Positions 1 through 64,000 of a stretch of DNA of 64,000 nt are shown here, piece by piece. The notes below the pieces were generated by a model. The model worked only from the letters and a program-made list of their open reading frames with translations. It was not told the DNA's origin and did not search any database. A program made the position numbers and the translations under genes. This stretch comes from Citricoccus sp. CH26A (GTDB lineage Bacteria; Actinomycetota; Actinomycetes; Actinomycetales; Micrococcaceae): positions 1-64,000 of the forward strand of contig NZ_AFXQ01000004.1 in NCBI RefSeq assembly GCF_000224415.1. The letters run 5' to 3'. Numbering within the stretch: position 1 is the stretch's first letter; each line of letters opens with the position of its first letter.

Positions 1-455
1 CCCTGGCGCGTCTGGCCCAGGGCTACTACGCGGCGTCCGCTGCCCTGCCCGAGTCGTTAGGCATGGCCCTGCTGTCCTCCCCGGTGGTCGTCTGGTTCAC
101 GGGAACGGTGATGGCCAAGACGCAGGACCGTCATACGCTCGCGTACCTCCACGACCAGCATCAGAGGTACTTCTCCGCGTTCGACCACCGCCGCGTGCTG
201 GTCGAGTCGTATCGAGCCTCGATCAGGGGAACGGTCCTGGACGTCGCCGACCGCTTGGCGTTGCCCGTCCTCCTCGTGGCGGGCGCCCAGGACGAGCTGG
301 GCTCCGTGGCGGGCCAGGAACGCCTGGCCCGTCGGATCCGCGAGGTCTCTCCCCGGGTCCGCCTGGAGGTGTTCGACGGCGTCGGGCACCTCATCCACTA
401 TGAACGGGCCCCGGAGACGGCCGGGGTGATGCGCGACTTCCTGCGGACCGACTGA
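1..455 (+). CDS. alpha/beta hydrolase, C-terminal part
   Basis: The frame is open from base 3, so this is the 3' part of a gene that begins before the window. About 150 residues are visible. The segment LPVLLVAGAQDELG followed 60-70 residues later by FDGVGHLIHYERAP has the layout of the end of an alpha/beta hydrolase fold: a beta-strand leading to the acid residue (Asp of QDE) and the catalytic histidine (GVGH) near the end. The nucleophile elbow lies outside the window, so the substrate and exact family cannot be named. It converges on priA, 20 bases away. Confidence 0.8.
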   Translation, partial: LARLAQGYYAASAALPESLGMALLSSPVVVWFTGTVMAKTQDRHTLAYLHDQHQRYFSAFDHRRVLVESYRASIRGTVLDVADRLALPVLLVAGAQDELGSVAGQERLARRIREVSPRVRLEVFDGVGHLIHYERAPETAGVMRDFLRTD

Positions 456-475
456 TCACCACTGCACGGGAGGGG

Positions 476-2743
476 TTACGGCAGGTCCACCGGGTCGATC
501 CGCAACCGCACCGGCTCGGTCAACCGCCGGGCGCTGGCCGCCGCCCGCGCGGCGCGCAACGACTCGACGACCCGCCGGGCCGCGGAATAGGGGAAGAACA
601 GCAGTGCCCGGTGCCGGACCGGACCGGCAGATCCGTCCGCGTGCCCGAATCCCGCGTCGTCGCCCACCGGGACCGGTCCCACCCAGGGCAGGGGGGACGG
701 CCCACCGAGGGGGCCCACGAGGTCCATGAACGCGGCCACGGCGTCGGCCGGTCCGGACACCTCGGCCATCCGCACGGCCGGTGGCAGCCCGAGCTCACGG
801 CGCTCGGCCAGTTGGCGCGAGGCATACCCGGCGGCGTCCATGCGCACCAGGGCTCCCACCACGTCCTCCTGCGACGCGGTGACCACGGCCACGCCCCCGT
901 CCTGGCGCGGCCGGACCAGGGCGGCCGCCGCGAACCACCGCGACAGCACCTGCCCCGGGGTGCGCAGCCCCTCGCGTTGGAGCTGGTTGTCACCGTCGAG
1001 CAGCAGCGCCGCCGCATAACCGCCCTCGGCCACGGGTTCCGCGCCGATGGTGGCGACCACCAGCGCCGGGGTCCCGTCCACGGTCGAGAGGATGTGGTCC
1101 CCGGAGGAGGACAGGATCGGCGTGTCCGGGAAGGCCCGTCCGAGCTCGTCGGCGGTGCGATCCACGCCCCGGGAACCGGCCCGCAGGCGGTGACTGCCGC
1201 ACTCGGGGCACTTGTACTGTCGCTCGCGCCGCCCACACCACCGGCACGCGGTCTCGTTGCGGGCGGAGGCGGTCCGGTCCGGGTACCCCAGCGGGCCCGT
1301 GCAGTGCCGGCAGCGGGCGGGTGTCCCGCAGTCCTGGCAGCTCAGGGCGGGAATGAACCCGCTGCGGCCGACCTGCACGAGCACGGGGCCGGGCTCGGCG
1401 TGCCGGCCCTCCAGTCCCTCCCGTGCGGCCTTCCAGGCGGCCTGCGGCAGTCGTGCGCGCGCCAGCACCGGATCGCGCTCCGACTCCCAGGAGTCCGCGG
1501 TGGCCACGACCCGCGGCGTCGCGGCGTGCACCGTCTGGCGGTCCACGCCCAGCTCCCCCAGCCACCCGGACTCGACCAGCCGCTGGACCTCGGGGGTGCG
1601 CGACGTGGAGGCCAACAGCAGTCCGGCACCGGCCAGCTCGGAACGCAGCAGGGCCACCTCCCGGACGTGCTGGTACGGCGCTCGCGGTTCGGCGTGCAGG
1701 GCATCGTCGTCGTTCCAGACGGCCACCAGGCCGAGGTCCGGCACGGGTGCCCAGATCGCGGACCGCGTGCCCACCGCGATCCGCCGCTGGCCGCGCCGCA
1801 ACTGCAGGAAGGCCCGGTAGCGGGGGGTGGGGCCGTCGTCGGCGGTCAGCCGCGCGTACGCGCCGGCGCCCACGCGACGGTCCAGTGCCCGGCAGAGCCG
1901 GTCCAGGTCGCGCTGGTCCGGAACCACAATGACGGCGGCCCGGCCGGCCTCGGCGGTCCGCGCGGCCGCGTCGGCCAGCAGGGTGGCGGAGTCCCAGCTG
2001 CCGTGGGCGCTCGGCACGGTCACCGCCGCCCGGGGCCCCTCTCCCGCCGTGACCTGCCGGAAGAACGAGGTGGCGCCGTCCAGGCGGGTCCAGTCGAAGC
2101 GGCTGCCGGCATCGGGCCGGAACCCGGGCTCGGCGGCAGCCGGCACGGTCGAGACGTGGTCCGGGGTGGGGCCCGGGGCGGGTGCCTCGACAACCGGCCC
2201 GACGGGCGATCCGGCCTCCGGACCGCTCCCGGTGCCGTCCGCACCGGTGTCCTCAACCGCGGCACCCGGGTGGTCGGGCCCTGCTGTCCCCAAGGCCTCC
2301 GGGGCCTCGGCCTCGGCGTCCATCTGCTTCTCCACCCGGGCCACGCGGGGCGGCACGGCCACGCGGAGGACGTCCGCCACGTTCCCGGCGTACCGCGCGG
2401 CGACGGCGCGGGCCAGGTCCAGGACCTCCGGCGCGAGGACCTGCTCGCGGGAGACCACCGAGCGCAGGGGCAGCAGCTTGGCCCCGGTCGAGGGCTCGGA
2501 ACCCCGCGCGACGAGCCAGCCCAGCACGTCCTGGTGGCCGAAGGGCACCCGCACCCGCACGCCCGGCCGGGCCTCGCCGTCGAGCGCATGGGGCACCAGG
2601 TAGTCGAACTCCCGGTCCAGGTGGGGAACCCCGGAGTCCAGCAGGACCCGGGCCACGGGGTCGTCCGGCCAGCCCCCGGCGACCTCGGGCAGACCGGTCA
2701 CCGGTGCGGGCACCGGGATGTGGAAGAGGGGCTCCTCGGTCAC
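476..2743 (-). CDS. priA: PriA-like primosomal protein N', helicase motifs degenerate
   Basis: Replication restart protein of 755 residues. The N-terminal 3'-DNA-binding domain covers about residues 25-140, followed by a Pro/Ala/Gly-rich linker (about 145-210). Eight cysteines in four CxxC-type pairs (about 469/472, 478/481, 500/503, 512/515) form the two zinc sites of the PriA family. The ATPase core is degenerate: the Walker A position reads [11 protein letters not shown] and lacks the GxGKT loop, and the DEAH box is replaced by WNDDD. This is the known actinobacterial form, so it probably binds DNA without helicase activity. The start is GTG, overlapping the metK stop by four bases (GTGA), so the two are translationally coupled. 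Confidence 0.93.
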
Positions 2744-4017
2744 CAGCCGACGGCGGCGCGCAGGGCGTCGACGCGGTCCAGCCGCTCCCAGGTGAAGTCC
2801 GGGTCCTCACGGCCGAAGTGACCGTGGGCGGCGGTCTTCCGGTAGATCGGCCGCAGCAGGTTCAGGTCCCGGATGATGGCCAGCGGACGCAGGTCGAACA
2901 CCTCGTTGACCGCCTTGATGATGGCGGCCTCGTCGACCTTCGCGGTGCCGAAGGTGTCCACGTACAGGCCCACGGGGCGGGCCTTGCCGATGGCGTAGGC
3001 GACCTGGAACTCGGCGCGGTCCGCCAGCCCGGCGGCGACCACGTTCTTCGCCACCCAGCGCATCGCGTAGGCCGCGGAGCGGTCCACCTTGGACGGGTCC
3101 TTGCCGGAGAAGGCACCGCCACCGTGGCGGGCCATGCCGCCGTAGGTGTCCACGATGATCTTGCGGCCGGTCAGGCCGGCATCGCCGACCGGTCCGCCGA
3201 TGACGAAGGGACCGCCGGGGTTGATGATGACCTGCGCCCCGGAGTAGTCGAGGCCGGACTGGTCCAGGACCGGGCGGATGACGAGACGCTCCACGTCTGC
3301 CCTGACCTGCTCCTGCGTGACGTCCGGCAGGTGCTGGGTGGAGACCACCACGGTCTCGATGGTCTTGGGCAGGCCGTCCTCGCCGTAGCCGACGGTGACC
3401 TGCGTCTTGCCGTCCGGCAGCAGGTACGGCATGGGCGACTCGTCCATGGTGCGGACCATGGTCAGCCGCTCGGAGAGGCGGTGCGCCAGGAAGATCGGGG
3501 TTGGCATGTAGGTGGGGGTCTCGTTGGAGGCGTAGCCGAACATGATGCCCTGGTCGCCGGCTCCCTGCAGGTCCACGGCGTCCACGGAGCCGCCGCGGGC
3601 CTCGAGGGAGGTGGACACGCCCGCGTGGATGTCCGAGGACTGCTGGCCGATTGAGATGTTCACGCCGCAGCGTGCGCCGTCGAAGCCGTTGGCGGAGGAG
3701 TCGTAGCCGATCCCGAGGATGGTCTCGCGCACGATCTGCGGGATCTCCACGTAGGCGGAGGTGTTCACCTCGCCGGCCACCTGCACCAGTCCCGTGGTCG
3801 TCAGGGTCTCCACGGCGACCTTCGCGGTGGGGTCCTGGGCGATGATCGCGTCCAGGATAGCGTCCGAGATCTGGTCACAGATCTTGTCCGGGTGGCCGCT
3901 GGTCACGGACTCGGAGGTGAACAGGCGCAGTCCACCTCCCCCGACGCCCGCGTAGGACTCGAAGCCGGCGGCCTCACGGGGCTGGGCCATGTCTGCGGTG
4001 TTGTCTGCGTCAGTCAC
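2740..4017 (-). CDS. metK: S-adenosylmethionine synthetase
   Basis: Makes S-adenosylmethionine from methionine and ATP in the cytoplasm. The protein is 425 residues. Family signatures are GHPDK (41-45), [12 protein letters not shown] (about 152-163) and the phosphate-binding GGGAFSGKD (about 299-307). I keep the GTG start at 4017 because a -10-like TAGGAT ends six bases before it, a leaderless arrangement. A start at the ATG ten codons in would give a length closer to the roughly 400 usual for the family and cannot be excluded. It is followed by priA with a four-base overlap; coaBC lies 48 bases upstream. I see no SAM riboswitch in that gap. Confidence 0.96.
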
Positions 4018-4029
4018 CCGACCATCCTA
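4018..4029 (-). promoter_or_regulatory. Likely leaderless promoter of metK (-10 box)
   Basis: Read on the minus strand, TAGGAT (4024-4029) is followed by six bases and then the metK GTG. This matches the actinobacterial TANNNT -10 box placed so that transcription would start at the start codon itself. No convincing -35 box is visible and no Shine-Dalgarno precedes the GTG. The assignment is inferred from spacing alone. Confidence 0.5.
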
Positions 4030-4065
4030 GCCACGGACGCGGACACCGGTGGCCGGGCGTCGCCG

Positions 4066-5289
4066 TCAGCCCCGGAGCAGCCCGGCCAGCTGGTCCACCA
4101 CGGCCGCCGCGACGTCCGCCTTGGACCCGGCCGCCTCGACCGGGTCGCGGCCGTCGGCGAAGAGCATGGTGACCTCGTTGACGTCCTGGCCGAAGCCGAG
4201 GTCCCGGCCGACCTGGTTCACCACGAGCATCTCGCACCCCTTGCGGGCCAGCTTCGCGGCGCCGTGTTCCAGCACGGAGTGCTCGGCGTCACCGGTCTCG
4301 GCGCCGAAGCCGACGATGACACCGGGCATGGGCCGGCCCTCGGCCCGCGCCCGGACGGTTCCGGCGAGGATGTCGGGGGTCCGCTCGAGGTGGATCACGG
4401 GGCTGGAGCCGTCCTCGGACTTCTTGATCTTGGCGTCCGCGTACTCGGTGGGCCGGAAGTCGGCGACGGCGGCGGCCATGATGAGCGCGTCGGCATCCGC
4501 ACACTGCTCCATGACCGCGTCGTGCAGTTCCTGGGTGGACTCCACGCGCGTCACGGCGGTGCCGGCGGGGGGTTCCACGGACATGGCGCCGCCGATGAAG
4601 CGGACGGTGGCGCCGGCGGCCGCGGCGGCCTGAGCCAGGGCCACGCCCTGCTTGCCGGAGGAGCGGTTCCCGAGGTAGCGGACCGGGTCCAGCGCCTCCC
4701 GGGTGCCGCCGGCGGTCACGACGACGGTGCGCCCGGCCAGCGGACCGGCCTCCGGGGACGCGGTGGGCCGGGCCAGCCGCTGGGCCTCGGCCCAGATGCG
4801 CTCGGGTTCCGGGAAGCGCCCGGGACCGGTGTCCTGGCCGGTGAGTCGGCCCGAGTCCGGGTCCATGACGGTGATGCCGCGGGAGCGCAGGGTCGCGACG
4901 TTGGCGACGGTCGCCGGGTTCTGCCACATCTCGGTGTGCATGGCCGGAACGACCAGGACCGGGCACGTGGCGGTGAGCAGGACGTTGCCCAGCAGGTCCG
5001 GGGCGAGCCCGGCGGCGGCGCGCGCCATGGCGTCCGCGGTGGCCGGTGCCACGACGACCAGCTCGGCCTCGCGGCCCAGCCGGACGTGGTTGACGGTCTC
5101 CACGGCCTCGAAGGTGTCCGTGCGCACCGGACGTCCGGAGAGCGCCTCCCACGTGGCCTTGCCCACGAAGCCCAGGGCCGCCGGGGTGGGCACCACGTCC
5201 ACGGTGTGGCCGGCCTCGGTCATCAGGCGCAGCAGCAGCGCGGACTTGTACGCGGCGATCCCGCCGGTGACTCCCAGGACGATCCTCAT
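4066..5289 (-). CDS. coaBC: Bifunctional phosphopantothenoylcysteine decarboxylase / phosphopantothenate-cysteine ligase
   Basis: Catalyses two consecutive steps of coenzyme A synthesis: ligation of cysteine to 4'-phosphopantothenate (CoaB) and decarboxylation of the product (CoaC). The protein is 407 residues. The N-terminal flavin domain (about 1-180) begins with MRIVLGVTGGIAAYKS and carries VNHVRLG with the catalytic histidine, PAMHTEMW and the [17 protein letters not shown] segment. The CoaB half (about 190-407) starts at RTVVVTAGGTREALDPVRY and includes ANKxGK-like NRSSGKQG. The start is ATG, seven bases after the rpoZ stop, within the mihF-gmk-rpoZ-coaBC run. Confidence 0.96.
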   Translation of the reverse strand: MRIVLGVTGGIAAYKSALLLRLMTEAGHTVDVVPTPAALGFVGKATWEALSGRPVRTDTFEAVETVNHVRLGREAELVVVAPATADAMARAAAGLAPDLLGNVLLTATCPVLVVPAMHTEMWQNPATVANVATLRSRGITVMDPDSGRLTGQDTGPGRFPEPERIWAEAQRLARPTASPEAGPLAGRTVVVTAGGTREALDPVRYLGNRSSGKQGVALAQAAAAAGATVRFIGGAMSVEPPAGTAVTRVESTQELHDAVMEQCADADALIMAAAVADFRPTEYADAKIKKSEDGSSPVIHLERTPDILAGTVRARAEGRPMPGVIVGFGAETGDAEHSVLEHGAAKLARKGCEMLVVNQVGRDLGFGQDVNEVTMLFADGRDPVEAAGSKADVAAAVVDQLAGLLRG

Positions 5290-5296
5290 CGGGCGA

Positions 5297-5794
5297 TCAG
5301 GACTGGTGGTCGGCCTCGTCGTCGGTGCCCTCGGTGGGGGTGCCGTCCAGGTCGGTGCTGATGGCCTCCTCGGCGACCGGGGACTCGTCGGTGGCGATAC
5401 CCGGGTCGGTGGTCGCGTCCGCCACCTCGGTGTCGGTCAGGAAGCCCTCGCCGGAGAAGCCGGCGTCGGAGAAGTCGGCGTCCGCGGAACCGGGCAGGTC
5501 GAAGGCGCCGAAGTCACCGGACTCCTCGGCAGCGATCTGCTCCTCGGTCATCGGAGTGGCCTCGAGCAGGTCCGACTCGATCTCGCGCAGGGAGATGGAC
5601 AGCGGCTTCTCGTTGAGCTTGGTGTCGACCAGCGGGCCGACGTACTCGAACAGGCCCTCGTGGAGCTGCGAGTAGTAGGCATTGATCTGGCGCGCGCGCT
5701 TGGCGGCGAAGAGCACCAGGGCGTACTTCGAGTCAACCTTCTCCAGCAGGGTGTCGATGGGTGGGTTGACGATGCCTTCGTACTGTTCGGTCAC
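5297..5794 (-). CDS. rpoZ: RNA polymerase omega subunit with long acidic tail
   Basis: Small subunit that helps assemble beta' into RNA polymerase. The first ~78 residues are the family core, with the signature [21 protein letters not shown]. The remaining ~87 residues form an extension very rich in Asp, Glu, Ser and Thr, making 165 residues against roughly 80-110 usual for the family. The start is GTG at 5794, preceded by GTGGAG five bases upstream; longer upstream readings have no family similarity. It lies between gmk and coaBC in a common transcription unit. The tail looks disordered and its role is unknown. Confidence 0.93.
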
Positions 5795-5870
5795 AGGATC
5801 TCCACTGTTGTCTGTCGGTTGTCCGCTGCTGTAGCCGCGGCTCAGTCTGTGTGGCTGCCTCGATCGCGTC

Positions 5871-6590
5871 TCAGGGGCGGTCGTCCGGGTCCAGTCCCAT
5901 GATGCGGACCAGCTCCTGGGCGGCCCGTTCCACGGTGTCGTTGACCACGACGGCGTCGAACTCCGGCTCGGCAGCGAGTTCCATTCTAGCCGTTTCCAGC
6001 CGACGCCGCTGTTCGGCCGGAGTTTCCGTGCCGCGGCCCACCAGCCGGTGGACCAGTTCTCCCCAGTTCGGCGGGGACAGGAAGACGAATGTGGCCTCCG
6101 GCAGCCGCTCACGCACCTGCCGGGCGCCCTGCAGGTCGATCTCCAGCAGCACGTGCTGACCGTCGGCCAGCGCCCGCTGGACGGTGTCCCGCCGGGTGCC
6201 GTAGCGGTTGACCCCGTGGACCACCGCCCACTCGAGCATCTGGTCCTGCTCTACCAGTTCGTCGAAGCGCTCCGGGGAGACGAAGAAGTAGTGCCGGCCG
6301 TCCTCCTCCCCCGGCCGCGGGGGCCGGGTGGTGGCGGAGACGGAGAGCCACACTTGCGGATAGTGCTCCCGGATGAACTGGGAGACGGTGCCCTTCCCGA
6401 CAGCGGTCGGTCCGGCGAGCACGGTGATGCCCGGCCGGTGTCCGGCGGGGGCCGCGCCGTGCTCCGGACGCAGGCTGACCGGCCTCGCACCCGGCACGGG
6501 CGGGGGCTCGATGTCCTCCAGCCCGGCGGGCACGCCAGGGCCGGCAGAGCCAGCCGAGCCGACGGAACTGCCGATGGTCGGCTCGGTCAC
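5871..6590 (-). CDS. gmk: Guanylate kinase with N-terminal extension
   Basis: Phosphorylates GMP to GDP with ATP. The P-loop GPTAVGKGT is at residues 60-68 and is followed by [22 protein letters not shown], the GMP-binding region typical of the family. The protein is 239 residues, longer than the usual ~200, because of a ~52-residue Gly/Ala/Pro-rich leader before the kinase domain. The start is secure: the GTG at 6590 is preceded by a near-ideal AGGAGGTCCC. It sits 23 bases after mihF and upstream of rpoZ. Confidence 0.96.
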
Positions 6591-6613
6591 GGGACCTCCT
6601 GGTCGGTAGGGGA

Positions 6614-6928
6614 CTACCGGCCAATATAGGCGATCAGCGCCTCACGTTGCCTCCGGCCCAGTCCGCGCAGCCGCCGGTTCGGTGAGATCCCGCACGTCTC
6701 CATGATCTTCGCCGCCCGCACCTCACCGACGCCCTGCAGCGTCTGCAGCAGGTCCACGGTGCGCATCCGGCCGATCGCGTCGTCCACGTCGGCCGTCTCG
6801 AAGACCGACTGCAGGGTGGTCTTCCCCGCACGGAACGATTCCTTGAGATCCGCGCGAGCGGTCCGTGCCTGCAGAGCCTTGCTCCTGGCGGCTTCCCGTT
6901 CTTCGGACGTCAGTTCCTTGAGGGCCAT
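6614..6928 (-). CDS. mihF: Actinobacterial integration host factor
   Basis: Small nucleoid protein of 104 residues, the actinobacterial IHF (unrelated to proteobacterial IHF alpha/beta), which binds DNA without strong sequence preference. The start MALKELTSEERE and the helix-hairpin-like GVGEVRAAKIMETCGISPNRRLRGLGRRQ are diagnostic. The ATG at 6928 is preceded by GAGGTGG at good spacing; the longer upstream frame has no similarity. Its place between pyrF and gmk is the usual one in actinobacteria. The leader holds a six-base inverted repeat (6960-6975). Confidence 0.96.
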   Translation of the reverse strand: MALKELTSEEREAARSKALQARTARADLKESFRAGKTTLQSVFETADVDDAIGRMRTVDLLQTLQGVGEVRAAKIMETCGISPNRRLRGLGRRQREALIAYIGR

Positions 6929-7130
6929 GGTGAACCACCTCGGGCTAGATCCGCACGCCACGGCAGTGGTGCCGTGACTTGGAGAAAAGCTACCAACCCC
7001 ACGCGGCCAGGGGCAGGTCTGGACGCGGTCCCGCGCCGAAACTTTATCCAACGGTGATCGGAGGCCCTTGCGGCCACCGACTACCCTCTGGTAGGTGACG
7101 GCCCGGTCACGGTCGGCGTGTCGATCCAGA
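6929..7130 (-). promoter_or_regulatory. mihF upstream region with candidate -10 and inverted repeat
   Basis: The 202-base gap between the pyrF stop and mihF holds a candidate -10 TAGCTT (6987-6992, minus strand), giving a leader of about 50 bases. A perfect inverted repeat ACGGCA-GTGG-TGCCGT (6960-6975) lies inside that leader. A second TANNNT box, TAAAGT, is found further upstream. I see no clear -35 element and no terminator for pyrF, so read-through from the pyr operon is possible. Confidence 0.4.
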
Positions 7131-8051
7131 TCAGCCCGCCAGTTCGTCCCGTGCGGACTCCAGGGCACCGCGCAGTCCCGCCACCGAGGGCCCCTGCCGC
7201 AGGATGGCGCGGCTGGAGGTGGCCAGCACGCCCGGCCACGCCTGGGCGAACCCGTCGCGCATCCCCGCCCCGGAGGCCCCCTGGGCCCCGAAACCCGGCG
7301 CCAGCAGGGCGCCGCGCACCCCGGCCAGGTCGATGCCCAGCTCCGCTGCCTGACCGGCGACGGTCGCCCCGACCACGAGTCCGACCGGGCCGAACGCCGG
7401 GCGTGCTCCGGCCGCGCCGCCCTGCGGGCCGGGGACCCGGGCCAGCTCTCGCGCGTTGTCCGCGGCGGCCGCCTCGGCGATGACCCGGGCGACCGCGCCG
7501 TCCGGTCCAGTGGCGTGCTGCACCGAGGCGCCCTCCGGGTTGGACGTCAGGGCCAGGACGAAGACGCCGCGCCCGGTGGCCGCGGCCAGCTCGATGGCCG
7601 GGGCCAGCGACCCGTAGCCGAGGTACGGGCTGAGCGTGACGGCATCGGCGGCCAGCGCCGAGGAGTCCGAGAGCCAGGCATGGGCGTACCCGGCCATCGT
7701 CGAGCCGATGTCACCCCGCTTGGCGTCGGCGATCGTCAGCACCCCCGCCCGGCGTGCGGCGGACAGGAGCCGTTCCAGCACGGCCAGCCCGGCGGAACCG
7801 TGCCGTTCATAGAGGGCGACCTGTGGCTTGAGGGCGGCAACGAGGGGTTGCGCACCGGTTCCCGTGGCGGCCTCCAGTGCCGTCTGGGAGAACCGCTCCA
7901 GGGCCACCGGCGTGTCCGGCAGGTCCCAGTCGGAGAGCAGCTGCGGGTGCGGGTCGATCCCCAGGCACAGCGGCCCGGCGGCGTCCATGGCCTCCGCCAG
8001 CCGGGCACCGAAGGGTGCCCGGCCGGCAGGGGAGGCCGCGGGGTCGCTCAC
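7131..8051 (-). CDS. pyrF: Orotidine 5'-phosphate decarboxylase, type 2
   Basis: Last step of UMP synthesis: decarboxylates OMP. The 306-residue length and the motif DAKRGDIGS (109-117, catalytic Lys111) identify the type 2 enzyme. [12 protein letters not shown] near the N-terminus and the SPYLGYGSL strand agree. The start is GTG at 8051, overlapping the carB stop by four bases (GTGA); it is the last gene of the pyr operon. An Ala/Gly-rich insert (about 210-225, [15 protein letters not shown]) precedes the GLVVGAT phosphate-binding strand. Confidence 0.96.
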
Positions 8052-11000
8052 GCCCCGGTTCCCGCGCGGCCGATGGCGGCGGCCAGCCGCGCGTCGTGCT
8101 CCTGCAGGGAGGTGACGTCCCACGCGTACTCGCGCTGGGCCTCGATCGCCTGGATGGCGGCGCCGAACTCGGCCAGCGTGGTGATCATCGGCACGCCGAT
8201 GGAGGTCGCCGCGGCCCGGATCTCGTACCCGTCCCCGCGCGAGTCCCCGCCCGAGGGCGTGTTCAGGACCAGGGCGATCTGGCCGGCGCCGAGCAGTTCC
8301 AGCACGGTGCCCTCCCCCTCGGCGGAGCGGGCGTCGGCGATCTTGCGGACCACGTCCGCCTGCACGCCGTTGCGCCGCAGCACCTCGGCGGTGCCGCCGG
8401 TGGAGACGATCGTGAAACCGAGGTCGATCAGCCGCTTGGCCGGCATGACGATCCCGCGCTTGTCCCGGTTGGCCACCGAGAGGAACACCTTGCCGGAGGT
8501 CGGCAACGGGTTGTTGGCGGCGGACTGGCTCTTGGCGAAGGCCGTGTCGAAGTACTTGTCGATGCCCATCACCTCGCCGGTGGACCGCATCTCGGGGCCG
8601 AGCAGCGAGTCCACGACGCGGCCCTCGGGGGTCCGGAACCGGGCGAACGGAAGCACGGCCTCTTTGACCGCCACGGGGGCGTCCAGCGGGAGCGAGGAGC
8701 CATCGTGGCTGGCGGGCAGCATGCCCTCGGCACGCAGGTCGGCGATCGTGCGACCGGTGCCGATCAGTGCCGCGGCCTTGGCCAGCTGCACGCCGGTGGC
8801 CTTGGACACGAACGGCACGGTCCGGGAGGCCCGCGGGTTGGCCTCGATCACGTACAGCACGTCCGAGGCCAGCGCGAACTGGATGTTGATCAGTCCGCGC
8901 ACGCCCACGCCGGCCGCGATGCCGCGGGTGGCCTCGCGGACCCGGTCCAGGGTGTCCGGGCCGAGGTTGATGGGCGGCAGCACGCAGGCGGAGTCGCCCG
9001 AGTGGATCCCGGCCTCCTCGATGTGCTCCATGATGCCGCCGATGAACAGGTCGGTGCCGTCGTAGAGGGCGTCCACGTCGATCTCGGTCGCGTCCTCGAG
9101 GAACCGGTCCACCAGCACCGGGTGGTCCACGGTGATCTCGGTGGCGTTCTCGATGTACCGGGACAGCGAGGGCTCGTCGTAGACGATCTCCATGCCGCGG
9201 CCGCCGAGCACGTAGGAGGGACGCACCAGGACGGGGTAGCCGATCTCGTCGGCCACCTTCTTGGCGTCGGCGAAGGACACCGCGGTCCCGTTCTTGGGGG
9301 ACACCAGTCCGGCCTCGTCCAGGACCCGGGCGAACTCGCCGCGGTGCTCGGCCAGGTCGATGGCCTCGGGCGAGGTGCCGAGGATCGGCACGCCGGCGTC
9401 CGCGAGCTGCTGGGCCAGCTTGAGCGGGGTCTGGCCGCCGAGCTGGACGAACACCCCGAGCACTCCCCCGCTGCGCTCCTCGGCGGCGATGACCTCCAGG
9501 ACGTCCTCGAGGGTCAGCGGCTCGAAGTACAGCCGGTCGGAGATGTCGTAGTCCGTGGAGACGGTCTCCGGGTTGCAGTTGACCATCACGGTCTCGTGCC
9601 CGGCGGCGCGCAGGGCCAGCGTGGCGTGGACGCACGAGTAGTCGAACTCGATGCCCTGGCCGATCCGGTTCGGGCCCGAACCCAGGATGATGACCGAGGG
9701 CTTGTCGTGCGCGGTGACCTCGTCCTCGAGGTCGTAGCTGGAATAGCGGTACGGGGTGTAGGCCTCGAACTCCGCGGCGCAGGTGTCCACCGTCTTGTAC
9801 ACGGGGCGCACGCCGAGGGCGTGGCGGACGCCCCGGACGACCGAGGGGTCCATGTGCCGCAGCTGGCCGATCTGGGCGTCCGAGAAGCCGTGGCGCTTGG
9901 CCAGCCGCAGGACTGGCTCGCTCAGCTCGGGTGCGGCGGCCACCTCGGCCGCCACCTCGTTGATGAGCACCAGCTGGTCCAGGAACCACGGGTCGATCGC
10001 GGTGGCCTCGAAGAGCTGCTCGACGGTGGCGCCGCCCAGCAGGGCCCGCTGCACCTGGGCCAGCCGGTCCGTCGTCGGGACCTTGGACTGCTCGATCAGG
10101 GCGGGGACCTCGTCCACGGCCGGACGCACGAAGGACAGTTCGGCGCCCTTCTGCTCCAGGGAGCGCAGGGCCTTCTGCAGCGCCTCGGTGAAGTTGCGGC
10201 CGATGGCCATGGCCTCGCCGACCGACTTCATGGTGGTGGTCAGCGTCGGGTCGGCGGCGGGGAACTTCTCGAACGCGAAGCGCGGGACCTTCACCACCAC
10301 GTAGTCCAGGACCGGCTCGAAGGACGCCGGGGTCTTCCGGGTGATGTCGTTGGGGATCTCGTCGAGCGTGTAACCCAGGGAGAGCTTGGTGGCGATCTTG
10401 GCGATGGCGAAGCCGGTGGCCTTGGAGGCCAGCGCCGAGGACCGGGAGACGCGCGGGTTCATCTCGATGACGACGATCCGCCCGGTGGACGGTTCCACCG
10501 CGAACTGGATGTTGCAGCCGCCGGTGTCCACGCCGACCTCGCGGATGACGGCGATCGCGATGTCCCGCAGCCGCTGGTACTCGCGGTCCGTCAGGGTCAT
10601 GGCCGGGGCCACGGTGATGGAGTCGCCGGTGTGCACGCCCACCGGGTCGAAGTTCTCGATGGAGCAGACGACCACGACGTTGTCGTTGCGGTCCCGCATC
10701 ATCTCCAGCTCGTACTCCTTCCAGCCGAGGATGGACTCCTCGAGCAGGACCTCGGAGGTCGGGCTGTACTGGATGCCGGCGCCGGCGATGCGGCGCAGGT
10801 CCTCCTCGTCGTAGGCCATGCCGGAACCCAGGCCGCCCATCGTGAACGAGGGGCGGACCACCATCGGGTAGCCGAGCGTCTCGGCGGCGGCGAAGGCCTC
10901 GTCCATGGAGTGGACGATCACGGAGCGGGCCGACTCGGCACCGCAGCGCTCCACCACGCCCTTGAACTTCTCGCGGTCCTCGCCGAGCTCGATCGCCTCG

Positions 11001-11359
11001 ATGTTGGCGCCGATGAGCTCCACGCCGTACCGCTCCAGCACGCCGTTGGCATCCAGGGCGATCGCCGTGTTCAGGGCGGTCTGGCCACCGAGGGTCGGCA
11101 GGATGGCGTCCGGACGCTCGACGGCGATGATCTTCTCGACCACCTCGGGGGTGATGGGCTCCACGTAGGTGGCGTCGGCCAGCTCGGGGTCGGTCATGAT
11201 CGTGGCCGGGTTGGAGTTGACCAGCACGACGCGCAGGCCCTCCTCCTTCAGGACGCGGATGGCCTGGGTGCCGGAGTAGTCGAACTCGGCGGCCTGGCCG
11301 ATGACGATCGGGCCGGAACCGATGACCAGGACGGACTGCAGATCGGTGCGCTTGGGCAT
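8048..11359 (-). CDS. carB: Carbamoyl-phosphate synthase large subunit
   Basis: Synthesises carbamoyl phosphate from bicarbonate, ATP and the ammonia delivered by CarA. The full-length 1103-residue protein has two homologous ATP-grasp halves: the first opens with [22 protein letters not shown], the second with [21 protein letters not shown] near residue 560. The C-terminal ~150 residues are the methylglyoxal synthase-like regulatory domain ([21 protein letters not shown]). The start is ATG, six bases after carA. It supplies both pyrimidine and arginine synthesis, and here is controlled with pyrimidine genes. Confidence 0.98.
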
Positions 11360-11365
11360 CTGGGT

Positions 11366-12562
11366 TCAGGCTCCTTCAGCGGGATTGGTGGTCTGGGGGG
11401 CGCCGGCGGCGGAGTGCTCGGTCATCATGGTGATGAACTCGTCGAACAGGTCGATCGAGTCGTTGGGGCCGGCGGCGGACTCGGGATGGAACTGGACGGA
11501 GAAGGCCGGGCGGTCCAGCAGGCGCAGGCCCTCCACGACCTGGTCGTTGAGCGACCAGTGCGAGACCTCCACCCGGCCGTAGGCGGACTCGGGTGCCTGG
11601 ACCGGCTCCCCCAGGGGTGCGTCCACGGCGAAGCCGTGGTTCTGGGAGGTGATCTCCACCCGGCCGGTGGACTTGTGCATCACCGGCTGGTTGGGCCCGC
11701 GGTGGCCGAAGGGCAGCTTGTAGGTCCCGAAGCCGAGGGCCCGGCCGAAGACCTGGTTGCCGAAGCAGATGCCGAAGAACGGGATCCCGGCGTCCAGGAC
11801 CTGGCGCAGCAGGGCCACCTGCTCGTCCGCGGTGGCCGGGTCGCCCGGACCATTGGACAGGAACACGCCGTCGGGGTCCAGGGCGGTGATGTCCTCGAAC
11901 GTCGCGGTGGCCGGCAGCACGTGCAAACGGACGCCCCGGGAGGCCAGGTGGCGCGGGGTGGCGGCCTTGAGCCCCAGGTCGATCGCGGCGATCTCGTGCA
12001 GGGGCTCACCCTGCCAGCCGTGGTCGGCGGGCTCCACCACGTAGGGGGCGTCCGTGGTGACCTGCTCGGCCAGCCGGGCACCGGCCATCGGCGGCTGGGC
12101 CTGGACCTCGGCGATGAGTTCGCCCTCGGGGCGCCGGGCGGCCTCGCCGGAGAAGATCCCGGCCTTCATGGACCCCTCGCTGCGCAGGTGGCGGGTGATC
12201 GCCCGGGTGTCCACGCCCTGGATCCCGACGACGCCGCGGGCCACCAGCTCCTCGTCGAGGCTGCGACGGGCACGCCAGTTGGACGGGCGGCGTGCCGCGT
12301 CCCGCACCACGTAGCCGGCGGCGAAGATGTCACGGGACTCGGCGTCCTCGTCGTTCACGCCGGTGTTGCCGATGTGGGGCGCGGTCTGCACGATGATCTG
12401 CCGCGCGTAGGAGGGGTCGGTCAGGGTCTCCTGGTAACCGGTCATGCCGGTGGTGAAGACCGCCTCGCCGAGGGTGGTGCCGGTGGCACCGTAGGCCTGG
12501 CCGCGGTGGACGGTGCCGTCGCCCAGGACGAGAACGGCCGGTTCAGGGTTCAACAGGCTCAC
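11366..12562 (-). CDS. carA: Carbamoyl-phosphate synthase small (glutaminase) subunit
   Basis: Hydrolyses glutamine and channels ammonia to CarB. The protein is 398 residues. The N-terminal CPSase domain contains TGMTGYQETLTDPSY, and the C-terminal class I glutamine amidotransferase domain has the nucleophile Cys266 in GICFGNQ with His359 and Glu361 in VQFHPES. Many homologues have GHQ where this reads GNQ; the catalytic triad itself is complete. The start is GTG, with GGAG about eight bases upstream. It is followed by carB and preceded by the small membrane protein at 12607-13143. Confidence 0.97.
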   Translation of the reverse strand: MSLLNPEPAVLVLGDGTVHRGQAYGATGTTLGEAVFTTGMTGYQETLTDPSYARQIIVQTAPHIGNTGVNDEDAESRDIFAAGYVVRDAARRPSNWRARRSLDEELVARGVVGIQGVDTRAITRHLRSEGSMKAGIFSGEAARRPEGELIAEVQAQPPMAGARLAEQVTTDAPYVVEPADHGWQGEPLHEIAAIDLGLKAATPRHLASRGVRLHVLPATATFEDITALDPDGVFLSNGPGDPATADEQVALLRQVLDAGIPFFGICFGNQVFGRALGFGTYKLPFGHRGPNQPVMHKSTGRVEITSQNHGFAVDAPLGEPVQAPESAYGRVEVSHWSLNDQVVEGLRLLDRPAFSVQFHPESAAGPNDSIDLFDEFITMMTEHSAAGAPQTTNPAEGA

Positions 12563-12606
12563 GGAAGGTACTCCATCTGCTGGTGGGGGTGAGGGGAAGT
12601 CGTGGT

Positions 12607-13143
12607 TCAGGCGGCGGCGCGGGTGCCGCCGTCGTGGTGGGGGACGATGTGCTCGATCGCGGACCGCAGCGGGTCACGGTCCCGGGCGGCCCGGGTGCGG
12701 AACCCGGTAGTGACCTCCTGGCCGCCCAGCAGCCAGGTCATGACGACCAGCCCGCCGGACTCGACGAACTTGCCGCTCATGCCGGAGTCCAGGCCGACCT
12801 CGAGCAGGTCCGCGGCGGGGATGAGGAAGTTGGCGCTGCCCTCGCGCAGCACGACCACCCCCTCGGGGTGGACCTCGAGCCGGGCGTTGGTGCGCAGGCC
12901 CAGCCCGTGCACGGCGATGCGGTCCAGGTAGTCGCGGCCGCGGACGGTGTTCACGTACATGCCCTCCGCGCCCGCCGACGGCGACGCCTCGAGCAGGTGC
13001 GCGGGCACCGGCGCCGGGGCGGGGATGTCCTGCTGGCGTCGCTTCCGGTTGCGCCAGCCCCACCACATCAGGACACCGATGGCGATCACCACGATCACCG
13101 TCAGGATCGCGATGAGGGTGTACTCGGCGCTGTAGTCGTTCAC
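12607..13143 (-). CDS. Single-pass membrane protein with PH-like domain, in the pyr operon
   Basis: The protein is 178 residues. Residues ~8-32 (YTLIAILTVIVVIAIGVLMWW) are one transmembrane helix followed by a basic RNRKRRQQ stretch, so the rest should face the cytoplasm. The soluble part (about 60-165) is beta-rich (GLRTNARLEVHPEGVVVLREG, LIPAADLLEVGLDSG), consistent with the PH-like domain annotated for actinobacterial proteins at this locus. It lies between pyrC and carA, so it should be co-transcribed with pyrimidine genes, but nothing in the sequence assigns it an enzymatic role. Function unknown. Confidence 0.85.
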   Translation of the reverse strand: MNDYSAEYTLIAILTVIVVIAIGVLMWWGWRNRKRRQQDIPAPAPVPAHLLEASPSAGAEGMYVNTVRGRDYLDRIAVHGLGLRTNARLEVHPEGVVVLREGSANFLIPAADLLEVGLDSGMSGKFVESGGLVVMTWLLGGQEVTTGFRTRAARDRDPLRSAIEHIVPHHDGGTRAAA

Positions 13144-13161
13144 GTCTGGGAGGGTCCTTCT

Positions 13162-14504
13162 CTAGTGGGTGCGGGGCGTGGCCAGGGCGCGGTCACGCAC
13201 CACCGGGTGCCCGTGGTTGAACACGTCGGTGACCTGGCCGGGCAGTTCCATGCCGCGGTACGGGCTGTTCCTCGAGCGCGTGGCGTGGGTGGCGGGATCC
13301 ACCGTGCGCCTGACGTTCGGGTCGTAGACGGTCACGTTGGCCGGGGCCCCGGTCTCGAAGACACCGGCGGCGGAGATCCGGCCCTGGTCCGTGAGCCGGG
13401 CGATCCGCGCCGGTGTGGAGCTGAGGATCCGGGACACGCCCGCCCAGTCCATCAGTCCGGTGTCCACGAGGGCGTGCTGGACCACGGGCAGGGCCGTCTC
13501 CAGCCCGGTCATGCCCATCGCCGCCACCGTCCACTCGCACTCCTTGGTCTCGGCGGTGTGCGGGGCGTGGTCGGTGCCGACCGTGTCGATCGTCCCGTCC
13601 GCCAGGCCCTCGCGCAGGGCCATCACGTCCGCCTCGCGGCGCAGCGGCGGGTTCACCTTGAAGACCGGGTCATAGCTGCGCACCAGCTCCTCGGTGAGCA
13701 GCAGGTGGTGCGGGGTGGCCTCGGCGGTGACCTCGATCCCGCGCTCCTTGGCCCAGCGGATGATCTCCACGGAACCGGCGGTAGAGACGTGGCACACGTG
13801 CAGCCGCGAGCCGACGTGCTGGGCCAGCAGCACGTCCCGCGCGATGATGGCCTCCTCGGCGACGGCCGGCCAGCCGGACAGCCCGAGAACCGAGGACAGC
13901 TCGCCCTCGTTCATCTGCGCGCCCTCGGTCAGCCGGGGTTCCTGCGCGTGCTGGGCCACGACGCCGTCGAACGCCTTGACGTACTCCAGCGCCCGGCGCA
14001 TCAGCACGGGGTCGGCGACGCACATCCCGTCGTCGGAGAAGACGCGCACCTCGGCCCGGGAGGCGGCCATGGCACCGAGCTCGGCGAGGCGCTCCCCCGC
14101 CAGGCCCACGGTGACGGCGCCCACCGGGTGCACGTCGCACCAGCCGGCCTCCCGGCCCAGCTGCCAGACCTGCTCGACGACGCCCGCGGAGTCTGCGACC
14201 GGCGTCGAGTTCGCCATGGCGTGCACCGAGGTGAAGCCGCCCATGGCGGCGGCCCGGGTCCCGGTCTCCACCGTCTCGGCGTCCTCCCGGCCCGGTTCAC
14301 GCAGGTGGGTGTGCAGGTCGACCAGTCCCGGCAGGACGATCCGCCCGGAGGCGTCCACGGTCTCGAGCGGGCCGTCGCCCGCCTCGGCGCGGGAGCGCGC
14401 CTCAGGCCCGACCGCGGCCAGCAGTCCGTCCTCGATGAGCATGTCGGAGGTGGTGCCGTCCGGCAGGGTGCCGCCGGAGATCAGGTATCGGGGTGCGGTG
14501 GGGC

Positions 14505-14508
<4 letters not shown>
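13162..14508 (-). CDS. pyrC: Dihydroorotase
   Basis: Third step of pyrimidine synthesis: cyclises carbamoyl aspartate to dihydroorotate. The 448-residue amidohydrolase is of the class I type. Metal ligands His66 and His68 lie in [12 protein letters not shown]; further ligands are in FSDDG, VCHVS and the [12 protein letters not shown] motif. The start is GTG at 14508, overlapping the pyrB stop by four bases, so the two are coupled. Eighteen bases separate it from the membrane protein gene downstream. Confidence 0.97.
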
Positions 14509-16193
<1,685 letters not shown>

Positions 16194-16211
16194 GTGTCTG
16201 GTCCGGCGTCA

Positions 16212-16217
16212 ACCCTA
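16212..16217 (-). promoter_or_regulatory. Candidate -10 box of the pyr operon
   Basis: Minus-strand TAGGGT fits the actinobacterial TANNNT -10 pattern and would start transcription near 16205, giving a leader of about 73 bases that includes both hairpins. No clear -35 element is seen upstream. The gap (16133-16283) is shared with the divergent prsW gene. Confidence 0.45.
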
Positions 16218-16283
16218 CCACCGGGACCCGTCGCCACGGGGCAGAGACGGGACGTGACGGACCGGGATGACAGGATGGGAGGC

Positions 16284-17506
16284 ATGTCACAGCAGGTCGG
16301 CGGCCCCGGGCCGCAACCGCCCGCGCCCACCCCCTACGCGACCGCGCCCACACCCCGTCAGCTCGAGCGGGGCCGGCGTCGCTCCACCGCCGCCGTGACC
16401 GTCCTGCTGGTGCTCACCGCCGCCGTCGCGGTCCTGGTGGCGCGGTTCCTCGCCTCGGCCCTGGGTCCGGACACCCTGTTCGTGGTCGGGCTGCTCGCCC
16501 TCGTCCCCCTGGCGATCGTGCTGGTCGGGCTGTGGTGGATCGACCGGTGGGATCCGGAACCGCGGGGCTGGCTGGCCTTCGCCCTGCTGTGGGGGCCGGG
16601 GTGTCCGTGTTCGGCACCCTCGTGCTCGGGGAGGCGTTCACGGCAGCCTTCGGCGGGTTGTCCGCCCTGGACGCCGGCACCTTCGGCGCGGTGGTCCAGG
16701 CCCCGGTCGTGGAGGAGGTCATGAAGGGGGCCGGGCTGATCGTCGTCTTCCTGGCGGCGCGGTCGCACTTCGACGGGCCCGTGGACGGGGTCGTCTACGC
16801 CGGGATGGTCGCCGCCGGCTTCGCCTTCACCGAGAACATCCTCTACTTCGGCGCCGCCTACGGCGAGGTGGGGTGGGGTCCGGAACTGGCCGTCACCTTC
16901 GTGCTGCGGGGGCTGTTCTCGCCCTTCGCCCACGTGCTGTTCACCGTCTGGATCGGGTTCTTCCTGGGCGTCGCCGCCCACCGGATGGGTCCCGGGTCCC
17001 ACGCCGCCCCGGCCCGCTGGGCGGGATGGTTCCTGCTGGGCCTGGTCCCGGCCGTCCTCGGGCACGTCCTGTGGAACGGCGGCCTCGCGCTGCTCTTCGA
17101 CGACTTCTTCTCGTTCTACGTGCTGCTGCAGGTGCCGCTGTTCCTCGCCGCGATCGCGGCCGTGCTGCTGTTGATGCGCGGTGAGCGGCGCCTGGCCCAC
17201 GAGAAGCTGGCCCACTACGAGCGGACCGGATGGCTGCTGCCCCAGGAGACGGTCATGTTCGGCACCCGGGCTGGCCGGCTCCAGTCCCGGCGCTGGGCCC
17301 GCCGTGCCGGCGCCGGTGACCAGCTGGTGCGGCTCGAACGCACGGCGCGCCGGCTGGCCGCCGTGCGGCACCGGCTCGACCGGGGACACGACGTGGAGCG
17401 CAACGCCGCCGAGGAGTCCCGGCTGCTGCGGGCCACGGTCCGCCAGCGCCAGGAGCTGCTGGCAGCGGTCGGGTCGGCCGGGGTCAGTCCAGCAGGGTCG
17501 GCTTGA
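16284..17506 (+). pseudogene. prsW: PrsW-family intramembrane protease, frameshifted (probable sequence undercall)
   Basis: PrsW proteins are multi-pass membrane proteases; the Bacillus member cleaves an anti-sigma factor. The N-terminal part (ATG 16284 after GGGAGG, to about 16590) has two membrane helices and IDRWDPEPRGW, then the frame breaks. The rest continues in the -1 frame with all family motifs: VEEVMKG, FTENILYF, SPFAHVLF and GHVLWNGG. The break is at the G5 run 16591-16595; one extra G restores a single 407-residue reading (1223 bases, one short of a multiple of three). The tail overlaps the end of nusB by 23 bases. It is probably intact in the cell; the literal sequence is broken. 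Confidence 0.85.
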
Positions 17507-17894
17507 GCTGCTGGATGCGGCCGAGCAGACCGTTGACGAACTCCGGGGAGGCGTCGGTCGAGAGCTCCTTGGCCATGGTGACGGACTCGGCCACGGCCAC
17601 GCCGTCCGGGACGTCGTCGTTGAACAGCAGCTCCCAGGCGCCGATGCGCAGGATCGAACGGTCCACCGCGGGCATCCGGTCCAGGGTCCAGCCCTGGGCG
17701 TAGGAGGAGAGGATCTCGTCGATCCGCTCCTGCTCGGCGATGACGCCGTGGATGATCTCGACCGTGTACGGGTTGATCACCTGCTCCGTCGACGTCCGGC
17801 GGGAGGTGATGCCCTCATCCGGCGTGGTCCCCCGCTGCTCGGCCTCGAACAGGATCTCCAGGGCGCGCCTGCGGGCGCGGCCTCGTGCACTCAC
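17484..17894 (-). CDS. nusB: Transcription antitermination factor NusB
   Basis: RNA-binding helical protein of the rRNA antitermination complex, acting with NusE (S10) at boxA. The 136-residue length and the signature stretches RRRALEILFEAEQRG, VDRSILRIGAWELLF and FVNGLLGRI are typical. The GTG start at 17894 lies seven bases after the efp stop, the usual efp-nusB order in actinobacteria. Its 3' end overlaps the convergent prsW tail. Confidence 0.96.
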   Translation of the reverse strand: MSARGRARRRALEILFEAEQRGTTPDEGITSRRTSTEQVINPYTVEIIHGVIAEQERIDEILSSYAQGWTLDRMPAVDRSILRIGAWELLFNDDVPDGVAVAESVTMAKELSTDASPEFVNGLLGRIQQLKPTLLD

Positions 17895-17901
17895 CGGCGG
17901 A

Positions 17902-18465
17902 TCAGTCGTTCACGCGGCCGAGGTAGTCACCGGTGCGGGTGTCCACCTTGACCTTGGTGCCCTGGTCCACGAACAGCGGGACCTGGATCTCGTAACCGGT
18001 CTCCACCGTGGCCGGCTTGGTGCCGGCGGAGGAACGGTCCCCCTGCAGGCCCGGCTCGGTGTAGGTGATCTCCAGGACCACCGACGGCGGCATGTCCAGG
18101 TACAGCGGGGTGCCCTCGTTCATGGCGATGGTCACCTTCTGGTTCTCCAGCATGAAGTGCGCGGCGTCCCCGACCACGGCCGGGGAGACCGTGATCTGGT
18201 CGTAGGTGTCCAGGTCCATGAACACGAAGTCCTCGCCGTCCTGGTACAGGTACTCGTAGTCCGAACGGTCCACGGTGGCGGTCTCGACCTTGGCCCCGGC
18301 GTTGAAGGTCTTGTCCACGAGCTTGCCCGTGGTGATGTTCTTCATCTTCGTGCGCACGAAGGCGCCGCCCTTGCCCGGCTTCACGTGCTGGAACTCGATC
18401 ACGTTCCACAGGTGGCCGTCCATCTTCAGGACGGTGCCGTTCTTGATGTCATTGCTGGTTGCCAC
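17902..18465 (-). CDS. efp: Elongation factor P
   Basis: Relieves ribosome stalling at polyproline. It is 187 residues with the three-domain EF-P layout; the tip loop of domain I reads KPGKGGAF with Lys32 at the position that contacts the peptidyl-transferase centre. No EpmA/EpmB-type modification gene is in the window. The start is GTG at 18465 with GGAGAAG seven bases upstream. A good -10 box (TAGAAT) lies 42 bases upstream, so efp-nusB can be transcribed separately from the aro genes. Confidence 0.97.
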
Positions 18466-18506
18466 AGTCTTCTCCGTCTGTTGCCTCGTTCGAAGTCCAG
18501 TCGACC

Positions 18507-18512
18507 ATTCTA
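18507..18512 (-). promoter_or_regulatory. -10 box of the efp-nusB promoter
   Basis: Minus-strand TAGAAT, one change from TATAAT, lies in the 66-base gap between the aroB stop and efp. Transcription would start near 18500, with a leader of about 35 bases carrying the efp ribosome binding site. The -35 region is not convincing. Confidence 0.55.
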
Positions 18513-18531
18513 GGCGATGACCGGGGTCCGG

Positions 18532-20260
<1,729 letters not shown>

Positions 20261-20264
<4 letters not shown>

Positions 20265-21501
20265 TGCAGCGGATCGCCCATCGGTGCCTCGGCAGCGGAG
20301 ACCCCGGTGGACTCCGGTGCGGGCAGGGGCTCGAGGGCCGCCACGAAGTTGTCCAGGTTCCGCCGGGTCTCGGCGACCGAGTCCCCGCCGAACTTCTCCA
20401 GGACGGCCTGGGCGAGGACGAGGGCGACCATGGCCTCCGCGACGACGCCCGCGGCCGGGACGGCGCAGACGTCCGAGCGCTGGTGATGGGCCCGGGTGTC
20501 CTGTCCGGTGGCGGTGTCCACGGTCTTCAGGGCGCGGGGCACGGTGGCGATCGGCTTCATGCCGGCGCGGACGCGGACCACTCCCCCGGTGCTCATGCCG
20601 CCCTCGATGCCCCCGGCGCGGTTCGAGGTGCGCAGCGGGTGGCCGTCCTGGCCCCGGATGATCTCGTCATGGGCGGCGGTGCCGCGGCGGGCGGCCGTGG
20701 TGAAGCCGTCCCCGACCTCCACGCCCTTGATGGCCTGGATGCCCATGAGGGCGGCGGACAACCGCGAGTCCAGCCGACGGTCCCAGTGGACGTGGCTGCC
20801 CAGCCCCACGGGCACACCGTAGGCCAGGACCTCGACGACGCCGCCGAGGGTCTCGCCCTCCTTGTGGGCGGCGTCCACCTCGGCCACCATCGCGTCGGAG
20901 GTCAGTTGGTCGAAGCAGCGCAGCGGGTCGGCGTCCAGCGCCACCACGTCGTCCGGGCCCGGCAGTGCCGAGTCCTCCGGCACCGAGACGGTGCCGACCG
21001 CCGTGGTGTGCGAGACGGTCCGGATGCCCAGTTGCGCCAGGAAGGAGCCGGCCACCGTGCCCAGGGCCACGCGGGCGGCGGTCTCGCGGGCCGAGGCCCG
21101 CTCGAGCAGCGGGCGGGCCTCGTCGAAGCCGTACTTCTGCATGCCCGCGAGGTCGGCGTGACCGGGCCGCGGGCGGGTGAGGGCGGCGTTGCGCGCCAGG
21201 CCCTCCAGTTCCTCGGCGTCCACGGGATCGGCCGACATGACCTTCTCCCACTTGGGCCACTCGGTGTTGCCGATCTCGATCGCCACGGGCGAACCGAGCG
21301 TGGAGCCGTGGCGGACGCCGCCGAGCAGCGTCACCTGGTCCTGCTCGAACTTCATCCGGGCCCCCGGCCGTAGCCGAGCCGGCGGCGCGCGAGGGCCTCC
21401 TGGACCATGACGGTCGTCAGGGGGATGCCCGCGGGCAGCCCTTCGATGATTCCAACGAGTGCGGGCCCATGTGATTCGCCCGCTGTCAACCAGCGCACCA
21501 T
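20261..21501 (-). pseudogene. aroC: Chorismate synthase, frameshifted (probable sequence undercall)
   Basis: Makes chorismate from EPSP with reduced FMN. The N-terminal piece [18 protein letters not shown] ends in [12 protein letters not shown] and a stop; the next 364 residues resume in another frame at [17 protein letters not shown]. In the family these are one continuous segment, LGYGRG-x-R-MKFEQD. The junction is a G5 run (minus strand, 21361-21365). One more G gives [10 protein letters not shown] and a 413-residue protein (1241 bases is one short of a multiple of three). FMN-binding [14 protein letters not shown] and the final [12 protein letters not shown] segment are intact. The gene should be essential for aromatic amino acids, so a sequence error is the likelier reading. 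Confidence 0.92.
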
Positions 21502-21550
21502 GGACTTGATTCTCTCACGCACCGCCGGGCCCGCCGGACGGTGTGACGGA

Positions 21551-22480
21551 TCAGGACCCGGCCGGCGGCGCGGGCTCGCGCGCGGGCAGGCCGATCGCCG
21601 CGGCCATCGCACCGGTGACGGCGGCCCAGTCGGGTTCGGCGGTGCCCGTCCGGACGCGGGCCGTGAAGAGGCGGACCTGCTCGACGGCCTGGTACAGCAG
21701 CATCTCCAGCCCGCTGACCACGTCCCCGCCCTGACCGGACCATGCCGAGGCCAGGGCCGAGGGCCAGGGGTCGTAGGCGGCGTCCAGCAGGGGCGGCAGT
21801 CCCCGCGTGCCGGCGGGGCCGGTGGCGGCCAACGCCGCCGCGGTCGGGTCGGCGGCTCGGGGCGGCAGCGTGGAGACGACCGCGCGGAACCCGGGCGTCG
21901 AGGCCGGGAAGTCCGCCAGCGTGCGCACCGCGGCGTCGAGGCCGAAGGCGCGCGCCAGCGTCACCTGCCCCACCGCCCGGTCCGGGTTCCGCACGAAGAC
22001 CTCGATCCCGTCCAGACCCAACTGCGCGGCGGCGGCGATGGCCGCCGCGGCCGTTCCCCCACCGCCCAGGATGCCCATCCGGCCACCGGTGGCACCCCGG
22101 TCGAAGCCGGCGGCGACGAGGGCCCGGACGATGCCGTCCACATCCGTGTTGTGACCGGACAATGAGCCGTCGGTCCCTCGGACGACCGTGTTGAGCACGC
22201 CGAGCCGTTCCACGCGGGGCGAGACCGAGTCCATGAGCCCGACCATCGGGGCCTTCAGGGGCATCGTCACGGACAGGCCGAGCCAGTCCGCCCCCGACGC
22301 GGCAGCGGCGCCGAGCCCGGCCACGAACCCGGACAGCTGTTCCGGCGTGACGTCGTGGGCGCGGTAGTCGATGTCGAGGCCCAGGACGCGATAGGCCGCC
22401 GCGTGCAGGTCGGGGGACTTCGAGTGGGCGATGGGATGCCCGAGCACGCCCGCGTGCCAGCGGTGCACCGGTTCAGCCAC
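21551..22480 (-). CDS. aroE: Shikimate dehydrogenase
   Basis: Reduces 3-dehydroshikimate with NADPH. It is 309 residues. The substrate-binding [16 protein letters not shown] is near the N-terminus, the catalytic Lys is in MPLKAPM, and the dinucleotide motif [12 protein letters not shown] follows mid-protein. The start is GTG 22480, which overlaps the mltG stop by eight bases; the longer open frame upstream lacks similarity. It sits 49 bases before aroC. Confidence 0.95.
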
Positions 22481-23851
22481 AGATCTCCTTGTTCTCGGCA
22501 CAGTAGTCGCGGTACTCCTGCTGGTACGTCCGGTGGGTGGCGTAGTCCCGGGCGAACTTCGTCTCACCGGTCTCGATGTTCGTGGTCACCCAGTAGTAGA
22601 ACTCGTTGTCCTCCGGGCTGGACGCGGCATCGATCGCCTCCGTGGACGGCGCGCCGATCGGTCCGGGGGAAGGCCGCGGTGGGCGTAGGTGTTGTACTCG
22701 TTCGAGGCGTCCTCCTTCTCCTCCTGGGTGAACTGGAGCTGGCGCTGGCCCAGTCCGTAGATCACGGTCGCGTCGATCTGCAGCCTGCCGTCGGTCTCCG
22801 GGTTGTCCGGGTGCAGGCGGTTCTCGATGATCCCGGCCACCGTGGCGTAGTCCTTCGGCAGCGCCTCCGCCTCCAGGATCGATGCGATGGTGAGCGTGCG
22901 GAGCTGCTCGGCCTCGTCGGTCACGCCGTCCGCCTCCAGGGTGGCGAAGGTCGGTTCGGTCAGCAGGGTGAGGATCTCGGCCGGTTCGGCCTCGATGTCG
23001 AAGCGGTACTCCCCCGGTGCCAGGTAGCCCTCGAGGCTGGGCGCCGTCTCCGGCAGCCCGAAGTCCGTGGGATCCTCCGCCGCGGCCTCGAGGTCTTCCA
23101 CCGGGATGCCCGTGGAGGTGGAGATCGCCTCGAAGGCCTCGTTCAGTCGCATGCCCCGGTTGATGGCCACGTAGTGGACCTGGCCCACGCCCTCCCGCTG
23201 CAGGATGGCGGCGGCGTCCGAGGCCTTCATCTGCGACCGCAGCGGATAGTCGCCGGGCTGGATGGAGTTCTCCGAGCGCGACTGGTTGACCGCCTCGATG
23301 AACGCCTCCCGGCTGGCCACGATGTCCTGGTCCTCCAGTCGCGTGCCGATCGCCAGGGCGCCCTCACCCTGGTTCACCGTGAAGACGACCTCCTCACCGC
23401 CGGGGCCGGGATAGTCCTTGGCGGCCGGTGAGGGAAGCAGTCCCCGGACCCCCAGGGACAGGCCGACCACCAGCAGCACGAACACGCCGAAGGCCGAGAC
23501 CAGGGCGATGTTGCGCCGGCGGCGGCGCTTGCGCCGGGCCTCCCTCTTGGCCTGCTGGGAGGCGTCCTTGGCGCGGTCCGGGTTGATGGTCACCGTCTGG
23601 TAGCCCTGCCGGCTGGAGGGCCGGACGATGACGGGGGTCGCCGGCGCGCCGTGGACCTCGCCACGCTGCTCCGGGTACTGGCGGCGGTCCTCGTCCAGGT
23701 CCTGGCCGTCCTGGCCGGGCTCGGGGCTGTCCCCGCTCTCGGAGCCCTGCGCCCTGGCCTCGGGGTCACTCCCCGCCGCGGGCTCGTTCCCGGGCTGGGC
23801 GTCCGCGGACGCGCCGGTGCCCTCGGGGTCTTCAGGAGTCAGGTTGGTCAC
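22473..23851 (-). pseudogene. mltG: Endolytic transglycosylase MltG, frameshifted (probable sequence undercall)
   Basis: MltG cleaves nascent glycan strands at the membrane. A long Asp/Glu/Pro-rich cytoplasmic region is followed by a basic KRRRRRRN stretch and one membrane helix (NIALVSAFGVFVLLVVGLSL), then the YceG domain with SILEAEAL holding the catalytic Glu. After YNTYAHRGLPP the frame breaks; the family ending resumes one base later as GPIGAPSTEAIDAA and EFYYWVTT. The break is a five-base C run on the coding strand (22665-22669); adding one base gives 459 residues. The start is GTG 23851 with AAGGAG upstream, overlapping the ruvX end. Confidence 0.9.
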
Positions 23852-24389
23852 GCGTGACGTCCTCTCCTTCGTTCGGATCACCGGCAGGGATGGGGACGGG
23901 ACGACCCGCGTCCCGCTGGAGTGATTGTTGCATAGTCAAGGCCTGCTCAAGGATCTGCACCGCGGCGACCTGGTCCACGACCTCACGATGCTGCCGGCTG
24001 TTCCGGCCGGCCTCGTGCAGCTGCCGGTGGGCGGTCACCGTGCTCAGCCGTTCATCGACCAGGCGGACCCCGGCGCGGCTGCCGGCCCGGAACAGCTCCG
24101 CAGCCAGCTTTCCGGCGTAGTCCACGGCGTCCTGGGTGGAGGCAGTGGGGTGCCCCTGCAGGTTGACCGGATGGCCCACGTAGACCGTGACCGCGTCACG
24201 GTCCAGGGCCTCCCGGACGATCATGCGCCGGTCGGACCCCTTCCGCGCGTCGCGCCTGAGGGTCTTCACCGGCGTGGCCATGATGCCGTCCGGGTCGGAG
24301 GCGGCCAGCCCGACGCGCGCGCGCCCGACGTCGACCCCGAGCCGGACGCCGCGCGGGAGCGCGGGCGGTGGCAGCGGTGCCTCGCTCAC
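23832..24389 (-). CDS. ruvX: RuvX/YqgF Holliday junction resolvase-like protein
   Basis: RNase H-fold putative nuclease involved in pre-16S rRNA maturation in other bacteria. The protein is 185 residues. The first catalytic Asp is in RLGVDVGRARVGLA, and YVGHPVNLQG plus VRLVDERLSTVTAHRQL match the family. The GTG start overlaps the alaS stop by three bases, and the alaS-ruvX-mltG order is the common one in actinobacteria. The C-terminal ~25 residues are a variable charged tail. Confidence 0.94.
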   Translation of the reverse strand: MSEAPLPPPALPRGVRLGVDVGRARVGLAASDPDGIMATPVKTLRRDARKGSDRRMIVREALDRDAVTVYVGHPVNLQGHPTASTQDAVDYAGKLAAELFRAGSRAGVRLVDERLSTVTAHRQLHEAGRNSRQHREVVDQVAAVQILEQALTMQQSLQRDAGRPVPIPAGDPNEGEDVTRDQPDS

Positions 24390-27112
24390 GCGCCCGCGGT
24401 CGGGACGGTCGCGACGATGGACTGCCGCACGGCCTCGAGGGCCTCGAGGATCCGGGTGGTGTCCTGGCCACCGCCCTGGGCGACGTCGTCCTTGCCACCG
24501 CCGCCGCCGCCGAGCACGGAGCAGGCGGTCTTCACCAGGGCGCCGGCCTTCAGGCCGGACCCGCGCGCCGCCTGGCTGGTGGCCACGACCACGAGCGGGC
24601 GGCCCTTGGCCACGCCGGCCAGGACCGCGACGACGGCGGTTCCGGCGGCGTTGCCGCTCGCGTTCTCGAGGCGGGAGCGCAGGTCCAGCGCCAGCGTCCG
24701 CAGCTCGTCGCCCGAACCGACCTGGCCGGCGTCGTGGGCCAGCACCTTCACGCCCGAGATGTCCACGGCCTTGTCGAGCAGGCGACCGGCCTCGGCCTGC
24801 AGTTGCGCGGCCCGCAGGGCGGCCAGTTCCTTCTCGATCTCCTTGAGCCGGCCCAGGGTGGCGGCCACGCGGTCCCTCACCTGGTCGGCCGGGACCTTGA
24901 GCATGCCGGTCAGCTCGTTGACGAGGGTCCGCTCGGTGGCCAGGTGGCGGAACGCGTCGAGGCCGACGAGGGCCTCCACGCGGCGGTTGCCGGAACCGAC
25001 GGACTGCTCGCCGAGCAGGGCCAGGGAGCCGATCTCCGCGGTGGCGCCCACGTGGGTGCCGCCGCAGAGCTCGCGCGACCAGGCGCCGTTGACCTCGACC
25101 ACGCGCACGCGGTCCCCGTACTTCTCGCCGAACAGGCTCATCGCCCCGAGCTCGCGCGCCTCGGACAGGGACATCTCCTGGGTGAGCACCGGGTAGTTGT
25201 CCCGGATGGCCACGTTGGAGACATCCTCGACCTCGGTGCGGGCCATCTCGGACATCGCCTCACCCCAGCGGAAGTCGAAGCGCAGGTAGCCCTCCTTGTT
25301 GAAGGACCCGGACTGGGTGGCCTCGGGGCCGAGGACCTGGTGCAGCGCGGCGTGCACGATGTGCGTGCCGGTGTGCGCCTTCTGGGCGTCCAGGCGGCGC
25401 TGCAGGTCGATGGCCCCGACGGCGGTGGCGCCCGCGGGCACCTCGCCCTGCCGCACCTTGACCCGGTGGACGCTCAGCCCCCTCAGCGGGGCCTGGACGT
25501 CGAGGACCTCCAGGACGAACCCGTCCCCGGTGATCAGGCCGGTGTCCGCGGCCTGGCCGCCGGACTCCGCGTAGAACGGCGTGGCGTCCAGGACCAGTTC
25601 GAGCTCCTGGCCCGCGGCCGCCGAGGTGACCTGCCGGCCCCCGGCGAGCAGTCCGCGGATCCGGGACTCGGTGGTGTGCTCGGTGTACCCGGTGAAGACG
25701 GTGTCTCCCTCGGCGACCAGCTCGCGGTAGGCGGAGGCGTCGACGTGGCCGGACTTCTTGGACTTGGCGTCCTGCCGGGCACGGTCGCGCTGCTCGGCCA
25801 TCAGGCTCCGGAAGCCCTCCTCGTCCACGCTGACCCCGGCCTCGGCGGCCATCTCGAGGGTCAGGTCGATCGGGAAGCCGTAGGTGTCGTGCAGCTCGAA
25901 GGCGTCGGCGCCGGAGATGCCCGGGCGTTCGGGGTCCTGGACCCGGGCCGAGGCCACGGCACCGTCCATGCGGGCGGTGCCGGCGGTGATGGTCCGCAGG
26001 AAGGCCTTCTCCTCGTTGTAGGCGATCCGCGAGATGCGCTCGAAGTCGCGACCGATCTCGGGGTAGGTGCCCACCATGGCGTCCCGGGACACGGGCAGCA
26101 GCTCGGGCAGCACCGGGTCGGTGACGCCCATCAGCCGCATCGCGCGCACGGCGCGGCGGATCAGGCGGCGCAGCACGTAGCCGCCGGCCTCGTTGCCCGG
26201 GACCACGCCGTCGGTGATGAGCATCAGTGCGGAGCGCACGTGGTCGGCGATCATGCGCAGCCGGACGTCGTCGGCGTAGTGCGGGTCCCGGGGGTCCTCG
26301 GTGGAGGTGTACTCACGGCCGGCCAGCTCGGCGGCGCGGTCCAGGACGGGACGGACCTGGTCCGTCTCGTACATGTTCTCCACGCCCTGCAGGATCATCG
26401 CCAGGCGCTCCAGGCCCAGCCCGGTGTCGATGTTCCGGTTCGCCAGTTCCCCGGCGACGTCGAAGTCCTCCTTCGTGCGCACCGTGGAGAGCTGGTACTG
26501 CATGAAGACCAGGTTCCAGATCTCCATGTAGCGGTTGTCGTCCGCGGCGGGACCGCCCTCGACCCCGTACTCGGGCCCGCGGTCGTAGAAGATCTCGGAG
26601 CAGGGACCGCCGGGCCCGGGCTGGCCGGTGTTCCAGTAGTTGTCGGCCTTGCCCATGCGCTGGATGCGGCCGGCGGGCACGCCCACCTCATCCCGCCAGA
26701 TCCGCTCGGCCTCGTCGTCCTCCTCGTAGACGGTGATCCAGAGCCGCTCCGGGTCCAGGCCGTAGCCGCCCTCCTCGCGGGAACTGGTGAGCAGCTCCCA
26801 GGCGAAGGGGATGGCCTGCTCCTTGAAGTAGTCGCCGAAGGAGAAGTTGCCGCACATCTGGAAGAAGGTGCCGTGCCGGACCGTCTTGCCGACCTCCTCG
26901 ATGTCCGCGGTGCGGATGCACTTCTGGACGGTGGTCGCGCGCGGGTACGGCGGGGTCTCCTGCCCGAGGAAGTAGGGGATGAAGGGGACCATGCCGGCGA
27001 TCGTGAAGAGCAACGACGGGTCCGGGGAGACCAGGGAGGCCGAGGGGACGACGGTGTGGTCCTTCTTCTCGAAGAACTCCAGCCAGCGGCTGGCGATTTC
27101 CTGGGACTTCAT
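24386..27112 (-). CDS. alaS: Alanyl-tRNA synthetase
   Basis: Charges tRNA-Ala. It is 908 residues and begins MKSQEIASRWLEFFEKKDH. The class II catalytic core is N-terminal (HTVVPSASLVSPDPSLLFTIAGMVPF). The editing domain carries HTGTHIVHAALHQVLG and the zinc-site CGGTHVG. The C-terminal C-Ala domain ends with the Gly-rich LGGGGGGKDDVAQGGG. The ATG at 27112 overlaps the stop of the DUF6167-like gene (ATGA), which decides the start; longer upstream readings have no similarity. Confidence 0.98.
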   Translation of the reverse strand: MKSQEIASRWLEFFEKKDHTVVPSASLVSPDPSLLFTIAGMVPFIPYFLGQETPPYPRATTVQKCIRTADIEEVGKTVRHGTFFQMCGNFSFGDYFKEQAIPFAWELLTSSREEGGYGLDPERLWITVYEEDDEAERIWRDEVGVPAGRIQRMGKADNYWNTGQPGPGGPCSEIFYDRGPEYGVEGGPAADDNRYMEIWNLVFMQYQLSTVRTKEDFDVAGELANRNIDTGLGLERLAMILQGVENMYETDQVRPVLDRAAELAGREYTSTEDPRDPHYADDVRLRMIADHVRSALMLITDGVVPGNEAGGYVLRRLIRRAVRAMRLMGVTDPVLPELLPVSRDAMVGTYPEIGRDFERISRIAYNEEKAFLRTITAGTARMDGAVASARVQDPERPGISGADAFELHDTYGFPIDLTLEMAAEAGVSVDEEGFRSLMAEQRDRARQDAKSKKSGHVDASAYRELVAEGDTVFTGYTEHTTESRIRGLLAGGRQVTSAAAGQELELVLDATPFYAESGGQAADTGLITGDGFVLEVLDVQAPLRGLSVHRVKVRQGEVPAGATAVGAIDLQRRLDAQKAHTGTHIVHAALHQVLGPEATQSGSFNKEGYLRFDFRWGEAMSEMARTEVEDVSNVAIRDNYPVLTQEMSLSEARELGAMSLFGEKYGDRVRVVEVNGAWSRELCGGTHVGATAEIGSLALLGEQSVGSGNRRVEALVGLDAFRHLATERTLVNELTGMLKVPADQVRDRVAATLGRLKEIEKELAALRAAQLQAEAGRLLDKAVDISGVKVLAHDAGQVGSGDELRTLALDLRSRLENASGNAAGTAVVAVLAGVAKGRPLVVVATSQAARGSGLKAGALVKTACSVLGGGGGGKDDVAQGGGQDTTRILEALEAVRQSIVATVPTAGA

Positions 27113-27504
27113 GACTGCTTCCGTGAGTCGGGGCGGGTGGACCGGCCGGCGGTGCCGGACGCGGAGGTGGCGGGGGCGGCGGTGGCGGTGCCGGGGATGG
27201 TCTCGTGGGCTGCGGCGGGGGCATCCCCGGCCGTGGTCCGCGGCGCGGCACCGGCCAGCGTGGAGGAGACGGTCTTCCAGGCCGGCACCTCCTCGCGCAG
27301 CTGATAGACGAAGGACCGGGCGCTGGCGGCCAGTGCGGTGGCCGCGGCCTGGCCGGCGTTGCGGCCGATGTTCTCCGGGTTCAGGGTGTTCCGGAGCGTC
27401 TCCTCGGCCTTGAGGGCGGCGGCATCGCGGCCCTTGCTGTAGGCGGTGTGGCCGAGCCATCCGGCCGCGGCGCCGACGCCCAGCAGCAGTACGCGCTTGA
27501 TCAC
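27109..27504 (-). CDS. Small membrane-associated protein, DUF6167-like
   Basis: A 131-residue protein. Residues 3-22 (KRVLLLGVGAAAGWLGHTAY) are a hydrophobic N-terminal helix acting as an anchor or signal; the middle (about 30-75) is helical and amphipathic, and the last ~45 residues are low-complexity Ala/Thr/Ser/Pro. A gene of this size between rpsD and alaS is common in related actinobacteria, and I place it in the DUF6167 family from memory. It is coupled to alaS by an ATGA overlap. Function unknown. Confidence 0.8.
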   Translation of the reverse strand: MIKRVLLLGVGAAAGWLGHTAYSKGRDAAALKAEETLRNTLNPENIGRNAGQAAATALAASARSFVYQLREEVPAWKTVSSTLAGAAPRTTAGDAPAAAHETIPGTATAAPATSASGTAGRSTRPDSRKQS

Positions 27505-27616
27505 GACAGGTCCTTTCCGGAGGGGTGACTGGTCTACCTTACCGGTGGCGGGAGTCGGACGCTGAAACCGGCACGGGCGGACGGCTGCGGCACCGCGTGC
27601 ACCCCCGTTAACGCCG

Positions 27617-27651
27617 AGGACCCGGCCTCCCCTCGGGGAGGACCGGGTCCT
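27617..27651 (-). terminator. rpsD terminator hairpin
   Basis: A 16-bp stem: AGGACCCGGCCTCCCC (27617-27632), a two-base loop, then GGGGAGG (27635-27641), one bulged A, and CCGGGTCCT (27643-27651). It starts 15 bases after the rpsD stop. There is no U tract on the minus strand after it, as usual for very GC-rich actinobacteria. Confidence 0.8.
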
Positions 27652-27665
27652 GCGTCACGTGCGGA

Positions 27666-28292
27666 TCAGCGCGCGTAGTACTCGACCACGAGGTTCTCCT
27701 CGCAGGTCACGGGGACCTCGGAGCGCTTGGGGCGGCGGACCAGCTTGGCCTGCAGCTTGTCGATCTCGACGTCCAGGTAACCCGGGACGGTCGGCAGGAC
27801 CTCCTGGTGTGCACCGGTGGCGGAGATCTGGAACGGGACCATCTTCTCGGAGCGGGAGTGCACGTGGATCAGCTGGCCCTCCTTCACGCGGAAGGACGGA
27901 CGGTCCACGCGGGCGCCGTTGACCATGATGTGGCGGTGCACGACCATCTGGCGGGCCTGGGCGATGGTGCGGGCGAAGCCGGCACGCAGCACCAGGGCGT
28001 CCAGGCGCATCTCGAGCAGCTCGACCAGGTTCTCACCGGTCAGGCCCTCGGTGCGCTTGGCCTCTTCGAAGTAACGGCGCATCTGCGCCTCGCGGATGTT
28101 GTACTGGGCGCGCAGGCGCTGCTTTTCCTTCAGGCGGACCGAGTAGTCGGAGTCGGCCTTGCGACGGGCACGGCCGTGCTGGCCGGGGCCGTACGGACGG
28201 CGCTCCATGTACTTCTCGGCCTTGGGGGTCAGGGCGATGCCGAGGGCGCGCGAGTGGCGCACGGTACGGCGCGAACGGAGGTTGGAAGCCAC
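27666..28292 (-). CDS. rpsD: 30S ribosomal protein S4
   Basis: Primary binder of the 16S rRNA 5' domain. It is 208 residues with the S4 N-terminal domain and the S4 RNA-binding domain MRLDALVLRAGFARTIAQARQMVVHRHIMVNG at about 93-125. It lacks the N-terminal zinc cysteine cluster. It stands alone here, away from the rpoA operon, as in most actinobacteria. The start is GTG with AAAGG upstream; a terminator follows and a long leader precedes it. Confidence 0.97.
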   Translation of the reverse strand: MASNLRSRRTVRHSRALGIALTPKAEKYMERRPYGPGQHGRARRKADSDYSVRLKEKQRLRAQYNIREAQMRRYFEEAKRTEGLTGENLVELLEMRLDALVLRAGFARTIAQARQMVVHRHIMVNGARVDRPSFRVKEGQLIHVHSRSEKMVPFQISATGAHQEVLPTVPGYLDVEIDKLQAKLVRRPKRSEVPVTCEENLVVEYYAR

Positions 28293-28638
28293 GAGGGACC
28301 TTTCTTGTCAGGCGGCACGGTTCTGGTGTGATCTCCGGTCCTGGCACAGGTGGGGACTCCCACGGTGTGACAAGTTGCAGACCGGAACCTGGCCTCCGTC
28401 GCGTCCTGCGGAGAGCTGAGGGGCATGCCGCTGCCCGTCATCGCTGCAGCGCCGCACGTCGGCGGTCCGCGGAAGCGGACCGGCCGGGACGGGACCTGCG
28501 GTGACTGCGGCCACGAGGACCGGTCCACCACGGGGAATACTGGCGGCGCTTGCCAGACAGCGGACTACTCTACCAGCCCCCGGGAGCCGTCCGCACCGGG
28601 CGGCCGGGCGGCCGGGCGCCCCTCAGTTCGGGCGCCCC
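28293..28638 (-). promoter_or_regulatory. rpsD upstream region: long leader with hairpins
   Basis: No gene is convincing in these 346 bases. The best -10 on the minus strand is TAGAGT (28567-28572), 275 bases before rpsD, implying a leader of about 268 bases. Within it is a perfect 8-bp hairpin, CGGTCCGC and GCGGACCG around a four-base loop (28463-28482), and a smaller one, GTGGG-GACT-CCCAC (28350-28363). S4 autoregulates translation through mRNA structures in other bacteria, so a regulatory role is possible but not shown. Confidence 0.4.
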
Positions 28639-29148
28639 TCAGCCCCGGGGTGTCTCGGGCATCGGCCGGCCCTCGGCCACCTGGGCGGCCTGGGCGACGT
28701 GCGAGGCCTCCACCAGCACGTCGTAGGACTCGGCCTCCATCACCTGGACCGAGGAGAAGTCGCGCTTGCCGCGGGTCGCGGCGTGGCCGATGGCCCCGAA
28801 GATCGCCCCCCAGACGGCACCGAAGCCCACGGCCAGCAGGATCATCAGCAGGCCGGACTCCGGGGCGAAGATCACGAACAGGATGCCGATCATCAGCCCG
28901 AACCACAGGCCGCCGAGGGCGCCCTGGCCGGCGGCCCGGGCAGTGGTCAGCCTCCCCGTGATCTGCTCGACCGAGCGCAGCCCGGTGCCCACGATCCGCG
29001 TCCTCTCCACCGGGAAGCCGCCGTCCGACAACCGGTCCACGAGTTCCTGGGCCTGTTCGTACGTGGTCACGGTCTTGAGGATGCGGTAGTCGACCTCCGT
29101 GGTGTTGGGCACCAGGCGGGACGCGGGGTTGTTGGCGGGAGTGGTCAT
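28639..29148 (-). CDS. YflT-like (general stress protein 17M) membrane protein
   Basis: A 169-residue protein. Residues ~20-75 (VDYRILKTVTTYEQAQELVDRL followed by VERTRIVGTGLRSVEQITGRL) resemble the general stress protein 17M/YflT domain. Two hydrophobic segments follow (GLWFGLMIGILFVIFAP and LMILLAVGFGAVWGAIFGAIG), then a short soluble tail. The start is ATG 29148 with GGAGG seven bases upstream. A candidate promoter (TAGGAT, 29223-29228) lies in the gap to rarA, so it can be expressed alone. Exact function unknown. Confidence 0.8.
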   Translation of the reverse strand: MTTPANNPASRLVPNTTEVDYRILKTVTTYEQAQELVDRLSDGGFPVERTRIVGTGLRSVEQITGRLTTARAAGQGALGGLWFGLMIGILFVIFAPESGLLMILLAVGFGAVWGAIFGAIGHAATRGKRDFSSVQVMEAESYDVLVEASHVAQAAQVAEGRPMPETPRG

Positions 29149-29222
29149 GGGACGGCCTCCGGTTTCCCCGGGCCGCTGGGAGCGCTGTCCCGGACCCGGA
29201 CGGTGCGGACAGGAACGACTCC

Positions 29223-29228
29223 ATCCTA
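29223..29228 (-). promoter_or_regulatory. Candidate -10 box for the YflT-like gene
   Basis: Minus-strand TAGGAT in the 127-base gap after rarA, giving a leader of about 70 bases. No clear -35 box. Confidence 0.35.
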
Positions 29229-29275
29229 GGTCTGTCCGGGCCCCCGGGGCGCGGGTGCGTCCGCCGGGAGCGGTG

Positions 29276-30718
29276 TCAGCCCTCGGCGCCCTGCTCGTCG
29301 GGCTTGCGCGCAGGCGGCGGCGTGCCGCGGATGATGGACCGTAGGCCCTGCACCCGGTCCCCCAGGTTCCGCTCCACCCCGTTGCGGGTGGGCCGGTAGT
29401 AGTCCTTGCCCCGCAACGGGTCCGGGGCGTACTGCTGGCGCGCCACCCCGTGCGGAGCGTCGTGGGAGTAGACGTACCCCCTCCCGTGGCCGAGACCGGC
29501 CGCACCCGGGTAGTGGGCGTCGCGCAGGTGCGCGGGCACCTCGCCGGACAGTCCGGCGCGGACGTCGGCCACGGCCTCGTTGATGGCGGTGTAGGAGGCG
29601 TTCGACTTCGGGGCGGTGGCCAGGTGCACCACCGCCTCGGCGAGCACGAGCCGGCCCTCGGGCATGCCGATGAGCTGGACGGCCTGCGCCGCGGCGACCG
29701 CGGTCTGCAGCGCGGTGGGGTCGGCCATGCCGACGTCCTCCGAGGCCGAGATGATCAGCCGGCGGGCGATGAACCGGGGGTCCTCTCCCGCCTCGAGCAT
29801 GCGGGCCAGGTAGTGTAGGGAGGCGTCCACGTCCGAGCCGCGGATGGACTTGATGAAGGCGCTGATGACGTCGTAGTGCTGGTCACCGGCCTTGTCATAG
29901 CGCAGCACCGCGCGGTCCATGGCCTGCGCGGCGTCCTCCACGGTGATCGTGGGCGTGCCGTCCTCCGCCCCGCGGTCCAGCGCGACGCCGGCACTGGCCT
30001 CCAGCGTGGTCAGCGCGCGCCGGGCATCGCCCTGGGCCATCCGCACCAGGTACTCCCGGGCCTCGTCGGCCAGTTCCACCGTGCCGTTCAGGCCGCGCTC
30101 GTCCGCGACCGCCCGGTCCAGCAGGTCGCCGATGTCCGCGTCCGTCAGGGGCTTGAGGGTCAGCAGCAGCGACCGGGACAGCAGCGGCGCCACGACCGAG
30201 AAGGAGGGGTTCTCCGTGGTCGCGGCCACGAGCACCACCCAGCGGTTCTCCACGCCCGGCAGCAACGCGTCCTGCTGGGCCTTGTTGAAGCGGTGGATCT
30301 CGTCCAGGAACAGCACGGTGGTCCGGCCGTAGAGGTCGCGGTCGTCCAGGGCGCGGTCCATGACCGCCCGGACGTCCTTGACGCCGGAGTTGATGGCCGA
30401 CAGTTCCACGAAGGTGCGTCCGGGGCCTCGGGCGATCACGTGTGCCAGGGTGGTCTTGCCGGTTCCCGGGGGCCCGTACAGGATCAACGACGACGGCCCG
30501 GCGCCCGAGCCGCGGCCGCCACCGGCGCCCTCGGCCAGCTTGCGCAACGGCGACCCGGTGTGGAGCAGGTGCTGCTGGCCGACCACCTCGTCCACGGACC
30601 GCGGCCGCATCCGCACCGCCAGCGGGGCACCCGGGCGCGCCCGGACGGCCTCGGAGGCGCCGTCGTCGGGCTCCTCGGCGTCATCGGAACCGCTGAGGGC
30701 ACTGAACAGATCACTCAC
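29276..30718 (-). CDS. rarA: Replication-associated recombination protein A (RarA/MgsA-type AAA+ ATPase)
   Basis: Clamp-loader-like ATPase acting at stalled replication forks. It is 480 residues. Walker [11 protein letters not shown] is at about 81-90, Walker [18 protein letters not shown] at about 134-150, and sensor 1 ATTENPSF follows. The MgsA C-terminal domain contains [22 protein letters not shown] and ends with [12 protein letters not shown]. The GTG start is preceded by TAGGCT and six bases, so the transcript is probably leaderless. Its start region is only 31 bases from the divergent dtd. Confidence 0.95.
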
Positions 30719-30730
30719 CGCTCCAGCCTA
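30719..30730 (-). promoter_or_regulatory. Likely leaderless promoter of rarA (-10 box)
   Basis: Minus-strand TAGGCT (30725-30730) is followed by GGAGCG and the rarA GTG. The spacing places the transcription start on the start codon. The -35 region would lie inside the 5' end of dtd. Confidence 0.45.
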
Positions 30731-30749
30731 GATGAGCCACCATGGAGGC

Positions 30750-31202
<453 letters not shown>

Positions 31203-31219
31203 CGCGCCCGGGCGGGCCG

Positions 31220-31252
31220 GGCGCGCCGGCACCCGATCAGCGCCGGCGCGCC
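31220..31252. terminator. Bidirectional terminator hairpin between dtd and the aspS-linked gene
   Basis: GGCGCGCCGGC (31220-31230) and GCCGGCGCGCC (31242-31252) form a perfect 11-bp stem around an 11-base loop. It lies between two convergent genes; one arm overlaps the last codons of the minus-strand gene. There is no T tract. Confidence 0.6.
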
Positions 31253-31461
31253 GCCCAGATCCGCACGGAGACCACCGCGGCGGTGACTCCCCCGGCCCCC
31301 GCGACGAGCCAGCGCAGCAGCATGGGCCACTCGGTCGTGAGGTCGATCAGCATGCTCAGGCCGAACGTCACCACGAGCAGCGGCAGCAGGCGCACCGCCG
31401 TGGGCGGGACCACCCGCGGATCGGGGTCCGCGGGGCCCGTGCCGGTCGGCGGCTGCATCAC
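31237..31461 (-). CDS. Small two-helix membrane protein coupled to aspS
   Basis: Seventy-four residues: a Pro-rich start ([20 protein letters not shown]), two hydrophobic segments ([15 protein letters not shown] and [21 protein letters not shown]), and a basic WAARRR end. It should be an integral membrane hairpin. The ATG at 31461 overlaps the aspS stop, so it is coupled to aspS. No family recognised; function unknown. Confidence 0.65.
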
Positions 31462-33290
31462 GCTCGGGCGCCGTCCGCGGCCGGTCCGGCGTCGGCCGGC
31501 TGCTTCGGCTCGGGCTTCGCGTCCACGCCGGCCTCCTTGCGCTGCTGCGGGGTGATGGGTGCGGGGGCTGCGGTCAGCGGGTCGTAGCCGTTGCCGGTCT
31601 TCGGGAAGGCGATCACCTCGCGGATCGAGTCCGCCCCGGCCAGCAGGGTCACGATGCGGTCCCAGCCGAAGGCGATGCCGCCGTGCGGGGGCGCGCCGTA
31701 CTTGAAGCCCTCGAGCAGGAACCCGAACTTGGACTGGGCGGACTCCTTGTCCAGGCCCATCAGGTGGAACACCCGCTTCTGGACCTCGGCCTGGTGGATA
31801 CGGATGGACCCGCCCCCGACCTCGTGGCCGTTCACCACGATGTCGTAGGCGTAGGAGAGCGCATTCTCGGGGTCCGTGTCGAAGGTGTCGAGGAACTCCG
31901 GCTTCGGCGAGGTGAAGGCGTGGTGCACGGCGGTCCAGGCACCCGATCCCACGGCCACGTCACCGGAGGCCACCGCGTCGGCGGCCGGCTCGAACATGGG
32001 GGCGTCCACGATCCAGGCGAAGGCCCAGTCGGCCTCGGCCGCGGGGACGTCCGGCCCGGCGTCCTTGACCAGGCCGACGCGGTGGCCGATCTCCACGCGG
32101 GCCGCACCGAGCAGGGCGCGCGAGGGCTTGGCCTCGCCCGCGGCGAAGAAGACGCAGTCCCCGGGCTGCGCGCCGACGGCCCCGGCCAGTCCGGCCTTCT
32201 CCGTCTCGGAGATGTTCTTGGAGACCGGGCCGGTCAGGGAGCCGTCCTCCTGCACGAGCACGTAGGCCAGTCCCCGGGCGCCGCGCTGCTTCGCCCACTC
32301 CTGCCAGGCGTCCAGGGTCCGGCGCGGCTGCGAGGCCCCGCCGGGCATGACCACGGCGCCCACGTAGGGGGCCTGGAAGACGCGGAACGGGGTGTCCGCG
32401 AAGTACTCGGTGAGGTCGGTCAGCTCCAGGCCGAAGCGCAGGTCGGGCTTGTCCGAGCCGTACTTCTCCATGGCCTCCCGGTAGGTCATCCGGCGGATGG
32501 GGGTGGGGACGTCCACGCCGACCAGCGACCACACGGCCTTCAGGATCCGCTCGCCGAGGGAGATGATGTCGTCCTGCTCCACGAACGAGGCCTCGATGTC
32601 CAGCTGGGTGAACTCGGGCTGGCGGTCCGCCCGGAAGTCCTCGTCCCGGTAGCAGCGGGCGATCTGGAAGTACTTCTCGATGCCGCCGACCTGCAGCAGC
32701 TGCTTGAACAGCTGCGGGGACTGGGGCAGGGCGTACCAGGAGCCCGGCGCGAGGCGGGCCGGCACCAGGAAGTCCCGGGCGCCCTCCGGGGTGGAACGGG
32801 TCAGGGTGGGGGTCTCGACCTCGATGAAGCCCTCGTCGTGCAGCAGGTTGCGGGCGGTGCGGTTCACCTCGGAACGCAGGCGCATGATGCGGGCCGGCTC
32901 CGGGCGGCGCAGGTCCAGGTAGCGGTGGCGCAGCCGGGCCTCCTCGCCGACCTCGACGTGCTCGTCCACCTGGAAGGGCAGCGGGGCGGCGGTGTTGAGC
33001 ACGGTCACGGTGTCCGTGATGAGCTCGACCTCGCCCGAGGGCAGGTGCGGGTTCTCGTTGCCCTCCGGCCGGCGCTCCACCGTGCCGGTGACCTGGAGGA
33101 CGAACTCGTTGCGCAGCGGGTCGAAATCCTTCTCGTCCCGGACCACGACCTGGGCGAACCCGGACGCGTCCCGCAGGTCCACGAAGGCGACCCCTCCGTG
33201 GTCCCGGCGACGGGCCACCCAACCGGTGACGGTGACGTTCTGTCCGATGAGCGAGGCGTTGAGCTCGCCCAGCTGGTGGGTGCGCAGCAC
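31458..33290 (-). CDS. aspS: Aspartyl-tRNA synthetase, bacterial type (probably also charges tRNA-Asn)
   Basis: A 610-residue class IIb synthetase. It has the N-terminal OB-fold anticodon domain ([21 protein letters not shown]), motif 2 around [24 protein letters not shown], the bacterial GAD insert (about 300-420) and motif 3 [15 protein letters not shown]. Actinobacteria normally lack AsnRS and use a nondiscriminating AspRS with GatCAB; that is inferred from the group. The C-terminus has ~25 variable charged residues. The start is MLRTHQLG with a candidate promoter about 120 bases upstream. Confidence 0.96.
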
Positions 33291-33458
33291 GAGGGTCCTT
33301 CCGGTCCCGGTTCACCGGGATGTTGGTCTGGTGTCGATCTGGTGTGATAGGTCTTCAGCCGTCAGCACCGCGCGGGCTCGATACGTCCCGCCGCCGTCCG
33401 GCTCCGGGGATGATTCTAGTCCGTGGCCCGGGACAGATTCCCCGACGGAGGACACGCC
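33291..33458. promoter_or_regulatory. Divergent intergenic region aspS / APC permease
   Basis: The best promoter signal is a minus-strand TAGAAT at 33413-33418, which would give aspS a leader of about 115 bases. For the permease only the Shine-Dalgarno GGAGG before 33459 is clear. I see no T-box or other riboswitch. Confidence 0.4.
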
Positions 33459-34763
33459 ATGCCCCAGACCCACCCCGCCGCCGGTCCCCCGGCCGCCCTG
33501 CAGCGCCGCCTGGGCCTGCCCGGCGCGATCGTCATCGGCGTCGGGTCGATGGTCGGCGCGGGCGTGTTCACCTCCCTCGGCCTGGCGGCCTCCACCGCGG
33601 GGCCGCTCCTGGTGCTCGCCCTGGTCCTGGCCGGTGCCACCGCGTGGATCAACGCCACGGCCATGGCCCAGCTCGCGGCCGTCCACCCGACCTCCGGCGG
33701 GGCCTACGTGTACGGGCGGCGCCAGCTGGGCGAGTGGGCCGGCTTCGTGGCCGGCTGGGGCTTCGTCACCGGCAAGTCCGCCTCCATCGCCGCGATGGCG
33801 TACACCCTCGCCCTCTACCTGGTCCCGACGGCGTCCGGGGCCTCGGACCGGACGGCCCGCTGGGTGGCGATCGCCGCCGTCGTGGTGATCACCGGCATCA
33901 CCCTGCTGGGCATCACCCGCACGGTGCAGGCGACCGTGGTGATCGTGACCCCGGTGCTGGCCCTGCTCGCCGTGGTGATCGTGACCGGCTTCGTGGGCGT
34001 CACGCCCGGCCCCGTCCCGGCTACCGGCGGGGGCGCGTCCGGTGCGGCGATGGACCCCACCCCGCTGGGGGTGCTGCAGGGCGCCGGGCTGCTGTTCTTC
34101 GCCTTCGCCGGCTACGCGCGCATCGCGACGATGGGCGAGGAGGTGCGCGATCCCCGCCGCACCATCCCCCGGGCCGTCTTCGGTGCGCTGGCGTTCACGC
34201 TCGTGCTCTACCTCCTGCTGGCCGTGAGCCTGCAGGCCGTCCTCGGTGTCCAGGGGCTGGGCCAGACCCCCACCGCGGTGCGCGACGCCGTCGAGGTCGT
34301 GTTCGGGCCGGACTGGGTGTGGCTGGCCGTGGCCGGTGCGGCGCTGGCCTGCCTGGGCTCGATGCTGAACCTGGTGGCCGGGATCTCCCGGACGGGCCTG
34401 GCGATGGCCCGGGAGCGCGACCTGCCGCCGCCGCTGGCGCGGATCTCGGCACGGACGTCCGTGCCGTGGGTCGCCCAGCTCACGGCGGCGGCGGTGGTCG
34501 TCGTGATGCTGCTCACCGCGGACGTGCTGACCGTCGTGGGCTACTCGTCCTTCGGCGTGCTGGTGTACTACGCCGTGGCGAACGTCTCCGCCCTCACGCT
34601 CACCGAACGGGTGGTGCCGGGCCCCCGGTGGCTGAACCTGCTCGGCGCGGCGGCCTGCCTGCTCCTGGCCTTCATGCTGCCGGTCCAGTCGGTGCTGGTC
34701 ATGCTCGCGGTCTTCGCCGTGGGCCTGGCCGGCCGGGCCGTGGTGGGGCTCAGGCGCCGGTGA
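33459..34763 (+). CDS. APC-family amino acid permease
   Basis: A membrane transporter of 434 residues with about 11-12 hydrophobic segments. The first helix carries GLPGAIVIGVGSMVGAGVFTSLG, the unwound GSxxGAGxF substrate-site motif of the APC superfamily, and FAFAGYARIATMGEEVRDPRRTIPRA matches the conserved helix 6 region. The specificity cannot be read from sequence. The start is ATG 33459 with GGAGG eight bases upstream, preferred over an upstream ATG. The last 14 bases overlap the 3' end of the convergent hisS. Confidence 0.9.
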   Translation: MPQTHPAAGPPAALQRRLGLPGAIVIGVGSMVGAGVFTSLGLAASTAGPLLVLALVLAGATAWINATAMAQLAAVHPTSGGAYVYGRRQLGEWAGFVAGWGFVTGKSASIAAMAYTLALYLVPTASGASDRTARWVAIAAVVVITGITLLGITRTVQATVVIVTPVLALLAVVIVTGFVGVTPGPVPATGGGASGAAMDPTPLGVLQGAGLLFFAFAGYARIATMGEEVRDPRRTIPRAVFGALAFTLVLYLLLAVSLQAVLGVQGLGQTPTAVRDAVEVVFGPDWVWLAVAGAALACLGSMLNLVAGISRTGLAMARERDLPPPLARISARTSVPWVAQLTAAAVVVVMLLTADVLTVVGYSSFGVLVYYAVANVSALTLTERVVPGPRWLNLLGAAACLLLAFMLPVQSVLVMLAVFAVGLAGRAVVGLRRR

Positions 34764-36102
34764 CCCGGGGACGCAGGTCCTCCTGCGGCGGCATCCATGA
34801 TCCCGGGTCGGCCGGGACCTGTTCACCGGAGCGGATGTCCTTGACCTCGTGGACGGTCCGGCCGTCCTCGGTGCGGGTGAACCAGACGAAGGGGATGCCC
34901 CGGCGGTCGGCGTACTTGATCTGCTTGCCGAACTTCTCCGCGGAGACCGCCACCTCGGTCGCGATGCCGCGGGAGCGCAGTGCGCGGGCGGTGTCCTGCG
35001 CGGCCGACCAGTCGTCGTCGTGGGTCAGGGCGACGTACACGGCGGTGGGCACGGAGCGAGAGGCCGAGGCCATCTGGGTGGAGAACATGCGCATCAGCAG
35101 CCGGGTCACGCCGATCGAGAGTCCCACGCCCGGGAAGGTGCGGTTGCCCTTGGCGGCCAGCGCGTCGTAGCGCCCGCCGGAGCAGATGGAGCCGAGCTGT
35201 TCGTGGCCGGTCAGCACGGTCTCGTAGACGGTGCCGGTGTAGTAGTCCAGGCCGCGGGCGATCGAGAGGTCGGCGACGGCGCGGCCCGGGACCCGGCGGT
35301 GCAGTTCGCCGACGACGGCGGCCAGTTCCTCGAGTCCCTCGTCCAGCAGGTCGTGGGTCACCCCGAGGGCGCGGACCTGCTCCACGAAGGAGGTGTCCTC
35401 GGTGCGGATGGCGGCCAGGGACAGGGCCTGGGCCGCCTGGTCGGCGGTGGCGCCCAGTTCGGACTGCAGCAGGCGCGAGACCTCGTCGGGACCGATCTTC
35501 TCGAGCTTGTCGATGTTGCGCAGCACGCCGGCGGTGTCCGTCAGCCCCAGGCCACGGTAGAAGCCCTCGGCGAGCTTGCGGTTGTTGACCCGGATGGTGA
35601 AGTCACCGATCGGCAACTCGGCCAGGGCCTCGGCCATCACGAGCGCCACGTCCACGTCGTAGCGGAACGGCAGCGTGCCGTCGCCGACGACGTCGATGTC
35701 CGCCTGGGTGAACTCCCGGGCGCGGCCCTCCTGGGGGCGTTCACCGCGCCAGACCTTCTGGATCTGGTACCGGCGGAACGGGAAGGACAGGTGGCCGGCG
35801 TTCTCCACGACGTAACGGGCGAACGGCACCGTGAGGTCGAAGTGCAGGGCCAGCCGGTTGAGGTCCTCCGCCCCGTCGGGGCGTTCGGCCGGATCGCCCT
35901 GCAGCCGGGAGACCGCGTAGACCTCCTTGTCGATCTCGCCCTTGCGCAACAGCTGTCCCAGGGTCTCCACGGCCCGCGTCTCGATCGAGGAGAAGCCGTG
36001 CAGCTCGAACGTGGTCCGCAGGGTGTCCAGGACATGCTGCTCAACGATCCGCTCAGCGGGGAGCCACTCATGGAAACCGGACAGGGAAGCCTTGCGGGAC
36101 AT
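34750..36102 (-). CDS. hisS: Histidyl-tRNA synthetase
   Basis: A class II synthetase of 450 residues beginning MSRKASLSGFHEWLP. Motif 2 is in YQIQKVWRGERPQEGRAREFTQADID, the histidine A box in ARGLDYYTGTVYE, and motif 3 in FPGVGLSIGVTRLL. The anticodon-binding domain is C-terminal (about 350-445). A minus-strand TAGAAT box at 36185-36190 is a likely -10. Its 3' end overlaps the APC permease by 14 bases on the opposite strand. Confidence 0.96.
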   Translation of the reverse strand: MSRKASLSGFHEWLPAERIVEQHVLDTLRTTFELHGFSSIETRAVETLGQLLRKGEIDKEVYAVSRLQGDPAERPDGAEDLNRLALHFDLTVPFARYVVENAGHLSFPFRRYQIQKVWRGERPQEGRAREFTQADIDVVGDGTLPFRYDVDVALVMAEALAELPIGDFTIRVNNRKLAEGFYRGLGLTDTAGVLRNIDKLEKIGPDEVSRLLQSELGATADQAAQALSLAAIRTEDTSFVEQVRALGVTHDLLDEGLEELAAVVGELHRRVPGRAVADLSIARGLDYYTGTVYETVLTGHEQLGSICSGGRYDALAAKGNRTFPGVGLSIGVTRLLMRMFSTQMASASRSVPTAVYVALTHDDDWSAAQDTARALRSRGIATEVAVSAEKFGKQIKYADRRGIPFVWFTRTEDGRTVHEVKDIRSGEQVPADPGSWMPPQEDLRPRVTGA

Positions 36103-36276
36103 GGACGACCTTTGCGTTGGGGCGGGTGCGGTGACGTGCCGGCGCGACTCCGGTCAGGCGGATGCCGCGGGTGTTCGGCATCCCATTCTAGGTCCAGCCG
36201 GTACGCTGGACGTGATCGTGTCCAGACGTCCCTGCGGCCGCCAGCCGGTGCAGGGCACCAACAGGGAGTTCCAGCG
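36103..36276. promoter_or_regulatory. Divergent promoter region hisS / DUF349 gene
   Basis: The 174-base gap carries TAGAAT on the minus strand (36185-36190) for hisS, with a leader near 75 bases, and TACGCT on the plus strand (36202-36207), a TANNNT box that would give the DUF349 gene a leader of about 63 bases. The two boxes are only 11 bases apart, so divergent transcription could compete. No T-box signature is seen. Confidence 0.4.
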
Positions 36277-38048
36277 GTGACGACCAGTCAGCAACCCGAC
36301 GACCAGCAGACCACCCCCCGCCGGCGGAGCAGTCCGCGGAGCAGGCTCCCCAGGAGGCCGTGCACCAGCCCACGGACCCGTCCGTGGAACAGGCCCCCGG
36401 CCAGGCCGCACCGGCGACCGCGCAGGAGGCCGCGACCGAGGCTCCCGCAGGTGCGCCCGGGCCGTCACCCGCCGGGTCCCTGGCGGAGAGCGAGACGGAG
36501 GCCGTCCTGGCGTCCGTGGGCGCGGTGGAGGCGTCGGACGTCCCCCATGAGGCCCCGGCCGGTCAGACGGCCCCGGGAGAGCCCGCTGCCGATGAGCCGG
36601 CGCCGCAGGCCGCCGCCGCGCCGACCTCGGACACGCCCACGCCGCGGGGTGGACGGCCCGGTGCACCGAAGCCGGCCGGCAAGCCCAAGCCCTCCGGCAA
36701 GCCCAAGCCGGCGGCCGGCCCCGGTCGCCCGGCGGCGCCCGGACGCACTCCCACCGCCCCGGCGACCCCCCTGCCGGCTCCGGACTACTCCACCCCGGTG
36801 GAGGAGGCGGCGAAGTTCGCCACCGTCAGCGACGACGGCCACGTCACCCTGATCGACGGCGAGGAACGGCACCCGGTGGGGCAGTTCCCGGACGGCACCG
36901 CCGAGGAGGCGATCGCCTACTTCGCGCGGAAGTATGACGAGGTGGTCTCCCAGCTGATGCTGCTGGAGCAGCGGGTCGCCGCCGGCGCCCCGGCCGGTGA
37001 GATCCAGAAGACCCTGGGCCACCTGCGCCAGACCATCGCCGAGCGCGGCATGGTCGGGGACATGCCCGCCCTGCGCGCCCGTGTGGAGGCCCTGCAGACG
37101 CGCCTGGACGACCTCAAGGTCGCGGAGCGGATCGCCCTCGAGAAGGCCCAGGCCGAGCAGCTCTCCACGCGGGAGGCCATCGTGGCGGAGGCCGAGGCCC
37201 TCGCGGCCAAGGACCCCGCCCAGGTGCAGTGGAAGCAGACGAGCGCCCGGATGGCCGAGCTGTTCGAGGACTGGAAGGCCGCCCAGAAGGCCGGTCCCCG
37301 GCTCGGCAAGGCCGTGGAGGACGGGCTGTGGAAGCGGTTCCGCACGGCCCGGACCACCCTGGACAAGCACCGCCGGGCCTTCTTCTCCCAGCTGGATGCG
37401 ACCAATGCCCAGGCCAAGTCGGTCAAGGAGAAGCTGATCGCGCGCGCCGAGGCGCTGTCCACGTCCACCGATTGGGGAGCGACGGCCGGCGCCTACCGCG
37501 ACCTGATGGACGAGTGGAAGGCCGCACCCCGGGCCTCCCGCAAGGAGGACGACGCCCTTTGGGCGCGCTTCCGGGCGGCCCAGGACGTCTTCTTCAACGC
37601 CCGCAAGGCCACCAACGACGAGATCGACCGTGAGTACGGCGAGAACCTCAAGCTCAAGGAGCAGATCCTCGCCGAGGGCCAGAAGCTGCTCCCCGTCAAG
37701 GACGTCAAGGCGGCACGCAGGGCCCTGAACGAGCTGCGCGGCCGGTGGGAGGACGCCGGACGGGTGCCCCGCAAGGACGTGACCCGCATGGAGTCGGCGT
37801 TCCGCAAGCTCGAGGAGGGCCTGAAGTCCGCCGAGGACGAGCACTGGCGCAAGACCAACCCCGAGACGAAGGCCCGGACCAACTCCGCGCTGAGCCAGCT
37901 CGAGGACAAGGTCGCCGAGCTCGAGGACGACCTCGCCAAGGCCCAGGCGAAGGGTGATGCCCGCGCCATCAAGAAGGCCCAGGACGCCTTGGACGCGCGG
38001 CGGATGTGGCTGCAGACGCTGCAGCAGTCGGCGCAGGGCCTGCGCTGA
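36277..38048 (+). CDS. DUF349 coiled-coil protein, N-terminus frameshifted (probable sequence undercall)
   Basis: The C-terminal ~430 residues contain repeated DUF349 units (WKAAPRASRKEDDALWARFRAAQDVFF and relatives) and a long helical region with coiled-coil character. The N-terminal ~170 residues are low-complexity Pro/Ala/Lys (GKPKPSGKPKPAAGPG). GTG 36277 gives MTTSQQPDDQQTTP and then leaves the frame; one extra C in the C6 run 36314-36319 joins it to PPAEQSAEQAPQEAVHQP and the rest, for 590 residues. Without it the first in-frame start is ATG 36360. Function is unknown; a terminator hairpin follows. Confidence 0.85.
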
Positions 38049-38089
38049 CCCTCTCCTCCACCACCCCCTGCCGGGGGTGAGTTGTCCAC

Positions 38090-38122
38090 AGTGAGGGCCC
38101 GGCCTGGTGCCGGGCCCTCACT
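38090..38122 (+). terminator. Terminator hairpin of the DUF349 gene
   Basis: AGTGAGGGCCCGGC (38090-38103) and GCCGGGCCCTCACT (38109-38122) form a perfect 14-bp stem with loop CTGGT. It lies about 40 bases after the DUF349 stop and 20 bases before the next start codon. Confidence 0.8.
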
Positions 38123-38142
38123 CGTGCTGCCAGTCTGGTGGG

Positions 38143-38838
38143 GTGGTGACGACGACGGCGCGGCAGGGGCCCCGGGAGCAGTTCCTGGTCCCGGGGCTGC
38201 CCTTCTCGGCCGCCGAGCTGCGCGGCATGGAGCTGTCCGGCCTCCTCGTCCATGTCATGGGGGACCTCTACCTGCCCGCGGACGCAGGCCCCGCGGTACA
38301 CGGTGGCGGGGACGGCGTCCGGACGCGCGCCGCGGCGGTGCTCCGGCTGGCCGAACCGGTCCTGACCGGGGCCTGGGTGGCCATCGGGAGGACGGCGGCC
38401 TGGGTCCATGCCGGGGGTCCGGCACCCGGAGTCCTGGAGGCCTCGGTGGACCGGTACCACCGCCGTCCGCTGCACCCCGGTGCCGTGGGGCTGCGCCTGG
38501 AGCAGTCCGGGCTCGCCCCGGCCCCGGCGGGCGGCGACGCCGCGCACCGCGCGGAGGTCATGCCGGTCCACGGCCTGTGGTGCACCACGGTGGAGCGGAC
38601 GGTCGAGGACCTGCTGCGCACCGGTCCGACGGGGCCGGAACGGGCCGCCGCGGCCCTGCTGCTGCACCGCTGCGACCCCGTCCGGTTGAGCGAGCGGTTC
38701 CAGGCCCGCCGGGGGCGGCCCGGGATGAGCGCCGCCCGGGCCGCGCTGCGGGAACTGCTCGGCCGGGACCGGACGCGCGCCTCCGGCGGGGGTCAGGCCC
38801 CGGTCGAGGACCGGCCCGCGGTCCGGTACACGTCGTAG
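38143..38838 (+). CDS. AbiEi-like hypothetical protein
   Basis: A 231-residue soluble protein. The opening ([32 protein letters not shown]), the central [28 protein letters not shown] and the ending [13 protein letters not shown] resemble actinobacterial proteins annotated as AbiEi-type antitoxin-like, but no partner toxin gene is adjacent, so a toxin-antitoxin role is not supported. The start is GTG 38143 or 38146; CAGTCT six bases before 38143 would suit a leaderless message. Its last 46 bases overlap the 3' end of relA on the other strand. Confidence 0.6.
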
Positions 38839-41204
38839 ACGCCGTCGATGCGGCGCACGGAGGACAGCACGTGGCTCAAGAACTTCGGATCGCCCATCTC
38901 GAAGACGAACTTGCTGATCGCGACCCGGCTGCGCGAGGTGTTCACCGAGGCCGAGAGGATGTTGACGTGGTGCTCGGCCAGCACCCGCGTGACGTCCGAG
39001 AGCAGCGACTTGCGGTCCAGGGCCTCCACCATGATCTCGACGAGGAACACCGAGGCCTGGGTGGGTGCCCAGGAGACGTCCACGATCCGGTCCGGCTCGC
39101 TGCGCAACTGGTTGATGTTGCTGCAGTCGGCCCGGTGCACCGAGACGCCGGAACCGCGGGTGACGAAGCCGATGATCTCGTCCGGGGGCACCGGCGTGCA
39201 GCACCGGGCCAGCTTGGCCATCACGTCTCCGGAGCCCTGGACCATGACGCCGGAGTCCGGGTGCCGGGTCGGGGCCGCGATCGTGGTGATGGGCGCGGTG
39301 TCGAGCGACTCCACGTCCTCGGGGGCCGCGATGAGCTTCTGCAGGTGCTCGACGACGTTCTGGACGGAGACGTGCGAGTCGCCGATCGAGGCGTAGAGCG
39401 TGGAGATGTCCGGCAGGTTCATCTCCCCGGCCACCCGAGAGAGCGACTCCGCGCTCATCAGCTGGTGCAGCGGCAGGTTCATCTTGCGCAGCTGACGGGT
39501 CAGCTGCTCCTTGCCCTTCTCGATGGCCTCCTCGCGGCGTTCCTTCGAGAACCAGTGGCGGATCTTGTTCCGTGCCCGCGGGCTGCGCACGAAGCCCAGC
39601 CAGTCCTGGCTGGGGCCGGCGCCCTCGGTCCGGGAGGTGAAGATCTCCACCCAGTCGCCGTGGTGCAGTTCGGAGTTCAGGGGCACCAGCTTGCCGTTGA
39701 CGCGCGCGCCGATGGCCCGGTGGCCGACCTCGGTGTGCACGGCGTAGGCGAAGTCGACCGGGGTAGAACCGGCCGGCAGGGCCATCACCTCGCCCTTGGG
39801 CGTGAAGACGAACACCTCGGCGGCGTCGATCTCCGCGCGCAGGGACTCCAGGAACTCGTTCGGGTCCGTGGTGTCCTTCTGCCAGTCCATGACCGAACGC
39901 AGCCAGCCGGGGGTCTGGTCCCCGGTGGCGGCGGAGGGGGTGGACGCCTGGTCCTTGTACTTCCAGTGCGCGGCCACGCCGTACTCGGCGCGCCGGTGCA
40001 TCTCGTGGGTCCTCAACTGGATCTCCACCGGCTTGCCGCCGGGACCGATCACCGTGGTGTGCAGCGACTGGTACATGTTCAGCTTGGGCATCGCGATGTA
40101 GTCCTTGAAGCGGCCCGGCAGCGGGCTCCACTTCGAGTGCAGGACGCCCAGGGCGCCGTAGCAGTCCCGGACGGAGTCCACGAGCACGCGCACGCCCATC
40201 AGGTCGTGGATCTCGTCGAAGTCCTTCCCGCGCACGATCATCTTCTGGTAGATCGAGTAGAAGTGCTTGGGCCGGCCGGTGACGACCGCGCGGATCCTGG
40301 CCTCCTTCAGGTCCCGCTCGATCTGGCCGCGCAGGGCCGCCAGGTTCTTCTCCCGTTCAGGGGTGCGCTCCCCCACCAGCCGGACGATCTCGGCGTAGAC
40401 CTTGGGGTACAGCGCGGCGAAGGAGAGGTCCTCCAGCTCCCACTTGATGGTGTTCATGCCGAGCCGGTGGGCCAGCGGCGCGTAGATCTCCAGGGTCTCC
40501 TTGGCCTTGCGCGCACTGGACTCCGGCGCGACGTACCGCCAGGTCCGGGCGTTGTGCAGCCGGTCGGCCAGCTTGATGACCAGCACCCGCACGTCGTCGG
40601 CCATGGCCAGGACCATCTTGCGGACGGTCTCGGCCTGCGCCGCGTCGCCGAACTTGACCTTGTCCAGCTTCGTGACGCCGTCCACCAGGTGGGCGACCTC
40701 GTCCCCGAAGTCCCGGCGCAACTGTTCCAGGGAGTAGCTGGTGTCCTCCACCGTGTCGTGCAGCAGGGCCCCCGCCAGGGTCGTGCCCGTCATGCCCAGT
40801 TCGGCCAGGATGGTGGCCACGGCCACGGGGTGGGTGATGTACGGGTCGCCGCTCTTGCGCCGCTGGCCGGCATGCGCCTTGTCGGCCACCTCGAAGGCCC
40901 GGATGATCAGGTCCAGGTCCTCCTTGGGATGCCGGACCTTGAGCGTACGGATCAGCGGTTCGAGGATCGGCGAGTAGTCGTTCGCCATCCGCCCGGTGAG
41001 CCGGGCGAGCCTGCTCCGGGGCCGCCGGGAGACGATCGCCGCCGGGGAGGGGCCGGGCGGGGCGGGCTCGAGCTCGGCGGGCGTGACGTCGGCCGGCTGG
41101 GAGGTCGGCGTGGCAGAGGTGTAGGACGCCGTGCCGGAACGCCTCTCGGCGGGCGCCGGCCCGCCGTCGTGCGCCGTGCCGGGCGGGGCGGAGTCTGCAC
41201 TCAC
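38793..41204 (-). CDS. relA: Bifunctional (p)ppGpp synthetase/hydrolase
   Basis: Long RSH-type stringent response enzyme, 803 residues. The order is: variable N-terminus (~70), HD hydrolase domain with LLHDTVEDT, synthetase domain with [13 protein letters not shown] and [22 protein letters not shown] domain ([29 protein letters not shown]), zinc-finger-like Cys/His segment ([16 protein letters not shown]...HRADC) and a C-terminal ACT domain. Both catalytic domains look complete, so it should make and degrade the alarmone. The start is GTG; two candidate -10 boxes lie in the 111-base gap behind secF. Confidence 0.97.
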
Positions 41205-41315
41205 AACTGCCTGCCTTCCCGCGACAAGCGCCGCCTCGCTGCGCGTGCCGCACTGTACGGTCTCGCGTCCCGTCGTGCGGGATACTCCAGTCTAGTCCGT
41301 CCGGCTCCGACGACG
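41205..41315 (-). promoter_or_regulatory. relA promoter region
   Basis: Between the secF stop and relA, the minus strand carries two TANNNT boxes: TAGACT (41289-41294) and TACAGT (41252-41257). A small hairpin TCCCG-TCGTG-CGGGA (41268-41282) lies between them and could be a weak secF terminator or part of the relA leader. No clear -35 elements. Confidence 0.4.
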
Positions 41316-42332
41316 TCAGGCCGGGACGGTGTCCGTTCCCACCGGGGCGCCCTCGCCGGCGGCACGGCGTTCGAGGACCCGCGCGTCGTTCGCGGCGATC
41401 CGGTCCTCTCCGCGGCGCAGCAGGGCGTAGAGCGGGGCCTGGATGAAGATCGTGGCCAGCGTGCCGACGATGATCCCGACGAAGATCGCCAGGGCGATGT
41501 CCCGCAGGGTGCCCGCACCCAGGAGGAAGGCCCCGATGAACAGGATGGACCCGACGGGCAGGATGCCCACCACGGAGGTGTTGATCGATCGCACCAGGGT
41601 CTGGTTGATCGCGAGGTTGACGTTCTCGCCGAAGGTCCGGGTGGTCTCCTCGAGATTGTGCTCGGTGTTCTCCCTGATCTTGTCGAAGACCACGACCGTG
41701 TCATAGAGCGCGTAGCTGAGGATGGTGAGGAAGCCGATGATGGCGCTGGGGGTCACCTCGAAGCCGGTCGCCCCGTAGATGCCCGCCGTCAGGGCCACGA
41801 CGTAGAACAGGCCGATCACCGCGGCCAGGGACATCTTCCAGGTTCGGAAGTAGATCGCCATGAGCACCGTGACCAGGACGAGGAACACGATCAACCCGAT
41901 CACCATCTGCTGGGACACGGCCTCACCCCAGGTGGGGCCGATGTAGGTCGAGGTCACCCGGTCCTCACCCACCCCGTAGGCCTGCTGCAGGTTCTGCCCC
42001 ACCGCCAGGGTCTGGTCGTCGTCCAGCTCGTCCGTCTGGATCCGCATGGTGCCCGGGGCGATGTTCGTGACCGTCGCCTCGGCCTCCGGGACCGCCTCGC
42101 TCACGGCGCGCTCACCGGCGGCGACGTCCGTGGACTGCACGCTCGAGACGGTGAACTCCGACCCCCCGCGGAAGTCGATGCCGAGGTTGAACCCGCCCCG
42201 GGCCAGGGTCAGGCCCCCGGCGACCACGAGCAGGACCAGGGCGGTGGCGAACCAGAGCTTCCACTTGCCGACGAACGGGTAGGACGTCTTGCCGGTGTAG
42301 AGGCGGTTGCCCCACTGTGCCAGTGCACTCAC
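41316..42332 (-). CDS. secF: Protein translocase subunit SecF
   Basis: With SecD it uses the proton gradient to finish Sec-dependent export. It is 338 residues with six membrane helices: the first at LWFATALVLLVVAGGLTL, then the extracytoplasmic domain opened by NLGIDFRGGSEF, and five clustered helices including SALYDTVVVFDKIRENT-like ILSYALYDTVVVFDKIREN. The GTG at 42332 overlaps the secD stop by four bases, which fixes the start against a much longer open frame upstream. Confidence 0.96.
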   Translation of the reverse strand: MSALAQWGNRLYTGKTSYPFVGKWKLWFATALVLLVVAGGLTLARGGFNLGIDFRGGSEFTVSSVQSTDVAAGERAVSEAVPEAEATVTNIAPGTMRIQTDELDDDQTLAVGQNLQQAYGVGEDRVTSTYIGPTWGEAVSQQMVIGLIVFLVLVTVLMAIYFRTWKMSLAAVIGLFYVVALTAGIYGATGFEVTPSAIIGFLTILSYALYDTVVVFDKIRENTEHNLEETTRTFGENVNLAINQTLVRSINTSVVGILPVGSILFIGAFLLGAGTLRDIALAIFVGIIVGTLATIFIQAPLYALLRRGEDRIAANDARVLERRAAGEGAPVGTDTVPA

Positions 42333-44095
42333 TTCTGTTCCTCCGTCCGGTCGGCCGGGGTGGTGGCCCCGGCCGCCTGCGAGCCGACGCCGGACATCTG
42401 TTCGGCGCGCCGGCGCTCGGCGATCGTCTGCCGGCGGTCCGCCTCCCTGGCGGACTTCCGGGCCTTCTTCGAGGACGTGGCCTCGGGGCTCGGCCGGAAC
42501 TGCCGAACCTTGCCAGCGCCCTGGTAGAGCGGCTCCCGGCCCAGCAGCGAGGGATCCAGGCCGGACATCCGGTGCCCGCCGCCGAAGAACCGGGTGTGGG
42601 CCAGCAACTGCATGACGGGGTGGGTGAACATGAACACCACGACCAGGTCGGCGATCGCGGTCAGGCCGAGGGTGAAGGCGAACCCGCGTACGTTGCCCAC
42701 GGCCACGAAGTACAGCACCACGGCGGCGAGCAGGTTCACGGCCTTGGAGGCGGTGATCGTGCGCTTGGCGCGGGACCAGCCGTACTCGACGGCCTCCGGC
42801 AGCGACCGGCCGGCCCGCAACTCGTCCTTGATGCGCTCGAAGTACACGATGAACGAGTCCGCGGTCAGGCCGATGGCCACGATCAGGCCCGCGATGCCCG
42901 CCAGGGAGAGCCGGTAGTTGTCCGACCAGCCCAGCAGGACGATGGCCAGGTAGGTGAGCAGTCCCGTCACCACGAGCGAGGCGATGGTCACGAGGCCGAG
43001 CACGCGGTACTGGAAGAACGAGTACGCGGCGACCAGTGCCAGGCCGATGAGCCCGGCGATCAGGCCCAGCCGCAGCTGGTCCTCGCCCAGGGTCGCGGAG
43101 ATCTGCTGTTCGGACTCGATGGTGAAGCTGATCGGCAGGGCACCGTACTTGAGCTGTTCGGCCAGGGCGGCGGCGGACTGCTCGGTGAAGTTGCCGGTGA
43201 TCTGCGCCCGCCCGTCGGTGATGACCGCGTTGGACTGGGGCGCGGAGACCACCGTGCCGTCCAGGACGATGGCGAACTGCTTGCGCGGATCGCCCTCCTG
43301 GAACGGCGTCAGCCGCTGGGTGACCTCGCGGAAGGCGTCGGCGCCCTCGCCGTTGAAGGACAGGTTGACCGCCCACTGGTTGGTGGACACCCCGGTGGCC
43401 GTGTTGACGAGTCCGAAGTCGGCACCGGCGATGTCGGTGCCCTTGACCTCCACGGGGCCGAGCAGGTACTTCACGCCCGGCTGGCCGGACTCCTCGTCAC
43501 CGGGCTGGCAGGCGATGGACGGTCCGTCGGCCGGGAACTCCTTGCGGTCCGGGTTGTTCATCTGCGCCGCGCAGTCGTAGGCCTCGAACTCGGCGGCGAG
43601 TTCCGGGGTGACCCAGTTCGGGTCGGATCCGTTCTGCGGTTCGGCGCTCGGTTCGGGGAAGTCCTTCACCGGGGTGCGCTGGTCCGCGGGGACCGGCTCG
43701 AAGGGACCCATGGTGATGACGGGCCGGAACTCCATGTTCGCCGAGGCCTGGATCAGGGCGCGGGTCTCCGCCTCGGGCACGCCGGGCAGGGACACCACGA
43801 CGTTGCTGCCGCCCTGGGTCGCGATCTCCGCCTCGGCCACGCCGGAACCGTCCACTCGCTGGCGGATGATCTCCACGGCCTGGTCGAGCTGTTCCTGGGT
43901 GACCTGTTGGCCCCCGGCCACCTCGGGGGCCAGCACCATCTGGGTGCCGCCCTCCAGGTCGAGTGCCAGCTTGGGGGCCCATTGCGCCTGCTGGGTGGCG
44001 ATACCGACGCCGAGGATCGCCGTGAGGACGACGATCAGGCCGGTGAGCCACCAGAGCGTGCGCCGGGCGCGTCCTCGGGGGGTCTTGTCTGCCAT
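42329..44095 (-). CDS. secD: Protein translocase subunit SecD
   Basis: SecF partner, 588 residues. Helix 1 is WWLTGLIVVLTAILGVGIA. The large extracytoplasmic domain starts LALDLEGGTQMVL, and five helices follow (LGLIAGLIGLALVAAYSFF onward) with the TADSFIVYFERIKDELRAG motif. The C-terminal ~70 residues are a variable basic cytoplasmic tail. The ATG at 44095 is 65 bases after the yajC stop. Confidence 0.96.
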   Translation of the reverse strand: MADKTPRGRARRTLWWLTGLIVVLTAILGVGIATQQAQWAPKLALDLEGGTQMVLAPEVAGGQQVTQEQLDQAVEIIRQRVDGSGVAEAEIATQGGSNVVVSLPGVPEAETRALIQASANMEFRPVITMGPFEPVPADQRTPVKDFPEPSAEPQNGSDPNWVTPELAAEFEAYDCAAQMNNPDRKEFPADGPSIACQPGDEESGQPGVKYLLGPVEVKGTDIAGADFGLVNTATGVSTNQWAVNLSFNGEGADAFREVTQRLTPFQEGDPRKQFAIVLDGTVVSAPQSNAVITDGRAQITGNFTEQSAAALAEQLKYGALPISFTIESEQQISATLGEDQLRLGLIAGLIGLALVAAYSFFQYRVLGLVTIASLVVTGLLTYLAIVLLGWSDNYRLSLAGIAGLIVAIGLTADSFIVYFERIKDELRAGRSLPEAVEYGWSRAKRTITASKAVNLLAAVVLYFVAVGNVRGFAFTLGLTAIADLVVVFMFTHPVMQLLAHTRFFGGGHRMSGLDPSLLGREPLYQGAGKVRQFRPSPEATSSKKARKSAREADRRQTIAERRRAEQMSGVGSQAAGATTPADRTEEQK

Positions 44096-44160
44096 GGGAG
44101 ATTGACGGCTTTCAGTTCACGGTGGGAAGGACGGTGCTCGTCGGCGGCGGGGCCGTCAGA

Positions 44161-44667
44161 TCAGGGACGGTTGCCCTCGGGCCGCTGGTCGTCCGGTCCG
44201 GTGCCGTCGGTGTCCTCGGGACGGCGCGGGGTCTCGTCCAGGGCGGCCGGGGAGTCCGGGACGGAGTTCCCTGTGGCCTCCTCGCGGTAGGTCGGCGCCT
44301 CGTAGGGCGCGGCCTCGGCCGGCGCCGCGGCGGCCGGCTCGACGGCCTTGCCGATGGCCTGCAGGTGCACGGTGGCGGTGGTGCCCGGGGAGAGCTCGAT
44401 GACGGCCTTGTTCTCCTCGGTGTCCACCGAGACGATCGTGCCGAACAGGCCCATGGTGGTCATGACCTCGACGCCCGGGGCCAGGCTGCTGCGCAGTTCC
44501 TGCTGCTGCTGCTGGGCCTTCTTGCTACGGCGGAACATGCTGAAGATCAGGAAGCCGAAGATCAGCAGCATGATCAGCAGGAAGGGGTCGAACGGCAGGC
44601 CGGGGTTCTGCCCGGCTCCGCCTTCGGCGACGATCGAGGCGGTGGTCAGGTCAGTCAACAGGGTCAC
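44161..44667 (-). CDS. yajC: Preprotein translocase subunit YajC
   Basis: Small accessory protein of the SecDF complex. One membrane helix (DPFLLIMLLIFGFLIFSMF, about 27-45) is followed by RRSKKAQQQQQELRSSLAPGVEVMTTMGLFGTIVSVD, the YajC signature. The C-terminal ~65 residues are acidic low complexity, making 168 residues. I take GTG 44667 (MTLLTDLTTAS) as the start; an in-frame ATG at 44682 adds five residues and cannot be excluded. It lies between ruvB and secD. Confidence 0.93.
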   Translation of the reverse strand: MTLLTDLTTASIVAEGGAGQNPGLPFDPFLLIMLLIFGFLIFSMFRRSKKAQQQQQELRSSLAPGVEVMTTMGLFGTIVSVDTEENKAVIELSPGTTATVHLQAIGKAVEPAAAAPAEAAPYEAPTYREEATGNSVPDSPAALDETPRRPEDTDGTGPDDQRPEGNRP

Positions 44668-44755
44668 GTCGGGACACCACATTCCAGGGTCGGGGGCACA
44701 GGGCAACTTCACCAGTCTACGGTGTGTCCCGCCTCCGGCCGCCCCGGGAGGCCCC

Positions 44756-45904
44756 TCAGGCGTCGAAGAGCGTGTCGGCCCGCCGCGCGTCGACCGTCCC
44801 GGCCGGCGCACCGTCCACGGGGCTCGCCGTCCCGGACCCGGCCACGGTCCAGAAGGCCGCCCCCGGCGCCTCGGGCGGGGGCGTCAGGCCCAGGTGCTCC
44901 CAGGCCGCGGGCATGGCGATCCGGCCGCGCGGGGTCCGTCCCAGCAGTCCCTCGCGGACCAGGAAGGGCTCGGCCACGGTCTCGACCGTCTCGGTCTCCT
45001 CCCCCACGGCGATCGCCAGGGTGGACAGTCCCACGGGACCGCCGCCGAACTTGGTGCACAGCGCGGTCAGGACCGACCGGTCGAGCCGGTCCAGCCCCAT
45101 GGTGTCGACCTCGTACATGTCCAGCGCCGCGGAGGCGGCCCGCGCGTCCACCTGCTCGAGGCCGCCGACCAGGGCCCAGTCCCGGACCCGTCGCAGCAGC
45201 CGGTTGGCGATGCGCGGGGTGCCGCGGGAGCGCGAGGCGATCTGGGTGAAGCCGGCCGAGTTGACCTTCATGTCCAGGAGCAGCGCCGAGCGCCGCAGCA
45301 CCAGTTCCAGCTCCTCGGTGCTGTAGAACTCCAGGTGCCCGGTGAACCCGAACCGGTCCCGCAGCGGTCCAGGCAGCAGGCCGGCACGGGTGGTGGCGCC
45401 CACCAGCGTGAACGGGGGGATCTCCAGGGGGATGGAGGTCGCACCGGCGCCCTTGCCCACCACGATGTCCACCCGGAAGTCCTCCATGGCCATGTACAGC
45501 ATCTCCTCGGCAGGCCGGGACATGCGGTGGATCTCGTCGAGGAACAGCACCTCGCCCTCGGTGAGGGAGGACAGGATCGCCGCGAGGTCGCCAGCGTGCT
45601 GGATGGCCGGCCCCGAGGAGATCCGCAGCGGCGCGTTCATCTCGGCGGCGATGATCATGGCCAGCGTGGTCTTGCCCAGGCCGGGCGGGCCGGAGAGCAG
45701 GACGTGGTCGGCGGAGCGGCCGCGCATCCGGGCGGCCTCCAGCACGAGCGAGAGCTGGCGGCGGACCCGGTGCTGGCCGACGAAGTCGTCGAGGTTCTTC
45801 GGGCGCAGCGCCGCCTCGAGCTCACGCTCCTCGCCGTCGGCGCCGCCGCCGACCATCCGGGCCGGGCCGTCCTGCCCCGGCTGGGGGCTGACTAGTTCCG
45901 TCAT
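44756..45904 (-). CDS. ruvB: Holliday junction branch migration ATPase RuvB
   Basis: AAA+ motor of the RuvABC complex, 382 residues. Walker [15 protein letters not shown] and Walker [13 protein letters not shown] are present, with sensor [18 protein letters not shown] and the C-terminal winged helix (about 285-350). About 35 extra residues form a variable C-terminal tail. The ATG is 19 bases after ruvA. Confidence 0.97.
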
Positions 45905-45923
45905 GTCCTGCCTCCTGCGTTCC

Positions 45924-46565
45924 TCACGAGCGTCCCGACCGCGCGGACTGGCCCTGGCCCAGGTGCCGCAGGGTGGCCCGCAGCACCGTGGCCACGTCCG
46001 CGGACTCCTCGAGCTCCGGCTCGTGCCGCAGCGTGTCCTTCACGGCCTTGTCGGCGTCCTTCTCCGTCCAGCCCAGGCCGGTGAGTGCCTCGAGCACCGG
46101 GTCCAGCCAGGGCGTGTCCGTCGAGGGACCGTCCTCGTCCGGGCCACCGGCCACCGGGGCCCCGGTGGGGACGAGCTTGTCCGCCAGTTCCAGCACGATC
46201 CGGCGGGCACCCTTCGGCCCGATGCCCGGGACCCGGGTGAACGTCTTGTCGTCCCCGGAGGAGGCGGCGACGCGCACGGTCTCGGGGTCGTGCACCGCGA
46301 GCACGGCCATCGCCAGCCGGGGGCCCACGCCGGAGACGCCGATGAGCACCTCGAAGACCTCCTTCTCGTCCGGGGTGGCGAACCCGTAGAGGGTCATGGA
46401 GTCCTCGCGCACCACCAGGGTGGTGAGCACCCGGCCGGTGTCCCCGACGTGCAGGTGGGAGATCGTCTGGGGCGTGGCCGAGAACTGCATGCCGAAGCCG
46501 GCCACGTTGATCACGGCGTGGTTCAGTCCCACGGTTTCCACCGTGCCGGACAGGGACGAGATCAT
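45924..46565 (-). CDS. ruvA: Holliday junction branch migration protein RuvA
   Basis: Tetrameric junction-binding protein, 213 residues, starting [25 protein letters not shown]. Two helix-hairpin-helix motifs are visible: [15 protein letters not shown] and [13 protein letters not shown]. The C-terminal RuvB-interacting domain is [17 protein letters not shown] 90-base gap with a striking 24-bp palindrome separates it from ruvC, so ruvAB may have its own promoter. Confidence 0.96.
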
Positions 46566-46614
46566 GCGGGCCTCACTCCAGGGTCGGGGTCGGACGACAG
46601 CGGCGCATCGGGCG

Positions 46615-46638
46615 CTGTTCGAAGATATCTACGAACAG
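46615..46638 (-). promoter_or_regulatory. 24-bp near-perfect palindrome upstream of ruvA
   Basis: Read on the minus strand the halves are CTGTTCGTAGAT and ATCTTCGAACAG; they are reverse complements except at one position. The element is AT-rich against its surroundings and contains TATCTT, a TANNNT -10 candidate. It sits 50 bases before the ruvA ATG. It could be an operator over an internal ruvAB promoter. The outer CGAAC/GTTCG halves are the LexA half-site sequence but in the opposite order and spacing to the actinobacterial SOS box. Confidence 0.5.
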
Positions 46639-46655
46639 CCTAGCCTGTCTGCCCC

Positions 46656-47360
46656 TCAGACCCGGGACCCGCTCCCCCAGCCGGTGGAACCGCGGGACCG
46701 GCGCTCGGCCTCGAGCCAGGCCCGCTGGGCCGCCGTCGCGCCGCGACCGCCCGCACCGGGCCTTCCGGCCGAGCCCGGGAAGCGGGAGTCCTTGCGGGGG
46801 CTGGTGAGGTTCCCGGTCTCGAGTCCCCGGCCCATCAGGCCACCGCGCCAGGCGTGCGTGATGGCCAGGGCCAGCGCGTCGGCGGCGTCGGCCGGCCTCG
46901 GCGGTGCGTCCAGCCGCAGGATCCGGGTCACCATGGCCGCGATCTGGTCCTTGCCGGCATCACCGTGGCCGGTGACCGCCGCCTTCACCTCCGAGGGCGT
47001 GTGCAGGGCCACCGGCAGTCCCCGTCGCGCGGCGGCGGCGATGACCACCCCGGAGGCCTGGGCCGTGCCCATCACCGTGGGGGTGTTGTTCTGCGCGAAC
47101 ATGCGTTCCACGGCCACGTGGTCCGGGGCGTGCCGGTCCAGCCACTCGTTGATCGCCTCGTCGATGGCCAGCAGCCGCTTGTCCAGCGTGGTGTCCGCCC
47201 CGGTCCCGACGACGGTCACCCCCACGAGCGTGGCGGTGCGGTTCGGGGCCACGTCCACGACGGCGATGCCGCACCGGGTCAGCCCCGGGTCGACGCCGAG
47301 CACGCGCAGCGGGCGCGCGGCCGGCCGGGCCGCGCCGACCGGTCCCGGACCCCCAGCCAC
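46656..47360 (-). CDS. ruvC: Holliday junction resolvase RuvC
   Basis: Endonuclease that cuts Holliday junctions. It is 234 residues. Catalytic acids lie in [12 protein letters not shown], in [10 protein letters not shown], and in the C-terminal [14 protein letters not shown]. The last ~60 residues are a basic Gly/Arg/Ser-rich tail beyond the usual ~175-190 residue enzyme. The start is GTG, seven bases after the yebC stop. Confidence 0.95.
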
Positions 47361-47367
47361 GATCCGG

Positions 47368-48123
47368 TCAGTCCTCGTCGAGCTGGGCGAGGACCTCGGG
47401 GGCGATGTCGACGTTGGAGTAGACGCCCTGCACGTCGTCGAGGTCCTCGAGGGCCTCCTCGAGGTGCAGGAAGGTCTTGGCGCCCTTGGCGTCGAGGTCG
47501 ACCTTCATGGTGGCGACGAACTCCATCTCGTCGGTGTCGTACTCGATCCCGGCCCCGTCCAGCGCCGCGGTCACGGCGGACATGTCCGAGGGGTCGCACA
47601 GGACCTCGAAGGAGTCACCGGACTTCACGACCTCCTCGGCGCCGGCGTCGAGGACGGCCATGAGGACCTCGTCCTCGGTGGTCCCCTCGGCCGGCAGGCG
47701 GACGACTCCGGTGCGGTTGAACAGGAACGCCACGGAGCCGGCGTCGGCCATGGTGCCGCCGTTGCGGGTCACCGCGGTGCGGACGTCGGCGGCGGCGCGG
47801 TTCTTGTTGTCCGTCAGGCACTCGACCATCAGTGCCGAGCCCTGGGGGCCGCGCACCTCGTAGATGATCTCGGTGTAGTCGATGACCTCGCCGGTGAGCC
47901 CGGCGCCGCGCTTGATGGCGCGGTCGATGTTGTCATTGGGGACCGACTGCTTCTTGGCCTTGGTCACGGCCAGTTCGAGGGCGGGGTTGCCGTCCAGGTC
48001 CGGGCCGCCGACGCGGGCCGCGACCTCGATGCCCTTGACGTACTTGGCGAAGGCCTTCGCCCGACGCGCGTCGATCACGGCCTTCTTGTGCTTGGTGGTC
48101 GCCCACTTGGAATGCCCTGCCAC
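47368..48123 (-). CDS. yebC: YebC/PmpR-family transcriptional regulatory protein
   Basis: Conserved protein often next to ruvC; members act in DNA-binding regulation and, more recently, in relieving ribosome stalling. It is 251 residues beginning [33 protein letters not shown]. The GTG at 48123 has a strong GGGGAGGAG upstream and is the only start that fits the family; the much longer open frame upstream is antisense to the peptidase gene. First gene of the yebC-ruvC-ruvA-ruvB-yajC-secD-secF run. Confidence 0.97.
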
Positions 48124-48211
48124 GTGTTCTCCTCCCCTGCCCGGCCGCGCGCGGCACGACCGGGATCGGCTGTTGGTGACGTCCGGCGGTACCGGCTGAA
48201 GTCTGCTGACG

Positions 48212-48217
48212 AGTCTA
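48212..48217 (-). promoter_or_regulatory. Candidate -10 box of the yebC-ruvC operon
   Basis: Minus-strand TAGACT, in the divergent gap between yebC and the M3 peptidase, would give a leader of about 82 bases. The peptidase side of the 162-base gap (48124-48285) shows no clear promoter. Confidence 0.45.
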
Positions 48218-48285
48218 GCGGGACGCCGCCGCGGCGCAGCGAGCACCCTGTCCGCGGATCGGTGGATGTGAAACAGTTGCTGACC

Positions 48286-50331
48286 ATGACGACCGACACC
48301 CTCCCCGCCGCCGGCACCGATGCCAACCCGTTGCTGACGCCGTCCGCGCTCCCCTACGGCCTGCCGGACTTCGGCGCCATCCAGGACCACCACTTCCTGC
48401 CGGCGTTCCGGGCGGGCATGGCCGCGCACCGGGCCGAGCTGGAGGCCATCGCCACGGACCCGGGTCCCGTCACCTTCGAGAACACCGTCCTGGCGTTCGA
48501 GCGCTCCGGCCGGGCGCTGCGCCGGGTGTCCATGGTCTTCCACCACCTGGTGGCCGCCGACGGCACGGACACCCGCCACCGGATCGACGAGGAGATCAGT
48601 CCGGAGCTGTCGGCCCACCAGGACGCGACCTACCTCGACGAGCGTCTCTACCGCCGGCTGGCCGGCGTGGACCTGGAGGCGTTGACCGGCGAGGACCACC
48701 GGCTCGCCACGGAGACCCTCCGGGCCTTCCGCCTGCGCGGCGCGGACCTGGACGCGGCCGCCAAGCGGCGCCTGGCCGCCATCAACGAGCGCCTGGCCGT
48801 GCTCTCCGCCCAGTACGGGCGCCGCATGGTGGAGGGGAACACGGCCGCGGCCGTCTGGTTCGCCTCGGCGGCGGAGCTGGCCGGGCTCACGGAGCAGGAC
48901 CTCGCCGCGGCCGCGGAGGCGGCCCAGGCCGCGGGGCACGACGGCGGCTACCTCCTCACGCTGTCCATGTTCACCTCCCAGCCCTGGCTCGAGACCCTCG
49001 AGGTCCGGGAGTCGCGCCGGCGGGTCCACGAGGCCGCCTGGCACCGGGGCAGCACCGACGACGAGCACTCCACGCTGGCGCTGGCCGTGGAACAGGCGGC
49101 CCTGCGCGCCGAGAAGGCCGGGGTGCTGGGACACTCCAGCTGGGCCGCGTACGCCCTGCAGGACCGGACGGCCCCGGACCTGGCGGCGGTCCGGGACCTG
49201 CTGGGACGGATCATCCCGGCCGCCACCGCGAATGCCCGCCGGGAGCGGGCGGAGGTCGAGACCGCGGCCGGACACCCGGTGGAGCCCTGGGACTGGCCCT
49301 TCCACGCGGCCCGGATCGAGCGGGAGAGGTTCCGCGTGGACGCCTCCGGGCTGCGCGCGTACCTCGAACTGGACCGGGTCCTGGCCCACGGCGTCTTCGC
49401 CGCCGCCACCGCCCTCTACGGGCTGACCTTCCGCGAGCGCCCGGAGCTGCCGGGATACCGTCCGGACGTGCGCGTGTGGGAGGTGGTGGACGCCGACGGC
49501 GCCGGGCTGGGCCTGTTCGTGGGGGACTTCTTCACCCGGCCGACCAAGTCCGGCGGGGCCTGGATGGACTCCCTCCGCGAGGCCTCGACGCTGTTCGGCG
49601 AACGGCCCGTGGTCACCAACACCCTGAACATCCCGGCCCCGGCCGAGGGTGAACCGGCGCTGTTGACCGTGGACCAGGTGACCACCCTGTTCCACGAGTT
49701 CGGGCACGCGCTGCACGGGCTGTTGTCCACGGCCCGCTATGCCTCCCTGTCCGGGACGGCGGTGCCGCGGGACTTCGTGGAGTTCCCGTCCCAGGTCAAT
49801 GAGATGTGGATGTACTGGCCGGAGGTCGTCACCGCGTACGCGCGCCATGTGGACACCGGTGAGGCGATCGACCCCGAGGTGCTGGCGGCCATCGAGGCGT
49901 CCTCGCTCTGGGGTGAGGGGTTCCGCACCACGGAGTACCTGGGGGCGACCATGCTGGACCTGGCCTGGCACTCCCTGGCACCGGGGACGGTGGTGCAGGA
50001 TCCGCTCGCCTTCGAGCACGAGGCGCTCGAGGCCGCCGGGCTGGATCCCGCCCTGGTCCCGCCGCGCTATCGCACGGGGTACTTCAAGCACATCTTCGCG
50101 GGCGGCTACGCGGCGGGGTACTACTCCTACATCTGGTCCGAGGTCCTGGACGCGGACACCGTGGAGTGGTTCCGGTCCCGGGGCGGGCTGACGCGCGAGA
50201 ACGGCGAGCGCTTCCGCGCCGAACTGCTCTCCCGCGGCAACACGCGGGACCCGTTGGAGTCCTACCGGGCCTTCCGCGGTCGCGACGCGGACCCGGAGCA
50301 CCTGCTGCGGCGCCGCGGGCTGCTGGGCTGA
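48286..50331 (+). CDS. M3-family (thimet oligopeptidase / Dcp-like) zinc metallopeptidase
   Basis: Cytoplasmic oligopeptidase of 681 residues. The zinc motif HEFGH is in [14 protein letters not shown], with the third ligand Glu about 25-30 residues later ([12 protein letters not shown]). [25 protein letters not shown] is the conserved C-terminal substrate-channel segment. It resembles peptidyl-dipeptidase Dcp most. The start is placed at ATG 48286 ([10 protein letters not shown]), where the Shine-Dalgarno is weak; GTG 48268 is the alternative. It stands alone, divergent from yebC. Confidence 0.92.
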
Positions 50332-50358
50332 GCCGCCCGGCGGTTCCGCGCCGGCGGT

Positions 50359-51777
50359 TCAGGCCCCGGCGGCGACGAGCTGGGACAGGCCGGGCCTGGG
50401 GGAGGTGAGCACCGCGTGCAGCCACACGCGCACCGCGCGGTCCCACTTCTCCGGGTCGACGTTCCACTCCCGGGTGTGCCGGGCCAGCGTGAACCGCACG
50501 AAGCTCACCATCTGCGGATTCTTCGCGGCCAGGTCCATCGAGGGTCCCACGGGGACGAAGTCGTCGTCCTCCGAGTGCAGGATCAGCGTGGGCACCCGCA
50601 CCTGGTCGGCCCGGGCCACCCAGTTCATGGCCTTCAGGTCCACGGGGGCCGCCAGCCCGGTGGCCCAGCGGCCGGCCCGGTTGCTCATGAGCCACTGCCC
50701 GAGGCGCCCGGAGGCATCGGGCAACCGGTTCAGCCGCGCCTGGTGGGCCAGCACGTCGATCCAGTTGATGACGGGGCCGTCCAGCACCATGGCGGCCACG
50801 GAGGAGGCCAGTTCGGAGCGGTCGGCCAGTTGCAGGCACACGGCGGCCCCCATGGACCAGCCGAACAGCACCACCTCGCGGGCGCCGTGCTCCAGCGCGT
50901 ACGCGACGGCGGCCTCGACGTCGCGCCACTCCGTGGTCCCCAGGCCGTAGCGCCCGTCCCCGGCCGCCGGGGCGTCCCCGTCGTTGCGGTAGGAGATCAG
51001 CAGGGAGGTCATGCCCAGGGCCCGGGCGGAGCCGATCGCGCGGATCCCCTCGGTGCGCTTGGCGCCCCGGCCGTGGACCATGATCGCCCAGATGCCCTCC
51101 CCCGGCAGCACACGCGCGGGGCTGCCCGCCACCGGGCCCTGCTCGGGACCGGGGTGCGCCGTGGCCGTGCCGGTCCGGCGCACGAGGCCACCCGCCGCCG
51201 GCACCAGCCAGGCCGGGGCGGAGCCGTTCTCCACGGCGATCCGCACGTCCAGCGCCTCGTAGCCCAGCGTCCGCGGATCGGGGTAGATGAACCCGGCCCA
51301 CCGGCCCCGGACGGCCTTAGACAGGTCACCGGAGTACACCTCCTCGACCTCGCGCTGGACGGTGCCGTCGCGCGGGTCGAACGAGGACACCGCCCCGATG
51401 CGCGCCACGCCGGCGCCGCCGTCGAACACCAGGGAGTACGTCCCCGGCACGGTGGTCTCCTCGTTGACCGGGAGGATGATCTCGAGGCCGGACTCCCCCT
51501 GGACGACGGCGAGGATCTCGAGGTCCTCGGCCGGCGTCTTCACCGGCGTCACGACGGTCCGGGCGAACAGTCCGGCGAGCCCGGAGATGGTGCCGGCGGC
51601 CACCGAACCGGTCACCACGCCGGCCACGGCAGCCACCGAGGACCAGCGCATCACCGGCTCCGCCTTCCCGATGCCCTTGCGCAGGCTCCGGCCGCGGCCG
51701 CGCAACCTGCCGGACAGGCCGGCCAGCCCGGACGGGGAGGGACGCGGGGAGGTGGTGCGTGGGCTCATGTGCTCCAT
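50359..51777 (-). CDS. Membrane-anchored alpha/beta hydrolase
   Basis: A 472-residue protein. A basic N-terminus is followed by one hydrophobic segment (about 46-72, [22 protein letters not shown]), a beta-rich ~120-residue region, and a hydrolase domain with [12 protein letters not shown], the nucleophile elbow [11 protein letters not shown], the acid in [12 protein letters not shown] and the histidine in LARHTREWN. The catalytic triad is complete; the substrate is unknown. The first of two close ATG codons (51777, 51768) is used. It faces msrB across a 104-base gap. Confidence 0.88.
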
Positions 51778-51881
51778 TGTGTCCGCCGGGCGGACCGGTG
51801 TGCCAACCGGATGGGTCGCCGACCGGGTCGCCGGGGGCGGGCCCGGGAAACAACCGGCCGGTCCGTGGTGTTATGGGGACC

Positions 51882-52367
51882 ATGAGCGATCCGCATCCCA
51901 CCCCCGACCGCCCCGACTCCGTCCCCGCCTCGCCCGCCGCCCCCGGTCCCACCGGTGATCCGGCGGCGCGGGATCGTCCGGACGCGGAGTGGCGCGAGCG
52001 CCTGAGCCCGGCCGAGTTCCAGGTCCTGCGCCAGGCCGGGACCGAGCGCCCGTTCACCGGTGAGTACTGGGACACCGAGACCGAGGGCGTCTACGCCTGC
52101 CGCGCGTGCGGCTCGGAGCTGTTCCGCTCGGACACCAAGTTCGACGCCCACTGCGGCTGGCCCTCCTTCTTCGCCCCGCTGGCCGAGGACCGGGTGGAGT
52201 ACATCCGCGACTCCACCCTGGGCATGGAGCGCATCGAGGTGCGCTGCGCCAACTGCGGCTCGCACATGGGGCACGTGTTCCAGGGCGAGGGCTTCGGCAC
52301 GCCCACCGACCTGCGCTACTGCATGAACTCGGTGTCCCTGACCCTGCAGCCCAAGGCCGGCGCGTGA
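51882..52367 (+). CDS. msrB: Peptide-methionine (R)-S-oxide reductase
   Basis: Repairs oxidised methionine (R form). It is 161 residues with a ~35-residue Pro-rich leader. Two zinc CxxC pairs (CRACG and CANCG), the GWPSFF motif and the catalytic Cys in RYCMNSVSL are all present. The ATG at 51882 is preceded by GGGGA; the frame is open further upstream without similarity. The stop overlaps the aldolase start (GTGA). Confidence 0.96.
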
Positions 52368-53434
52368 GCGGACCCGCCCCGCGCGGCTTCGCCTCGGACA
52401 ACTACGCCGGCGTCCACCCCGAGGTGCTCGCGGCCATCGCCGAGGCCAACACCGGCCACGAGAGCGCCTACGGTGACGACTCCTGGACGGCCCGGTTGCA
52501 GGAGGCGGTCCGCGGGCAATTCGGTGAGCGGGCCGAGGGGTTCCCGGTCTTCAACGGCACCGCGGCGAACGTGGTCGCGCTGCAGTCGCTGCTGCCCCCC
52601 TGGGGCGCGGTGATCTGCGCCGAGAGCGCCCACATCCACCAGGACGAGGGCGGGGCCCCCGAACGCGTGGCCCGCACCAAGCTCTACACCGTGCCGACCC
52701 CGGACGGGAAGCTCACCCCCGCACTGGTCGACACCCAGGCCCACGGCCTCGGCTTCGTCCACCGTGCCCAGCCCGCCGTGGTCGAGATCGCCCAGGTCAC
52801 CGAGCTGGGCACGGTCTACACCCCGGACGAGGTCCGGGCCCTGGCCGACCACGCGCACGGCCTGGGCATGGCGCTCTACGTGGACGGTGCCCGACTGGCC
52901 AACGCGGCCGCCGCGCTGGGCACCTCGCTGCGCTCGTTCACCACCGACGCCGGGGTGGACATCGTCTCCTTCGGCGGCACCAAGAACGGGGCCCTGGGGG
53001 CCGAGGCCATCGTGCTGCTGAACCCGGACGCCGTGCAGGCCGGGCCGCAGGGGGCCGGGAAGACGGTGGAGTACCTGCGCAAGTCCTCGATGCAGCTGGC
53101 CTCGAAGATGCGCTTCGTCTCGGCCCAGCTGGTCGCCCTGCTGACGGACGAGCTGTGGCTGCGCTCGGCCCGGCACGCCAACGCGATGGCGGCACGGCTG
53201 GCCGAGGGGGTCCGCGCCCTCGACGGCGTCACCCTCACCCAGGAGCCGGCCGCCAACCAGGTGCTGGCCGTGCTGGACCCGGCGGTCGCCGAGGCCGTGC
53301 GCTCCCGGTACGCGTTCTACGACTGGGACCGCTCCCGGAACGAGGTGCGCTGGATGACCTCCTGGGACACGACCGCCGACGACGTGGACGGTTTCACCGC
53401 CGCCCTGTCCTCCGCACTGGCCGCCGCGCGGTGA
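52364..53434 (+). CDS. ltaE: Low-specificity L-threonine aldolase / beta-eliminating lyase
   Basis: PLP enzyme cleaving threonine to glycine and acetaldehyde. It is 356 residues. The PLP lysine is in [14 protein letters not shown], and [13 protein letters not shown] carries the cofactor-binding Asp. [19 protein letters not shown] at the start and [12 protein letters not shown] are family signatures. The GTG at 52364 overlaps the msrB stop, so the two are coupled. Confidence 0.93.
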
Positions 53435-53478
53435 GCCTCACCACGGCGCGTCGCCCGCACATCCCTCAGGCAGGGCTT

Positions 53479-53491
53479 TAACGTTGAGACC
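53479..53491 (+). promoter_or_regulatory. Likely leaderless promoter of the DUF3000 gene
   Basis: TAACGT (53479-53484) lies seven bases before the GTG at 53492, with no Shine-Dalgarno between. The spacing fits a transcript beginning at or next to the start codon. Confidence 0.5.
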
Positions 53492-54094
53492 GTGACTGCC
53501 CTAGGCCACCATCCCGCAGAGTCGCGGCGCCTTCCCACGGAGTTCCGCGAGGCGCTCGCGGGCCTGCGCCGCGCCCGGCACCGGCAGGAGGTCACCCTGG
53601 ACGAGATCCCGGTCCCCGGCCGGCTGGCGCCGTATGCCGTGGCCCTGGCCGCCGAGGTCCACGAGTCCTCGGACCTGGGCCCGTCCGAACTGGCCACCGG
53701 ACGGTTCATCCTGCTCCACGACCCGGCCGGCTCCGAGGTCTGGCAGGGCACGTTCCGGGTGGTGACCTACATCCGCGCCTCGCTCGAGCTGGACCTGGGC
53801 AGTGATCCGATGCTCGGCGCCGTGGCATGGACCTGGCTCGTCGAGGCACTGGAGACCCACCACGCCCGCTACACCGAGGCCGGTGGCACGGCCACGCGCG
53901 TACTCTCGGAGAGCTTCGGCGGACTGGCCACGCGGCCGGACACCACCGACATCGAGCTGCGGGCATCATGGACCCCCGAGGGTCCGGACACCACCGAACA
54001 CCTGGAGGCCTGGGCTGACATGGTCTGCGCCTTCGCCGGCCTGCCCCCGGTCCCGGACGGGGTCACGCCCCTGCCGCGCATCAGGAGGAACTGA
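53492..54094 (+). CDS. DUF3000 family protein
   Basis: A 200-residue soluble protein of the actinobacteria-specific DUF3000 family, recognised from EFREALAGLRRARHRQEVTLDEIPVPGRLAPYAVALAAEV and from its constant place before the RNase D-like gene. No catalytic motif is evident. The GTG start appears leaderless. The stop lies inside TGACATC, one base before the proposed start codon of the next gene. Confidence 0.9.
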   Translation: MTALGHHPAESRRLPTEFREALAGLRRARHRQEVTLDEIPVPGRLAPYAVALAAEVHESSDLGPSELATGRFILLHDPAGSEVWQGTFRVVTYIRASLELDLGSDPMLGAVAWTWLVEALETHHARYTEAGGTATRVLSESFGGLATRPDTTDIELRASWTPEGPDTTEHLEAWADMVCAFAGLPPVPDGVTPLPRIRRN

Positions 54095-54095
54095 C

Positions 54096-55376
54096 ATCAC
54101 CGCAGAGACCAGCCGCATCCCGGAGACGACCGAGCCCGAGGCACAGACCGAGGCTGCGGCCGCGGTCCCCCGGCTCATCACGGAGCCGGCGGGAGGAATC
54201 CCCTTCGTCACCGAGACCGTGCAGGAACTCGAGCGGTGCGCCCGCCTGCTGGCGGCCGGCACCGGTCCGGTGGCCGTCGACGCCGAGCGGGCCTCCGGGT
54301 TCCGCTACGGCCAACGCGCCTTCCTCGTCCAGATCAAGCGCGAGGGTGCCGGCATCTGGCTCATCGACCCGGAGGCGTTCGACGACCTCGCGGTCATCCA
54401 GGAGTCCCTGACCGGCGTGGAGTGGATCCTGCACGCCGCCACCCAGGACCTGCCCTGCCTCTCGGAACTGGGGATGTGGCCCGACCGGCTGTTCGACACG
54501 GAACTTGCGGGCCGGATCCTCGGGCTGCCCCGGGTGGGCCTGGCCTCCGTGCTAGAGCAACTGCTCGGGGTCACGCTGGCCAAGGAACACTCCGCCGCCG
54601 ACTGGTCCAAGCGGCCACTTCCCGAGGACTGGCTGCGGTACGCGGCGCTCGACGTCGAGCTGCTCGTGGAACTGCGCGCCGCCATGGTGGGCATGCTCGA
54701 GGCCTCCGGCAAGCTCGACTGGGCCGAGGAGGAGTTCGAGGCCATCCGCACCACTCCCCTGCCGGGGCCCCGCACGGACCCGTGGCGCCGGACCTCCGGG
54801 ATGCACAAGCTGCGCCGGCCCCAGCAACTGGCGGTGGTCCGGGAGCTCTGGGAGGCCCGGGAGGCACTGGCCCGGAACCGGGACACCGCCCCGGGACGGC
54901 TGATCCCAGACTCGGCGATCGTCTCCGCGGCCGCGGCCCAGCCCTCCACGGTCCCCGCGCTGCTGAAGACCCCCGGCTTCCACGGCCGGGCCGCCGCCAA
55001 GGAGGCGCCGCGCTGGCTCCGGGCCATCCAGGCCGGGCAGGCGGCGGCACGGACCCCCGACCGGTTGCCGGCACTGCACGTGCCCAACGAGGGCCCGCCC
55101 CCGCCGCGCGTGTGGAGGGACCGCAACCCGCTGGCCGACCGCAGGCTCAAGACGGCCAAGGAGTGGGTGGGCAACAAGGCCGAGGAGCTGAACCTGCCCA
55201 CCGAGAACCTGCTGACCCCGGACACGTTGCGCCGGGTGTGCTGGACCCCGCCCGAGGCGATCGACCTGGACTCGGTCTCGGCCGCGCTGACGGATCTCGG
55301 CGCCCGCCGGTGGCAGGTGCAGATCACGGCGCCGATCATCACCGTCGCACTGCTGGATCCCGATCCGGCCGCGTGA
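54096..55376 (+). CDS. rnd: RNase D-like 3'-5' exonuclease with HRDC domain, possible ATC start
   Basis: The DEDD exonuclease residues are visible: VDAERASGFRYG (Asp, Glu), LHAATQDLPCL (Asp) and YAALDVELLVEL (YxxxD). HRDC-like helices follow (RRPQQLAVVRELWEAREALAR). From 54096 it is 426 residues, the usual size. AGGAGGAA (54083-54090) is ideally placed for initiation at 54096, but that codon is ATC. The nearest canonical in-frame start is GTG 54219, which lacks a well-spaced ribosome binding site and would cut ~41 residues. Either ATC is used, or a base differs from the true sequence. Confidence 0.88.
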   Translation: MTAETSRIPETTEPEAQTEAAAAVPRLITEPAGGIPFVTETVQELERCARLLAAGTGPVAVDAERASGFRYGQRAFLVQIKREGAGIWLIDPEAFDDLAVIQESLTGVEWILHAATQDLPCLSELGMWPDRLFDTELAGRILGLPRVGLASVLEQLLGVTLAKEHSAADWSKRPLPEDWLRYAALDVELLVELRAAMVGMLEASGKLDWAEEEFEAIRTTPLPGPRTDPWRRTSGMHKLRRPQQLAVVRELWEAREALARNRDTAPGRLIPDSAIVSAAAAQPSTVPALLKTPGFHGRAAAKEAPRWLRAIQAGQAAARTPDRLPALHVPNEGPPPPRVWRDRNPLADRRLKTAKEWVGNKAEELNLPTENLLTPDTLRRVCWTPPEAIDLDSVSAALTDLGARRWQVQITAPIITVALLDPDPAA

Positions 55377-55426
55377 GCGGGGCGGCCAGCGAACGGCGGC
55401 CGTGGCCGCCCACGGCCGACGCACCC

Positions 55427-55455
55427 TTGCCCCTGTAGTTACCGATCGGTAACCT
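55427..55455 (+). promoter_or_regulatory. Promoter with 16-bp palindromic operator before the beta-oxidation gene
   Basis: TTGCCC (55427-55432), 17 bases, then TAACCT (55450-55455) make a good -35/-10 pair. The perfect palindrome GTTACCGATCGGTAAC (55438-55453) covers the spacer and the -10, an ideal place for a repressor. The ACCGATCGGT core is typical of TetR-family operators. No regulator gene is in the window, so the protein is unidentified. Confidence 0.65.
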
Positions 55456-55500
55456 GGGCGGTGCCCACACCGTCCGCCCGCCCCCGATCCCAGGAGCAGC

Positions 55501-57720
55501 ATGCCCGCCTCGCCCGCCCCCTCGTCCGAGACCACCGCACCCGACCGCTTCGAGGCCTTCCGGGGCCTCGCGGCCCGCTTCCCGGACGAGGTCGTCACCC
55601 GGGCCGAGGTCAGGGACCTCGTGCTGCCGGGCGGGGCCGGGACCCTGGCCCTGATCACGCTCGACAACCATGCCGGCCCGCGGCGTCCCACCACCCTGGG
55701 CCCGAACACGCTGATCGGCCTCGGTGAGGTCCTCATCGAGCAGGCCGCGCGGGCCCGCGGCGGGGAGATCGCCGCACTCGCGGTCACCGGCAAGCCCGGG
55801 TTCCTCGTGGCCGGCGCGGACCTCGGCTCCATCACGGAACTCACCGAGCCCACCGACGGTGCACTGCTGGCCCGGCTGGGCCACGAGGTCTATGACCTGC
55901 TCACCGAGTTCCCCGTACCCTCCTTCGCGTTCATCAACGGACTCGCGCTGGGTGGCGGGCTGGAGCTGGCGCTGGCCGCGCAGTACCGTACGGTGTCCTC
56001 CGCCGCGACGGGGCTGGGACTGCCCGAGGCGTTCATCGGCCTGGTCCCCGGTTGGGGCGGGGTGTGGAAGACCCCCCGGATCACCGGGCCGAAGGACGCG
56101 GTGACGCTGATGCTCGCCAACCCGCTGCACAACAACCGCTCGATCGACGGGCGCACGGCGTACTCGATCGGCCTGGCGGACGCCCTGTTCGACCCCTCCG
56201 AGGACCCCGCGGACCCCACCGGGTTCCTCGACGCCTCGCTGGCGTGGGCCGCCGGCGTGGTGACCGGGGACGCCGACACCCTCGCGGCCCTGGAGTCCCA
56301 GCGGGACCGGGACCGTTCGGATGCCGCCTGGGACGAGGCCATCGACGAGGGCCGCCGGATCGTCGCCGAGAGGACCGGCGGCCACGTCCCGGCACCGGCC
56401 GCGGTCCTGGAGCTCTTCGAGGCCGGCCGGCACCGCAGCCGGGCCGAGTCCGCCGCCGCCGAGTGCGAGGCGCTGGCGCGCCTGACCCTGACCCCGGAGT
56501 TCCACCGCACCGTCTACGCCTTCCTGGACGTGGTGCAGAAGCGCTCCAAGCACCCCGCCGGGGCCCCCGACGCCTCCCTCGCCCGACCGGTGCGCAAGGT
56601 CGGCGTGGTCGGCGCCGGACTGATGGCCGGCCAGCTGGCCCTGCTGTTCGCCCAGCGCCTGGGCGTGCCGGTGGTGATGACGGACATCGACCAGGCCCGC
56701 GTGGATCGCGGCCTGGCGTACGTCCGGTCCCAGGTGCAGAGGCTGGTCTCCCGCGGCAGGCTCTCGGCCGAGACCGGGGCCGAGCTGACCGGGCTCATCA
56801 CCGGGTCCGTGTCCAAGGACGTCTACGTGGACGCCGACTTCGTGATCGAGGCGGTCTTCGAGGAGATGGGCGTCAAGAAGCAGGTCCTCGCCGAGCTCGA
56901 GGCCATCGTCTCGGCCGACTGCATCCTCGCCACCAACACCTCCTCGCTCTCCGTGACCGACATGGCCGCGGACCTGGACCACCCGGAACGGCTCGTCGGG
57001 TTCCACTTCTTCAACCCGGTGGCCGCCATGCCGCTGCTGGAGATCGTCCGCGGCCCGGCCACCACGGACGAGGTCCTGGCCACCGCGTTCGCCACGGCCC
57101 GGACCCTGGGCAAGACCGCAGTGCTCGTCCAGGACGCCCCGGCGTTCGTGGTGAACCGCGTCCTGCTGCGCATGATGGGCGAGGTGCAGGCATCCTTCGA
57201 CGAGGGCACCCCTGCGGGCACGGCGGACCACGCCCTCGACTCCCTCGCGCTGCCGATGACGCCCTTCACGTTGCTGGCCATGGTGGGCATCCCGGTCGCC
57301 CAGCACGTCACCGAGTCCCTCAACGCCGCCTTCGGGGACGAACGCTTCCCCGTCTCGGCCAACCTGCAGCGCCTCATCGACGCGGGCAAGACCGCCCTCT
57401 GGGCCAAGGACCTCACGGGAGACCGGATCGAGGCCGAGTCCGGCGGCGCCTCGGGTGAGGCGATCCCGGCCGGCACGGCGGCGCTGCTGGAACAGGGCGA
57501 CTCCCCCCAGACCGGCGAGGAGCTGCTCGTGCGCGTCCAGGACGCCCTGGCCGAGGAGATCGGCCTGATGCTCACCGACGGGGTGGTGGCCGATGCCCGG
57601 GACATCGACCTGTGCATGATCCTGGGCGCCGGCTGGCCCATGCACCTGGGCGGGATCACCCCCTACCTGGACCACGTGGGCGCCTCACAGCGCGTGAACG
57701 GCGCCAGGTTCCACGGCTGA
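55501..57720 (+). CDS. Multifunctional enoyl-CoA hydratase / 3-hydroxyacyl-CoA dehydrogenase
   Basis: FadB/FadJ-type beta-oxidation protein of 739 residues. The N-terminal crotonase domain has LALGGGLELALAAQYR and LPEAFIGLVPGWGG with both catalytic glutamates. The NAD-binding domain opens at about residue 365 with KVGVVGAGLMAGQLALLFAQ, and VGFHFFNPVAAMPLLEI carries the catalytic His. The start is ATG 55501 with AGGAGC just upstream. In related genomes a thiolase gene often stands before it; none is here, so the thiolase partner must be encoded elsewhere. The promoter carries a TetR-like operator. Confidence 0.94.
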   Translation: MPASPAPSSETTAPDRFEAFRGLAARFPDEVVTRAEVRDLVLPGGAGTLALITLDNHAGPRRPTTLGPNTLIGLGEVLIEQAARARGGEIAALAVTGKPGFLVAGADLGSITELTEPTDGALLARLGHEVYDLLTEFPVPSFAFINGLALGGGLELALAAQYRTVSSAATGLGLPEAFIGLVPGWGGVWKTPRITGPKDAVTLMLANPLHNNRSIDGRTAYSIGLADALFDPSEDPADPTGFLDASLAWAAGVVTGDADTLAALESQRDRDRSDAAWDEAIDEGRRIVAERTGGHVPAPAAVLELFEAGRHRSRAESAAAECEALARLTLTPEFHRTVYAFLDVVQKRSKHPAGAPDASLARPVRKVGVVGAGLMAGQLALLFAQRLGVPVVMTDIDQARVDRGLAYVRSQVQRLVSRGRLSAETGAELTGLITGSVSKDVYVDADFVIEAVFEEMGVKKQVLAELEAIVSADCILATNTSSLSVTDMAADLDHPERLVGFHFFNPVAAMPLLEIVRGPATTDEVLATAFATARTLGKTAVLVQDAPAFVVNRVLLRMMGEVQASFDEGTPAGTADHALDSLALPMTPFTLLAMVGIPVAQHVTESLNAAFGDERFPVSANLQRLIDAGKTALWAKDLTGDRIEAESGGASGEAIPAGTAALLEQGDSPQTGEELLVRVQDALAEEIGLMLTDGVVADARDIDLCMILGAGWPMHLGGITPYLDHVGASQRVNGARFHG

Positions 57721-57745
57721 GCCGGCGCGGGCGGATAATGGGGGG

Positions 57746-58283
57746 ATGACGACTGCCGCCCAGCCAGGCCCCGGTTCCCCTCCCCCGTTCCTCCGGAACG
57801 GCGCCCGCCCCCGACGCCGGTCCGGGCCCCGGGTGCGGGTGCGGCACCTCCCGCAGGGCCTTCCTGGAACGCGGCGCGGTGCTCGGGGCGGCGGGCCTGG
57901 CCACGGCGGGGCTGGCCGGGTGCACGGACCAGATCCGCAACCGGGCCGATGCCCCCTCCCACCACGTGGGCGGCACCCCGACCCAGACGCTGCCCGCGGA
58001 CCGGCTGCCCGTGGGGACGTCCGCCTCGGTCGAGGTGGAGGGACGCACCCTGTTGCTGCGGCGTGAGGCGGAGGACGTCGTCCACGCCTTCTCGGCGGTC
58101 TGCACACACCAGGGCTGCACGGTCGCCCCGGCCACGGAGTCAGGTCAGGACGTCTTCGCCTGCCCGTGCCACGGCTCCCACTTCGCCGTGGACACCGGCG
58201 TGCCCTCCGGCGGGCCGGCGCAGAAGCCGCTGACCGAGTTCACCGCCGCCGTGGACGGCGACTGGGTGATGGTGACGCTCTAG
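57746..58283 (+). CDS. Tat-exported Rieske [2Fe-2S] protein, N-terminus frameshifted
   Basis: The cluster ligands are clear: CTHQGC and CPCHGSHF. In the same frame upstream lies a Tat-like signal (GTSRRAFLERGAVLG, then AAGLATAGLAGC, which may also be a lipobox). That frame has no ATG, GTG or TTG before the twin-arginine motif; its first start, GTG 57879, would lose the motif. ATG 57746, behind GATAAT and six G, starts a Pro-rich reading in another frame. One extra C in each of the C5 runs 57782-57786 and 57808-57812 would join them into about 179 residues. Secreted electron-transfer protein; partner unknown. Confidence 0.75.
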
Positions 58284-58303
58284 ATCATGCCCGTCCCGCG
58301 CGG

Positions 58304-58594
58304 CTACCGCCCGGCTCCGGGCCGGCGCGGGGGGTTGACGATCACCTCGCGGCGGTTCGGGTCCCAGTGCGGCTGCTCCGCCTTGCGCTGGGGGTAGTAG
58401 GAGAACCGCCACCAGAGCCAGACCGCCGGGCCGATGACCGGCAGCAGGAACATCGCGAAGGCCCACGGGATCCGCCGGGCCGGGTCCAGGGGCGATCGCG
58501 ACAAGGACACCAGGGCGGTGACGAGCACCGCCACCACGGCGATGGCCACGATCCACATCAGGACCTCGAGCGCGCTCACGGAGAGAGAGTCCAC
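58304..58594 (-). CDS. PLDc_N domain membrane protein
   Basis: A 96-residue protein. Two hydrophobic segments (LEVLMWIVAIAVVAVLVTALV and IPWAFAMFLLPVIGPAVWLWW) flank RSPLDPARRI, matching the phospholipase D nuclease N-terminal (PLDc_N) domain, which occurs alone as a small membrane protein in many actinobacteria. The GTG start overlaps the aldo/keto reductase stop by one base. It converges on the Rieske gene. Function unknown. Confidence 0.8.
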   Translation of the reverse strand: MDSLSVSALEVLMWIVAIAVVAVLVTALVSLSRSPLDPARRIPWAFAMFLLPVIGPAVWLWWRFSYYPQRKAEQPHWDPNRREVIVNPPRRPGAGR

Positions 58595-59568
58595 TAGAAC
58601 AGCGCGACCTTCGGCACCGCCGGGAAGATCTCGTCCAGTTCGGCCCGTTCCCTTTGCGTCGGCACCCAGCGCACCGCCTCGGCGTTCTGCCGCACCTGTT
58701 CCGGACGGGTAGCGCCGGCGATCACCGAGGCGACCGGCTCCTGTGCGGCCAGCCAGGAGAAGGCCAGGTCCACCTCGTGCAGCCCGCGCTCCCGCGCGAA
58801 GTCCCCGAAACGCCGCAATTGCTCCAGGTCCGCGTCCCGGACCATGTGCGTGCGGGTGTGGGACAGCCGCGAGCCCTCCGGGGCCGACCCGGCCGAGTAC
58901 TTGCCGGTCAGCATCCCGTTGGCCAGCGGGAAGTACGGCAGCACGCCCAGGCCGTAGGCGCGGGCCGCCGGCATCACCTCGAGCTCCGCCCGGCGGTCCA
59001 GCAGGTTGTAGTGGTTCTGGGCGGAGATGAACCGCTCGGTGCCCAGCTGCCGGGCCACGAACTCCGCCTCGGCGATCTGCCAGCCGGCCCGGTTCGAGTG
59101 CCCGATGTACCGCACCTTCCCAGAACGGACCAGGTCGTCCAGGGCGGACAGCGTCTCCTCGATGGGCGTGGCATCATCCGGGGTGTGGAACTGGTACAGG
59201 TCGATCCAGTCCGTGCCGAGGCGTCGCAGGGACGCCTCCACCGCCTGCACGATGTAGCGCCGGGAGCCCCGCGCCCCGAGGTCCGGGCCGTTGGCCCCGC
59301 CGGCGTCCATGCCGAACTTCGTGGCCAGCACCACGTCCTCGCGGCGGGCACCCAGGGCGGCGCCGAGCCGTTCCTCGCTCAGGCCGGCGGTGGCACCGTA
59401 GGTGTCCGCCACGTCGAACAGGGTCACCCCGGCGTCCAGGGCGGCGTGCACGACGGCGTCGGTGCCCTCCTGCTTCAGCGTGGCGGTGCCGGGACGGCCG
59501 AGGTTGTTGCAGCCGAGGCCGACCACGGAGACGGTCAGCCCGGAACGTCCGAGGCGGCGGTACTGCAT
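58594..59568 (-). CDS. Aldo/keto reductase
   Basis: NADPH-dependent oxidoreductase of the AKR superfamily, 324 residues. It begins MQYRRLGRSGLTVSVVGLGCNNLG. Active-site residues are Asp and Tyr in FDVADTYGATAGLSEERLG, Lys in LATKFGM and His in YQFHTPDD. The C-terminal cofactor-binding SVIAGATRPEQVRQNAEAV is complete. The ATG at 59568 is the family start; the longer open frame upstream is unrelated. The substrate cannot be inferred. Confidence 0.93.
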   Translation of the reverse strand: MQYRRLGRSGLTVSVVGLGCNNLGRPGTATLKQEGTDAVVHAALDAGVTLFDVADTYGATAGLSEERLGAALGARREDVVLATKFGMDAGGANGPDLGARGSRRYIVQAVEASLRRLGTDWIDLYQFHTPDDATPIEETLSALDDLVRSGKVRYIGHSNRAGWQIAEAEFVARQLGTERFISAQNHYNLLDRRAELEVMPAARAYGLGVLPYFPLANGMLTGKYSAGSAPEGSRLSHTRTHMVRDADLEQLRRFGDFARERGLHEVDLAFSWLAAQEPVASVIAGATRPEQVRQNAEAVRWVPTQRERAELDEIFPAVPKVALF

Positions 59569-59636
59569 GGGTGGGCGGGTCCTTCCGGAGAGGGCGACAT
59601 GGGGCGGCGCGGACCGGGCGGTCCAGGCCGGGAGGT

Positions 59637-60134
59637 TCAGGCGGAGGTCGTCACGCGCGAGGCCTGCACGCCCGCCAGCTTCGCCGCGGCCGGGATCTCG
59701 GCTGCGGCCTTGCGCCGGTGCGGGGTGGTCACCTCGAAGACGACCTGCCCCGACTCGAGCCGCTCGCCGACGACCTCGCCCAGTCCGCGCCAGGCCAGCT
59801 GGTTCGTGATCTCGCCGCGGAGCCGCACCACGAGGCCGCGCTCGACCTGCGTCGGCTCGAACCCCTTGAGCCGGTAGGCGACCTGCAACCGGTCCATCTC
59901 CTCGGCGGGCACCTCGGCGAAGCCGTCCTCGGCGCACTGCGCCGCGAAACTGGCGAGCAGCTCCTCACCGGCCACGTCGTCCGCGACCTTCTCGGCCGAC
60001 GTCGTGCCGGTGGTGCCCACCCGGCCGTGGTGGACCACCACCTCACCGCTGCCGGGCGCGAACCAGGCCTCGCGGTAGTCCAGCCGGGGCTGGCCGTCGG
60101 ACTCGCTGCGCCGGTAGGTGCGGACGATGCTCAA
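59637..60134 (-). CDS. Hypothetical protein with WGR-like start, coupled to dxs
   Basis: A 165-residue protein starting at TTG 60134, which overlaps the dxs stop (TTGA). The N-terminal half ([31 protein letters not shown]) recalls the beta-sheet WGR fold, with HGRVGTTG in place of WGRIGTxG. The second half has [31 protein letters not shown] and an Ala/Lys-rich end. I do not recognise a close family; the WGR comparison is by eye. Coupling to dxs suggests co-expression, not necessarily related function. Confidence 0.65.
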
Positions 60135-62122
60135 GACTGCTCCTTCGTCGTCGGGATCGGGCCGGTGTCCTGGCCGGTGAGCGGCCGGGCGAACGGCACC
60201 TTGGTGCCGAGGACCTGGGCCACGGTGTCCTGGGCGACCTGGCGGGCCGTCAGGCCCGTGCGCTCGAGCACCTGCTCCCGGCTGCCGTGCGCCAGGAACT
60301 CCACGGGCAGGCCGACCTCGTTCAGGGCGGTGTCCACGCCGTGGGCGCGCATCTCCTGCCGGATGCGGGAGCCGACGCCGCCGGCCCGCACCCCGTCCTC
60401 GAGGCAGACGACGATCCGGTGTTCCGCGGCCATCTCGATGACCGAGCGGCGCACGGGCAGGACCCACCGCGGGTCGATGACGGTGGCGGAGATGCCCTGG
60501 TCGGCCAGCCGCGCGGCCACGTCCAGGCCCAGTTCGGCCAAGGCGCCGACGGCGATGATCAGCACGTCGCGCTCGGCGCCGGGCTCCTCGGAGGCCGCGC
60601 CGAGGCGCAGCAGCACGTCCACGCCGTCGTCCAGGCGTTCCAGGGCGGCGATCTCCGGGCCGACCGAGCCCTTCGAGAACCGCACCACGGTCGGGGCGTC
60701 CCCCACGGCCACGGCCTCGCGCAGTTCCTCGCGGAGCCGTTCGGCGTCCCGGGGCGCGGCGATCCGCAGCGAGGGCACGGACTGCAGCAGCGCCAGGTCC
60801 CACATGCCGTGGTGGCTGGGGCCGTCCGGGCCGGTGACCCCGGCGCGGTCCAGGACGAACGTCACGCCGGCGCGGTGCAGGCCGACGTCCATCAGGACCT
60901 GGTCGTAGGCGCGGTTGAGGAACGTGGCGTAGACGGCCACCACCGGGTGCAGCCCGCCGAACGCCATGCCGGCCGCCGAGGTGACCGCGTGCTGCTCGGC
61001 GATGCCGACGTCGTAGACGCGCTCGGGGTGCTTCTCGGCCATCCGGCCCAGGCCGACGGGGATCTTCATGGCAGCGGTGATGGCCACGATGTCCGGGCGC
61101 TCGTCGGCGATCGCCACGATCTCGTCGCCGAAGACCGAGGTCCAGGACGGTCCGGAGCTCGAGGCCACCGGCTCGCCGGTCTCCGGGTCGATCCTGCCGA
61201 TCGCGTGGAACTGGTCGTCCACGTGCGCGACCGCGGGGGCGTAACCGTGGCCCTTCTCCGTCATGGCGTGGACGATGACCGGGCCCGCGTAGTTCCGGGC
61301 GTCGGTCAGGGCCTCCTCGAGCTGCTCCTGGTCATGCCCGTTGATGGGGCCGATGTACTTCATCCCGAGGTCCTCGAACAGTCCCTGCGGGGCCCACCAG
61401 TCCTTGATGCCCTTCTTCGTGGCGTGCAGGGAGCGGTAGACGAAGCGCCCGGCGGCACCGGAGGTCTGCAACCGGCCCTTCCAGAAGTCCAGGGTGTCCT
61501 CGTAGGTGCGGTGGGTGCGCAGCTTGTCCAGGAACGCCCGGCGCAGGGCCGAGAGCTGGTTCGCCAGGCCGCCGACGGTCGGTGCATAGGACCGGCCGTT
61601 GTCATTGACGACGATCACGACGCGGCGGTCGCGGTCCGCGGCGATGTTGTTGATGGCCTCCCAGGCCATGCCCCCGGTCAGCGCGCCGTCGCCGATCACG
61701 GCGACCACGTAGCGGTCACCCTCGCCGCGCAGTGCCCAGGCGCGGGAGATGCCGTCCGCCCAGGACAGCGAGGACGATGCGTGGGAGGACTCCACGACGT
61801 CGTGCACCGACTCGCCCCGGTCGCCGTAACCGGACAGCCCGCCCTGCTGGCGCAGCGTGGAGAAGTCCTGCCGCCCGGTGACGAGCTTGTGCACGTAGGA
61901 CTGGTGCCCGGTGTCGAAGATCACCGCGTCCCGCGGGGAGTCGAACATCCGGTGGATCGCGAGGGTCAGCTCGACCACGCCCAGATTGGGGCCGAGGTGA
62001 CCGCCGGTGCGGGAGACGTTGGCGATCAGGAACGTCCGGACCTCCTCCGCCAGCCTCCGGACCTGGCTGGGCGTGAGCCGGCTGAGGTCCTGGGGTGAAC
62101 GGATCGTTTCGAGAAGGCCCAC
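60131..62122 (-). CDS. dxs: 1-deoxy-D-xylulose-5-phosphate synthase
   Basis: First enzyme of the MEP isoprenoid pathway, joining pyruvate and glyceraldehyde 3-phosphate with thiamine diphosphate. It is 663 residues. [16 protein letters not shown] is the ThDP/Mg motif, [15 protein letters not shown] and the catalytic His are N-terminal, and [18 protein letters not shown] carries the conserved Glu of the Pyr domain. The start GTG 62122 ([13 protein letters not shown]) is preceded by AAAGGA about 11 bases upstream; a further in-frame start at 62176 is less likely. Confidence 0.97.
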
Positions 62123-62271
62123 GGGCTGGCGGTCCTTTCGGCCGGGGACGGGATGACGCGGAGGAACCCCTCCCACGAGGCCGGGGAGCCGGGGAAGGCC
62201 CGGGACCCAGCGCCCCGGGGGAAGTACGCCTCAGCTGCTTCCCTCATCGTACTATGCGCACGCGGGCCCGA

Positions 62272-62544
62272 TCAGGCCGTCGGCGCGGACGGTGTCGGAC
62301 CCCGACGGGGACGGGTTTCGCGACGGGCCGTTCCGGCACGTCGCGCCTCGTCCCGCCTCGTCGTGCGGGTCGTCCTCGCCGCGGCCTCCGCGGACCTGAG
62401 GGTCTCCCGCGTCTCGGCCGTGGGGCCGATGACCGGGCGCAGCCAGTGCGCCTCCGGGTGGGCGTCCACCAGCAGAGCCTTGACCAGCAGGGTGGGCGGG
62501 ATCGCGAGGATCGCGTCGACCGGACCGGTCAGCGCGGCCCATGG
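62272..62544 (-). pseudogene. C-terminal remnant of an AI-2E-family transporter
   Basis: In one minus-strand frame a ~90-codon stretch reads WAALTGPVDAILAIPPTL followed by LVKALLVDAHPEAHWLRPVI and GPTAETRETLRSA. This resembles the last membrane helix and tail of AI-2E/PerM-family proteins (GPVGAILAIPLTLLVKALLVD). The frame has no start codon before it, and only ~40 bases separate it from the acnA terminator, so the other ~300 residues are missing. It ends in a basic Arg/Thr/Ala-rich tail and TGA. I read it as a deletion remnant between acnA and dxs. Identification is from memory of the family. Confidence 0.5.
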
Positions 62545-62582
62545 ACATCCGGTCCGTCGCCCGGGATGTGCCCGGACGACGA

Positions 62583-62613
62583 AGGACCGGGACCCGCTGG
62601 GGGTCCCGGTCCT
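62583..62613 (-). terminator. acnA terminator hairpin
   Basis: AGGACCGGGACCC (62583-62595) and GGGTCCCGGTCCT (62601-62613) form a perfect 13-bp stem with a five-base loop, 50 bases after the acnA stop. No T tract follows. Confidence 0.8.
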
Positions 62614-62662
62614 CTCGCTCTCGGCGGGCCGGCGTCGGGGCCGGCCTCACCTCAGGGCGATG

Positions 62663-64000
<1,338 letters not shown>

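Follow-up and report, generated by a model that had tools for sequence, protein, structure and literature searches.

A conserved AUC or AUU codon beside the DUF3000 stop is the probable start of an RNase D-like gene in Citricoccus and three related genera

Comparison of a 64,000-nucleotide stretch of the Citricoccus sp. CH26A genome (contig NZ_AFXQ01000004.1, referred to here as the window) with related genomes suggests that an RNase D-like nuclease is translated from an AUC codon at position 54096. We read it as a weak start, conserved as AUC or AUU next to the stop codon of the upstream DUF3000 gene and probably sensitive to IF3, and put the probability of this reading at about 0.86. A Shine-Dalgarno (SD) sequence, a stop codon a few nucleotides upstream and an AUC or AUU codon are found together in four genera, and no other single type of start fits every genome.

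Results

Arrangement of the locus and identity of the nuclease

The two genes lie on the forward strand. The upstream partner, an open reading frame at 53492–54094, encodes a DUF3000 protein (PF11452, Pfam E=8e-72), and its final codons, AGG AGG AAC TGA, contain the SD of the nuclease gene, AGGAGGA (54083–54089), which is identical in 8/8 genomes of the genus. The core AGGAGG (54083–54088) stands 7 nt before the A of an ATC codon (54096–54098), with the DUF3000 stop TGA (54092–54094) one base ahead of the ATC. The strong ribosome binding site followed by ATC that was described in the original prediction is therefore present as claimed. In 33 ORFs of the window AGG accounts for 3.4% of arginine codons and AGG-AGG for 2/135 Arg-Arg pairs, so that the SD is built from two uncommon codons. 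The ORF that precedes DUF3000 (52364–53434), which by eye we take to resemble a threonine aldolase, has its probable start at a GTG that shares bases with a TGA (52364–52367); ORF calling extends it upstream to 52106.

The ATC is in frame with an ORF that ends at 55376, and the gene at 54096–55376 would encode a 3'-5' exonuclease of 426 residues. Pfam searches identify a DEDDy exonuclease domain (PF01612, E=2.1e-35), an HRDC domain after it (PF00570, residues 244–311, E=3.7e-15) and a C-terminal DNA_pol_A_exoN domain (PF18305). Residues D62, E64, D118, Y182 and D186 are invariant in an alignment of 26 sequences, and by our own assignment they would form the D-x-E, D and Y-x(3)-D elements of the DEDDy motif, with the catalytic D62-A-E64 encoded at 54279–54287. 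Both the exonuclease motif and the HRDC domain place the protein among the RNase D-like DEDDy enzymes. The score against the E. coli-type RNase D equivalog TIGR01388 is 148.1 bits, under the cut-off of 298.95, and for this reason the gene is named RNase D-like only. The AlphaFold model of the protein has a mean pLDDT of 88.5; in Foldseek it gives a TM of 0.82 with the Bifidobacterium protein 3cym and 0.61 with E. coli RNase D (1yt3). By protein identity the closest named matches are from metagenome-assembled genomes titled Citricoccus sp. WCRC_4 (97%) and Micrococcus sp. Bu38 (91%), followed by Citricoccus zhacaiensis (83%).

The start codon across the genus and the family

The family sample comprised 149 genomes from 32 genera, all 149 of which have the nuclease gene, and the start region was read in 148 of them (G074, where the gene lies at a contig end, was left out). 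Three loci that repeat the contexts of G003, G004 and G007, seemingly from the same assemblies (L031, L032 and L033), were not recounted, and L058, with a frame broken near the start, was excluded. This last locus, from Arthrobacter sp. RIT-PI-e, seems to encode the start of the nuclease in a different frame from the domain, perhaps through a frameshift in the assembly. The contig of another locus, L079 (WNZI01000002.1), bears the title Vibrio cholerae strain 35D, yet its nuclease is Micrococcaceae-like (68% identity) and is preceded by DUF3000; mislabelling or contamination of the record is probable.

In 133 family genomes a DUF3000 stop lies no more than 400 nt upstream of query residue 42, and in these we scanned the interval from the stop (less 12 nt) to residue 42 for ATG, GTG and TTG. 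A canonical codon was found in 118/133. The 15 genomes that have none all belong to four genera: g1 (Citricoccus), g2, g16 and g21. Two g21 genomes fall among the 118, G027 and G140; they have ATT and ATC at the site after the same type of SD, plus TTG or GTG further in. These two, the 15 and two more g21 genomes make up the 19-genome set used below.

Every Citricoccus genome (8/8) has ATC at the site, in the context AGGAGGAAYTGACATCAC. The single g2 genome reads TGA-ATC-ATT, the single g16 genome TAA-C-ATC-ATC, and the nine g21 genomes have ATT (8) or ATC (1); in these three genera, too, an SD precedes the codon. In g2 and g16 either of the two adjacent codons could serve, and we took the first as the start column. 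The first ATC or ATT follows the stop by 0 to 2 nt in the four genera, and by 3–4 nt if the second codon is used in g2 or g16, so that stop and start overlap or stand a few nucleotides apart throughout, as in a termination-reinitiation pair. The genes also combine the lack of a usable ATG, GTG or TTG with a conserved near-cognate codon at SD distance, by which we define a noncanonical start. Outside the family, a canonical codon occurs at most 70 codons upstream of the anchor in 42/42 genomes read, of 109 with a match.

The original prediction had left two alternatives, initiation at AUC or a wrong base in place of ATG. The first is strongly supported by the comparison, with ATC in all eight genomes of the genus and ATT or ATC in 11/11 of the other three genera. 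A sequencing or assembly error would agree with the ATG that several relatives have at the aligned first position (for example L014, L017, L020, L022 and L023). It would have to have recurred in eight genomes of the genus, one of them a single-contig assembly (G001), and as ATT or ATC in three further genera that include the single-contig assemblies G008 and G096. We regard the error as refuted, with a vanishingly small probability.

The third base of the start is C or T in 19/19 genes. One base change would turn the codon into ATG, and 0/19 have it. As a comparison, the 19 genes share 72 four-fold columns in which the first two bases are identical; none of these is all C/T and 2/72 lack G, while all-C/T columns number 23/191 within g1 and 3/129 within g21; these figures form a test that is partly conditional, the four genera having been chosen for the absence of a canonical start.

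Upstream and downstream frames

ATC alone would suit an internal codon, because isoleucine in CH26A is almost always encoded by ATC (569/572 codons in the 33 window ORFs). This counts against the AUC start, and the argument for it is built instead on the relatives and on the closure of the upstream frame in several genomes. In CH26A itself the upstream frame is open through DUF3000 to a GTG at 53802, which the original prediction had omitted, and translation could begin there or at another codon inside DUF3000; an in-frame GTG lies within DUF3000 12 codons before the ATC in G001, G005 and G007 (3/8 genus genomes). Elsewhere the frame is closed. In-frame stops precede the start by 11 codons in G004 (TGA), 8 in G112, 8 in G027 and 1 in G008, with no canonical codon between, and in G002, where the upstream stop is 150 codons ahead of the anchor, no ATG, GTG or TTG occurs between that stop and codon 150. 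An upstream start is refuted for the clade unless the genomes differ among themselves, and we consider it highly unlikely. The GTG 12 codons upstream, and a GTG at codon 4 in G140, also weigh against the AUC reading; neither is common to the whole 19-genome set.

As the original prediction stated, the first canonical codon in frame after the SD is the GTG at 54219–54221 (codon 42), and it has no suitable ribosome binding site: the nearest SD-like string, GGGAGGAA at 54191–54198, is 20 nt away, which is not a working distance. A protein begun at this first canonical codon would keep the catalytic D62 and E64, and residues 1–20 are predicted by AlphaFold to be disordered (pLDDT <50). It would, however, lose P31, G34 and P36, which are nearly invariant in the 26 sequences, along with a predicted strand at residues 26–28, and the alignment with the solved relative 3cym already begins at residue 24. 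Nor is the codon conserved: among the eight genus genomes it is GTG only in G000 and G003, and GTA in G004. The next canonical codon downstream is codon 150 in G002, 80 in G008, 101 in G077, 99 in G054 and 151 in G126, in these five of the 19 genomes beyond the D-x-E at codons 55–68. Initiation at 54219 is thus very improbable.

The stretch before the domain keeps its frame with the domain despite changes in length, its third positions are the most variable, and its pooled pN/pS is 0.48 in g1 and 0.54 in g21 against 0.14 and 0.10 past the D-x-E, calculated from pairs that are not independent. For these reasons the first codons of the nuclease look translated. We presume that the public annotation of the N-terminus is probably wrong.

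These codons could also be read as part of a DUF3000-nuclease fusion, produced when ribosomes either shift by +1 at AAC UGA C or read through the stop. The AGGAGG ahead of UGA C is similar in layout to the +1 frameshift site of prfB, and the nuclease frame in the genus is +1 relative to DUF3000. Across the genera, however, the nuclease is offset from DUF3000 by +1 (g1, g16), 0 (g2) or +2 (g21), and a single frameshift or read-through event common to all of them does not fit. In addition, tRNA-Asn would be expected to pair poorly with ACU or AUU after slipping, and in many relatives the two genes are tens of bases apart and the nuclease has its own start. A fusion is therefore very improbable. 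We also rejected mRNA structure as the controlling element, as four 70-nt stretches fold no better than their shuffles (z +0.42 to +1.42).

Phylogeny and the arrangement in other genera

The partial-protein tree (135/148 loci) groups g1 with g2 (0.966) and g16 with g21 (0.954) and joins the four at 0.408 only. In the full-protein tree (49 taxa of 101, with g12 and g13 absent), g2, g16 and g21 group together (100), as do g1 and g14 (100), and all of these are joined at 90. The two trees disagree, with g2 placed differently, and it follows that the AUC/AUU start may have had either one origin with a loss in g14 or two origins. That g14 (Micrococcus by its named members), the sister of g1 in one of the trees, starts the gene with ATG is a point against the AUC reading.

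Among the 131 family genomes outside the four genera, 15 have an SD, 30 have neither SD nor box, and 86, as a raw count without a shuffled control, have a TANNNT-type −10-like box 3–10 nt before an in-frame start (85 ATG, 1 GTG). A box similar to TAGACT or TAGAAT stands just before the nuclease ATG in g6, g7, g9, g19, g20, g22, g23, g31, g32 and others. This suggests that the boxed genes are expressed as leaderless transcripts from a promoter of their own. A leaderless promoter is among the readings that we rejected, the box count covering the family genomes outside the four genera.

SD-led starts with GTG or ATG occur in 5/6 g12 genomes and 6/7 g14 genomes; both genera are close to the four in the partial-protein tree, and g14 is so in the full-protein tree as well. 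The SD string of 4/6 g12 genomes, AGGAGGARCTGACG, is nearly that of Citricoccus, and their GTG is one codon further on. Since both genera have SD-led canonical starts, the close spacing behind an SD may have existed before the AUC codon arose.

infC in the same genomes

The textbook IF3-controlled gene is infC. Its start position is ATT or ATC in 20/20 family genomes checked (L228–L247, of which L234 is from CH26A). No canonical in-frame codon lies within 60 codons upstream in 6/20, CH26A included; the 14/20 that do have one in frame further upstream are a point against the proposed reading. Gene finders restricted to ATG, GTG and TTG would misplace the infC start.

Discussion

We propose that the strong SD within the last DUF3000 codons would hold a 30S subunit, or a ribosome that has just ended at the UGA, at the AUC. 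The initiator tRNA would pair with the A and U and mismatch at the third position, so that fMet would be placed on AUC and initiation would be inefficient. Nuclease output would then be low and coupled to the translation of DUF3000, and IF3, which rejects such codons and is itself encoded by a gene with AUU or AUC at its start here, could tune the amount of the enzyme. That initiation would be weak, SD-dependent and probably IF3-sensitive we infer from published work (PMC5472188, PMC13009471, PMC9410913, PMC2268962) together with the infC starts; in excerpts of PMC2268962, extra IF3 lowers re-initiation, and less so with an SD.

By analogy with pcnB and sigR, the likely purpose would be to hold an RNA 3'-trimming exonuclease low while it tracks initiation capacity. 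A weak start that keeps the nuclease low is plausible, given that G never occurs at the third base and that infC, pcnB, sigR and ccpN offer precedents. We suggest more tentatively, and with less than even confidence, that IF3 control may reach beyond infC: scarce IF3 would yield more exonuclease, tying RNA maturation or turnover to initiation capacity, and selection would have kept AUG out across the four genera.

Noncanonical starts are already known, and the nuclease appears to be a further candidate case. These genomes would thereby have a second candidate in addition to infC. The gene also echoes pcnB as another RNA 3'-end enzyme, and with it IF3 control outside infC can be tested in harmless bacteria. 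Among the matches listed in searches of the open-access literature, we found no report of an AUC or AUU start in an RNase D-like gene and, by title, none on a noncanonical start for RNase D in Actinobacteria; no open-access paper was found for Citricoccus and start codon.

Within the same enzyme class, E. coli rnd (RNase D) has a less usual start codon, UUG, on which the matches listed in the open-access literature held nothing by title. UUG is a canonical minor start, in contrast to the AUC or AUU proposed for the nuclease. According to excerpts of PMC5472188, few bacterial genes with AUU, AUC or AUA starts have been characterised, partly since start prediction assumes ATG, GTG or TTG. Conserved noncanonical starts with strong SDs are found in Staphylococcus aureus in cvfC1 (AUU) and ccpN (AUA); in the excerpted text of PMC13009471, such AUU and AUA starts, conserved and preceded by extended SDs, reach about 10% of the output of AUG when the medium is poor, and ccpN up to 30% in rich medium. 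These are other genes in another phylum, and their starts were mapped by Ribo-Ret, whereas that of the nuclease is derived by comparison.

Streptomyces sigR is also actinobacterial and, like the nuclease in our proposal, has a noncanonical start that keeps its expression down, in its case through repression by IF3 (PMC5472188, in part). Its codon is GTC and its product a sigma factor, and the effect of IF3 has been demonstrated for sigR, while the nuclease is known from sequence comparison. The likeness to infC, which starts with ATC in Streptomyces (PMC5472188, in part), lies in an AUU or AUC codon after an SD, conserved over genera and present in the same genomes. The gene differs in that it encodes IF3 and its weak start provides autogenous feedback (same excerpts), whereas our gene encodes a nuclease and its proposed start sits right next to the stop of the preceding gene. 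Finally, pcnB, which excerpts of PMC9410913 describe as the other E. coli gene with an AUU start, encodes poly(A) polymerase I, a protein unrelated to the nuclease and from another phylum. It is likewise an RNA 3'-end enzyme, and its AUU start limits its translation, as stated by the title of Binns & Masters 2002 (cited in PMC9410913 and PMC13009471); the AUC or AUU of the nuclease may act in the same way.
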